Positions 1 through 44,710 of a DNA stretch of 44,710 nt are shown here, one piece after another. Source of the DNA: Candidatus Sulfopaludibacter sp. SbA3 (GTDB taxonomy: Bacteria; Acidobacteriota; Terriglobia; Bryobacterales; Bryobacteraceae). The stretch is from contig CAMDED010000054.1 of NCBI GenBank assembly GCA_945893365.1, positions 1-44,710 on the forward strand. Direction: 5' to 3'. Both the position numbers and the translations under genes were made by a program. Positions within the stretch are counted from its first letter, which is position 1, and every line of letters starts with the position of its first letter. Under the pieces are notes generated by a model. It did not search any database. It was not told the origin of the DNA and saw only the letters and a program-made list of their open reading frames with translations.

Positions 1-104
1 AACGGCGCGTGCCGGTCTTCGTGCTTCGCAGCTTGCGCCAGGCCGTCCATATACGCCGCGAAGCGCTTCTCCTGTGGGCCTGGCGTGGAGAGGCGTGTTC
101 CCAC
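1..104 (-). CDS. IS701-family transposase, N-terminal part only (runs off left edge)
   Basis: The minus strand reads from a GTG at 104 into the window edge, giving about 34 residues. After a short lead these contain KRFAAYMDGLAQAAKHEDRH, which resembles the conserved start of IS701-type DDE transposases (an Arg-Phe-x-x-Tyr, Gly-Leu-Ala and His-x-Asp-Arg-His pattern, usually followed by a CTGLLLPGERKS motif that would lie outside the window). The catalytic domain is not visible, so it cannot be said whether the element is intact. The terminal inverted repeat should lie at about 105-170 but I could not identify it. The element sits just downstream of the orphan histidine kinase. The family call comes from remembered sequence patterns. 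Confidence 0.68.
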   Translation of the reverse strand, partial: MGTRLSTPGPQEKRFAAYMDGLAQAAKHEDRHAP

Positions 105-149
105 AAAAACAAGTTTACACCCAAATGTTATGTTTGTGACCCAGTAGTA

Positions 150-350
150 TTAGGGGATCGCGCCAAAGCGCATTTCCGTGTAATGTATATCGGCGTACGG
201 CGCCACCTCCGTCGAACCGCGCCGCCACCCGCCAGACGCCGGGAGAGTCTCGGGCGCAGCCTGCGGAGCGCCCCTCGTCAGCAAGAGACCGGCAAGCAAA
301 CCAGCCGCGAGCAAAGGGAGCGCGGTTCCTTCATTGGCAGATACTCCCAC
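150..350 (-). CDS. Possible small hypothetical membrane protein (doubtful)
   Basis: This 66-residue reading frame has a hydrophobic stretch of Ala, Gly and Leu at about residues 10-25, followed by a Pro/Ala/Gly-rich tail. It lies in the 374-base gap between the transposase start and the histidine-kinase stop. No family is recognised and no clear ribosome-binding site is visible. It could be a chance frame in GC-rich DNA. The rest of the gap holds nothing recognisable, apart from a more AT-rich stretch at about 105-155 that may be the transposase promoter or element end. Confidence 0.2.
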   Translation of the reverse strand: MGVSANEGTALPLLAAGLLAGLLLTRGAPQAAPETLPASGGWRRGSTEVAPYADIHYTEMRFGAIP

Positions 351-374
351 GCCGTAACGATATCGAGGGTATGG

Positions 375-1595
375 TCAGGCGGGGGAAATCGGAACCCTGA
401 TCCTAAGGCTGGAACCGCGTCCGGGCTTCGACTCCAGAACGACATCCGCGGAAAGCGACCGCGCGCGCCGCTTCAGACTGACGGGACCGAGACGAAGCAA
501 TTCCAGTTCGTCGAGCGTATAGGAGCCGCTGAAGCTAAAGCCCGCGCCGTTGTCGTCGATCGCAATCTGAACGTTGCGGCCCACCTTGTGCATGGAAACC
601 GCCACGCGCGTGGCGCGGGCATGCCTGTGAACGTTGTTGAGCGCCTCTCCGATCATTTGCAGAATATCGCCGGTAATTTCCGGGCTGGTTTCAATGGGAC
701 CATCGCCATCGAAAGCGACCGGAATGCCGGCTTCCTTCTGAAAGGTCTCGGCGAGGCGGCGCGCGGATACCGAGAGGCTTGCTCCATCGAGCTCGGGCGG
801 GCGCATGCTGCGGACAAAGCTACGCAATTCACGCAATTGCCGGACGGAGATGTCCTGGAGCATCTGAAGCTCGGTCATGCCGGCCTCGCGGTCGCGTTCG
901 AGGAGTCTGCGCAAGACGACCAGCCGCATTTGGAAGCTGATCAGGCACTGCAGCGGCCCATCGTGAAAATCGTCGGCGATTTTCTGCCGCTCGAGGTCGC
1001 GGGCGCGGGCTTCGGCGTCGCGCCAATCGGCGGCCTTCCGATTCAGCGCGGCGATCGCCCTGTCGTGCTGTCTCACGCGCATCGATGCCGCGCAGGCGAA
1101 CAAACCGAGTGCCGCCACCGTATTTTCCAAGCCGTCCAGTTGCGGTTTGCGGAGGGCGACGAGGAATAGCAGACAGACCACCGACACCAGGATGACTTCT
1201 CTCGAGTGAAAGCCAGCCACGGTTGAGCCGATTAGGACGAGGAAGAGAATCGAGTACAACAACAGGGGACCAGCCACGGGCATCGCGGCGAGAAGGAGGA
1301 AGAAAACCGTGTCGGCGAGGAGACCGGCCATGGCCCGGTTCCCGGAGAGCGGCTTTGAAAACGCAGTGAAGAGACTGTAAATGAGAAACGCCGCTGTAAC
1401 CGCGATCGCCGTTGCGGATAGGGGCGAGGCGACAAGCTGAAGGAGGAGGAAGGCGGCCGCCAGCACAGGCCGGGAAAGGCATAGGTAGCGAGCCCAAGGT
1501 ATATCGGGCAGCGACAATTTTCCGGTAAGCGAACCGATGAGTGAATCCTCAGCAGGAATGGGACGGGCGGAATGAGAATACGAATCCGGCGTCAT
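375..1595 (-). CDS. NarL-type (HisKA_3) membrane sensor histidine kinase
   Basis: This 406-residue sensor kinase should autophosphorylate a histidine and pass the phosphate to a LuxR/NarL-type response regulator. The N-terminal half (about residues 35-175) contains five or six hydrophobic segments and no large periplasmic loop, so the signal is probably sensed in or near the membrane. The dimerisation domain carries DDFHDGPLQ, with the phospho-acceptor at His211. The HATPase domain shows an N box (EALNNVHRHA, about 318-327) and a G1 box (DDNGAGF, about 347-353). The ATG at 1595 is preferred over an upstream in-frame start at 1631 because GGAG lies four bases before it. No response regulator is visible on either side, and a transposase lies just downstream, so the partner is either elsewhere or was lost. 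Confidence 0.88.
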   Translation of the reverse strand: MTPDSYSHSARPIPAEDSLIGSLTGKLSLPDIPWARYLCLSRPVLAAAFLLLQLVASPLSATAIAVTAAFLIYSLFTAFSKPLSGNRAMAGLLADTVFFLLLAAMPVAGPLLLYSILFLVLIGSTVAGFHSREVILVSVVCLLFLVALRKPQLDGLENTVAALGLFACAASMRVRQHDRAIAALNRKAADWRDAEARARDLERQKIADDFHDGPLQCLISFQMRLVVLRRLLERDREAGMTELQMLQDISVRQLRELRSFVRSMRPPELDGASLSVSARRLAETFQKEAGIPVAFDGDGPIETSPEITGDILQMIGEALNNVHRHARATRVAVSMHKVGRNVQIAIDDNGAGFSFSGSYTLDELELLRLGPVSLKRRARSLSADVVLESKPGRGSSLRIRVPISPA

Positions 1596-1631
1596 GCTGC
1601 TCCAAGTGCCACGACCGTGACTTGGGCACAA

Positions 1632-1932
1632 AAAAAGACCGTGAAAACCGCTCCAGTTAACATATCACTGGCTGATCATAGCATGGGAATCCTCCCTCCG
1701 AATACGTTTTGGATGCGGAATAGTACGGAATAGTAATGGTCCCGGTGATGGGACTGCTAGCACCAAGGTCCGGTAGCGAAGTTGGTACTGGTAAGATTGC
1801 CAGCGTGCACCACTCCCGCAGATGCGAGTTTCCGCATGTGCCTTGCGCCCGCGGTCAGGGAGGCTGGGCTTCCGTCGTGCAAGAAAACGCCGCAGTGCAA
1901 TTGCGCCGTCCGCCGCGTTAAAATCGGGGACA
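1632..1932. other. Divergent intergenic region, no gene recognised
   Basis: About 300 bases separate the divergently transcribed kinase and TonB-receptor-like genes, so both promoters should lie here. A near-direct repeat of GGAATAGTA occurs around 1717-1735, and a short GTCCC/GGGAC inverted repeat around 1739-1754. Neither could be tied to a known regulator. Open frames that cross this region show no recognisable protein. Confidence 0.4.
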
Positions 1933-4539
1933 GTGAATTGTTACAGTTGTGTGTCGATCCTGATCCTGGCGGGCCTGTGCCAAGCCGAGGACGCGGTTGC
2001 GCCCAAACCCCCACCGGCCCCCGCTGCGGCGGAGGCGAAGCCGGACCAGCGGACCGATCTTAACCTGCTTGGCAAGACCGATACCGGATCCGGCGAGAGC
2101 CGGCGCAACGAAAACGTGCAGTTTAACCCTATTGATAACAATGCTTTAAAGGAACTTAACGTCCGCATGGGAACCACGGCGACGCTGGTCCAGGAATTCC
2201 AGGCCGACCGCGGCTACTTCAGCGCGGAGTTTGGAAATAAGCCTACGGCGCCGCCGCATCTGGCGGACGCCAAGTCCGCCGCCGGGGTCCACGGCAGCCT
2301 TTATGAAACGCACGGTAACTCCGTGTTTGGGGCGCGGTCGTTTTTTCAGGCTGGCGGCGTCAAGCCGGCGCGCGATAACGACTATGGTTTTGCGGTTGGC
2401 GCCAAGCCGTGGCGTGGCGGGTCGATCAGCATCGAAGGGAGCCAGCAGAAGATCCGCGGCAGCGTAAACGGCAACATTTTGGTTCCCCAGGCGGGCGAAC
2501 GGACTGCCCTCACGGCCGATCCGGCGGCGCGCGCCGTCGTCATGCGTTTCCTGAGCGCTTTTCCAAACGAGCTGCCTAACCGGACCGACATCGACGCGCG
2601 AGCGCTCAACACGAACGCACCGCAGCGCATCGATACGGACAACGGGGGCGTGCGGCTCGATCAGCGCCGCGGCGCGCGCGACCGCTTCACGCTTCAGTAT
2701 TCGTTCACCGGTCAGGTTGTAGACGCGTTCGAACTTCTGGCGGGGCAGAACCCCGATACGACGACGAAAGCGCATACGGCGCGCGCGACGTGGAGCCGCG
2801 CATGGTCGGCGAACACGGTCACCAACTTCACGGCTGGTTTCGACCGAACGCGGTCGCTGATCGTGCCGGAGCCGAATGCCGTCGGGCCGACTGTGACCTT
2901 CGGGAACGCCCTCGAAGGCCTCGGACCCGGGTCGGACCTCCCCATCGACCGCGCGCAGAACCGGTTCCGTTACGCGGGACAGGTCCGGCGCGTGCATGCA
3001 CGGCATTCGTGGACTGCCGGCGGGGAAACGGCACGGAGGCAAATCAACGGTTCCGAAATCAGTAGCCAACGGGGCGTTTTCTACTTCCGAAACGACTTTG
3101 GGCGGGATGCGATTACCAATTTCCGCATGGGCGTTCCGAGCCGCTTTTCGACGGGAATCGGTAGCTTTCACCGGGGCTTCCGGAACTGGGAGTACCAGTT
3201 TTATGCCGGGGATACGTGGCGCGCACGGCCGAATCTGACGCTCACCTATGGACTGCGATATCAGCCTGTGACCGGAGTCAAGGAAGTGAATGGCTTGACC
3301 CCAATTCCGTACGGCTGCGACTGCAACAACCTCGCGCCGCGCTTCGGTCTGGCCTATCGCCTGGGGGGACGAGGCGGCGTGCTGAGGGCAGCGTATGGGA
3401 CGGATTATGGAGAGATCTACCCCGTGACGTTTCAGCAACTGCGGTGGAATCCGCCGCTAGTTCTGAAGCTGGAGGTTCAGAGTCCGAACCTGGTGAATCC
3501 GCTGGGGAGCCTGGGTCCGGCAGATTTGCGTCCGGACGCGCGAAGCACTCTTTTCAATCTTTCCTCCAACCTGACGACGCCCTACTCGCACCAGTACAAT
3601 TTCATGTGGGAGCCGGCGCTCTCCCGCCGGTGGAAGATGCAATTCGGATACCTGGGCAGCCGCTCTCACAAACTGCTGATCTTCTGGCCGACCAACCGGG
3701 CGCAACCGGTCGCGGGCATCGAACAGACGACAGCCACCATCAACTTGCGGCGGCCGCGCACGGACCACTTCGAGATTCGCCGCATCCTGAACGGGTCGCA
3801 GGGCTACTACGACGCGGCGAGGGCGTCGCTGGCGCTGGCGAACTGGCACGGCCTGGATATGGACGCGGCGTACTGGTTCGGCAAGGCGATCGACCTTGGG
3901 GCCGCCTATACCAACACCGCGGCGGGCGAGGACGCCCTTCAGGCGCGAAGCCAATCCGAGTTCAATACGCAGCAGGACCTGAAAGGGCTCAGCCCGTTCG
4001 ACCAGACGCATTCGTTTCTGCTGCGCTTCGGCTATGTCACGCCGGCGCTGAAGGGGAAGGTCCGTGCGCTAGGCCGGTGGAATGTCTCCCTGGTAAACCT
4101 GGTAAAGAGCGGCGCACCGTTCGACGTGTTCTCGGGCTCCGACGGACCGGGGTATGGAAACGTGGACGGCGCGGCTGGCGACCGTCCGAATATTCTGGAC
4201 CCAGCAATTCTGGGGCGGACGATCGGCGACCCGGACACGTCGCGGGCGCTGCTACCGCGTTCGGCGTTCGGCTATATTCAACCGGTTGAACAGAGGGGAA
4301 ATCTGGGCCACAACGTTTTCCGCCGTGGAGGTATCCGGAACGTGAATGCAGCCATGTCGCGGAGTTGGACGTTCGGGGCGGAGAAGACTTTGACGTTCCG
4401 CGCCGAATCGATCAACCTGTCCAATACGCCGCAGTTTGCCGCGCCGGGCAAGGAGTTGTCGGCGCAGAACTTTGGACAGATTACCAATACGTTGAATGAC
4501 GGGCGGACATTCCGGTTCTTGCTGCGGCTGAGATTTTGA
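1933..4539 (+). CDS. TonB-dependent-receptor-like outer-membrane barrel lacking the usual N-terminal domain
   Basis: This 868-residue protein is predicted to be an outer-membrane beta-barrel of the large Acidobacteriota TonB-receptor group, probably importing a substrate too large for porins. The GTG at 1933 gives a short signal sequence (hydrophobic VSILILAGLC, cleavage likely after CQA). In-frame starts further upstream, from 1822, would add an arginine-rich lead unlike a signal peptide. The mature part begins Pro/Ala-rich. Barrel-type sequence with alternating aromatics follows, including YQFYAGDTWRARPNLTLTYG, a typical segment of this group, and the chain ends in RLRF, with the terminal Phe expected by the BAM machinery. 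Unlike the receptor at 20819-24331, it has no carboxypeptidase-regulatory-like domain, and its plug region is short. Whether it still transports anything is uncertain. Confidence 0.82.
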   Translation: MNCYSCVSILILAGLCQAEDAVAPKPPPAPAAAEAKPDQRTDLNLLGKTDTGSGESRRNENVQFNPIDNNALKELNVRMGTTATLVQEFQADRGYFSAEFGNKPTAPPHLADAKSAAGVHGSLYETHGNSVFGARSFFQAGGVKPARDNDYGFAVGAKPWRGGSISIEGSQQKIRGSVNGNILVPQAGERTALTADPAARAVVMRFLSAFPNELPNRTDIDARALNTNAPQRIDTDNGGVRLDQRRGARDRFTLQYSFTGQVVDAFELLAGQNPDTTTKAHTARATWSRAWSANTVTNFTAGFDRTRSLIVPEPNAVGPTVTFGNALEGLGPGSDLPIDRAQNRFRYAGQVRRVHARHSWTAGGETARRQINGSEISSQRGVFYFRNDFGRDAITNFRMGVPSRFSTGIGSFHRGFRNWEYQFYAGDTWRARPNLTLTYGLRYQPVTGVKEVNGLTPIPYGCDCNNLAPRFGLAYRLGGRGGVLRAAYGTDYGEIYPVTFQQLRWNPPLVLKLEVQSPNLVNPLGSLGPADLRPDARSTLFNLSSNLTTPYSHQYNFMWEPALSRRWKMQFGYLGSRSHKLLIFWPTNRAQPVAGIEQTTATINLRRPRTDHFEIRRILNGSQGYYDAARASLALANWHGLDMDAAYWFGKAIDLGAAYTNTAAGEDALQARSQSEFNTQQDLKGLSPFDQTHSFLLRFGYVTPALKGKVRALGRWNVSLVNLVKSGAPFDVFSGSDGPGYGNVDGAAGDRPNILDPAILGRTIGDPDTSRALLPRSAFGYIQPVEQRGNLGHNVFRRGGIRNVNAAMSRSWTFGAEKTLTFRAESINLSNTPQFAAPGKELSAQNFGQITNTLNDGRTFRFLLRLRF

Positions 4540-4565
4540 GGGAAGGGCAGTGCGCTGTGCCAGGT

Positions 4566-4711
4566 CTACTTCCGGCCCATCAGCTCGTAGACCTTGCCGG
4601 TAAGTAGCTTGATGTCGGAGCGGATTTCGCGCATGTCGGCGCTGGTTGGCACCGTAGCAAGCAGAGGAATGATTTCAGCAATTCCCAGCCTCCGTTGCCA
4701 GGTGAACCGGG
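4566..4711 (-). pseudogene. Gene-end relic (C-terminus of a hypothetical protein)
   Basis: Read on the minus strand, about 48 codons ending in TAG at 4566 have protein-like composition, including DMREIRSDIKLLTGKVYELM near the end, which looks like a helical or coiled-coil tail. The frame runs upstream into the 3' end of the NHL-repeat gene without an ATG, and no GTG or TTG in good context is seen. It therefore looks like the truncated 3' end of a gene whose front was replaced when the NHL gene arrived. A very short gene starting at an internal GTG cannot be excluded. It resembles in style the small coiled-coil protein at 18235-18480, but no homology is established. Confidence 0.4.
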
Positions 4712-7700
4712 CTATTTCACGCTTACATAGACATTGTCCGGTGTTCGCGCTCCTCCGACGGTCGCCTGCAGCAATCGATCTCCGCTGCCGGCGCCGTTCG
4801 GGACAACGACGTTCAGTTGGTACAGTCCCGCGCTCGTAATGCCGGAGAACAGAACATTGGCCGCCACCCCGCCGATAGTGATCGTAACCAGGCTTGTCGT
4901 CGGCGCGGCGCCGCTAAATGCGCGTCCGGACACGACTGGCGGATCCGTTGGGCCGAAACCTACGCCGTAGAGCACCAGGACTTCACCGGCCTGTACGGGA
5001 CGCGTATTGAAGCTGAAGCGACCCGCTGGACCGGCGAGATCGTATGAGCCGTCTCCGTAGGCCCCGCCGCCGCCCGGGGTGGCGATTACAGCAGCCGCAT
5101 ACTGGCTGTCCCAAAGGCTAAACGAAGGAGCGTAAGGGGCCAGCGTTACAGTCGAGGCCGTGCTTCCAATAGGGGTGGTGACGACCACATTCACGGAGCC
5201 GGTTGCCGTGTCATCCGGCGCCTGCAGAGTAATCTGAAGCGGGCTGACGAACCAAAGAGAACCGGGCTTGCCGTTTATGGTCACGCTGACGCCGCCGAGC
5301 GATGTCGGGAAATCGCCATTCCACACCGAAGTGCCGGCGGACAGGCCGCTTCCAAAAATCGATATCCACGATCCGGGTTGAATGGTGGGAACGGCGCTGT
5401 AGATGGGGACGATTCCGTTCCGGTTAACTGCTGGAGCGCCGCCCAGTTGCGTCACTGGAACTGCCGTGCCGGCGATCGAAAGGATCGCGGTTCTGGGGGC
5501 TCCTGAGTTTTGTTCCACGGTGAGAGCGATCGTTCCGGAACCGGCGCCGGAGACGGCCGGGATTGTAATCCAGGGCGGCAATCCGCCGACCGCCCACGGA
5601 CAGGAAGCCGTGGCTTGGATAGTAACGCTAAGGTCGGCGCCCGAAGGGGAGAGAGAAAAGCTGGCGGGATTCACCGAAGCTGCGGAGCAGGAAGGGCCGG
5701 ATGGAACGAGGATGCGCACGCGTGCGTTGTGGGGGTCGGCGATGTAGACGTTCCCCCTCCCGTCGACGGCGACGCCCGTGGGATTGAAAAGCGAGGCGTT
5801 GGTGGCCGGGCCATTGTCGCCCCCGAACCCAAGGTCGCCATTTCCCGCCACCGTGGTAATCGCTCCGTTCGAGATTCTGCGAATGCGGTTATTGCCCCAA
5901 TCGGCAACATAGACGTTGCCCGTGGTATCGAAAGCGACGCCGAAAGGATTGTCCAACGACGCGCTGGTGGCCGGGCCGCTGTCGCCGCTAAACCCCTGAG
6001 CGCCATTTCCAGCTACGGTAGCGATCACTCCGTTCGAGACTTTGCGGATGCGCTGATTGCCCGTATCCGCAATGTAGAGGTTACCCGACGTGTCGACGGC
6101 GACGCCAAAAGGAACATTCAAGGACGCATTGGTGGCGGGTCCGTTGTCGCCGCTGAACCCGCCAGCGCCATTCCCCGCCACGGTGGTGATCACACCGTTC
6201 GAAATCTTGCGGATGCGGTGTTCGAATGGATTGGTAATGTAGACGCTGCCCGATGCGTCGACGGCAACCGCCGAGGGCCTGGGGGTCAAAGCTCCGGCAG
6301 CCGGGACATTGTCGGCGAACTCACCCCGGCCACCCCCCGCCACAGTGGTGATCACTCCGTTCGAAACCTTGCGAATGCGGTTGTTGCCCGTATCCGCAAT
6401 GTAGAGGTTACCCGACGTGTCGATAGTTACGCCCTGAGGACTCAACGACGCGCTGGCGGCCGGGCCGCCGTCCCCGAGGAAGTCGGGATTGCTTGGGCCG
6501 AAGACTCCTCCGCTAATGCCAATTCCGGCCACTGTGGTGATCACGCCATTCGAGACTTTTCGGATTCTGCCGCTTCCCTCGTCCGCAATGTGGAGGGCTC
6601 CCGAGGCGTCGACGGCGACGCCATGAGGGCTGCCCATCTGGGAGCCGGTAGCCGGGCCATTGTCGCCGCCGCTGAATGCGCTAGCGCCATCTCCCGCCAC
6701 GGTAGTCATCACTCCGTTCGAGATTTTTCGGATACGGTAATGTAAGCGATCCGCCACGTAGACATTGCCGGACCCATCGACAGAGAGGGCTATAGGATTC
6801 ACCGATGCGGCGAGGGCCGGGCCGTTGTCTCCGAGCCACGAAGGAGGGGAATTTTGAGGGACATTTCCGGCCACGGTAGCGATCACGCCGTTCGAGACCT
6901 TGCGGATGCGCCAGAGGTCCGCAATGTAAATATTGCCCGCCATCGACAGCGACGCCACGAGGTGACTGCACAGTCGCGTTGGTGGCCGGACCGCTGTCGA
7001 CGAACCCGTTAAGGCCGTCTCCCGCCACGGTGGCGATCACTCCGTTCGAGATCTTGCGGATGCGATCATTACTGGTATCCGCTATGTAGAGGTTGCCCAA
7101 CCCGTCGACGGCGATGCCGTTGGGAAAGTGCAACGAGGCGCTGGTGGCTGGGCCGCTGTCGCCGCTAAACCCACGAGTGCCGTTTCCCGCCACGGTGGTG
7201 ATCACTCCGTTCGAGATCTTGCGGATGCGATCATTGCTACTATCCGCGATGTAGAGGTTGCCCAACCCATCGACGGCGATGCCGTTGGGAAAGTACAGTG
7301 AGGCGCTGGTGGCCGGACCGCTGTCGCCGCTGAACCCGGGAGTGCCATTTCCCGCCACCGTTGCGATCACGCCGTTCGAGACCTTGCGGACGCGGTGATT
7401 CCCGGCATCCGCAATGTAGAGGTTGCCCGCCCTATCGACAGCGACGCCCGCGGGATTCAACGACGCGTTGGTGGCCGGGCCGCCGTCGCCGCTGAAAGCA
7501 CTGGAGACGGTACCCGCTACCAACGTCAGCACACCGGTCCTGGCATCCATACGGAACACGGCACTGAGTCCACTCGCAATGAACACGTTGCCAGCGGCAT
7601 CGACCGCTACCCCCCAGGGATCGATGCTTGCGGAAGTGCCTGGAATGTTATTCGGCAGCACACCGCCCGCGAACGTCTTGATTGTGTACGTTTGACCGGC

Positions 7701-7778
7701 CGCGGAACAGGCGAGCCAAACCGCAATCAGCACCTCGACTATCGGCCGGGGGATACGAGAACTGCGAGATCCGCTCAT
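4712..7778 (-). pseudogene. Secreted NHL-repeat protein with BACON-like and Solibacter-type C-terminal domains, split by a frameshift
   Basis: As one reading this would encode about 1020 residues. An N-terminal signal peptide (hydrophobic VLIAVWLACSAAG) is followed by about a dozen NHL-type repeats of mostly 55 residues, each with GVAVD..GN.YIAD..N.RIRK.SNGVI.TVAG. The array should fold into beta-propellers, typically used for binding outside the cell. Then come a BACON-like segment (SCSAASVNPASFSLSPSGA onward) and a last domain of about 215 residues, recognised by ISIFGSGLSAGT and VLVLYGVGFGPTDPPV, matching the uncharacterised Solibacter-type C-terminal domain. The frame switches near 6935-6942: the first frame breaks after GVAVDG and the second resumes with GNIYIAD. 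Compared with sister repeats, two bases are missing. The two halves (7778 to about 6940, and 6958 to 4712) are otherwise well preserved, so this is either a recent mutation or an assembly error. Confidence 0.8.
5720..7700 (-). repeat. Tandem 165-base repeats encoding the NHL array
   Basis: The DNA repeats with a main period of 165 bases, in phase with the 55-residue protein repeat. For example, the GTAGAGGTTGCCC block recurs at 7086, 7251 and 7416. The two units spanning about 7086-7250 and 7251-7415 are nearly identical, differing at scattered bases only, which suggests a recent unit duplication. Units nearer the 3' end are more divergent and some have longer loops. Such arrays are prone to slippage and to misassembly. 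Confidence 0.85.
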
Positions 7779-7904
7779 AGAACTATCGTGGCCGCGGCAT
7801 TCGGACCGCGCAATTACTCCTGCTCGCGTATGGCACTACGCCTTGCCCGGTTTCTACGCCGGTCGAGATTTTGAGCGGGCCGCCAACTGTTGGATAATGG
7901 TGTA

Positions 7905-9128
7905 ATGCTCCTGAAGTTCGTTTCCACTCTACTAGCCCTGACTGCGTCTCTGTCCGCCGCCGAGATCCGCGTGCTCGAAGAAATCGTCGCGAAAGTGAAC
8001 GGCGACATTATCACCCGAGGCGAGATCGAACGCACCCGCAAAGGCCTCGAAGGCGAGTTGAAGGCTCAAAGCATCCCCGCCGCCCGAGCCAAGGAAATTC
8101 TTGCCGAGAAAGACAAGAACGGCCTCCGCGAACAGATCGACAATCTGCTGCTCGTGCAGCGCGCCAAAGAGCTCAGCATCAACGTGGACCCCGAAGTGAC
8201 CCGCCGCATCGCGCAGATCCAGATGGAGAGCAAGCTCACCGACCCCGACAAGTTCCAGCAATGGGTTCGCGATCAGGCCGGAATTCCCTTTGAAGACTTC
8301 AAAGCGCAAATGCGGAACCAGATTCTGACGCAGCGCGTGGTGGGTCAGGAGGTCGGCTCGAAGATATCGATTCCGAAAGCCGAAGTCCAGAAGTATTACG
8401 ACGAGCACAAGGGCGAGTTCATTCGCAAGGAGCAGGTGTTTCTGAGGGAGATCCTGATATCAAGCGAAGGAAAGACCGGGGCGGATCTGGCGGCCGCGGA
8501 GAAGAAAGCGCGGGACATCCAGGCGCGGGCGAAGAAGGGTGAGAAATTTCACGAGCTCGCCCGCGACAATTCCGACGCCGCGAGCGCAAAGGAGCTCGGC
8601 GATCTGGGCGCGTGGAAGAAAGGGCAGCTCGACAAGCAGATTGAAGATATCGTGTTCAAGGAGAAGAAAGGCTTTATCACCGATGTTCTCAAGATGCCCA
8701 CCGGATTCCTGATCCTGCGGGTAGACGAACGGCACGAGGAAGGGCAGGCTGCCTTCGAGGAAGTGGAGAACGAGATCATGGAGCGCCTCTACGCTCCCCG
8801 CATGGAGCCGAAGTTGCGAGAGCACCTGACGAAACTCCGTGAGACCGCGTTCCTCGAAATCCGCCAAGGTTTTGTCGACACGGGAGCCGCGCCCGGAAAG
8901 GACACCACCTGGAAGGATCCGGCTCAGCTAAAGCCTGAGACGACGACGAAGGATGAAGTGCGGGCGCGCAAAAAGAAGAAATTCCTGGGAGTGCTTCCCA
9001 GGCCTGGGTTGCCCGGCCGCGGCTCCAAGGCGGACAGCGACGTTTCCGCTCCGCCGCCCGCCGGAGCTCCCGCCGCCGGCCCTGCGTCCGCGCCTGCTCC
9101 GGCACAGGCGCCGCCTCCCGCCAAATGA
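7905..9128 (+). CDS. Periplasmic peptidyl-prolyl isomerase/chaperone, SurA/PpiC type
   Basis: This 407-residue protein is predicted to help fold exported and outer-membrane proteins in the periplasm. A signal peptide (LLKFVSTLLALTASLSAAE) is followed by a SurA-type N-terminal helical domain (IVAKVNGDIITRGEIERT, with repeated KELSINVDPEVTRRIAQIQ-like helices), then a parvulin domain at about residues 165-270 (REILISSEG, ARDNSDAASAKELGDLGAWKKGQL, PTGFLILRVDERH). The C-terminal tail is Pro/Ala-rich and low-complexity. The ATG at 7905 is preferred over an in-frame TTG at 7890 because it starts the signal peptide cleanly. The stop overlaps the next start by four bases (ATGA), so it is translationally coupled to the OB/HD nuclease. 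A link to the TonB receptors as clients is plausible but inferred. Confidence 0.88.
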   Translation: MLLKFVSTLLALTASLSAAEIRVLEEIVAKVNGDIITRGEIERTRKGLEGELKAQSIPAARAKEILAEKDKNGLREQIDNLLLVQRAKELSINVDPEVTRRIAQIQMESKLTDPDKFQQWVRDQAGIPFEDFKAQMRNQILTQRVVGQEVGSKISIPKAEVQKYYDEHKGEFIRKEQVFLREILISSEGKTGADLAAAEKKARDIQARAKKGEKFHELARDNSDAASAKELGDLGAWKKGQLDKQIEDIVFKEKKGFITDVLKMPTGFLILRVDERHEEGQAAFEEVENEIMERLYAPRMEPKLREHLTKLRETAFLEIRQGFVDTGAAPGKDTTWKDPAQLKPETTTKDEVRARKKKKFLGVLPRPGLPGRGSKADSDVSAPPPAGAPAAGPASAPAPAQAPPPAK

Positions 9129-10342
9129 AGCCCGTTTATGTAAAAGAGCTTCAGGAAAACCAGCTCATCACCAGCACGTTCCTCGTGCAGGCGAAGGAGA
9201 TTCGCCAGAAGAAAACGGGTGATCCTTTTCTCTCGCTGACGCTGGGGGACCGCACGGGCGAGGTCGACGCCAAGATGTGGGACAACGTTGCCGAAGTGAT
9301 GGACACGTTCGAGCGCGAGGCCTTCGTCAAGGTGAAGGGCCTGGTTCAGGTGTATCACAATCGTCCGCAACTGACGATTCACAAGCTGCGGCTGGTGGAG
9401 GACGGCGAGGTCGATTTCAAGGATTACTTCCCGGCTTCGGAACGCGATCCGGAGGAGATGTTCAGCGAATTGCGCGCGACGGTCTCGGCAATGACGGACG
9501 AGCACCTGCGAGCGCTCCTGGACGGGCTGCTCGACGACCCCGAGATCGGACGCCGCTACCGCATGGCGCCGGCGGCGAAGCAGATTCACCATGCGTATCT
9601 GGGCGGTCTGCTCGAACACGTGCTTTCGCTTTGCGGCCTGTGCAAGATGGCGGCCGCGCACTATCAGGCGCTCGATCTGAATCTGTTGCTCGCGGGCGCG
9701 GTGGTGCACGACATCGGGAAGATCCACGAACTCAGTTACGAGCGCGGCTTTTCCTATACCACCGAAGGCCAGTTGCTCGGACACATGCAGATCGCCCTGC
9801 GACTGATCGACGGGAAGCTCCGCGACCTGCCAGGTTTTCCCGCGAAAACGCGAATGCTTATCGAGCACATGATCCTGAGCCATCACGGAAAGCTGGAATT
9901 CGGTTCCCCGAAGACGCCGCAGTTTCCCGAAGCGCTGCTGCTTCACCATTTGGACGATCTCGACTCGAAGATGGAGTGCATGCGCGCGAGCGTGGCGCGG
10001 GACCGCCAGGTGGATGGGTACTTCACCGGCTACATCCCATCTTTGGAACGCTCGGTCTTCAAAAAGGCGAAATACCTGGAGCAGACTGATCTCGGAGTGA
10101 AGGCCGTGATCGAAAGTGCGGTGACGGAGATCGCAGTGGACAAGGTCCCGGCGGACGCCTCCGCCGCATTGCCGCTCGCGGCTGTGCCCGAAACGCCGAG
10201 GCCTGCATCACCGGCGCCCGCACCGCCGAACCCAGCGTCACCGGCGCCTACCCCGCCGAGGTCTACATCCCCGAAGCCTGCGTCGCCGTTCGCTGAAAAG
10301 CTGCTGCAAGCGATCGGCGTGAACGGCGGGGAGGAAGGCTGA
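9125..10342 (+). CDS. YhaM-like 3'-5' exoribonuclease (OB fold plus HD domain)
   Basis: This 405-residue protein has the order seen in the YhaM family, which trims RNA (and DNA) from the 3' end with metal-dependent chemistry. An OB-fold nucleic-acid-binding domain (about residues 12-95, FLSLTLGDRTGEVDAKMWDN) precedes an HD domain (about 155-300) with LLEHVLSLC (His165), VVHDIGK (His195-Asp196) and HMILSHHGKLEFGSPKTP. From about residue 355 there is a proline/alanine-rich tail of short imperfect repeats (PASPAPAPP, PASPAPTPP) followed by a helical end. The tail is not part of the usual family and may be a flexible linker. The start overlaps the upstream foldase stop by four bases. The next gene starts one base after its stop, so the three genes form one operon. 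Confidence 0.88.
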   Translation: MKPVYVKELQENQLITSTFLVQAKEIRQKKTGDPFLSLTLGDRTGEVDAKMWDNVAEVMDTFEREAFVKVKGLVQVYHNRPQLTIHKLRLVEDGEVDFKDYFPASERDPEEMFSELRATVSAMTDEHLRALLDGLLDDPEIGRRYRMAPAAKQIHHAYLGGLLEHVLSLCGLCKMAAAHYQALDLNLLLAGAVVHDIGKIHELSYERGFSYTTEGQLLGHMQIALRLIDGKLRDLPGFPAKTRMLIEHMILSHHGKLEFGSPKTPQFPEALLLHHLDDLDSKMECMRASVARDRQVDGYFTGYIPSLERSVFKKAKYLEQTDLGVKAVIESAVTEIAVDKVPADASAALPLAAVPETPRPASPAPAPPNPASPAPTPPRSTSPKPASPFAEKLLQAIGVNGGEEG

Positions 10343-10343
10343 A

Positions 10344-10739
10344 GTGCGCCGTCCCGCGCCGCCAAGAGACATCCCGCCGCCGCTTGAGCTGGAGTGTCTA
10401 AAGGCGTTGTGGTCGATCGGCGAAGGGAACGTCAGCGCGGTGCGCGCCGCGGTCGCGCCAAGCAAAGCGCTCGCCTATACGACGGTAATGACGCTGCTCG
10501 ACAGGCTGGCGCGAAAGGGCGCGGCGTCACGGCGCAAAGTAGGCCGTTCGTTCGTCTACACGCCGGTGGTCACGCGCGACACCATGCGCCGCCACGCGCT
10601 GCGGGAATTCCTGGACTGTTATTTCGATGGCTCCGAGGCGCTACTTGAAGCTTTCCTCGACGGCAGCCGCGTTTCAATGGAGGCGGACACGGATCCACGC
10701 GCCCCCGAGTCCGGCCGCCTCGATACCACCCTGCTGTAA
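10344..10739 (+). CDS. BlaI/MecI/CopY-family winged-helix repressor
   Basis: This 131-residue protein carries the winged-helix fold of the BlaI/MecI family. LECLKALWSIGEGNVSAVRA is the opening helix pair, and AYTTVMTLLDRLARKG is the recognition region with the family-typical TTV-x-TLL-x-RL motif, followed by the wing (GRSFVYTP). Family members repress target operons as dimers and are usually inactivated by cleavage by a partner M56-type sensor protease. No such partner is encoded in this window, so the signal is unknown. It starts with GTG one base after the upstream stop, with GAGGAAGG as a strong ribosome-binding site inside the previous gene, which shows translational coupling. The tail after residue 105 is not conserved. 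Confidence 0.85.
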   Translation: MRRPAPPRDIPPPLELECLKALWSIGEGNVSAVRAAVAPSKALAYTTVMTLLDRLARKGAASRRKVGRSFVYTPVVTRDTMRRHALREFLDCYFDGSEALLEAFLDGSRVSMEADTDPRAPESGRLDTTLL

Positions 10740-10888
10740 GCGGCTGCGCATAGGGGACAGCTTGCCGCGCCCGTTCGTTACCGCCATTCCCGATCATCGG
10801 TCCCGTATTGTGCTACGCTAACTTTTCCGGCGGGCTCGCGGACGGCGCGTAACCTCGCCATTAACGGAACTTTACGAGGAGAAACCCT

Positions 10889-11575
10889 ATGAGCAAAAGA
10901 CACTACGCGTTCGGCATCGCCGCCCTTTTTTTGGGCTCGTCCCTGGCGGTCGCGCAGCAAAACACCCAGAAAAAGGCAGCGCCGCCACCCATGACTTTCT
11001 TCATCACGAGCGCCGGTCCAGGCAATGGGGCGAACCTCGGCGGACTCGCCGGAGCCGACGCGCATTGCCAGAAACTGGCTGCGGCGGCGGGCGCCGGAGA
11101 CCGAACCTGGCGCGCCTACCTTAGCGCGAGCGCTTCCGCCGGTCAGTCCGCCGTCAACGCCCGCGACCGCATCGGCAAAGGCCCCTGGCACAATGCCAAG
11201 GGCGGGCGCGTCGCTCAAGACTTGGCCGATCTGCATGGCGACACGCTCGAATCCGCCCGCGTCGGTAACACTCTTACGAAGGTGACCGCGCTCACCGAGA
11301 AGGGTGAATCGGTCAAGGGCGCCGGCGACACTCCGAACCAGCACGATATCCTCACAGGCACGCAGCCCGACGGCCGGGCTTACACCGACGCCGCCGACCA
11401 CACCTGCCAGAATTGGACAAGTAACGGCGCGGGCATAGCCCAGGTCGGCCATTTCGACCGCACCGGCGGTCCTAACATCTCGTGGAACTCGACGCACCCA
11501 AGCCGCGGCTGCAGCCAGGAAAATCTGGTGAGCACGGGCGGCGCTGGCCTGCTCTACTGCTTCGCCGGCAATTGA
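10889..11575 (+). CDS. Secreted lectin-like protein (C-type-lectin/endostatin-like fold suspected)
   Basis: This 228-residue protein has a clear signal peptide (Lys/Arg start, hydrophobic core, cleavage near VAQQ). The mature domain begins MTFFITSAGPGNGANLGGLA and continues with GADAHCQKLA, TWRAYLSAS and DHTCQNWTS, ending in LYCFAGN. This pattern of a GNLGGLAGAD motif, a TWRAYLS motif and paired cysteines (HCQ, HTCQNW, RGCSQ, LYCF) recurs in bacterial proteins often labelled lectin- or endostatin-like. The cysteines probably pair after export. No ligand can be inferred. An ATG with a GAGGAG ribosome-binding site supports the start. It converges with the gamma-glutamyltranspeptidase gene, leaving only six bases between stops. 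Confidence 0.7.
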   Translation: MSKRHYAFGIAALFLGSSLAVAQQNTQKKAAPPPMTFFITSAGPGNGANLGGLAGADAHCQKLAAAAGAGDRTWRAYLSASASAGQSAVNARDRIGKGPWHNAKGGRVAQDLADLHGDTLESARVGNTLTKVTALTEKGESVKGAGDTPNQHDILTGTQPDGRAYTDAADHTCQNWTSNGAGIAQVGHFDRTGGPNISWNSTHPSRGCSQENLVSTGGAGLLYCFAGN

Positions 11576-11581
11576 GACGGG

Positions 11582-13189
11582 CTAATTCCCGGCAGCCGTT
11601 CCCACTCCACGCGGATCGGCCGCGCCCGTGAATCGCGCGGGCTTGCCGTCCGGTCCGTATTCGACGGTGAGCCCGTGCAGCCGTCCGATCTCGTTCACCG
11701 CGAGCTTGTGTCCGCGCGCTTCGAGATTCCCGCGCACCGCTTCGCTCAGCGTCCGCTCAACCGATAGCGTGCCGCTCTCCGCCAGGAACGCCATGCGCGG
11801 CGCGGCGAGCGCCGCTGCCATGTCCAGCCCCTGATCGATCATCCGGCTGAGCACCTCCGGTACGGTCTGCGGAATCGTGTGCCCGCCCGCGGCGCCCACT
11901 GCGATCCACGGTTTCCCCGCCTTCATCACGATGGTTGGCGTGTTGCTGTTGAGCTTGCGCCGTCCCGCGTGCACGTCCATCGGATTGCCTTGCGGCTCGA
12001 AGGTGCTGTAGTAGAGCGAGTCGTTCAGCCAGATTCCGGTGCCTGGAGCCATCACCCGGCTTCCGAATGTGTTGCCGATGGTCTGCGTCATCGTCACAAC
12101 GTTGCCCCACTGGTCCGCGACCGCAAGATGAGTGGTGTTCGCGCTTTCCTTCGGCCCCTCGCCGGGCGCGACAAATTTCGACGCCTTGTTCAAATCGATC
12201 CTCGCAGCCTGCTCCTTCCAATACGCGTCCGACAAGAGGCGGTCGAGCGGAGGCGCGGAAATCGCCGGGTCCCCGGCATACCGCAGCCGGCACCACTCGC
12301 CGTGCTTCAACGCCTCCGCCCAGCGGTGCCAGTAGTCCGGCGAATCCGCTCCCAGAGCTTTCATATCCCACTGCGACAGAATGCCCAGGCGAACCAGCGC
12401 CGCAAAGGAGTTCGCCGGCGGCGACGCGGTCACGATACGATAGCCGCGATACTCGATGGAGATGGGCTCCCACCATTCGGGGCGGCTTTCGGTCAAGTCC
12501 TCGAGCGTCACGAAGGAACCCGCGCGCGACAACTCAGCGGCCACGCGGCGGCCGAGCTCGCCTCCGTGCAGCACGTTCGGCCCCTTCTCGGCGACCATTC
12601 TCAGCGACCGGCCCAGATCGCGTTGGACCAGCCCATCGCCCTTGCCGAGCGGTTTGCCGTCCTTGCCGTAGATTGCTTTCGCGTGCTCCGGAAACGCGGC
12701 GTAGGCTTGTGCTGGAATCGGCTTCAACAAGGGGAAGCCCGTCTCGGCCTTTGCGATGGCGCGCTCGAACAGCGACTTCCAGGGTCGCTTTCCATAGTTC
12801 TTCGAAAGCTCCTCCCACGCACGGGCATTCACCGGCGGCGCAATGGTCTTCGCTCCGCGGCGGTTCGATTCGTTATTGAACGCCTCGCGCTTGAGGCCCT
12901 TCGGCATGCGTCCGCTCGCATTGAGGACTCGAACCTTCTTCGCCCCGGCGTCGTAGATCAGGATGAGGCCGTAGCCGCCGAGCCCGGAGTTTTCCGGCTC
13001 GACGACGTTAAGCGCCGCGGCCACGGTCACGGCGGCGTCAAACGCATTTCCGCCTTGCTTCAGCATGTCGAGACCAGCCTCGGTTGCCAGAGGATGGGCC
13101 GAACTTACCATGCCCCGCCGGCCTTCCGCCAACTGACCCCGCGCCGGCAGCGCGAGCGCAACGCAGTAGATCCAGGTTCTCAGTCTCAT
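11582..13189 (-). CDS. ggt: Gamma-glutamyltranspeptidase / glutathione hydrolase precursor
   Basis: This 535-residue periplasmic or secreted enzyme should cleave gamma-glutamyl bonds, for example of glutathione, by an autoprocessed N-terminal-nucleophile mechanism. The ATG at 13189 gives a signal peptide (MRLRTWIYCVALALPARG). In-frame sequence upstream to 13399 looks non-coding. The large-subunit motifs GMVSSAHPLAT, GGNAFDAAVT and EPENSGLGGYG are present. The processing site lies before NTTHLAVAD, making Thr352 the probable catalytic nucleophile. It is followed by TMTQTIGNTFGS and, near the end of the small subunit, GAAGGHTIPQT. It is the last gene of the minus-strand run that starts at 15945, 74 bases after the START-like gene. 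Its link with the redox proteins upstream is not obvious. Confidence 0.92.
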   Translation of the reverse strand: MRLRTWIYCVALALPARGQLAEGRRGMVSSAHPLATEAGLDMLKQGGNAFDAAVTVAAALNVVEPENSGLGGYGLILIYDAGAKKVRVLNASGRMPKGLKREAFNNESNRRGAKTIAPPVNARAWEELSKNYGKRPWKSLFERAIAKAETGFPLLKPIPAQAYAAFPEHAKAIYGKDGKPLGKGDGLVQRDLGRSLRMVAEKGPNVLHGGELGRRVAAELSRAGSFVTLEDLTESRPEWWEPISIEYRGYRIVTASPPANSFAALVRLGILSQWDMKALGADSPDYWHRWAEALKHGEWCRLRYAGDPAISAPPLDRLLSDAYWKEQAARIDLNKASKFVAPGEGPKESANTTHLAVADQWGNVVTMTQTIGNTFGSRVMAPGTGIWLNDSLYYSTFEPQGNPMDVHAGRRKLNSNTPTIVMKAGKPWIAVGAAGGHTIPQTVPEVLSRMIDQGLDMAAALAAPRMAFLAESGTLSVERTLSEAVRGNLEARGHKLAVNEIGRLHGLTVEYGPDGKPARFTGAADPRGVGTAAGN

Positions 13190-13263
13190 CCGAAGAACTC
13201 CTTGACGGCGGCGTTTTGAGCTTCCATTGTAGCCGTCCAGCCGATGCCTGCTGGAAGAGGTCG

Positions 13264-13980
13264 CTACTTCTCCCGCAGCGCATCGCTCGTCGCTCGCAGC
13301 GTGTTCGCCAGCGACTCGCGCGGCAGGCGGCGGATGATCGGCTCGATAACCCAGCCGAGACCGGCCGGCACGTTTCGCGTGAGCGAGATCGCCTCGCATT
13401 CCACGTAAACGCCGCCATCGCGCTCTTCAAACTGCCAGTACGAATTCAGCCGCCAGAGAAAACCGTGGCCCTCGCCGGGCGGCGCCTCACGCTCTCCGGG
13501 CTTGCCCGCCTTCTCCACCTCCGCAATGCGAGTGCTGACGCTCTCGCTGCGCATCCGCTTCGGCCCCAGCCGGTAGTAGCGCGCCTCGTGCTCCGTGTTC
13601 AGCACCACCGTAATCACCTTCTGCTTAAGAAGCCGCAAATGCAGTCTATAGGTATCGCCTTCCCGTCCGAGAAGCTTCGAATCGACGACCTCGGGTTTGT
13701 AGATCTCCTTATGGCGGCCGTAGTCCTGAACCATCGCCAGCGTCTTCTCAAGCGTCGTGCCCGGGATGAACACCGCTCCCACCCAATCGTGAATCAGGCC
13801 GCCCGGAACCTCCGCCCGATCGGGAAAAAGCCGCTCGACGGCGCGTTCCCGAATTTCCCTTTCCGCCGTCAATCGAGGCTGTGCCTCCTTGATATACCGG
13901 TCGAAAGCCTGAACCGTTACCGGTTTCAGTTCCGCATGCGCAAACGCCGCGCACACGAGCGCGAGGGCGACCTGCTTCAC
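13264..13980 (-). CDS. Exported START/SRPBCC-like protein
   Basis: This 238-residue protein has a short signal peptide (VKQVALALVCAAFAHAE, starting at GTG) and then a domain resembling START/SRPBCC folds: a helix-rich front (FDRYIKEAQPRLTAER), VFIPGTTLEKTLAMVQDY, alternating strands (TYRLHLRLLKQKVITVVLNT, YWQFEERDGGVYVECEAISL), then a long C-terminal helix (WVIEPIIRRLPRESLANTL). This fold commonly binds hydrophobic ligands in a cavity. The start chosen here overlaps the upstream cytochrome stop as GTGA, so the genes are coupled; in-frame codons upstream to 14085 belong to the cytochrome region. The coupling suggests a periplasmic partner for the cytochrome/copper proteins, but that is inference. 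Confidence 0.68.
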   Translation of the reverse strand: MKQVALALVCAAFAHAELKPVTVQAFDRYIKEAQPRLTAEREIRERAVERLFPDRAEVPGGLIHDWVGAVFIPGTTLEKTLAMVQDYGRHKEIYKPEVVDSKLLGREGDTYRLHLRLLKQKVITVVLNTEHEARYYRLGPKRMRSESVSTRIAEVEKAGKPGEREAPPGEGHGFLWRLNSYWQFEERDGGVYVECEAISLTRNVPAGLGWVIEPIIRRLPRESLANTLRATSDALREK

Positions 13981-14663
13981 GGCTTCACACCGAGAGACGC
14001 CGACGCGCGGGCCGTTCCATGAACCTCGATGCGCGTCCCTTTCGGCAGACGCACCGGCTCTCGAAAGACGTACGTTCGATTCCACTCCGCGCGGTAATTT
14101 CGAATCCAGATCAAATGCTCCGCGGAACCATCCGGACGGTGAGCGATCACCTCCATCGAAGCTCCCGTGGGCAGATCCCGAGGCTGGATCGAAGCCGCGC
14201 GAACCATGACACCGAGCGTCGCCGGCAGCGTTATGAGCTTGAGGCGCATAGGCTTAAGACCCTCCACCGGAGGACCGGATTCCGCGCGCGGCGGCAGCGG
14301 AGGCAGGTAGATCTCGTCGCCGTTCGGCGCGCCACCCTCCACCCAGCTCACGATCCAGTTCATCTCCGCGATCGAGAGGCTTGGGTCGCCGCGAAATTCG
14401 CCGAAGCCTTTTACCGCTCCCCAGGGCGGCATTCTACGTTCCAGCACTTCCTCCTTGATCGCCACCGCCCAGGGCCGGACCTGATCGTACGTGGTGAGCG
14501 CCATCGGCGCGGCGCCTCCCTCGCGGTGGCAACCCGCGCACCGCTTGAAGAAGATCCGGGAAATCTCCTGCGTCCAGGTGAGCTTCGTCGTGATCGGCTC
14601 GTGCGCGGCGGCGGGCAATGCCGCCATCAGCAGCGCCTGAGCAAGTCGCCCGTTAGTCGTCAC
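13977..14663 (-). CDS. Short cytochrome c paralogue of the upstream copper protein, copper ligands lost
   Basis: This 228-residue exported protein has a signal peptide and one c-type haem site (Cys42-x-x-Cys45-His46), followed by a REGGAAPM...MPPW segment that mirrors the first 115 residues of its upstream neighbour almost position for position. After a short linker the chain resembles only the last beta-domain of the neighbour: RLPKGTRIEVHGTA aligns with VMPKGTRIECTAHF. It lacks the His-His pair, the His-x-His pair and the terminal Met that would bind copper, and stops before the last strand. It therefore looks like an internally deleted duplicate kept as a haem protein. It overlaps the upstream gene by 11 bases and the downstream gene by 4. 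Confidence 0.78.
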   Translation of the reverse strand: MTTNGRLAQALLMAALPAAAHEPITTKLTWTQEISRIFFKRCAGCHREGGAAPMALTTYDQVRPWAVAIKEEVLERRMPPWGAVKGFGEFRGDPSLSIAEMNWIVSWVEGGAPNGDEIYLPPLPPRAESGPPVEGLKPMRLKLITLPATLGVMVRAASIQPRDLPTGASMEVIAHRPDGSAEHLIWIRNYRAEWNRTYVFREPVRLPKGTRIEVHGTARASASLGVKP

Positions 14664-15945
14664 TGCCCGCGGGCTTCTTCTCGCGGAACAGCGACATCGG
14701 GTCCGCCTTCACGTCGATCGCGACATCGACGAAACCGATCATCATCTCTTCCCAGCTCTGATCGCCCCAGCGGACTTCCTTCGACGGATCGGGATTCGAC
14801 TTGTTGTTCGCCGAGTTGTCGAAGTGCGCCGTACATTCAATGCGCGTACCTTTCGGCATCACGATCGGCGTCACGGGGTAATAAGAGAGCTGCCAGTTGA
14901 AATCGTAGCGGGGCACTCGCAGCAGAGTCTCCTTTTCGCCGGTCGGATAGATCACGCGATACTCGAAATCCTTGCCGCGCAGATGCATGTGCGGCAAAAA
15001 CCCGACCACGACGCCGTCCGCCTTGAACGTGAACGAGGAATCCACCTGATAGTTGGCGTCTCCGGCTGGGATGACGAACTTGTTATTGGAGGCCGCGATG
15101 GTGAGAACGCGCTCACGCGGCTCCTCCTTCGCGAAGATGACGCCGACCTTACTGCGGTCCACTCCCGCCTTGCCGTTTGCCGTGTAGTGAAGTTGGAAGA
15201 CGATGTCGGAGCCGGCCTTGATGAGCTTGGCGCGGCCCGGCTCCAGAACTTCCGGCACGGTGCCCGGCGCATAGCCGACGAGGAATTCGCCGCTGCCGCC
15301 TTCGCCTCCGCGCGCCTGCCGGGTCACGGGAACTCCCGGCTCGGTCCCGGCAAACCACTTCGACCCCGGGGTGCGAACGAACGCGATCACGTGGTGCACG
15401 ACGGCGCGATTACCCGCCCGGACTTCAGCCATCTGGATCCAGCGGTCTTCCTTCAGATTCGTTGGCACGACGATGTACTGATAGTCGATCGTCCCCGATG
15501 CCGGCACATTGAAGTCGAGCGGCATCTCGAACACCATGTCCGGCTCTCCGATGTTCCAGCCGTCGACGAACTTCGCGGGCTTTGGAAGATCGGCCGGATC
15601 GCCCTCGCGCGCGCCTGTTTCGGCCCAAGCCAGCAGGACATCCGTCTCTTTCTGCGTGAGCGAACGGTCGTTCGAGAACTTGCCGAAGTGCGGGTCGGCC
15701 AGCCACGGCGGCATCTTCTTCTGAAGCACGGCCTGGCGGATGGCTTTCGCCCACGGGCGGGTTTCGCCGTAAGTTAGAAACGACATCGGGGCAGCCTCGC
15801 CGGGCCGGTGGCATCCCTGGCAGTTCTTCTGCAACACGGGTGCGACATCTTTGTTAAACGTGACCGGCGGCGCGTTCGACGGCGCGGCGGAAGCGAGTCC
15901 AAGTGCGAAGAGAAGGGCAAAGAGCGGCAAGCGCAAAGTGCTCAT
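14653..15945 (-). CDS. Cytochrome c fused to a peptidylglycine-monooxygenase-like (type II copper) domain
   Basis: This 430-residue exported protein combines a haem c domain (Cys42-x-x-Cys45-His46, with MPPW near residues 78-81 offering an axial Met) and a two-part domain resembling copper type II ascorbate-dependent monooxygenases (PHM/DBH). The visible copper ligands fit that family: VVHHVIAF (His184, His185) and QLHYTANG (His253) for one site, LPHMHLRG (His319, His321) and the Met401/402 pair for the other. Such enzymes hydroxylate C-H bonds and need electrons, and the fused haem could supply them. The ATG at 15945 is chosen because it begins the signal peptide; a longer frame to 16008 would run into the divergent dehydrogenase promoter. 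It is the first gene of a four-gene operon. The substrate is unknown. Confidence 0.8.
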   Translation of the reverse strand: MSTLRLPLFALLFALGLASAAPSNAPPVTFNKDVAPVLQKNCQGCHRPGEAAPMSFLTYGETRPWAKAIRQAVLQKKMPPWLADPHFGKFSNDRSLTQKETDVLLAWAETGAREGDPADLPKPAKFVDGWNIGEPDMVFEMPLDFNVPASGTIDYQYIVVPTNLKEDRWIQMAEVRAGNRAVVHHVIAFVRTPGSKWFAGTEPGVPVTRQARGGEGGSGEFLVGYAPGTVPEVLEPGRAKLIKAGSDIVFQLHYTANGKAGVDRSKVGVIFAKEEPRERVLTIAASNNKFVIPAGDANYQVDSSFTFKADGVVVGFLPHMHLRGKDFEYRVIYPTGEKETLLRVPRYDFNWQLSYYPVTPIVMPKGTRIECTAHFDNSANNKSNPDPSKEVRWGDQSWEEMMIGFVDVAIDVKADPMSLFREKKPAGSDD

Positions 15946-16016
15946 ATTCAGATTATACGCAAGCCGGACGTTTTTTGATCCCTTGAAGAGGGATGGCGGC
16001 GCTATCATAGATGGTT

Positions 16017-17078
16017 ATGGCTTCGTTTCGGATCGCGGTGATTGCAGGGGACGGCGTGGGACAAGAGGTGATCCCCCACGGGAAGCGGATTATGGAAGCG
16101 GCCGGCCGGCGGCACGGCGCGGCCTTCGAATTTCAAGACCACGATTGGGGCGCCGACTACTACTTCCGGCATGGCCGTATGATGCCGGTGGGCGCGCTCG
16201 ACGCGCTGCGCGAAAGCGACGCCATCTTCCTGGGCGCGGTAGGGCATCCGGACATTCCGGATCATGTGACCCTGAACGGCCTGCTGCTGCCCATCCGCAG
16301 AGCGTTCGACCAGTACGCCAACGTGCGGCCGGCTATTCTGTTTCCTGGTGTAGTCTCTCCGCTTCGGCGCCCGAAGGGTGGCGATATCGACATGGTGGTG
16401 GTGCGCGAAAACACCGAAGGCGAATACGCGCAGGTGGGCGGTTTTGTCTATCAACACGAGCCTGAAGAGGTGGCGATCCAGACCGCGGTCTTCACGCGGC
16501 GCGGCGTCGAGCGCATTATCCGATTCGCCTTCGATCTGGCCGTGAAGCGCGACAAGAAGCGCCGCGTGACTTCGATTACGAAGTCGAACGCGCAGGGTTT
16601 CGGCATGGTGCTGTGGGACCGCACGTTCCAGGCCGTGGCGGCGGAGTACGGGGACATCGAAACCGAATCCCTGCTGGTGGACGCCGCCGCAATGAACTTC
16701 ATCCGGCGGCCCGAGAGCTTCGACGTCGTGGTTGCCTCGAACCTTTTCGGCGACATCCTGAGCGACATCTCGGCAATTCTTGTGGGGAGCATGGGGCTTG
16801 CTCCGAGCGCGAACCTCGATCCGTCTCGGCGGTACCCGTCGATGTTCGAGCCGGTGCATGGGTCGGCCCCCGACATCGCGGGCAAGGGGATCGTGAATCC
16901 GCTGGCCACAATACTGAGCGTCGAGCAACTGCTGGCGCATCTGGGCCTGGAAGGGGCAGGGAAGGACGTGGGCGCGGCGGTCGCGATGGTGCTCGCCGAG
17001 ACCAACATTCGCACGCCCGATCTGGGTGGGGAGAGCACGACCACGCAGGTTGCCGACGCCGTCCTTGCACGGCTGTGA
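16017..17078 (+). CDS. Tartrate/D-malate dehydrogenase of the isocitrate/isopropylmalate dehydrogenase family
   Basis: This 353-residue cytoplasmic NAD-dependent beta-decarboxylating dehydrogenase should oxidise a 2-hydroxy acid such as tartrate or (R)-malate. The family marks are IAVIAGDGVGQEV at the start, LLLPIRRAFDQYANVRP (substrate loop), VVVRENTEGEYAQVGG, SITKSNAQGFGMVLWDRTF, the metal-binding run FDVVVASNLFGDILSDISA, and EPVHGSAPDIAGKGIVNP. Leu-Pro rather than Ser in the substrate loop, together with the ENTEGEYAQVGG motif, favours tartrate/D-malate dehydrogenase over LeuB or Icd. The ATG at 16017 is taken as the start; another ATG at 16011 is possible. The stop overlaps the next GTG start (GTGA), which ties it to the serine hydrolase. 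Confidence 0.87.
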   Translation: MASFRIAVIAGDGVGQEVIPHGKRIMEAAGRRHGAAFEFQDHDWGADYYFRHGRMMPVGALDALRESDAIFLGAVGHPDIPDHVTLNGLLLPIRRAFDQYANVRPAILFPGVVSPLRRPKGGDIDMVVVRENTEGEYAQVGGFVYQHEPEEVAIQTAVFTRRGVERIIRFAFDLAVKRDKKRRVTSITKSNAQGFGMVLWDRTFQAVAAEYGDIETESLLVDAAAMNFIRRPESFDVVVASNLFGDILSDISAILVGSMGLAPSANLDPSRRYPSMFEPVHGSAPDIAGKGIVNPLATILSVEQLLAHLGLEGAGKDVGAAVAMVLAETNIRTPDLGGESTTTQVADAVLARL

Positions 17079-17974
17079 CGCCGGACGCTTTTAGGGAGGC
17101 AAAAGCCTTCGCGGATACGCTCAAGACGTCAGCGGTCCTTGTGGTCAAGGACGGCAAGACCGTCGCCGAGTGGGGCGATACGGCGAAGAAGCTCAATGTG
17201 CTTTCGATCCGGAAGAGCTTCCTCAGCGCACTGTATGGGATTCACGCGGCGGGCGGCGCGATCGATCTCGAGCGAACCCTCGGCGAACTCGGAATCGACG
17301 ACAACGAGCCTTCGCTCACAGCCGCGGAGAAGACGGCGACGATCCGGATGCTGTTGCAATCCCGCTCCGGAGTCTATCATCCGGCGCTGTTTGAGCCCCC
17401 GGAATTGAAGGCCTCGCGTCCGCCTCGCGGCAGCCACCCTCCCGGCACTTTCTTCTACTACAACAACTGGGACTTCAACGCGCTGCTGACGATCTTCGAA
17501 AAGCTGACGGGACGCCGCATCTTCGAGGAGTTCGCGGCGCGCATCGCGGGGCCGCTCGGGATGAGGGATTTCGAGATCGCCGACGGGCAGTATCTGACGG
17601 GTCCGGATTCGATTCATCCGGCCTACCCGTTCCGCATGACGGCGCGGGACTTGGCACGCTTCGGGGAGATGTACCGGAACGGCGGAGGCGGCATCGTGCC
17701 CGCAGAGTGGGTTCGCGAGAGCACGACGGCCTATTCGAACGCTGCCGGCACGCCGTTCGAGGCGTTCGGAGGGTACGGCTACATGTGGTGGGTGGAGGAG
17801 GGATCGTTCAGCGCCTTTGGTATTGGCGGTCACCGCATTATGGTGGTCCCGGGGGAAAAGCTGGTGATCGTGCATCGGGTGGCGACGGAGACGCCGGATT
17901 CGACGGCGGTAAGCGACGGCGACTTACAGAAGCTTTGCCGGATGATCAGGGACGCGGCGCGGACGCGGTTGTAG
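17075..17974 (+). CDS. Serine hydrolase of the class C beta-lactamase/esterase family
   Basis: This 299-residue protein has the penicillin-binding-fold motifs SxxK (SIRK, with the nucleophile serine around residue 48) and YxN (YYNNWD), and near the end GIGGHR in place of the KTG strand. These proteins act as esterases, amidases or peptidases; only some are true beta-lactamases. It has no obvious signal peptide, so it may be cytoplasmic, which is unusual for the family. The GTG at 17075 is favoured because it overlaps the dehydrogenase stop as GTGA; codons before it in the same frame belong to the dehydrogenase DNA. Pairing with a tartrate/malate dehydrogenase suggests release of an acid from an ester or amide, but that is inference. 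Confidence 0.83.
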   Translation: MTPDAFREAKAFADTLKTSAVLVVKDGKTVAEWGDTAKKLNVLSIRKSFLSALYGIHAAGGAIDLERTLGELGIDDNEPSLTAAEKTATIRMLLQSRSGVYHPALFEPPELKASRPPRGSHPPGTFFYYNNWDFNALLTIFEKLTGRRIFEEFAARIAGPLGMRDFEIADGQYLTGPDSIHPAYPFRMTARDLARFGEMYRNGGGGIVPAEWVRESTTAYSNAAGTPFEAFGGYGYMWWVEEGSFSAFGIGGHRIMVVPGEKLVIVHRVATETPDSTAVSDGDLQKLCRMIRDAARTRL

Positions 17975-18234
17975 AAATGCCCGCTGCCAGTCAACGCTGA
18001 TTCGCACCGCCGTGCCCGATCCACTACTTCCGATAATGGATATTATGTTTACTTTCCGGCGCTGAATCCGGCGGAGGCGTCCGGTGAGCGCCGCGCGGCC
18101 GGGCTCGGTTGCGCAAGTCCGGGCATTTCCTGATGTTTTCGCTCATTTCGTCCACCGCGCCGCAGCCCCCGGCTGGCGGTTACCAGGCGCACGCTTTGCC
18201 TGCCCGGAGCCCGCGCCGGATGGCGCGGCAGAGG
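17975..18234. other. Intergenic region, no gene recognised
   Basis: This gap lies between two convergent genes and is GC-rich, except around 18030-18060. I see no protein-like frame, RNA gene or strong terminator hairpin. The AT-rich stretch near 18040 (TATTATGTTTACTTTC) resembles one near 18550 (TACTATATTTACTTTC). Whether this reflects a shared promoter or repeat cannot be judged from two short copies. Confidence 0.3.
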
Positions 18235-18480
18235 TCAACGCGTGGGGTGAGCGCCCCCCTCCAGGTCCGTGATTCGCTGCTCGTGGATCTCGGCGACGTG
18301 TGCCAACCGCGCGATGCCTTCCATGATTTCGCCCAGGCGCTTGTCGCGCTTCCGGTTCTCCGCTGCCGTTTTGCGGTTCTCGGCCGCCATCTCGCGGTTG
18401 CTCGCTGCCAGTAGTTCCACTGATTGAGTCAGGGCTTCGTGGCGTTCCGTTAACCTTTCCAACCTCTGATCGATAGTCAT
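18235..18480 (-). CDS. Small coiled-coil hypothetical protein
   Basis: This 81-residue protein is almost entirely charged helix, with heptad-like spacing of Leu, Ile and Met: TIDQRLERLTERHEALTQSV, then two copies of an AAENRK unit, then a second coil ending in HEQRITDLEGG. No membrane segment or signal peptide is present. Short coiled-coil proteins opening with TIDQRLE..TERHEALTQ are familiar from Acidobacteriota, where their role is unknown. The repeated AAENRK unit probably arose by in-frame duplication. It is followed by the convergent serine hydrolase. The ATG is plausible but the ribosome-binding site is weak. Confidence 0.7.
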   Translation of the reverse strand: MTIDQRLERLTERHEALTQSVELLAASNREMAAENRKTAAENRKRDKRLGEIMEGIARLAHVAEIHEQRITDLEGGAHPTR

Positions 18481-18556
18481 CCGTTTCTTTTGCCCGATGG
18501 TTTCGAGCTATTACTATTATGCGTCAATGGGGCCGCAATAACATAAAGTACTATAT

Positions 18557-18931
18557 TTACTTTCGTAGGCCGACCGGTTGCAAACGCTCAAGCAAGATGG
18601 CGCTTAGCGTTGGGTGGCCGTCGAGGGGCGGCGTGACCACAATCTCCACTCCGTGGTGCGCGAGCGAAATGCTCTCCACGATCTTTGGCAAGTCGCGTTG
18701 GAGATGAATTCCAAGGGTGAGGAAGTAAGGCGCAACCACGATTCGACCGGCCCCCCGATTCACCAGACCCGCGACCGCTTCCGCAAGATCCGGTCTCGCC
18801 GCCTCCAGGAAAGCAGTGTCCACGAGCTCATAGCCGCCCGACTCCTGGACCTGACGCGTTACGGATCGCACAGCCTCATTCGCCGACGGAACACTCGAGC
18901 CGTGAGCGAAAATAACAATACCAGTCTTCAA
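18557..18931 (-). CDS. cbiX: CbiX/SirB-type sirohydrochlorin chelatase
   Basis: This 124-residue protein is the length of single-domain CbiX chelatases, which insert cobalt or iron into sirohydrochlorin for cobalamin or sirohaem synthesis. The motifs are IVIFAHGS (His10) and PYFLTLGIHLQRDLP (His76), the pair that binds metal in the family, and an FLEAARPDLAEAV strand-helix region. No other cobalamin or sirohaem gene is present in the window. The start overlaps the stop of the CBS-domain gene by four bases, so it is translated together with that protein. The metal cannot be decided from sequence alone. Confidence 0.87.
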   Translation of the reverse strand: MKTGIVIFAHGSSVPSANEAVRSVTRQVQESGGYELVDTAFLEAARPDLAEAVAGLVNRGAGRIVVAPYFLTLGIHLQRDLPKIVESISLAHHGVEIVVTPPLDGHPTLSAILLERLQPVGLRK

Positions 18932-19356
18932 GCAGATCCTTGAATATAGGCTCGCATGTGTTGCAATTCTTCACTCTTACGCGATAGCTCGAACGTCATC
19001 ACGTCCCGCATCGACAAGAAACCCGCGACCTCCCTCTCCCTCAAGACAGGCAGATGCCGGCAGCTGTGCTGATGCATGATTTCCATCGCCGACTCGACCG
19101 GAGCCGAATCCTCTACTGTCGCCAGATTGCGCGACATCACGGTCGAAACCTGCGTCGTGGCCGGATCGAGACCGGCGAGCACCACCCGCACCATCAGATC
19201 CCGCTCGCTGAAAACGCCGCCCAGCTTACCGTCGCTCATCACGAGGATAGCGCCGATGTGCCGAGCCGCCATGCGGCGGGCGACCTCGGAAACCGTCTCG
19301 TGGTCCTCGACCGAATAGGTCTCCCTCCCCTTTAGGAGATCCCGAACTCTGTACAT
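18928..19356 (-). CDS. CBS-domain-pair protein
   Basis: This 142-residue protein consists of two CBS motifs (about residues 8-62 and 74-128), for example HIGAILVMSDGKLGGVFSER followed by DLMVRVV, and CRHLPVLREREVAGFLSMRD. CBS pairs normally bind adenine nucleotides or S-adenosyl-methionine and sense cell energy state. The chain ends with a short charged helix. A strong ribosome-binding site (GAGGAGGG) lies just before the ATG. Its last four bases overlap the start of the CbiX chelatase. This coupling is unusual and may mean nucleotide-dependent control of tetrapyrrole metal insertion, or mere co-transcription. Confidence 0.9.
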   Translation of the reverse strand: MYRVRDLLKGRETYSVEDHETVSEVARRMAARHIGAILVMSDGKLGGVFSERDLMVRVVLAGLDPATTQVSTVMSRNLATVEDSAPVESAMEIMHQHSCRHLPVLREREVAGFLSMRDVMTFELSRKSEELQHMRAYIQGSA

Positions 19357-19509
19357 GGTTCCCTCCTCTGAGCAAACAAGATATCACAACCTATGGCTCG
19401 TGCGCTGAAAGTTTGCGACTCGGCCAGTCGCCGAGGTTGCGGAGGCATGCTTCGGCGGAACAGCTTCGGGGAGTAGCGGAATTTGCACCCATCGATCTAA
19501 GATGGCAGT

Positions 19510-19989
19510 TTGGCTGCAAGAACAAACGCAGTAAGGCTCCTCGAAAAGCTCGGCGTGCGCTTTGAGGTCCGCGAGTATCCGGTCGATCCGGACGACCTGT
19601 CGGCGGAGTCCGTCGCGGAGAAGGTGGGACTGCCGCCCGATCAGGTTTTCAAAACACTCGTCGCCCGCGGTGACCGGAACGGCGTGGTCCTGGCCGTGGT
19701 TCCGGGGAACGCGCTGCTGGATCTGAAGGCGCTGGCGTCCGCGACGGGCGACCGGAAATCGGAAACAGTGCCTCTGGCCGAAGTACAACCTTTGACCGGA
19801 TACATTCGCGGCGGAGTGACTGCCCTTGCCTGCAAGAAGAGCTATCCGGTGTGGGTGGATGAAACGGCGATTCTCTTCGACGTCATTGCGATTTCCGCGG
19901 GTTTGAGAGGGATGCAAGTCCTGATCGCTCCGAGCGACTATCTGCGCGCGGTGAGCGGGCGCTACGCCGCCATCGCGATGGGCAAATGA
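19510..19989 (+). CDS. ybaK: YbaK/EbsC-type Cys-tRNA(Pro) deacylase
   Basis: This 159-residue protein fits the YbaK family, which hydrolyses mischarged Cys-tRNA(Pro). Visible family features are the opening NAVRLLEKLGVRFEVREYPV, VAEKVGLPPDQVFKTLVARG, the Lys/Gly-rich core AVVPGNALLDLKALASATG, YIRGGVTALACKKSYPVWVD, and the closing segment GLRGMQVLIAPSDYLRAV. The start is a TTG at 19510; no in-frame ATG fits, and an ATG at 19502 is out of frame. Together with the divergent CBS gene it leaves a region of about 150 bases for two promoters. Confidence 0.87.
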   Translation: MAARTNAVRLLEKLGVRFEVREYPVDPDDLSAESVAEKVGLPPDQVFKTLVARGDRNGVVLAVVPGNALLDLKALASATGDRKSETVPLAEVQPLTGYIRGGVTALACKKSYPVWVDETAILFDVIAISAGLRGMQVLIAPSDYLRAVSGRYAAIAMGK

Positions 19990-20014
19990 CGACAACAAGC
20001 GACGGCCGCCCGAA

Positions 20015-20800
20015 TCAGCGGCGCGATTTCGGTTTTACGTTCGCCTCTCTAAACCTGACGAGCGCCTTCTCGGCATCGTCGGCGCGGCCGAGCTTTCGAT
20101 AGGTTTGCGCCAGCACGTACCAGGCTTCGGCGTAATCGCCGTCAAGCTTGACTGCCTGCTCGAGCCACCGGAGACTAAGATCCCGTTTGTCGAGCTTCGC
20201 GAGCGCTCTGGCGGTCAGAAACGCATTGCGCGACGACGCCGGATTGCGCCTGGCTGCTTCCGCCGCAAGCTGAAACGCCTTCTCGTACTGCTCGCGGCGC
20301 AGGAAGAAGTCGGCGAGGTTGGCGTGAGCCCAGTCATACTCGGGATGCGCTTTCATCACCAGGTCGAGAGCGCGGAAGAAGCTGCGCAGCGCGTCCGAGT
20401 CGCGGGAGAGCGCGTCGTAGCAAAGGCCGAGATTGTCCCAGGCCTTATGATTCCTGGGCTCGATGGCGGTCAGCTTGTTGAATTGGCCGACCCCCTCGAT
20501 ATATCGCTTCTGCTCGTAGTAAAGGCGTCCGAGTGCGTAGAGCGCTCCGGCGTGCCTTGGATCGATCGCGAGCGCCGCCTTGATTCTGTCTTCCGCCTCG
20601 ATTTCCCTTCCCCCCAGGAAAAGCAGTTGCCCGAGCGTGACATGAATCTCGGGCTTGGGCGGACAAATCGATATCGCCCGCTCAAAACCGGAGATTGCGG
20701 TGTCGAGTTTTCGCTCCCCGAACGCACTCTGGGCGTCCCTCAAAACCGAAGGGCACTCCCCGCCCGCCTGTGACAGCGATAGGAGGAGTGCCCAATGCAT
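20015..20800 (-). CDS. Exported TPR-repeat protein
   Basis: This 261-residue protein has a short signal-like front (MHWALLLSLSQAGG) and then about six tetratricopeptide repeats, for instance AGALYALGRLYYEQKRYIEG, HKAWDNLGLCYDALSRDSDA and AEAWYVLAQTYRKLGRADDA. TPR proteins are protein-binding scaffolds. The gene starts 18 bases after the stop of the large TonB receptor and is read on the same strand, so the two are almost surely co-transcribed. This arrangement is common in Acidobacteriota and suggests that the TPR protein serves the receptor or its substrate pathway in the periplasm (inference). A lysine/arginine-rich tail ends the chain. Confidence 0.82.
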   Translation of the reverse strand: MHWALLLSLSQAGGECPSVLRDAQSAFGERKLDTAISGFERAISICPPKPEIHVTLGQLLFLGGREIEAEDRIKAALAIDPRHAGALYALGRLYYEQKRYIEGVGQFNKLTAIEPRNHKAWDNLGLCYDALSRDSDALRSFFRALDLVMKAHPEYDWAHANLADFFLRREQYEKAFQLAAEAARRNPASSRNAFLTARALAKLDKRDLSLRWLEQAVKLDGDYAEAWYVLAQTYRKLGRADDAEKALVRFREANVKPKSRR

Positions 20801-20818
20801 CGGCGTCAGGTAAGGCCG

Positions 20819-23800
20819 CTAGAACACGAAACGCGCCGCCAACTCGATGTTGCGGCCGCCCTGCTGCGGACCGGTTATCTGTCCGAAAAAGGGACTCGCA
20901 AGATCCGTTACCGGATTGCCGCGTCCCACCCGATTGAAGGGATTGAGGAAGGTTCCGCGGATTTCAAGCGAGCGCGTCTCGGCGAACTTGAAGGCCTTAA
21001 AGAGACCGAGATCCTCGCTCACGAAGTGCGGTCCTCGAATGTTCGGAAGCACCGGCCCCAGCGTGCCGATGCGACCCACGATGTTGTTGCCCGTCTTCGG
21101 CTGTTCGGCGAAGGCCGCCCGGTTGAGGTAGGTCGCACCGCCCGCAAACCCGCGGAAGGAGATCGGCGCATCGCTATTCGAAATGATCGGCTGGCCCGAG
21201 ACCAGATCCGGACGGATCGCTCCGTTGAAGATCGGTGAACTAATGTTCCCCGAACTGATCGAAAGGGGAGAACCGGAACGGAACTGGTGGTTGCCGGTGA
21301 CTTGCCAGCCGCCAAGAATCTTGCCCGCCACGCCGGGAACCCGCAGCAGACCCTTGTTGCCGATGGGCAGCTCGTAGATCCAGGTCAACTTGGCGTAGTG
21401 CGGGAAGCTGAAGCTGGTGATCGCCCGCTCAAGCCCCCGGTTGTAGACGTCCTGCGCGCCTTCCGCGTCGAAGACGTTGTCCGCGAACCCGATGGTCTTC
21501 GAGAACGTGTAGGCTGCCAGTACGGAGAAACCGCCCTTGAAATGGCGCGTATACTGCGCCTGAAGCGCGTTGTACGAGGAAGTGCCGAAGTAGGCCTGAT
21601 ACTGGCTGACGCCCGTGTACTGCGGGTATGGGCGGAGCGCCTGCCCCACGGTTCCGGCGAACCCGGCATAGGGAGACGGAACGCCGCTCGCGGCCGACCA
21701 CGGCTGAATAAGAAGATCGCCGCGGGAGAGCTCGCCGACTTGCAGCTGATTCAGATTGTCCAAGCCCCTGGCGGCCAGGCGCGTGCCCTTGTTGCCGATG
21801 TAGTTCAGTTCGAGAACCGAGGCTGCGGGCAACTGGATCTGGATTCCGAAATTCCAGTTTTGCACGTAGGGCACGCGGGTGGAATCTCGCGGGATGTAGG
21901 TGATGCCGGTGCCATTGGCGAGGGCGGGATTCTTGTTCGGCAGCGGCGTCGCCAGGTCCGGGAAGCGATCCTGCAGGTACATCACCGGATCGGAGGCGAA
22001 CTGCAACTGCGTGTTTCCGCTGTTGCGATTGATAGGCCCGCTATAACCGGTGGTGCCGCCAAATCCCGCGAAGTTGGTCGAGGGCGGGCTGTTGTTGATG
22101 CCGTAACCGCCGCGAATAACCATCTTTTCGGACATCGCGTAGGCGAAACCGAACTTGGGAGCGATCATCTTGTAATATGCGTCCTGGAAACCCTTGCGTC
22201 CCAGTTCGTCGGCGAACACCAGAGCGCCGGCGCGCCCTCCGGCCACCGCGTTCGGCACGAAGCCCAACGCCGACATGCGGCCCGCCACTTCATACATGCC
22301 GCCGATCACTTCCCAGCGCACGCCGAGATTGAGCGTCAGCTTGCGGTTCACCTTAAAGTCGTCGGCGAAATAGAACCCGGTCTGCTGCACGCGCCCGCCG
22401 AAATTGGCGGACTCAACCGTGCGGCTGGCGGTGTTGATGGCGCCCAGGAGGAAACTGGCGAAGGAGTGACCGGTTTGCGTGCGGAAGCCGGGCTGTTCGG
22501 TCTGGATATTCGAGAAGGCAAAGTCGCCCGAACCGGACTTGGTGCGCGAGTTCTGATAGTACTTGCGAACCTCGAAGCCCATCTTGAAATTGTGCTTAGA
22601 GCGAATCCAAGTCGCGTTGTCGGTGACGATGGTCGAGCCGTTGAAGCTGCCGCCGCGGCTGGCCGAACCGAGCCGTCCGCCCGCCCCGATGCCGCCGCCC
22701 TGATAAGGCGCGCCGGCGAAGGTTAGCGTTGGGAAGTGAGTCCCCGGAACGTTCTGCAAACCAATCTTGGAGGGCCAATCCTGATCGACGTACAGGCTTT
22801 CGTTCACGTTTCCGAAGCGGTTGTAGCCGAGAGCCAGGTGATTCAGCAGGCTGGGCGTCACCGTCCAATCATAGGAGATGCGCACCATCGTGCCAGGCGT
22901 GTTCTGAAGCTGGTAGACGTTTGTGGGCGATCCGGGAGGCGCACCCCACCGGCCGCCCGGGGAGTTGTTCCGTTGCCGGAAATTGCGGTTGAACATCCCG
23001 TAGACCTTGTGATTGGCCGAAATCTGGTGATCGAGCCGGACGGTCAGCATGGTTTCGTCGAAATTGGGGCAGCACGTGCCGATCGCCGGCATGTTGTTCA
23101 GCATCTGGTCGAACAACGGATTGTCGATCGGCGCGAGCTCCAGGATCTTCGAGCTGACGGGGCTAAAGCGGTTGCGAGGGACAATGTTGCCCGGGAACAC
23201 GTCGCGCACGGCGGTTCCATTTACCAGGCGCGTCGTGGACGGATCGTAAATCGCTCCGAAGACCACAGGGCGTCCGGCCGCATCGGTTCCCGCACTCGCT
23301 CCCGATCCCGCATTACCCGTGAATGCGCGGTCCAGAAGCCGGGCGAAATTACCAGCCTTGAAATCCGTCGTGGGTAGCTGCGTAAAACTCGTCGAGCGGA
23401 AGTCGCGGACACGGGTCTTCTCCAGGTTATGGAAGAAGAACGTGCGGTTCTTGCCGTTGTAAACTTTGGGCAACAGCACGGGACCGCCGACGGAGTAGCC
23501 ATAGTTGTGTTGCTTGAAGGGCTGACGTTTGATGCCAGCGGCGTTGTTGCCCCAGCCGTTCGCCCTTAACGCATCGTTCTGCACGTAGTAGTAAGCCGTT
23601 CCGTGGAAGTCGTTACCGCCACTCTTGGTGGCGAAGTTGGCGACCGATGTCTGGCCGCCGGTATACTCCGCGCCGACCGTTCCGGTCTGCATCTTGAATT
23701 CCGAGACGCTCTCGGCCGAGGGGCTGAACTCGTTGTTCGATCCGCCCTGCAGGTCCCAGCGTCCGAGCGCGATGCCGTCGATCAGAATTTCGTGCGAGTA

Positions 23801-24331
23801 GTTCTGTCCGCCATTGATAGACCCGAGGAAGGTTCCGCCCACGGTGCCCGGCAACGAGGTAAACATGAACTGCTGAATCTGCCGCCGTCCGTCGCCCACC
23901 GTGATGGGCCAGGTGTCGAACTCCTTCTTCGATACGTAGGAGCCGATCTCCGCAGTGCCCGTTTCGAGCAGCGGCGGGTCCGAGGAGATGGTCACCGAAT
24001 CCGACACCGCGCCGACTTCAAGCCTGAAATCCACCGTCAAGGTCTGAGCGACCGAGAGGTTCACATTGTCGCGCACCGCGCCCTTGAAGCCGGGCACGCT
24101 GACCAGGATGCGATACGTGCCTGGGATAAGGTACGGGATGCGATAAACACCGGCATCCGTAGTGTTGGCGACGCTTTCAACGTTCGTGGCGAGGTTTACC
24201 GCCTTTACGGACGCACCGCCGATGACGAGGCTCGACGGGTCCGAAACGGTTCCGTTCAGGGTACCGCGTTCGCCTTGGGCGAACAGGCAGGTGGCCGCTA
24301 AAAGGCCAGCGAGAAGCAAACGTGTCTTCAT
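20819..24331 (-). CDS. TonB-dependent receptor with N-terminal carboxypeptidase-regulatory-like domain
   Basis: This 1170-residue outer-membrane receptor should bring in a large nutrient, probably a glycan, peptide or chelate, using TonB energy. After a signal peptide (KTRLLLAGLLAATCLFAQG) comes a carboxypeptidase-regulatory-like beta-sandwich (about residues 20-105: GTLNGTVSDPSSLVIGGASV, YRIPYLIPGTYRILVSVPGF). A plug-type region follows (EILIDGIALGRWDLQGGSN, SESVSEFKMQTGTVGAEY-like sequence), then a long barrel with SGGNDFHGTAYYYVQND and KLTLNLGVRWEVIGGM, ending in ELAARFVF with a terminal Phe. The ATG at 24331 is preferred over an upstream in-frame start because GGAG lies just before it. 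It leads an operon with the TPR protein. No substrate-specific neighbours are present. Confidence 0.9.
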   Translation of the reverse strand: MKTRLLLAGLLAATCLFAQGERGTLNGTVSDPSSLVIGGASVKAVNLATNVESVANTTDAGVYRIPYLIPGTYRILVSVPGFKGAVRDNVNLSVAQTLTVDFRLEVGAVSDSVTISSDPPLLETGTAEIGSYVSKKEFDTWPITVGDGRRQIQQFMFTSLPGTVGGTFLGSINGGQNYSHEILIDGIALGRWDLQGGSNNEFSPSAESVSEFKMQTGTVGAEYTGGQTSVANFATKSGGNDFHGTAYYYVQNDALRANGWGNNAAGIKRQPFKQHNYGYSVGGPVLLPKVYNGKNRTFFFHNLEKTRVRDFRSTSFTQLPTTDFKAGNFARLLDRAFTGNAGSGASAGTDAAGRPVVFGAIYDPSTTRLVNGTAVRDVFPGNIVPRNRFSPVSSKILELAPIDNPLFDQMLNNMPAIGTCCPNFDETMLTVRLDHQISANHKVYGMFNRNFRQRNNSPGGRWGAPPGSPTNVYQLQNTPGTMVRISYDWTVTPSLLNHLALGYNRFGNVNESLYVDQDWPSKIGLQNVPGTHFPTLTFAGAPYQGGGIGAGGRLGSASRGGSFNGSTIVTDNATWIRSKHNFKMGFEVRKYYQNSRTKSGSGDFAFSNIQTEQPGFRTQTGHSFASFLLGAINTASRTVESANFGGRVQQTGFYFADDFKVNRKLTLNLGVRWEVIGGMYEVAGRMSALGFVPNAVAGGRAGALVFADELGRKGFQDAYYKMIAPKFGFAYAMSEKMVIRGGYGINNSPPSTNFAGFGGTTGYSGPINRNSGNTQLQFASDPVMYLQDRFPDLATPLPNKNPALANGTGITYIPRDSTRVPYVQNWNFGIQIQLPAASVLELNYIGNKGTRLAARGLDNLNQLQVGELSRGDLLIQPWSAASGVPSPYAGFAGTVGQALRPYPQYTGVSQYQAYFGTSSYNALQAQYTRHFKGGFSVLAAYTFSKTIGFADNVFDAEGAQDVYNRGLERAITSFSFPHYAKLTWIYELPIGNKGLLRVPGVAGKILGGWQVTGNHQFRSGSPLSISSGNISSPIFNGAIRPDLVSGQPIISNSDAPISFRGFAGGATYLNRAAFAEQPKTGNNIVGRIGTLGPVLPNIRGPHFVSEDLGLFKAFKFAETRSLEIRGTFLNPFNRVGRGNPVTDLASPFFGQITGPQQGGRNIELAARFVF

Positions 24332-24388
24332 TTCAACTCCAGTATTCAAGATTAACAACCCCTTTTGGCAGGCAGCTCGCGCCGCCAT

Positions 24389-24840
24389 GTTGGATACTAA
24401 TATACACGAACTAGCGCCTCGGCGCTAACGGGACTATTTGTTTGCAGCACTCGTAGCGAGGATGGCGTGGTTGGACAGGTTTTCAGTGTCGACGTAACCG
24501 ACCGCAGCGGAGACAGGAGACTGTCAGACGCGTCAATACGCAAAGTTCCGCGGGCCTGCGGCCCCTCAGGGACGGGACACGCCGGCCCACTATGGGGCAC
24601 GAACTTGAAATGGCACGCCGATGTCTTAGGCGGCCATTCCGAGTTCTTCCAAGAGTCACGCATGTGTTGCCGCAAGGCGTCATGAGCGCAGATCGCTCGA
24701 TCGAGTAACGATGCTGGAACCCACTCCGTTCCTGTTCCTCCCGGTCCAAGGCGAAGATGGAACAGGCGCTATAAATCGCAGCCGCCATTCCGTCTTTGCT
24801 TCCGACAAAGCGTCCAAGATCCGTGCCGGATTCGGGCCAG
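24389..24840. other. Intergenic region, no gene recognised
   Basis: This stretch lies between the TonB receptor start and the transposase relic. It should hold the receptor's promoter near its left end. No protein-like frame is convincing on either strand, and I see no RNA gene. It may include more of the decayed transposon, but no conserved motif can be read. Confidence 0.35.
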
Positions 24841-25090
24841 TTCCCGTTTTTGATCCGAAGCTGTCATTCCGACATCGGTTCGGAGTTCATCGACGGCATG
24901 GTCGATGGGTTTGCTGAAGGACGTGCCGATCGAGCAAACCAAGTCGCGGGCGCGGAAATGCAACGACAACGGGTTGGTGGAGTCGAAAACCGGAGCGGTG
25001 ATTCGCAGAGATATGGAGTATGGGTACATCGCGGCGCGGCACGAGCCGGAGATCGAGGCGTCCCGGGCAACGTACGGCGTATGGCGGTTT
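24841..25090 (+). pseudogene. Decayed DDE/integrase-core transposase with a frameshift
   Basis: Two adjoining plus-strand frames together spell the C-terminal half of an rve-type transposase core. One frame gives QFPFLIRSCHSDIGSEFIDG (24838-24897), matching the usual QFPFxIRGFHSDNGSEF with the second catalytic Asp kept. The next frame, shifted by one base near 24900, gives LLKDVPIEQTKSRARKCNDN then GLVESKTGAVIRRDMEYGYI (about 24911-25030), matching the conserved NDNALVESKNG motif with the catalytic Glu. The N-terminal half and the terminal repeats are absent, and no start codon joins the parts, so the gene is dead. Confidence 0.75.
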
Positions 25091-25169
25091 TGTCAATACT
25101 CAACTCATCGACTCAAAAAATACGCAACTCAAAAAGGAGGCCCTAGGCGGATCGCTTCGCTCCCGCATT

Positions 25170-25197
25170 CAGGCCCCTTCTTCGATTGGAATATACT
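25170..25197 (+). repeat. Dispersed 28-base repeat, copy A
   Basis: Bases 25170-25197 (beginning CAGGCCCCTTCTTCG and ending GGAATATACT) match 38727-38754 on the opposite strand at 27 of 28 positions. Both copies lie in gaps that contain relic sequence. Copy A is 85 bases upstream of the secreted phosphatase gene. It contains TATACT, which could act as a -10 element, but no good -35 is seen at the right distance. Confidence 0.7.
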
Positions 25198-25281
25198 GCA
25201 CAATCGGCCCTGTTTCGACTACCATGAAGTTTACCGGACGATGTTTGCCAGACGGAACGTTCCCGGAAAATATACCCAATA

Positions 25282-26829
25282 ATGAGAAGACTGTTTGCCG
25301 TTTCCCTGCTTGTGGCCGCCGTCGCCGCCTCCCTTCCTTCCGCGACGAAGCCGAAACTGATTCTGGCCGTCGTCGTCGATCAGTTCCGCTACGACTACCT
25401 CACCAGGTTCCGCGCCAGCTACACAGGCGGGCTGAACCAGATGCTGATCAAAGGGTCCGTGTTCACGAATGCGCACTATGACCACTTCCCGACCGTTACG
25501 GCGATCGGCCACAGCACCTTCATGAGCGGCGCGACGCCCGCCATCAGCGGGATAATCGCAAACGACTGGTTTGACCGGACCTCGGGAAAAACCGTCACCA
25601 GCGTGACCGACGACACCGTCAGTATCCTGGGCGGAAAAGGCGAGGGCGGGGCGTCTCCACGCCGGCTTCTGGTCAGCACGCTGGCGGATGAGCTCAAGAT
25701 TGCGAACGGGAACTCTCGCGCCGTCGGAATTTCTCTCAAGGACCGCAGCGCGATTCTACCCGTCGGGCACATGGCTGACGGCGCGTATTGGTTTGACGCG
25801 AGCGCCGGAGCCTTTGTGAGCAGCACCTACTACTTCGCGGAGCTGCCCGGCTGGGTGAGGGACTTCAACGCCGCGCGGACCGCCGACAAGTACGCCGGCG
25901 TCGAGTGGAAATCGGACGACGGCAAGGTTGTGTACAAGAAGATGTCTCCCACGCCCGACGCCGCGTTTTACAAATCCATTCCGGCCACTCCGTACTCGAA
26001 CGAACTCATTGAGGCATTTTCCGAGCGCGCCATTTCCGCCGAACAGCTTGGCCGCCACAACGCCACCGATCTGCTCGCCGTCAGCTTCTCCGGGAACGAC
26101 TACGTGGGACACGAACTAGGACCCGATTCTCCGCAAGTCCGGGACATGTCGATTCGCACGGACCGCCTTCTTGGAAAACTTTTCCAATACCTTGAAAAGG
26201 AGGTCGGGATGGCGAACGTGTTGGTCGTGCTGACCGCGGATCACGGCGTCGCACCGGTCCCCGAAGTTTCCGCGGGGCGCAAGATGCCCGGCGGCCGGAT
26301 GCCCGCGGGCGTCATCCAGAACACCGTCCAGGCCAAACTTACGGAGAAATACGGCGAGGGCAAATGGGTGGTCAGCCCGAGCGAGCACTCCCTGTACCTG
26401 AATCTCGATCTCATGGTGCGGAAGCAGCTGAATCAGACCGAGGCGATCCAGTGCGCCGCCGACGCCGCCCTGACGATTCCCCATGTTTTCCGCGCCTACA
26501 CCCGCGACCAGCTCAACCGGGGCGGGTTGGCCGCCGACCAGATCGGCCGCCGCGTTTTCAACGGTTTCTACGGCCAGCGCGGGGCGGATATTATGGTGCT
26601 GCTTGAGCCGAATTGGCTCTTTGGCGCCAAGGGCACCACGCACGGAACCGCCTTCGGGTACGACACCCATGTGCCCATCCTTTTCATGGGCCCTGGGATC
26701 AAGGCGGGAACTTTTCATCAGCGGGTAACGCCTAACGATATAGCGCCGACGCTAGCGACGATGCTCGCGGTAGAGACTCCGAGCGGTTCGGTCGGGCGCG
26801 TGCTCGACGAGATTCTTTCGCGGGAATGA
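25282..26829 (+). CDS. Secreted alkaline phosphatase/phosphodiesterase (Thr-nucleophile type)
   Basis: This 515-residue protein has a signal peptide ([20 protein letters not shown]) and the fold of type I phosphodiesterase/nucleotide pyrophosphatase enzymes, closest in pattern to the single-chain alkaline phosphatases such as PhoK/SPAP. The metal ligand is in [12 protein letters not shown] (Asp33) and the nucleophile in [15 protein letters not shown] (Thr73). Further metal sites are seen in [19 protein letters not shown] and, near the end, [11 protein letters not shown]. It would release phosphate from monoesters or nucleotides outside the cytoplasmic membrane, using zinc. The ATG is well placed for the signal peptide. 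The next genes (groES onward) follow on the same strand after 28 bases but look functionally unrelated. Confidence 0.87.
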
Positions 26830-26857
26830 CCCGCACGATGCTAAACTGAAAGGCACC

Positions 26858-27148
26858 ATGAATATTCGACCGTTATACGACCGTGTTCTGATAAAGCGAA
26901 TTGAGGAGAGCGAGAGCGTCCGCGGGGGCATCATCATTCCCGATAGCGCGCAGGAGAAGCCACAGCAGGGTGAAGTAATCGCGGTCGGCGCGGGCCGCCT
27001 GAACGATACCGGCGAACGGTTGACGGTTGACGTTCAAGTCGGGGATCGCATCCTTTTTGGAAAGTACTCAGGCGCCGAGACCAAGAGCGCGGGCGTGGAA
27101 TACCTGATTTTGAAGGAAGACGAGATTCTGGGCGTTCTTGCAAAATAG
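26858..27148 (+). CDS. groES: GroES co-chaperonin (no groEL beside it)
   Basis: This 96-residue protein is a full-length Hsp10: [17 protein letters not shown], a mobile-loop region ([20 protein letters not shown]), [16 protein letters not shown] and the closing [12 protein letters not shown], then [13 protein letters not shown]. It caps the GroEL cavity during protein folding in the cytoplasm. An AAAGG ribosome-binding site precedes the ATG. The next gene is an OmpH/Skp chaperone rather than groEL, and no CIRCE inverted repeat is seen upstream, so this copy is probably not controlled by HrcA. It may be a second copy or the only groES with groEL encoded elsewhere; both arrangements are known. 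Confidence 0.95.
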
Positions 27149-27202
27149 CCGGCTCTGCGCGTGTTACGCTATTACGAAATACTATTCAAGGAGTGCTTCA
27201 GA

Positions 27203-27724
27203 ATGTCTAGAAGTCTAGGGCGGCTGGCTGCCCTGTCCGCCGGGTTTGCCTGTTTCGCCGCGATTGCGCAGGCGCAGGCGAAGGTCGCCATCATCAATCT
27301 TCAGCGCGCCGTGATCGATACGGCCGAGATCAAGAAGGCTTCTACCGAATTGGAAGCCCGATTCAAGCCCAGGCAGGCGGAGATGGCCAAGCTTGAAAAG
27401 GATCTAAGCGGCATCCAGCAGCAGCTACAGACCATGGCGGGGAAGCTTACTCAGCAGGCCGAGGCCGACCTCCAGGCCGAAGGACAGCGCAAACAGCGGA
27501 GTCTTCAGCGGGTCGGTGAGGATCTGCAGGCGGACGTGGATCGCGAGCGTCAGGAGATTCTGGGCAAGAGTTCGCAGCGCATGCAGGCGGTGGTGAAGAA
27601 ACTTGCGGAAGAGAAGGGACTGGACGTCGTGATCGACTCCAGCACCACGATCTACTTCAAGCCCGCGCTCGAAATCACGGCGGATGCGATCGCGGCGTAC
27701 GACAAGGCCTACCCCACGAATTAG
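27203..27724 (+). CDS. Periplasmic chaperone of the Skp/OmpH family
   Basis: This 173-residue protein has a signal peptide ending in AIAQAQA and the Skp/OmpH pattern: a short strand KVAIINLQRAVIDTAE, then a long coiled-coil hairpin (about residues 45-135, rich in Lys, Glu and Gln), and a return strand GLDVVIDSSTTIYFKP with the typical closing helix. Skp trimers hold unfolded outer-membrane proteins in the periplasm, so it probably serves barrels such as the TonB receptors here. AAGGAG lies nine bases before the ATG at 27203. The frame is open upstream to 27161 but without signal-peptide character. It lies 54 bases after groES and 9 before the next gene, suggesting one transcript. Confidence 0.87.
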   Translation: MSRSLGRLAALSAGFACFAAIAQAQAKVAIINLQRAVIDTAEIKKASTELEARFKPRQAEMAKLEKDLSGIQQQLQTMAGKLTQQAEADLQAEGQRKQRSLQRVGEDLQADVDRERQEILGKSSQRMQAVVKKLAEEKGLDVVIDSSTTIYFKPALEITADAIAAYDKAYPTN

Positions 27725-27733
27725 GTTTAAGGC

Positions 27734-28171
27734 ATGGCCGGGTACCTCGATCAGTACGGAGCTGGTGAAGAGCGCCGCAACAAGCTGATCAAGCGCGCCG
27801 TACTGTCGATTCTGGCGATTGCGATCGTAGGAGGGAGCTTGGCTTTTTACTTCTGGGATTTCCGCCAGGAGCGGCAAGTCAAGCGGTTCTTCGAGTTCGC
27901 GCGCGCCCAGGATTATAAGGCCGCGTATGCGCTGTGGGGTTGCACCGATGCAGCACCGTGCCGCGACTACGCCTTTGACCGATTTCTCGATGACTGGGGC
28001 CCGAAGAGCAAGTACGCGGGCTTCAAGGAAATGCGTATCGAGCGAAGCCGGTCGTGCAACGAGGGCGTCATCATTACGGCCGTCATCGACGGCAACCGCG
28101 AAGAGCGCCTCATGGTCGACCGCTACAAGCTCACGATCGGTTTCTCGCCGTGGCCGGTCTGTCCTCGATAG
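27734..28171 (+). CDS. Single-span membrane protein of unknown function
   Basis: This 145-residue protein has a charged cytoplasmic front (AGYLDQYGAGEERRNKLIKR), one transmembrane helix (about residues 22-42, AVLSILAIAIVGGSLAFYFW) and an outside domain of about 100 residues. That domain has the look of a small NTF2-like/cystatin-like fold (RFFEFARAQDYKAAYALWGC, DRFLDDWG, then antiparallel strands) and contains four cysteines that could form two disulfides. I do not recognise the family. It starts nine bases after the OmpH stop, so it is probably co-transcribed and may be an envelope-assembly accessory. Confidence 0.72.
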   Translation: MAGYLDQYGAGEERRNKLIKRAVLSILAIAIVGGSLAFYFWDFRQERQVKRFFEFARAQDYKAAYALWGCTDAAPCRDYAFDRFLDDWGPKSKYAGFKEMRIERSRSCNEGVIITAVIDGNREERLMVDRYKLTIGFSPWPVCPR

Positions 28172-28224
28172 AGCGCTTCCACGGTAGTGGAGTGCGTGCG
28201 CGAGTTCGTCAGAGTCCGATTTGC

Positions 28225-28337
28225 AACCGTTCCGTCCGCGCCGATGGCCGGCGCTTCCCGGCAGCGTTCCCGGCGCAGGCTCAGGCGCGGGAGCCCGTGG
28301 TTGTGAACCGGCCGCGACTTTGCCGAAACGCAAGTAG
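28225..28337 (+). pseudogene. Relic of a kinase/propeller C-terminus (paralogue of the next gene)
   Basis: The gap just before the Ser/Thr kinase carries sequence that matches the last 35 or so codons of that same kinase. Around 28243 one frame reads DGRRFPAAFPAQAQAREPVV, which parallels [20 protein letters not shown] at the true C-terminus near 30890. A shifted frame then ends ATLPKRK and TAG at 28335-28337, parallel to TAALPKPR and TAG at 30984-30986. The frame is broken between the two parts and the rest of the gene is missing. This is most simply the remains of a tandem kinase duplicate that lost its front. Confidence 0.65.
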
Positions 28338-28364
28338 CGCGCTTCGGATACAATCACAAGAGCC

Positions 28365-30986
28365 GTGACCCTCTCCGCTGGAACCAGACTTGGGCCTTAC
28401 GAGATCCTCTCGCCTATCGGAGCGGGAGGCATGGGGGAAGTCTGGAAAGCCCGCGATACTCGCCTCGACCGCACCGTGGCGATCAAGGTCTCGACCGCCC
28501 GCTTCAGCGAGCGCTTCGCAAGGGAAGCCCGCACCGTAGCCTCCCTCAACCACCCGCACATCTGTACGCTGCTGGACGTCGGCCCCGATTACCTTGTTAT
28601 GGAGTTCCTGGAGGGTAAGCCCCTCGCCGGACCGCTGCCGCTCGAGGAAGGCCTGCGCTTCGCCATCCAGATCGCCGAGGCTCTCGACGCCGCCCACCGC
28701 AAGAGCGTCGTCCACCGCGACATCAAGCCCGCCAACATCCTGGTCACCAAGAACGGCGTCAAGCTGCTCGACTTCGGCCTGGCCAAGATCACACGCGAGC
28801 TCGGGTCCGCCGACACCACGGTGACCATGGCGCTGACGCAGGAGAATACCATCCTCGGCACGCTGCAATATATGGCTCCGGAGCAGATGCAAGGGGAAGA
28901 GGCGGACGCGCGCAGCGATATTTTCTCTTTCGGGTGCGTGCTCTACGAGATGTTCACGGGCAAACACGCGTTCGAAGGCGCGAACGCCGCCAGCTTGATC
29001 GCCGCAGTGCTGACCACGGAGCCGCCTTCGCTCGCTTCGACGGAGCCGGTATTGCCCGCGGCGCTCGATCACCTGATCGCTACCTGCCTGGCGAAAGATC
29101 CGGAAGAGCGGCGCCAGACCGCGCACGACGTACTCCTCGACCTGCGATGGCTGGCGAGCGCACAGGGTCACGCGGCGGTCTCGCTCTCGACGGCGGCTCC
29201 GCATTCGCGCCGGCCGCTTGTGGCGCTGGCTGCCGCAGCGGCGCTGTTCTTCCTCTCGACGCTGGCGCTCGCCTGGTTGCGTTGGGGCGCAACGCCCGCC
29301 GCGACGCCCATTGTCCGATTTACGATCGATCCTTCGTCCAAGACCCAATTCTCCGCAACCCGCTTCGGAGCGGCCGAGATCTCACCGGACGGGTCGCGTC
29401 TCGCGTTCATTACTAGTACCACGGGGACGATAGGAATCCGGAGTCTGGATTCGACCGAGGTTCGCCTCCTCCCTGGCACCGAAGGAGCGGGTTATCCGTT
29501 CTGGTCCGGGGACAGTCGCCGTCTCGGTTTCTTCGCGGACGGCAAGTTGAAGCGGGTCGCCATTGACGGCGGACCTCCGCGTATTCTCTGCGATGCGCCA
29601 AACGGCCGCGGTGGGACCTGGCACGGTGGGGCCGATGGCGTCATCGTATTCGCCGCCACCAATACCCAAGGTCTTTCGCGCATCCCGGCCGGGGGCGGCG
29701 AACCGGCCGCGGTGACGGCCCTCGATCCATCACGCCGCGAGTTTTCGCACCGCGTCCCCCACTTCCTGCCCGATGGACGCCGCTTTCTGTATGTCGCCGC
29801 CAGCCAGGAGCCCGGGAAGAGCCGCATTATGGTGGGAGAGTTGACCACGGGCACAGCCAAACCATCGCCGGGCGAGGGCAAGGAGTTGATGAACGGCGAT
29901 TCCGAGGCGCGCTGGGCTCCTCCCGGATATCTGCTGCTCGTGCGCGAGCGCAACCTGATCGCGCACCCTTTCAATTCCGCGCGACTCGAGTTCACGGGTG
30001 AACCGGTACCGGTGGCGGAAAACGTCGATACGGGGGGCAATCGCCATACAGCGGCGTTTTCCGCGTCCGGAAGCGGCGCCCTCATCTATCGCCACGCCGA
30101 GGCTCCATTGCCCACCCGCATGGCGTGGCTCGACCGTCAGGGCAACGAAATAGAGCGGATTCCGGCAGGCGAAAACATAGCCATTTCCAGCCTGTCCGCC
30201 GACGGCAAGATGGCAGCTGGCCAAAAGCCCACAGCCAACGGCGAGACCGACCTGTGGCTGATCGACCTGGTTCGCGCCACCGCCTCGCGATTCACCTTTG
30301 AAGCCGGCGCCGAGAACTCCGGCGTCTTGTCGCCGGATGGCAAGCGAATCGTATACAGCGCCGAGCGTGGACCGGGCTTCGATCTGTTTCTGAATGACGC
30401 CGGGGGACTTGGCGCGCCCGAGCCGCTCGTCGAGTCCGCCCTCGCGAAATTCGCGTCCGATTGGTCGAATGACGGCGAATGGATACTTTACTCGGAATCG
30501 GCGTCGGGGGGAACGTCGAACAGGAGTATTTGGGCTTTGCCTGTAACCCGCGGCCGCAAACCCGTGGAATTGGTGTCGGCCCGATTCTATAACCTCGGAG
30601 CCAAAATGTCGCCCGACGGCCGCTATTTCGCCTATGGATCAAACGAATCCGGCCGAAGCGAAGTGTATGTGCGTACTTTCTCTCCCGAATTACCGGCGGC
30701 CGGCAGCAAGTGGCAAATCTCGACCGCGGGCGGCTCGGCCCCCCATTGGCGGCGCGATGGCAAGGAGCTGTACTACACCGGCGGCGGCAAGGTCATGGCA
30801 GTACCTATAAAAGCAGGTCCCGTTTTCCAGGCCGGAACTGCTGCCGCGCTGTTCGATTTGCGCGGCTCGGTATCGGCTCGCCCGGATGGCGAGCGCTTCC
30901 TGGCGGCGATCCCGTTGCAGGCCCAGACGCAGGAACCGCTGCAGGCCGTTCTGAACTGGACCGCAGCCTTGCCGAAGCCCAGGTAG
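28365..30986 (+). CDS. Membrane Ser/Thr protein kinase with WD40/TolB-like propeller
   Basis: This 873-residue protein has a Hanks-type kinase domain at residues 11-265: glycine loop GAGGMGEVW, Lys41 in [13 protein letters not shown] (Asp119), DFGLA (Asp136) and an APEQ motif. All catalytic residues are present, so it should be active. The loop between Lys41 and helix C is short, as in many Acidobacteriota kinases. A transmembrane helix (about 284-306) leads to an outer domain of repeated PD40/TolB-like blades ([42 protein letters not shown]), presumably a periplasmic sensor propeller. It starts with GTG at 28365. A kinase relic lies just upstream. The signal and targets are unknown. Confidence 0.9.
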
Positions 30987-30987
30987 C

Positions 30988-31010
30988 GCCGCGGCCCCGT
31001 ATTGCGCGGC
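30988..31010 (+). terminator. Possible weak terminator hairpin after the kinase gene
   Basis: GCCGCG and CGCGGC form a six-base stem with an 11-base loop immediately after the kinase stop. There is no T-run behind it, so intrinsic termination would be weak. The remaining gap to 31260 is AT-richer and should hold the promoter of the TPR gene, but no clear -35/-10 pair could be assigned. Confidence 0.3.
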
Positions 31011-31260
31011 TGTCATACACGCGGATTGCGGCTGATCCTGCGCATAACAAATTTCGATTTGACGGATTCGCTCCGAAAATGTAAACTAATAGTCAGGTGG
31101 GCATGTTTTCCCTCCTAACTCCCCGGCGCGCTCAGTTATCTATTTGTCCCAGGCGACCTTCAGCTCCTCTCGTTTGACTTAATCCACGCGTGATCGTCAC
31201 ATCGAAGTAATTTCACTGCTTTATCTTTGTCTATCTTGACTAACGCTCACTGGAGGACGT

Positions 31261-32214
31261 GTGCTCATATTCTCGCGCAAGAAACGCGTTTGGCTCGTCT
31301 GCGGCATGTTATTGTTATGCCTCGCCTTGGGAACGGCGCAGGAACAACACCACGTGAAAGGAGAACTCCGATCCGACGATACGTCGGTCGGGACCGATGT
31401 GATTGTCGATGCCTTCGACCAGCAGACTCACATACAGGTCGACAGCGCCCTTGCCGGCATCAACGGCCAGTTTGAGTTTCGCAATCTGAAGCCCGGACCC
31501 TACAAACTCCGCGTGCGGCGTTTGAGCGGCGAGCCGATTACGGAACAACTCGTCGACTTGCGGTCCCACAGCGGTCTGCTCGAAATCAGGCTGCCACGGA
31601 CCCAAATCCAAAAGCCCGTCTCGGGCGCCGTTTCGGTAAACCATTTACAGAGCAGACCCTCGAAAAAAACGCTGCGTTATATGCGCGAGGGCCAACGGGC
31701 GGCCGACAAAGGCAATCCGGAGAGCGCGGCTGAGCGCTACCGCCTGGCGCTCGCGCTGAACCCGGACGTGGCGGAGATCCACTGCAATCTGGGTGTGCAG
31801 TACATACATCTGGGGAGGCATCGGGAGGCGCTCACGGAACTACGGGAAGCGGCGCGCCTGGACCCCTCGTCGGCGCCCGTGTTCGCGAACATCGCGTTCA
31901 CGCTGCTGGTGACCGGAAGTACCGGCGATGCGGAACACGCGGCGCGCCGGGCGGTCTCGCTCGACTCACGGTACCTCAAGGGCCGCTATATCCTCGGCCA
32001 TGTGCTGGCTCAAAGAGGGACGAATCTCAAAGAAGCCATCGCCAACCTGAAACTCGCGAGTGCCGAGATTCCGCGCGCGCACCTTGTGCTGGCGCAGGTG
32101 TACGCACGAACCGGATCGTACGAAGAGGCGAAGGCGGAACTTACAACCTATCTACCCGGAGCTCCCGATCCGGAAAAGACCAAGATACAGAGCTGGATGG
32201 CCCAGCTCAAGTGA
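31261..32214 (+). CDS. Exported TPR protein with a Cna-B/carboxypeptidase-regulatory-like domain
   Basis: This 317-residue protein has a signal peptide (KKRVWLVCGMLLLCLALGTA), then a beta-sandwich like the carboxypeptidase-regulatory/Cna-B type (about residues 30-115: GELRSDDTSVGTDVIVDAFD, GQFEFRNLKPGPYKLRVRRL), then three or four TPRs (AERYRLALALNPDVAEIHCN, ALTELREAARLDPSSAPVFA, RYILGHVLAQRGTNLKEAIA). The same sandwich heads the TonB receptors of this phylum, so a link to outer-membrane transport or assembly is plausible. The GTG start at 31261 follows a GGAGGA ribosome-binding site. The downstream gene converges with it. Confidence 0.82.
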   Translation: MLIFSRKKRVWLVCGMLLLCLALGTAQEQHHVKGELRSDDTSVGTDVIVDAFDQQTHIQVDSALAGINGQFEFRNLKPGPYKLRVRRLSGEPITEQLVDLRSHSGLLEIRLPRTQIQKPVSGAVSVNHLQSRPSKKTLRYMREGQRAADKGNPESAAERYRLALALNPDVAEIHCNLGVQYIHLGRHREALTELREAARLDPSSAPVFANIAFTLLVTGSTGDAEHAARRAVSLDSRYLKGRYILGHVLAQRGTNLKEAIANLKLASAEIPRAHLVLAQVYARTGSYEEAKAELTTYLPGAPDPEKTKIQSWMAQLK

Positions 32215-32303
32215 GCGGGAATCCGCCACCAGCCGAGCCGCGGGCGTGAGGTTGGCGGCCAAGGCGCCGCCCTCAGGCGCATTCAGCTTGAAAGCCGCCG
32301 CAC

Positions 32304-32774
32304 CTATTGGTTAAGCTCGTGGCAGGCGTTGCACGTAAGGTTCGCGTCGCGGGATCTGTGACAATCGACGCAGGCCTTCATGGTGAGGGGAAATTCGCGG
32401 GTAAGCGTCTCGCGCTCCATCACGGAACTATGGCACTGGGCGCAATCGATACGCGCGGCCCGGTGCTTCGCATGGCTGAAGAAGACGAAGTCGGCGAGCC
32501 GGTAAACCCGCGTCTGAGGAAAAGGCTTCGCGTCCTTCGGCAGCGCCGCCAACGGCTGAATCGCGGCGCTCCCCTTCCTTATCTCGCGGTGGCACAGCAT
32601 GCACTTTGCGGCGGCGGGAAATCCCGCGCGCTCCGCGGAACCCGAGTGGCACTCAGTGCAGTTCATCCGTGTTTCCGCATGGCGCTTGTGGCTGAAGCGG
32701 AGCGGCTCAGCCGCGGCCGGTACGCCTAGGGCAGCGAGTAAGCAATAAGCGTATCTGAGTAGGCCTTGTTGTAT
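32304..32774 (-). CDS. Pentahaem c3-like cytochrome without a canonical start codon
   Basis: The protein (about 156 residues from the suggested start) has five CxxCH haem sites: CTECH, CMLCH, CAQCH, CVDCH and CNACH. Two of them are preceded by FSH-x-x-H stretches (RFSHKRHAE and FFSHAKHRA) that supply the second haem ligand, as in small c3/c7 cytochromes. A signal-peptide-like front (LLRYAYCLLAALGVPAAAE) precedes them. No ATG, GTG or TTG occurs in this frame between the far-upstream shadow of the neighbouring gene and the signal peptide. The best placed codon is ATA at 32774, six bases after a GGAGGGGG sequence. It overlaps the 3' end of the PQQ dehydrogenase by 49 bases, suggesting coupled translation. 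It would carry electrons from the quinoprotein (inference). Confidence 0.78.
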   Translation of the reverse strand: MQQGLLRYAYCLLAALGVPAAAEPLRFSHKRHAETRMNCTECHSGSAERAGFPAAAKCMLCHREIRKGSAAIQPLAALPKDAKPFPQTRVYRLADFVFFSHAKHRAARIDCAQCHSSVMERETLTREFPLTMKACVDCHRSRDANLTCNACHELNQ

Positions 32775-34582
32775 TTGTTTCCCCCTCCGGAGGCGATTAC
32801 GACGAACTGCTTGCCGGATTTCCGGCTCATGAACGTCATGGGCGTCGCGTGCGCGCTCGCGGGCAAACGCACGGTCCAGATTTCCTTTCCGGTTGCCTTG
32901 TCGAAAGCGCGGAAGCGGCTGTCGTTCGTCGCGCCGATGAAGAGGAGGCCGCCGGCGGTCACGATGGACCCTCCCAGGTTCGAAGTGCCCGTGGGCGGAA
33001 TTCCCTTCTCGATCAACTCGTCGATCACGCCGAGCGTGGAGCGCCAACGAAACTCGCCCTTATCGAGATCGATGGCGGTAAGATGGCCCCACGGAGGCTG
33101 CTGGCACGGATGAAGATTCGGATCCCAGAAGCGCTGTTGGCCGACGCTCTGCGTCCGGTACGGGATCTTCGAACCCTCCGGGCGCGGGATCATGCGCAGC
33201 ACCATTCCGTTGTCATGGGAGTTCACGTAGAGCGTGTGCGTTTCAGGGTCCCACGATGCCCCGCCCCAATTCGCGCCGCCGTTCGTTCCCGGAAACAGCA
33301 CGGTCGGCTTGAGCCCGATCGGCGTGTAGAGCGAGCCAAAGACCGCGCCTTCGAGGATCTTCGCACAGTAGGCACGGGACTCGGGCGTCACGTTCGTGAG
33401 CTCTTCGGGCCGCATGGTCTGGCGGGCGTAGGGCGGCGGTTTCACCGGACGCGGTTGCGTGGGAAAAGCCTTCTCGCCGGGAACTTCGCTCGCCGGCACG
33501 GGCACTTCTTCGATATCGAAAAGCGGCTTGCCTGTGACGCGATCGAACAGAAAGGTGTAACCGGTCTTCGTAACTTGAGCGACCGCGGCCACGGGTTTGC
33601 CGTTGCGGGTGACGGTGACGAGCGTGGGCGCGGCGGGAATATCATAGTCCCAGATATTGTGGTGGACGGTCTGGAAATGCCAGAGCCGCTTGCCCGTCGA
33701 GGCGTCGAGCGCGACGAGCGAATCGCCGAAGAGATTGGATCCTTTCCGGTCGCCGCCATACATGTCGGTCCCGGGCGAAGTGAGGGGCAGAAAAACGATG
33801 CCGCGTTCGGTGTCGACGGTAAGGATCGACCAGGCATTGGCGGCGGAGCGATCCTTCCAGGAATCGCCTTCCCATGTGTCGTGTCCGAACTCGCCGGGCC
33901 GCGGGATCACATGGAAACGCCAGACGAGCTTGCCGGTGCGGGCGTCGAAGGCGCGGACATCGCCGCTCGGTCCCTGCGGCTCGCCATCGGCGGTGAGCGC
34001 GCCGCAGATGACGAGGTTCTTGTAAACGGCGGGCGGCGAGGTCATGCCGTAGCCCTTGTCCGGATACCGGTCGGCGACGCCTTCGCGCAGGTCGATCCAG
34101 CCGGCCTTGCCGAAGCTGTCATCCGGTTTGCCGGTTTTCGCATCAAGCGAAAAGAGCCGGCCATCGAGGGTGCCGGAAAAGATGCGCTTTCCGCCGACGC
34201 CCGGCCAATAGGCCGCGCCGCGATTGATGAACAGGTTGTAGGTACGCTCGCGATTGAGCTTTGGGTCGAACTGCCAAAGCTCTTTACCCGTTTCCGCCTC
34301 GAGTGCGATTACCCGAGAGAACGGTGTGGTGAAATACATGACGCCATCGATTACCAGGGGCGTGGTCTCGAACGCGCTGCGGGTCGCAATGGTCTTGCCG
34401 TCGCTGATATCGCCGGTGTGATAGGACCAGGCGATCTTGAGCTTTGCGACGTTCGAGCGGTCGATCTGCTTGAGCGGGGAGTAGCGGGTTTGACCCGCGT
34501 CGCCGCCGTACACGGGCCATTCCTGTGCGCAGCCGGGATTGGCGAAGCTCGGAAGAAGGAGGATCGCGAGTGCGTGTTTCAT
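32726..34582 (-). CDS. Secreted PQQ-dependent dehydrogenase (quinoprotein, glucose/alcohol type)
   Basis: This 618-residue protein has a signal peptide (MKHALAILLLPSFANPGCAQ) and an eight-bladed propeller pattern: EWPVYGGDAGQTRYSPLKQI, KIAWSYHTGD, ALEAETGKELWQFDPKLN, SLDAKTGKPDDSFG, VALDASTGKRLWHFQT, NWGGASWDPETHTLYVNSHD and FDKATGKEIWTVRLP, typical of PQQ enzymes that oxidise sugars or alcohols in the periplasm. The ATG at 34582 begins the signal peptide; a longer frame to 34681 lacks that character. Its last 49 bases overlap the pentahaem cytochrome gene, a likely electron acceptor. No PQQ synthesis genes are in the window. The substrate is unknown, though the opening motif is closest to the membrane-type glucose dehydrogenase family. 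Confidence 0.88.
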   Translation of the reverse strand: MKHALAILLLPSFANPGCAQEWPVYGGDAGQTRYSPLKQIDRSNVAKLKIAWSYHTGDISDGKTIATRSAFETTPLVIDGVMYFTTPFSRVIALEAETGKELWQFDPKLNRERTYNLFINRGAAYWPGVGGKRIFSGTLDGRLFSLDAKTGKPDDSFGKAGWIDLREGVADRYPDKGYGMTSPPAVYKNLVICGALTADGEPQGPSGDVRAFDARTGKLVWRFHVIPRPGEFGHDTWEGDSWKDRSAANAWSILTVDTERGIVFLPLTSPGTDMYGGDRKGSNLFGDSLVALDASTGKRLWHFQTVHHNIWDYDIPAAPTLVTVTRNGKPVAAVAQVTKTGYTFLFDRVTGKPLFDIEEVPVPASEVPGEKAFPTQPRPVKPPPYARQTMRPEELTNVTPESRAYCAKILEGAVFGSLYTPIGLKPTVLFPGTNGGANWGGASWDPETHTLYVNSHDNGMVLRMIPRPEGSKIPYRTQSVGQQRFWDPNLHPCQQPPWGHLTAIDLDKGEFRWRSTLGVIDELIEKGIPPTGTSNLGGSIVTAGGLLFIGATNDSRFRAFDKATGKEIWTVRLPASAHATPMTFMSRKSGKQFVVIASGGGNKYNKAYSDTLIAYSLP

Positions 34583-34726
34583 GGGATTGAAGACACAGTA
34601 TACAGCAGGAGCGTGAGAGGAGCGGGGCGCGTCCACGATTGCGCAGCCCCCGAATCCGATCCACGTTGGCAGTATTGCCAACCTCGATAGGATGGTCCTA
34701 AACGGTCCTAATTGGAGAATCGTCGC

Positions 34727-35007
34727 ATGCCTACCGGAACGTCAACCTGACCGAACACTTTGACCGCTTCATCGAGACCGGCATCGCCTCTGGCGCCTTA
34801 GCAATCCCAGCGAGGTGGTGCGCGAAGGCCTGGAGCAGCGCGAGCAGGAAGACAAAACCAGCGACGGAGGTCGCGGGAGCCGCCAAGGACGGCTTCGATC
34901 GACTCGACCGCGGCGAAGGCATCGAGTTTGAATCAACGGACGACCTCGATTCCTTTATCGACCGGATCGGAGAGGAAGTCTCCGCCAAGACGCCCGCCGA
35001 GCGTTGA
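34727..35007 (+). pseudogene. ParD-type antitoxin pseudogene (three frameshifts)
   Basis: An ATG at 34727 with GGAG upstream opens a frame that stops after seven codons. Allowing single-base corrections near 34737, 34799 and 34855, the sequence reads as a ParD-family antitoxin: MPTGNVNLTEHFDRFIETGI then SNPSEVVREGLEQREQED (the ribbon-helix-helix DNA-binding part), followed by an acidic tail (GFDRLDRGEGIEFESTDDLD, FIDRIGEEVSAKTPAER) ending in TGA at 35005. The acidic tail is the part that normally wraps the toxin. Several independent shifts make a sequencing error unlikely, so the gene is probably dead. Confidence 0.72.
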
Positions 35008-35199
35008 CTGAGAAGCACGTTTCCCGGTTTGTTCTTGCCCCCGCCTGAGAGGGCATTCGGGAGGTTCTTGAGATGGCGCGAGCAGCGATTTGGGGAGACG
35101 GCTGCAGCACGATATAGCGCGCTTATCAAGGAGGCGGTACGCGATATCCGCGCCGATCCCGAGCTGCCAGGCTCGAAGGAACGTGTCGTCGTGCGATAG
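35004..35199 (+). pseudogene. ParE-type toxin pseudogene (in-frame stop, frameshift, truncated)
   Basis: A TTG at 35004 overlaps the antitoxin stop, the usual ParDE layout. It reads EKHVSRFVLAPA, then hits a stop. The next frame continues WREQRFGETAAARYSALIKE then AVRDIRADPELPGSKERVV, the helical core of ParE/RelE-like toxins, and ends in TAG at 35197. The C-terminal strands that carry function in this family (usually FLLYR.. ILH) are missing. The gene is therefore broken in at least three ways. ParE toxins normally poison DNA gyrase and are held by ParD. Confidence 0.7.
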
Positions 35200-35319
35200 G
35201 GCTTTCGAGTTAGGACACTTTTGGGTAATGCTTTCAGGTTGGCGGTTCTTCAGCCGCTTCACTCTTCTACAACGCCTTTACACTCCACACTTCGATACAC
35301 TTCCAGGAGAGGAGTCACT

Positions 35320-36390
35320 ATGCGAACTTTGATCGCCGCCCTTTTGCTCGCCTTGCCGGGCGCCGCGCTGGAGCGTCCCGGCGTCGAGTTCAAGGTCTTT
35401 CAATTTCCCGCCGGTCAGATTCCGCGCATCGACGGCGATATCGCCGACTGGGCCATGGTCCCCGCCAGCTATTCCATCGGCACGGATCAACTCAAGGAAA
35501 CGCAGAAGGGCCTTGGATTCCAATACGACAAGAAGGACCTGGACGTTAAAGTCAAGGTCGGCTGGGTGAAGGGACTCAATCGTCTCTATTTCCTCTACGA
35601 GGCGTACGACAATTACTGGGATTTCGAACGGGCCGACCGCCACAACGATATTTTCGAGCTGGTGGTCGACGGCGATCTGTCCGGCGGCCCTCTCATCGGC
35701 GCGCTGCATCCCCACGCCGCGTTGCCGAAAGGCGACGCTTTCTTCACCTTCCACGGCGTGCATGCGCAGAACTACCACATCTTCACGCCCGCGCCCGACC
35801 GCGACTGGGCTATGGTCTGGGGCTGCCAGCCCTGGATCAAGGAACTACCCTACGCGAACGCTGCCTACAATTACAGCTTCAAGCACGGTGAGAGCGGAAA
35901 GCTGATTCTGGAGTTCTACATCACGCCATTCGACTACGCGCCCTACGAGGGACCGGTCCGCGCCGTCGAGTCGAAGCTGTGGGAAAACAAAATGATCGGC
36001 ATGTCGTGGTCCGTTCTCGACTACGACGATGTCAAGAATCCCGAACTTCGCGGATTCTGGAACCTCTCCCACAAGACGACGATGTACGGCAACGCATCCG
36101 ACCTTGTCGCCTTCCGCCTCATGCCTCTGGAGCCGGCGCTGCGGAGAGCTATCGACGCGAAATGGTCCTTCCAGGTTCTCGATCTCGAACGGCGTCTGGT
36201 TGCCTTCCAGGATCGGTCTTCGGGTCAGGTGCGATCGTGGCGATGGGATTTTGGCGATGGGACCGGTTCCGCCGATCAGCACCCGCTCCACACTTACAAG
36301 GCGGCCGGCAAGTATGTGGTCACGCTGTACGTCGAAGGCCCCGCTGGAAAGGCGAAGTGGACCAAGGTTCGCGACGTCGTTGTGCCATAG
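35320..36390 (+). CDS. Secreted carbohydrate-binding (CBM9-like) protein with a PKD domain
   Basis: This 356-residue protein has a signal peptide (MRTLIAALLLALPGAALE). The main domain (about residues 20-260) resembles family 9 carbohydrate-binding/DOMON-like sandwiches found next to glycan enzymes: IPRIDGDIADWAMVPASY, LYFLYEAYDNYWDFERADRH, NDIFELVVDGDLSGG, and a later GKLILEFYITPFDYAP. A C-terminal PKD domain (about 270-356) is marked by WRWDFGDGTGSADQHPLHTY and KYVVTLYV. It has no catalytic motif, so binding of sugars or wall polymers is the likely role. AGGAGAGGAG lies just before the ATG at 35320. It lies 33 bases before the double-esterase gene and is probably transcribed with it. Confidence 0.75.
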   Translation: MRTLIAALLLALPGAALERPGVEFKVFQFPAGQIPRIDGDIADWAMVPASYSIGTDQLKETQKGLGFQYDKKDLDVKVKVGWVKGLNRLYFLYEAYDNYWDFERADRHNDIFELVVDGDLSGGPLIGALHPHAALPKGDAFFTFHGVHAQNYHIFTPAPDRDWAMVWGCQPWIKELPYANAAYNYSFKHGESGKLILEFYITPFDYAPYEGPVRAVESKLWENKMIGMSWSVLDYDDVKNPELRGFWNLSHKTTMYGNASDLVAFRLMPLEPALRRAIDAKWSFQVLDLERRLVAFQDRSSGQVRSWRWDFGDGTGSADQHPLHTYKAAGKYVVTLYVEGPAGKAKWTKVRDVVVP

Positions 36391-36423
36391 TCTCTCGTGT
36401 AAAGCGTTCGGGTAAACTGAGTC

Positions 36424-38109
36424 ATGCCGATTCGCGCCTTGTGGTTCCTCACCCTCGGTCTCGCCGTTCCGGATCTGCGCGCCGCCGTGCATTCAGACTT
36501 GGTCTACGCCAGGGCTGGCGGCAAAGACTTGCAGCTTGATTTGTACTTACCGGAAGCTTCGTCGAACGGGCGCTTTCCCGTGGTGGTCTGGATACATGGC
36601 GGAGCGTGGCAGAGCGGCTCGAAAGAGAAACCTCCCGCGGCCCGCCTCACGGCGCGCGGTTACGCGGTCGCGAACATCAACTACCGGCTTAGCGCCGAAG
36701 CGCAGTTCCCCGCCCCGCTCCACGATGCGAAAGCCGCCGTGCGCTGGCTGCGCGCCAATGCCGCGGAGTATGGACTCGATCCGGGACGCTTCGCGGCCTG
36801 GGGGTCTTCGGCCGGCGGGCATCTCGCCGCTCTGCTCGGGACCTCGGGCGGCGTGCCTGCGCTCGAAGGTCCGCTCGGCAATCTGAACCGTCCCAGCCGC
36901 GTCCAGGCTGTAATCGACTTCTTCGGACCGACCGATTTCCTCAAGATGGACGCCGCCGGGAGCAAGATGAATCACGACGCGCCGGATTCGCCCGAATCCA
37001 GGCTCATCGGCGGGCCGATTCAGCAGAATGCGGAGAAAGCGGCGCGCGCGAACCCAATCACTTATGTCAGCCCGGACGATCCGGCCTTCCTCATCATGCA
37101 CGGAGACAAAGATCCACTCGTTCCTCACGATCAAAGCCGCTTGCTTCATGAAGCGTTGAAGAAAGCCGGCGTCGAGGCGTCGTTCGAAACCGTCAAGGAC
37201 GCGGGACACGGATTCAGCGGACCGGAGATCGACCGCGCCGTCGATGCGTTTCCGGACACACATCTCAAAGCCCCCGCCGCGTCCGATTCCGGGGCGTGGG
37301 CCGACCCGGACAAGTCCGAACCGGAGGGTACGAAATACCGCACCTTCCACAGCAAGACGATCAAGGGCGATGTTAGTTACCTGATCTACCTTCCGCCGGG
37401 GTATGAGACGGATCGAAGCCGGCGTTATCCGGTGGTTTACTGGCTGCATGGACTGGGCGGAAATCAGCGAGGGGGAGCGCCGTTCGTCAGTCTACTGGAC
37501 CGGGCGATCAGGGCCAATCGGACGCCGCCCGCAATCGCCGTGCTCGTCAACGGTCTGCGGGACAGCCGGTATTGCGATTCATGGGACGGCGAGCGGCCCG
37601 TCGACAGCGTCGTGGTGCGCGATTTGATTCCGCACATCGACTCCACGTGGCGTACCCTTGCGCGCCGCGAGTTCCGCGCCATTGAAGGCTATTCGATGGG
37701 CGGGTTCGGCGCTGCGCATTTCGGATTCAAGTATCCGGAATTATTCGGGGCCGTCTCCATCATGGCGGGCGCGCTGCTCGACCGGGACAGCGTCACGTAC
37801 CTGCACGGAGAGCTGTTCGAAAGGAATTTTGGCGGAGATCTGGATTACTTCGACGAAAACAGCCCCTGGATCCTCGCGGAAAGGAACGCGGACAAGATTC
37901 GCGGCCGCATGAGCGTGAGGATCGGCGTGGGCGAGCGGGACGGCCTGCTGGAGCGCAACCGTAATTTTCATGGGCTCCTCGAACGGCTGAAGATCGAGCA
38001 TGAATACTTCACAGTGCCCGGCGTAGGGCACAGCGGGAAAGTGTTTTACGAGACGCTCGGCACGGAACGCGTGTTCGGGTTCTATAAGACGGTATTCCGC
38101 GTCCCCTGA
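36424..38109 (+). CDS. Two-domain secreted esterase (two alpha/beta hydrolases in one chain)
   Basis: This 561-residue protein has a signal peptide (MPIRALWFLTLGLAVPDLRA) and two complete alpha/beta hydrolase domains. The first (about residues 25-280) has the oxyanion motif WIHGGAW and catalytic candidates Ser129 (GSSAGG), Asp230 (HGDKDPLVP) and His262 (DAGHGF), like carboxylesterases of the BD-FAE/hormone-sensitive-lipase side. The second (about 300-560) has YWLHGLGG, Ser424 (GYSMGG), Asp506 (GERDG) and His536 (GVGHSG), like CE1/esterase-D type acyl esterases. Both triads look intact. The pairing suggests removal of two kinds of acyl or feruloyl/acetyl groups from a plant or microbial polymer, and the neighbouring sugar-binding protein fits this (inference). 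It begins 33 bases after that gene. Confidence 0.85.
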   Translation: MPIRALWFLTLGLAVPDLRAAVHSDLVYARAGGKDLQLDLYLPEASSNGRFPVVVWIHGGAWQSGSKEKPPAARLTARGYAVANINYRLSAEAQFPAPLHDAKAAVRWLRANAAEYGLDPGRFAAWGSSAGGHLAALLGTSGGVPALEGPLGNLNRPSRVQAVIDFFGPTDFLKMDAAGSKMNHDAPDSPESRLIGGPIQQNAEKAARANPITYVSPDDPAFLIMHGDKDPLVPHDQSRLLHEALKKAGVEASFETVKDAGHGFSGPEIDRAVDAFPDTHLKAPAASDSGAWADPDKSEPEGTKYRTFHSKTIKGDVSYLIYLPPGYETDRSRRYPVVYWLHGLGGNQRGGAPFVSLLDRAIRANRTPPAIAVLVNGLRDSRYCDSWDGERPVDSVVVRDLIPHIDSTWRTLARREFRAIEGYSMGGFGAAHFGFKYPELFGAVSIMAGALLDRDSVTYLHGELFERNFGGDLDYFDENSPWILAERNADKIRGRMSVRIGVGERDGLLERNRNFHGLLERLKIEHEYFTVPGVGHSGKVFYETLGTERVFGFYKTVFRVP

Positions 38110-38178
38110 CAATCGGGTAGAATGTCGTGGACGGCGCTCTTATCGGGCGGCGTAATACCAAACGAAAGGGAGTTCGAA

Positions 38179-38571
38179 ATGAAAGCAATGAAACTGGCCC
38201 TGGCGGGCTTTATTTTAGCGGCAGGCGTGAGCGTCGCAGCCGAAGATCCACCCGAGAACTACAAACAGTGGATGAAGGATCTGGGCGCGCAGATGGGAGC
38301 GATGCGCAAGGGCGTGGATGTTGAAAAGAACGCCATCGCAATGCAGGCGTCGCTGAAGCTGGCGGACGGGTTCTGGAAGTCGCGCCACTCCGAGATAGCG
38401 GAGAAATCCTCCAACGAGAGTTTCAAGGGCGCCGAAGCGGTAGCGAAGGCATTCGCGGCCAACGACAAGGAGGGTGTGGCCGCGGGAATGAAGATGATCG
38501 GCGCCGGCTGTAAGGGTTGCCACGATCAGCACCGCGAGAAGATTTCCGATACGGTCTACAAGATCAAGTAA
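38179..38571 (+). CDS. Cytochrome c' (class II cytochrome c)
   Basis: This 130-residue protein has a signal peptide (MKAMKLALAGFILAAGVSVA) and a four-helix-bundle pattern with the haem site near the C-terminus (Cys111-Lys-Gly-Cys114-His115, in CKGCHDQHR), the mark of class II cytochromes c. The family binds NO and may protect against nitrosative stress or carry electrons. The usual sixth-ligand position near the N-terminus cannot be decided by eye: several Met residues (about 32, 39 and 42) could serve, as in the low-spin c556 type, so c556 is an alternative. GGGAG lies seven bases before the ATG at 38179. A strong hairpin follows the stop. Confidence 0.82.
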   Translation: MKAMKLALAGFILAAGVSVAAEDPPENYKQWMKDLGAQMGAMRKGVDVEKNAIAMQASLKLADGFWKSRHSEIAEKSSNESFKGAEAVAKAFAANDKEGVAAGMKMIGAGCKGCHDQHREKISDTVYKIK

Positions 38572-38582
38572 CGTTACCCGGC

Positions 38583-38615
38583 CGCGAAGCCGCTTTCCGC
38601 AACCGCGGCTTCGCG
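38583..38615 (+). terminator. Strong terminator-like hairpin after the cytochrome c' gene
   Basis: CGCGAAGCCGC (38583-38593) and GCGGCTTCGCG (38605-38615) form a perfect 11-base stem with an 11-base loop, starting 12 bases after the stop codon. No T-run follows, so it may be an RNA 3'-end stabiliser or a termination site helped by other factors rather than a classical intrinsic terminator. Confidence 0.6.
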
Positions 38616-38726
38616 CAACCAGTCTCTTCAACGCGCGGGAGTCCTTCGCGCCGAACCCTAGCTGCCGCCAAAGTCTGTGATCCAAACTGTGCGCGGGGGT
38701 TGCAACTACACTCCGGCCGCATAGCA

Positions 38727-38754
38727 AGTATATTCCAATCGAAGAATGGGCCTG
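38727..38754 (-). repeat. Dispersed 28-base repeat, copy B
   Basis: This is the opposite-strand partner of 25170-25197, with one mismatch in 28. It sits at the end of the probable PQQ-dehydrogenase relic (see next entry), about 14 kb from copy A. Confidence 0.7.
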
Positions 38755-38850
38755 CTTGCCCTCGTAACTGTAGGACGCCGGCGAGGCGGAGATGCGCCGC
38801 CCCGTGTTGTAGTGCCACAAGCCCTTATCCGTCGCCATCGAGATCGGCCG
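38750..38850 (-). pseudogene. Probable relic of a PQQ-dehydrogenase C-terminus
   Basis: On the minus strand this reads TDKGLWHYNTGRRISASPAS followed by YSYEGKQ, which matches the usual last blade of PQQ alcohol dehydrogenases (GKLLWHYQTG..I..SP.TY..DGKQY). The conserved VVIAAGG segment that should follow is missing; the 28-base repeat takes its place. The rest of the 38572-39204 gap shows no complete gene, though frames upstream of the relic on the same strand are open for about 100 codons without any recognised motif. It is not derived from the intact PQQ gene in this window, whose last blade has a different sequence. Confidence 0.5.
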
Positions 38851-39204
38851 AGCGTGCCTTGATCGCCCCGGCAATCGGAAATCCGCCGGTTCGTACACGC
38901 CACAGGCCTTTACGGCCGGCGCAATGATGAGTGGCGCGGCCCGCACAGCTCTGGGCGCGGCAAGGAGAGCACGGCCCGGCTAAGAGCGTCATGCGGCAAC
39001 CGGTTTGCCGGAGCCGGGAGCCGTACGCGCCGGGCGGTGTTAGGACCGTGCCGAATGGGACGTCAGCTCCCGACTCTGCTCCTGATCTCGGGCTTGCGGC
39101 CCGTGCGAGGTTCCGCCAGCCAGGATGCGAATCTGAAATCGACTTTGCGCGGGTAATCGCGCACAAGGTTGCTTTGGCCAGCCTTGCGATGATAAGCTTT
39201 CCGA

Positions 39205-39819
39205 ATGCGCTCTATTTCTAAGTTGTTTATGTTTCTAGTATTTATAGGAAGACCAGCCCTCGCTGCATACCTTTATGACTTCACATTTACTCCGACATTG
39301 GGCCCGGTGGAGGCGGTCTCGTTCGAGTTCTCTTCACCCAATTTTGTGACGAGCGGTCCGCTGTCCATCGCGCCGTTCGCTGTGATTGAGGGAGCCCACA
39401 CCCAAACTATCACGCAAGGCTCAACAGGCCTGGTGGACGTTAGCGGAACAGATATCCGCTGCTTTGTATTCGGAACGGCCAACGCCGTGATAGGACCAGG
39501 AGGTTGCGACATCGGAGTGAATCTCTCCACTCTTTCTCTTTTCCTGGCGTTCAACTTTACTCCACTTCCAGCTTCTTCCATGAATGGCCTCGGGACCTAC
39601 ACGACGTCAAACGACCAATTTCTCGTTTGGGGTGGAACGGATCCTGACTTCCCCAACGGCGTCTTTGGCCGCGGAAATATGAGCCTCACCATCTCCCAGG
39701 TTCCTGAGCCGTCGAGCGCAGTTCTGGTACTGTCGGATTTTGCCGTCCTATTAGCAATGTGTGGGTGTGCGAGGCGTTCAGTTTTGCGGAATTCGCTGCC
39801 TTCTCGTTATAGACTTTGA
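39205..39819 (+). CDS. PEP-CTERM-sorted exported protein
   Basis: This 204-residue protein has a signal peptide (KLFMFLVFIGRPALAAY), a beta-rich middle with two cysteines, and a PEP-CTERM signal near the C-terminus: the VPEP motif, a hydrophobic helix (SSAVLVLSDFAVLLAMC) and a basic cluster (ARR). Such proteins are processed by exosortase and usually become part of surface matrix; an exosortase must be encoded elsewhere. No family is recognised for the middle. After the ARR the reading frame continues for 11 residues into DNA that, on the other strand, is an IS630 transposase relic, so the original stop codon was probably lost to that insertion. Base composition is lower in GC than its neighbours, hinting at acquisition. 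Confidence 0.75.
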   Translation: MRSISKLFMFLVFIGRPALAAYLYDFTFTPTLGPVEAVSFEFSSPNFVTSGPLSIAPFAVIEGAHTQTITQGSTGLVDVSGTDIRCFVFGTANAVIGPGGCDIGVNLSTLSLFLAFNFTPLPASSMNGLGTYTTSNDQFLVWGGTDPDFPNGVFGRGNMSLTISQVPEPSSAVLVLSDFAVLLAMCGCARRSVLRNSLPSRYRL

Positions 39820-40007
39820 CAAAGTCGTCTATCGCTTGACGGAGTTGCCGCAGCGACGTGGAGACTGGCTCCCCGAAGCGCCTCCCGGCTGAGGAGGCTA
39901 AACCAGCACTCCACCTGATTGAGCCACGACGAGTACGTCGGGACTCCGCATTGCATCGGCAACTCAATGCACTTACACTGGATGGAACGTTCCACCGGGG
40001 ACGACAC
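39785..40007 (-). pseudogene. IS630-family transposase 3' fragment with a frameshift
   Basis: The minus strand carries the end of an IS630-type DDE transposase. The first frame reads PTYSSWLNQVECWFSLLSRE then ALRGASLHV, which matches the usual SASWLNQVERWFALL region containing the last catalytic Glu. Near 39858 the frame shifts and continues TSLRQLRQAIDDFVKVYNEK, the typical closing helix. The front of the gene is absent (only about 25 more doubtful codons to 40007), as are terminal repeats. It lies between the PEP-CTERM gene and the phosphorylase, touching the former's 3' end. Confidence 0.75.
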
Positions 40008-40077
40008 CAGGTTGCCACAGGCGCCACGTCGCGCGTCAACCCCGCCGTTAGAGCATCCGAAGCAAAGGGGAAATCAC

Positions 40078-42738
40078 ATGAATCAGCAGCCGGACGCGCG
40101 CACTGCCAGCTACGTATTGACGTTAGAGGAGATCAGCAGACTCGCGGAGGACAGCGGCAAGCCGGCCGAGACTCTGATGAATGTCGTCGCCCTGATCGCC
40201 GAGCGGTTTCAGACGGAAGTTTGTTCGGCCTATCTGCTCGAACCGGATCGGGCTAACCTCGTGTTGGCCGCAACCCTCGGGCTGCGTCCGCAATGCATCG
40301 GCACTCTGCGTCTGGCGCTGCACGAAGGCTTGGCCGGCCTGGTCGCCGAACAGGTTCGTCCGGTGGCGGTTGACCGGGTGCAAAGCAACCCGCGGTTCAA
40401 GTACTTCAGCGAAGCCGGCGAGGACGCCTATCAGTCTTTCCTGGGAGTCCCGCTTATCGACCGGGGCGTTCTACAGGGGGTTCTGGTGGTGCAAACCGTC
40501 GATGCGCGGGTCTTTCGGGAAGATGAAATCCGCATGCTGGTGGAGGCGGCCGCGCAGGTCGCGCCGGTGGTAAGCGAGGCTCGCGCTCTGGATCGCTTCA
40601 TAGGTCCCGCTCAGGAACGCCTATGGTCCCTGGCGCGCAACCTGTGGTGGAGCTGGGACCAGGATTCTCACAGCTTATTCCGCGATCTCGATCCGGTGCG
40701 CTGGCGGCAGCTCAATCACAACCCTCTCTCGCTCTTAGGCGAGATTCCGTTGGCGAAGCTGGAGCGGCGCGCCGGGGAATTAGTGCTGCATGGACGCATC
40801 AATTATGCCTATCGCCGGCAGCGCGAGTATCTCCAGGCCGACCGGACCTGGGGCGCGACCCACGCGGGTGTCCTGCGGCCTCGCCCGGTGGCCTATTTTT
40901 CGGCGGAGTTCGGGCTTCACGAATCCGTTCCGGTGTATTCGGGCGGGCTCGGCGTGCTAGCCGGCGATCACATCAAGAGCGCATCGGACCTGGATATTCC
41001 TCTGGTCGGAATCGGCTTGTTCTACGGCCAGGGGTATTTCCGCCAGAGGCTGGACCGGAACGGCTGGCAGCAGGAAGAATACCTCCAGACGGATCTCAAC
41101 CACGTGCCCATGGAACCGGCAATCGGCAAGAATGGGGAACCGGTGACGATCCAGATCGAAACCCGCGGCGGCTCCATCCGCGCGAAGGTCTGGCGGATGA
41201 AAGTGGGCCGCTGCGACCTGCTTCTTTTGGACTCGAACGTGGAAGGCAACGCACCGGAGGACCGGGAACTGACCTCGCGTTTGTACGGGGGCGACGGACG
41301 TGTTCGAATCCGGCAGGAGCTGCTGTTGGGAATCGGCGGGTTCCGCGCCTTGAAGGCGATGGGAATCACACCCGGCGTCCTTCACCTCAACGAAGGACAC
41401 AGTGGATTCGCGGTGCTCGAGGCGATTCGCAGCCGCATGGACGATGAAGGATTGGGATTCGACCAAGCCTTGCCGCGTGTTGCGCGGGAGGTTGTTTTCA
41501 CCACCCATACTCCCGTGGCGGCAGGCCACGACCGCTTTCACGCGGGCCTTATGGAGGAGCACCTCGGACCGCTCCGGGAGCAATTAGGCCTCTCGCACCA
41601 CGGATTGATGTCGCTTGGGCGTGAGAACCACGGCAACCCGCACGAGGAGTTCTGCATGACCGTGCTCGGCCTGAGGCTGGCGCGGCGCTCGAACGCCGTT
41701 TCGGCTCTTCACGGCGAAGTGTCCCGGACAATGTGGACGGGACTTTATCCCGGGCGGCCGGAGGACGCCGTGCCGATCGGTCACATCACCAACGGAGTCC
41801 ACGTGCCCACCTGGCTCGCCCCGCAGATGTTTCGGCTTTACGACCGGCACCTGGGGACCGGGTGGCACGAACACAGCGGAGACGCGCACACCTGGGAAGG
41901 AATCGAAAACGTCGATGACGGCGAGCTCTGGGAAACGCACCTCAGCCTGAAAACACGGCTACTGGAATTTGTGCGGCGGCGCGCCGTGGAGCAGGCGCTG
42001 CCACGCGGCGAACCCAGGGAAACCCTTCAGAAACTGGGCCGTCTACTGAGTCCCGACGCTCTGACAATAGGATTCGCGCGGCGGTTTGCCACGTACAAGC
42101 GCGCCAACCTGGTCCTGAGAGATATCGAAAAACTGGCTTCCATGGTCAACGATCCGAAGCGCCCGGTGCAATTCGTGTTCGCCGGCAAGGCGCATCCTCG
42201 CGACGAACCGGGCAAGCGGGTGTTACAGCAGATTGCCGAGCTGATGCGCGACCGGCAGTTTGCCGAAAAATTCGCCTTTGTGGAGGACTACGACATCAAC
42301 GTGGGCCGCCACTTCGTGCAGGGAGTGGATGTGTGGCTGAATAGTCCCCGGAGGCCGCTTGAGGCATCCGGCACCAGCGGTCAGAAGGTCGTCCTCAACG
42401 GGGGACTGAATCTTTCCGTACTGGATGGCTGGTGGGCGGAAGCTTACGACGGCCTGAACGGCTTTGCGATCGGGACCGGCAGAACGCATTCCAACATGGA
42501 CGTGCACGACACCCGGGATGGAGAAGATCTGTACCGGGTTCTGCGAGAGGAAGTGATCCCGCTCTACTATCAGCGCGACCGTGACGGTTTGCCGCGCGGC
42601 TGGATCAAACGCATGAAGCGCACCATCCGGACTTTGGGCTGGCGATTCAACGCCAACCGCATGGTGATGGATTACACGCTGAAGTGTTATATTCCAGCGG
42701 CGGGAGGTACGTCGAGCGATATGAGCGTGAATCGATGA
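40078..42738 (+). CDS. Alpha-glucan (glycogen) phosphorylase fused to an N-terminal GAF domain
   Basis: This 886-residue cytoplasmic enzyme should split glycogen or maltodextrin with phosphate to give glucose-1-phosphate, using PLP. Residues 10-165 form a GAF domain like that of PtsP (TLEEISRLAEDSGKPAETLM, FQTEVCSAYLLEPD, FLGVPLIDRGVLQGVLVVQT). From about 170 comes the GlgP-type phosphorylase of the shorter bacterial/archaeal branch: LWSLARNLWWSWDQDS, YFSAEFGLHESVPVYSGGLG, LHLNEGHSGFAVLE, ARRFATYKRANL, and SGQKVVLNGGLNLSVLDGWW with the expected PLP lysine. AAAGGGGA lies before the ATG at 40078; in-frame codons upstream to 39919 are IS630 relic. GAF fusion suggests control by a small molecule. 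Other glycogen genes are not in the window. Confidence 0.88.
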   Translation: MNQQPDARTASYVLTLEEISRLAEDSGKPAETLMNVVALIAERFQTEVCSAYLLEPDRANLVLAATLGLRPQCIGTLRLALHEGLAGLVAEQVRPVAVDRVQSNPRFKYFSEAGEDAYQSFLGVPLIDRGVLQGVLVVQTVDARVFREDEIRMLVEAAAQVAPVVSEARALDRFIGPAQERLWSLARNLWWSWDQDSHSLFRDLDPVRWRQLNHNPLSLLGEIPLAKLERRAGELVLHGRINYAYRRQREYLQADRTWGATHAGVLRPRPVAYFSAEFGLHESVPVYSGGLGVLAGDHIKSASDLDIPLVGIGLFYGQGYFRQRLDRNGWQQEEYLQTDLNHVPMEPAIGKNGEPVTIQIETRGGSIRAKVWRMKVGRCDLLLLDSNVEGNAPEDRELTSRLYGGDGRVRIRQELLLGIGGFRALKAMGITPGVLHLNEGHSGFAVLEAIRSRMDDEGLGFDQALPRVAREVVFTTHTPVAAGHDRFHAGLMEEHLGPLREQLGLSHHGLMSLGRENHGNPHEEFCMTVLGLRLARRSNAVSALHGEVSRTMWTGLYPGRPEDAVPIGHITNGVHVPTWLAPQMFRLYDRHLGTGWHEHSGDAHTWEGIENVDDGELWETHLSLKTRLLEFVRRRAVEQALPRGEPRETLQKLGRLLSPDALTIGFARRFATYKRANLVLRDIEKLASMVNDPKRPVQFVFAGKAHPRDEPGKRVLQQIAELMRDRQFAEKFAFVEDYDINVGRHFVQGVDVWLNSPRRPLEASGTSGQKVVLNGGLNLSVLDGWWAEAYDGLNGFAIGTGRTHSNMDVHDTRDGEDLYRVLREEVIPLYYQRDRDGLPRGWIKRMKRTIRTLGWRFNANRMVMDYTLKCYIPAAGGTSSDMSVNR

Positions 42739-43036
42739 GGCGGTTCACGGCCCGCCGGCGGAGTAGCCCCGGAAGGAACTGTGGCGCTCGCATTGTGGTA
42801 GAAGCTATGATGCCTGGCGTGACTTGAACATCATTTGAGGAGATCTGAATCGGGAGGCAATACTTTGCTCGATCACAAGTGCGCTCACCAAAGGAACCGA
42901 GGGTTTGGGAGCCGTGGGGTTCAAAACATCCGTGGCCGACTACAGCAACCTGGGCGAAACGCCGACGGTGTTCCCGTTTGAGTAAACTTAGAGCGCCCAA
43001 GTCCAATCCGCAGACGTCTGTATGAAGGAGAGTTCC
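42739..43036 (+). other. Gap with a short gene-end fragment (42881-42985)
   Basis: Within this gap a frame from about 42881 reads ALTKGTEGLGAVGFKTSVAD then YSNLGETPTVFPFE and stops at 42983-42985. The composition is protein-like, but there is no start codon or ribosome-binding site and no family is recognised. It may be the last 35 codons of a lost gene. The rest holds no recognisable feature apart from the ribosome-binding region of the next gene. Confidence 0.3.
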
Positions 43037-44371
43037 GTGCATAGGAAACGCTTTCCGTTCAATGCCGCTTTCGCACTCAGCGCGACGGTCCTGCTGCTGC
43101 CCGCGGCTGGCAGCCTGCCGGCGCAGCAAGGAAAGATGAAGAAGTTCCTGAGCAAGCCATTGACAATCGAAGACCAAGGCAGCTTCTTCGTAGGTGGCGT
43201 ACCCAAGGTCACCCCTTACGCCGCCGCGTCCGCACCCGGCGCCAACCAGACTCAGCTCCCGCTTGGCCAGATCACGATCGGGCAGATGTACGTACAGTTC
43301 CAGATTCCCCAAGGTAAGATGCGCAACATGCCCCCGGTGATTATGGTCCACGGGTCCACGCATACGGGAGCTTGTCTGGAGTCGACTCCCGACGGCAGGG
43401 AAGGCTGGCTGCCCTACTTCGTCCGCAAAGGAATCTCCACCTACATCGTCGATCAGTCCGGACGCGGACGATCCGGGTTCGACGAGTCCGTGATTCACGA
43501 GGCGGAAGCGCTGGTCACCCGGGGCGACGTCGCGGGTGGCGCGGCGCTGCTTCCCTCCATTGCCAGGATTAGCGATAACGGAGCGTGGACGGCTTGGTTC
43601 GGCCACCTGACGCCACCGGGCTCGAACATCCTGGATGGCAGGCTGATCCGGCACGGGGATGCGGGCGATCCGCCTACGGATGACGCCAGCCATTCCGATA
43701 GCTACCTGCCCGCTTTTCCCCTCGCGAGCGTGGATGCGCAGGTAGTTGCCCGCACAGGCGGGATTGGACAGCCTCCGGCCGGACCGAACAACTATTTCGC
43801 TCTCGAGTACTACAAGCAACTGGTCCCTAACGCCGAGTCGACTTTACCCGGTTCCACCTGCCCCACCTGCGATCCAACCACGATTTCCCCGGCCAACACC
43901 TGGACCCCGCGGAATCTGGCAACGCTGGTGGAAAGGCTGGACGGGGCAGTCGTTGCGACACACTCGCAGTCCGGCATCATGGGGCATCACATGGTCCGCA
44001 TTCTGAAGGAACGCGGCCACCTGAACCTTGTGCGTGGCTTGATCACCTTGGAGGGATCCTGCTCGTTTCCCAACAGTGGCCTGAAGGCCGAGGACTTCGA
44101 TAACATCCCTTACCTGGCGGTGAAGGGAGACTATGCAGCCACCAGCGATGGGTGCCAGACCACTGTGGACGCCATCAACGCCCGGCGCGCCGCCGGTCAG
44201 GGAATCGCGAAGGCCGACTACATCAAGCTGGACGAACTTCCCAACCCCGTCTTCCGCGGCACAACCCATATGATGATGATCGGCGCCAATAGTAACGAGG
44301 TGGCCGACGTGATCCTAAACTGGGCCGGGCGGAACATTCCGCCCAAGGGCAAGGACCGCAAGAGACGATAA
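43037..44371 (+). CDS. Secreted alpha/beta hydrolase (esterase-like)
   Basis: This 444-residue protein starts best at the GTG at 43037, which lies four bases after AAGGAGAG and gives a clean signal peptide (HRKRFPFNAAFALSATVLLL then PAAGSLPAQ). An ATG at 43022 in the same frame would put that ribosome-binding site inside the gene. Hydrolase marks are PPVIMVHGSTHTGAC (oxyanion region), GISTYIVDQSGRGRSGFD, the nucleophile elbow THSQSG, a candidate acid in YLAVKGDYAAT and the last His in GTTHMMMIG. A cysteine pair (STCPTCDP) sits in the inserted cap, and another lies in EGSCSFPN/DGCQT. It belongs with large secreted esterases of unknown substrate. The chain ends in a basic tail (KGKDRKRR). Confidence 0.78.
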   Translation: MHRKRFPFNAAFALSATVLLLPAAGSLPAQQGKMKKFLSKPLTIEDQGSFFVGGVPKVTPYAAASAPGANQTQLPLGQITIGQMYVQFQIPQGKMRNMPPVIMVHGSTHTGACLESTPDGREGWLPYFVRKGISTYIVDQSGRGRSGFDESVIHEAEALVTRGDVAGGAALLPSIARISDNGAWTAWFGHLTPPGSNILDGRLIRHGDAGDPPTDDASHSDSYLPAFPLASVDAQVVARTGGIGQPPAGPNNYFALEYYKQLVPNAESTLPGSTCPTCDPTTISPANTWTPRNLATLVERLDGAVVATHSQSGIMGHHMVRILKERGHLNLVRGLITLEGSCSFPNSGLKAEDFDNIPYLAVKGDYAATSDGCQTTVDAINARRAAGQGIAKADYIKLDELPNPVFRGTTHMMMIGANSNEVADVILNWAGRNIPPKGKDRKRR

Positions 44372-44679
44372 GCGGTCGCCGGTACTCGCCATGGGCCGCT
44401 CGCGTCGCGGATCGGCTGCGGGATGCCTGCCTTCGCGGGCCCCGCGGTGCGCGAACTCACCAATTAAAAAGAAGACGCAACGTATCCGGCCAAGCCCGGT
44501 AGAGGAGTACGTTTGAGTGCACCGGCGAGAGTCCGGCTAAAGGCCTGTGTTCCCTGTGTTCCAGCGATTCCGCAACCATTTTTTTTAACCATCCGAAACA
44601 TCTGATTCCAATGCTGTTTTGGCAGTAGCGGCTCAAAGAGCATATTCGCATTGTGTTTTTCCTCTTGCTTTCCTCGCCG
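44372..44679. other. Intergenic region, no gene recognised
   Basis: This stretch lies between the hydrolase stop and the promoter region at the right edge. One minus-strand frame (44457-44702, 81 codons) is open but rich in Cys, Arg and Trp without any recognised motif, and it crosses the promoter palindrome, so it is not called. GC-rich inverted sequences around 44430-44455 are too short to name as a terminator. Confidence 0.4.
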
Positions 44680-44691
44680 GTCTTGTATAAT
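44665..44691 (+). promoter_or_regulatory. Sigma-70-like promoter (TATAAT box) at the right edge
   Basis: A perfect TATAAT lies at 44686-44691 with TTGCTT at 44665-44670, a spacing of 15 bases, which is shorter than the ideal 17. Transcription would start near 44698, only a few bases before an ATG at 44706 that opens a frame leaving the window. The mRNA would be almost leaderless. Confidence 0.5.
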
Positions 44692-44707
44692 ATGTGGTAC
44701 AAGACAT
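44680..44707. promoter_or_regulatory. PadR-like operator overlapping the promoter and start codon
   Basis: GTCTTGTA (44680-44687) and TACAAGAC (44698-44705) form a perfect eight-base inverted repeat around the TATAAT box. Overlapping it, ATGT at 44692-44695 and ACAT at 44704-44707 are separated by exactly eight bases, the spacing described for PadR-family operators. A repressor bound here would block RNA polymerase. The gene to the right may itself be a padR-like regulator, but it is outside the window. Confidence 0.45.
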
Positions 44708-44710
44708 GGC

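Follow-up and report, generated by a model that had tools for sequence, protein, structure and literature searches.

Within the window, the whole 44,710-nt stretch of DNA analysed here, a pentahaem c-type cytochrome gene overlaps the gene for a PQQ dehydrogenase and has no ATG, GTG or TTG near the start of its signal peptide. We put the probability at about 85% that this gene encodes a functional cytochrome, likely the electron partner of the dehydrogenase, and that its translation starts at an AUA codon. This reading is drawn from sequence comparison. The initial annotation had placed three explanations side by side, namely a rare AUA start, a start that had been lost and a frameshift product of the two genes. 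The rare AUA start was strongly supported by a conserved ATA, by a Shine-Dalgarno (SD)-like GGAGG and by a signal peptide encoded in the -1 frame.

The cytochrome frame runs from 32774 to 32304 on the minus strand and reads IQQGLLRYAYCLLAALGVPAAA followed by EP..., five CxxCH motifs and a stop codon. The signal peptide IQQGLLRYAYCLLAALGVPAAA occupies 32709–32774, with cleavage after AAA assigned by eye, and the mature pentahaem cytochrome c domain, which is ActA/QrcA-like, fills 32304–32708 together with the stop codon. The five haem sites are CTECH (32646–32660), CMLCH (32589–32603), CAQCH (32430–32444), CVDCH (32358–32372) and CNACH (32319–32333), all on the minus strand, and both they and the signal peptide were as legible in this frame as first annotated. 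The dehydrogenase, a beta-propeller protein encoded at 32726–34582 on the same strand, ends with a TAG at 32728–32726, which gives an overlap of 49 nt (32726–32774) if the cytochrome starts with the ATA at 32774. Within the overlap the dehydrogenase C-terminus, from Lys606/Tyr607 to the stop, is read in frame 0 and the cytochrome signal peptide in frame -1. On the coding strand the junction is GGA GGG GGA AAC AAA TAC, which the dehydrogenase reads as Gly-Gly-Gly-Asn-Lys-Tyr and the -1 frame reads as CAA-ATA-CAA. The SD-like element GGAGGGGG (32788–32781, minus strand) was placed by sequence and codon comparison in the three glycine codons Gly602-604. Six bases, AAACAA, separate it from the proposed start (32774–32772, minus strand), which was assigned from the sequence and its comparison and is made up of the third base of the Lys606 codon and the first two of the Tyr607 codon. 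The position of the ATA and its distance from GGAGGGGG had been given in the same way by the initial annotation. The absence of an ordinary start near the signal peptide also held, as the open frame before it contains a single ATG, GTG or TTG, namely the TTG 91 codons upstream at 33047, and the next one downstream of the ATA is codon 37, beyond the signal peptide.

Both proteins belong to recognizable families. The dehydrogenase scored 731.9 bits against the PQQ propeller model PF01011 (cut-off 26.7) and stayed below the cut-offs of the NCBIfam sub-families. Its start is likely the ATG at 34582, behind which a signal-peptide-like stretch was seen by eye. Its top PDB matches include the quinohaemoprotein alcohol dehydrogenases 1yiq, 1kv9 and 1kb0, in which a PQQ propeller passes electrons to haem c. 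The likeness lies in the PQQ propeller; in those enzymes the haem sits in an in-frame C-terminal domain, whereas in the window the haems are carried by a separate, overlapping pentahaem gene. The cytochrome matched c7/c3-type haem models in the profile search, and its best PDB match was 6btm_A, subunit A of alternative complex III (E 2.6e-23). It shares CxxCH haem sites with ActA of alternative complex III and with QrcA-type multihaem cytochromes, but unlike the QrcA type it scored 61.2 bits against NCBIfam QrcA (NF041781), under the curated cut-off of 180, and comes after a PQQ dehydrogenase, of which it is likely the electron partner. All five CxxCH sites were present in 13 of 13 aligned cytochromes. 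Outside the overlap the cytochrome is under purifying selection, with a dN/dS of 0.10–0.23 in nine of ten pairs, dS being saturated in the tenth and leaving nine computable. Elsewhere in the window, the frame at 28365–30986 (+) encodes a Ser/Thr protein kinase whose C-terminal portion carries a PD40 (WD40-like) beta-propeller repeat, a single reading frame at 36424–38109 (+) joins a BD-FAE-type alpha/beta hydrolase to a second putative esterase domain, and the frames at 1822–4539 (+) and 20819–24388 (-) each encode a large outer-membrane beta-barrel protein belonging to PF25183 (OMP_b-brl_4).

Comparison of the junction with related genomes, which the initial annotation had proposed as a check, was carried out in the family of the window's genome (G000), a Bryobacteraceae-like family of Acidobacteriota. 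A whole-genome search found close forms of the cytochrome in two genomes of the same genus (80–82% identity) and in further genera of the family. We then searched 237 family genomes with a cytochrome profile and with a dehydrogenase profile; the latter, at E ≤ 1e-240, gave 80 rows in 72 of the 237 genomes, and three rows without the C-terminus were left out. Altogether 82 loci were examined, and 76 remained after removal of two with the dehydrogenase running off the contig end and four without a dehydrogenase tail. These comprised 24 start-less -1 overlaps, nine loci with a neighbouring cytochrome in another arrangement and 43 in which no separate cytochrome was found. Among the 24 start-less junctions, 22 have ATA (13 genera, one family) and two have GTA (one genus). 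All 24 place the cytochrome in the -1 frame, and the overlap of the ATA junctions is 49 nt in 21 cases and 46 nt in one, so the overlap described for the window recurs in its relatives. Since 22 of the 24 start-less overlaps keep the ATA, the start-less junction is, on this comparison, neither chance nor an assembly slip. Those cytochromes that were examined without the overlap have ATG, GTG or TTG candidates before the signal peptide. Profile searches at E ≤ 1e-49 in 257 genomes of the order and 399 genomes of the class, the latter drawn from a larger group, matched two genomes outside the family. One of them (G121) is arranged differently, with its cytochrome in the +1 frame, TTG candidates and an AAG codon, and in the other (G128) GTG and TTG candidates stand before the signal peptide. 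Distant overlap cases may be missed by this search, because the threshold is not reached by four overlap members of the family itself (G014, G070, G259 and G261) and the class was covered by a draw of 399 genomes.

As the overlap is dual-coded, the choice among synonymous dehydrogenase codons shows what the second reading requires. Lys606 is AAA in 21 of 21 dehydrogenases with the overlap and in 13 of 31 without it, and at 11 other conserved lysine columns of the same overlap genes AAA was used in 4–9 of 18–21 cases (21–50%). An AAG at this position would convert the AUA to GUA. Gly602 is GGA or GGG in 21 of 21 overlap genes compared to 10 of 31 genes without the overlap, and it ranked first for this choice among 48 conserved glycine columns (median 0.33), with Gly603 ranking second. 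A GG[AG]GG (GGAGG or GGGGG) stands 6–9 nt before the ATA in 22 of 22 ATA junctions and in neither of the two GTA junctions; two genomes (G002 and G015) have G-runs only and no GGAGG. An SD-core match of at least 5 was found in 19 of 21 overlap dehydrogenases versus 6 of 31 without the overlap.

The codon counts were also evaluated on the dehydrogenase tree under a two-state model whose rates had been fitted to the other columns. The probability that all 21 genes would carry the observed codon was 3e-9 for AAA and 2e-7 for GGA/GGG on this tree, which is a quick one with SH-aLRT support only and 12 of 51 inner branches open. When the GTA pair was counted, the probability of at least 21 of 23 was 2e-7 for AAA and 1e-5 for GGA/GGG, and at quartered rates it was 2e-4 and 0.03. 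A sister-pair test for AAA gave 2.4 pairs in the same direction and 0.8 in the opposite direction out of 5, and was underpowered. One ATA junction (G033 C40) was left out of the tree and the 21-row tests because its dehydrogenase consists of the tail only, and G256c was left out of the tree and the codon tests because its reading ended early. Taken as sequence evidence, the codon choice at the junction shows selection for initiation, and the comparison indicates that the SD-like element, the AUA and the signal peptide are each kept by selection.

The same comparison shows why the codon would be AUA and not AUG. The GGGNKY motif of the dehydrogenase is dual-coded, with the glycine codons spelling the SD and the lysine AAA supplying the A of AUA. 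Tyr607 is encoded by TAC in 24 of 24 junctions, and the tyrosine is invariant among 11 dehydrogenases. An AUG, GUG or UUG would need the tyrosine codon to become TGN, so a Lys-Tyr pair (AAR TAY) leaves AUA and GUA as the sole options, of which AUA is the closer to AUG. As in other conserved bacterial AUA starts, the AUA is conserved and is preceded at a short distance by a strong SD. A usable AUG, GUG or UUG is strictly lacking in 11 of the 22 ATA genomes.

Two sets of loci depart from the common pattern. The GTA pair, L198 (G261 C527) and L201 (G259 C528) of genus g5, came out of the survey and was separated from the other loci only later; the statistics above are also given with the pair included. 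Both loci have the overlap, the -1 signal peptide and an intact cytochrome (dN/dS 0.10), with GTA in place of ATA and no GG[AG]GG. Both also have an open ATG 35 codons upstream, formed via different leucine codons (CTA and TTA). The simplest reading of these sequences, made post hoc and for one lineage, would be that g5 shifted its start upstream; GUA initiation in the two genomes is possible. The second departure is L051 (G033 C40:35876-39500), in which the upstream dehydrogenase match covers only residues 557–620 and the tail is altered (GGGSKYDINSDALVSSSLP), possibly through misassembly. The GGAGG, the ATA, the signal peptide and the cytochrome are retained there, and an upstream GTG is also open. 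A full dehydrogenase of this genome lies on another contig (G033 C14), and no cytochrome was found beside it. All other ATA junctions come after a dehydrogenase.

If the cytochrome did not begin at the AUA, it could begin at an NTG 34–35 codons upstream and carry a long N-terminal extension before the signal peptide. Of the 22 ATA genomes, 10 have an open ATG, GTG or TTG at -34/-35, and both GTA genomes have an ATG; at the place concerned an ATG occurs in two of two GTA rows, compared to none of 31 rows without the overlap and 2 of the 20 ATA rows that have the tryptophan from whose codon (TGG) the NTG arises. This tryptophan makes the NTG a by-product of the dehydrogenase, because all 31 dehydrogenases that lack the overlap likewise have GTG, TTG or CTG there. 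As a general start the -34/-35 NTG was rejected, since 11 of the 22 ATA genomes either lack it or have it blocked and since it also occurs where there is no overlap. These 11 genomes have no open upstream ATG, GTG or TTG at all, one of them (G008) having an in-frame TAA two codons ahead of the ATA, and the one remaining genome, G000, offers nothing but the TTG at -91. The TTG at 33047 was rejected as a start in its own right, since the frame closes 48–49 codons upstream in two relatives of the same genus. Within codons 2–12 of the cytochrome no ATG, GTG or TTG was found in any of the 24 overlap junctions. An upstream start would furthermore leave the fixed AAA and the GGAGG beside the ATA unexplained. 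The initial annotation had named a conserved upstream start in relatives as the finding that would overturn it, and the relatives did not bear it out, with 11 of 22 ATA genomes lacking any such codon and 10 having one at the tryptophan place, where an NTG stands in dehydrogenases without the overlap too. We consider an upstream start to be improbable for these loci, and as a general rule it is contradicted by the genomes in which no such start is open.

A programmed -1 frameshift, in which ribosomes slip near GGGNKY and produce a dehydrogenase-cytochrome fusion, would also account for the cytochrome being in the -1 frame in all 24 junctions. The classical slippery heptamer G GGA AAC stands in phase in G000 and G002, and in-frame fusions of such a dehydrogenase with such a haem domain occur elsewhere. 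However, only 5 of 24 junctions hold an in-phase X XXY YYZ heptamer in the zone from the last -1 stop to the dehydrogenase stop, and the other 19, including G008, hold none. Apart from the two G GGA AAC, four further heptamers, each of another kind, were seen once each, G002 carrying one of these as well, so no conserved slippery site was seen (any heptamer 5/24, G GGA AAC 2/24) and the frameshift was rejected on this count. The -1 frame itself points the same way. The -1 reading of the tail has a mean Kyte-Doolittle hydropathy of 1.79 in overlap rows versus 0.08 in rows without the overlap, and a charge or stop occurs in it in 1 of 21 overlap rows versus 23 of 31 without. Most frames run on, as judged by eye, into A-x-A-like cleavage regions once the dehydrogenase has ended and dual coding has ceased. 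A fusion made through this signal peptide should misplace the haem domain, whereas the natural in-frame fusions of PQQ dehydrogenases with multihaem domains (L203, L206, L207, L081, L084, L085, L105 and L114, eight lines of which L206/L085 and L207/L084 are identical pairs, leaving six distinct) use hydrophilic linkers. Three of these, L203, L206 and L207, are counted among the 43 loci without a separate cytochrome. A hydrophobic -1 reading set against hydrophilic fusion linkers fits a -1 frame that is retained as a predicted export signal, and thus a separate protein rather than a fusion. Moreover, the junction of G033 C40, if this contig is correctly assembled, is retained with only dehydrogenase residues 557–620 ahead of it. 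Together, the scarce heptamers, the hydrophilic linkers and the G033 C40 junction disfavour the frameshift product suggested by the initial annotation, and we regard it as very improbable. Its other suggestion, a lost start that would make the gene a decaying or mis-assembled remnant, is the hardest of all to credit. The gene has no standard start codon and the genomes are mostly draft assemblies, which would be in keeping with such a loss, but the identical junction is found in 22 genomes of 13 genera, the five CxxCH sites are intact in 13 of 13 aligned cytochromes, dN/dS is 0.10–0.23, and the codons at the junction are themselves under selection. A start-less junction kept over 13 genera with a selected cytochrome is not what decay would leave.

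Initiation at the AUA could proceed as follows. The glycine codons would spell the SD (GGAGG/GGGGG), and the lysine AAA would set the AUA, in the -1 frame, 6–9 nt downstream of it. Decoding of the AUA would fall to the ordinary CAU initiator tRNA through near-cognate pairing, with the SD as its anchor, and initiation would presumably be weaker than at AUG. Ribosomes engaged on the dehydrogenase, or terminating 46 nt further on, may assist, either because they unfold the site or because they move back to it; this help is suggested by the start lying 46 nt before the dehydrogenase stop. The two genes overlap on the same strand, as coupled pairs do (49 nt in 21 of 22 cases, 46 nt in one), and translational coupling from the dehydrogenase is plausible on the basis of this layout. 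The predicted mean unpaired probability of the SD core was 0.30 compared to 0.43 for the whole stretch over the 24 junctions, with very uneven values between genomes. The core is thus on average more paired than its surroundings, which is at most a hint of a specific RNA structure or of a dependence of cytochrome translation on that of the dehydrogenase.

In G000 the one match to the pattern GGGCTCATAACCC is a CAU tRNA-Met with a GGG/CCC anticodon stem (ARAGORN), and such a stem is a mark of the initiator tRNA, for which this tRNA is a candidate. The pattern was matched in 17 of 21 genomes and, searched as an exact pattern, had no match in G001 and G002 (86% and 73% complete). A CTTATAA form occurred once in G003 and once in G123. 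An altered initiator tRNA was rejected, given that the G000 match is a CAU tRNA-Met and that the CTTATAA site of G003 holds no tRNA. IF3 is present. The anti-SD sequence CCTCC was seen in 6 of the 21 genomes; in the remaining 15, among them G000, it was not found.

The closest known parallels are in Staphylococcus aureus, where AUA is reported as the start codon of infC, ccpN and citZ and an extended SD is predicted in the case of infC and ccpN (PMC13009471). Reporters with the AUA of ccpN and citZ reached about 10% of the AUG level, and that of ccpN up to 30% in rich medium (PMC13009471); the weak AUA/AUU starts of infC, ccpN and cvfC1 are described there as anchored by an extended SD. An AUA and a strong preceding SD are thus shared between the S. 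aureus AUA/AUU starts (infC, ccpN, citZ, cvfC1; PMC13009471) and the window locus. There, mutation to AUG was feasible and raised the yield, whereas the AUA in the window sits in conserved Lys-Tyr codons that bar AUG. The overprinted signal peptide is a feature of the window locus and not of the S. aureus cases as that source describes them, and the start in the window is a proposed one, drawn from sequence comparison. For coupling, the coat/lysis pair of phage MS2 offers a likeness, as there and in the window the downstream start lies about 46–50 nt before the upstream stop in another frame, making both pairs candidates for coupling. MS2 is a small RNA phage and its lysis gene has an ordinary start codon, whereas the window holds a bacterial gene pair with an AUA and a local SD. 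At the -50 nt spacing of MS2 coat/lysis the unfolding model is considered the likelier one (PMC12548453), and coupling is described as declining with larger overlaps, with none at -25 nt in one study cited in the same paper (PMC12548453), which speaks against coupling at the window locus. AUA starts as such are already known; a dual-coded AUA start at which AUG is forbidden looks new. Neither an AUA start inside a bacterial overlap nor this locus was seen in the titles and abstract openings of the open-licence literature searched.

On the dehydrogenase tree the 23 overlap rows are scattered and require at least 11 changes. One old gain followed by repeated loss of the cytochrome appears likelier than independent gains, because the identical 49-nt overlap with the same SD and AUA would otherwise have to arise many times. 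As a tentative scenario, for which we would offer somewhat less than even odds, the junction may be a frozen accident. Early in the family a cytochrome would have lost its own start and signal peptide and acquired both from the dehydrogenase tail read in the -1 frame, where Lys-Tyr left AUA as the best start, held ever since. Cytochrome output would then follow translation of the dehydrogenase in a constant, low proportion, comparable to MS2 coat/lysis, and where the AUA was lost an upstream AUG would have taken over.

Gene finders restricted to ATG, GTG and TTG will truncate, extend or miss genes of this kind, and the signatures in the dual-coded codons are usable to search for further cases. 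The locus offers a clean, testable case for the ways in which SD strength and overlap may rescue a weak start, and the cause of the AUA is visible in the sequence, where the codons of the upstream protein exclude AUG. Since AUA starts are rarely documented in bacteria, one that has been kept for so long in this family would be evidence that a near-cognate start can serve as the functioning start of a gene under selection.
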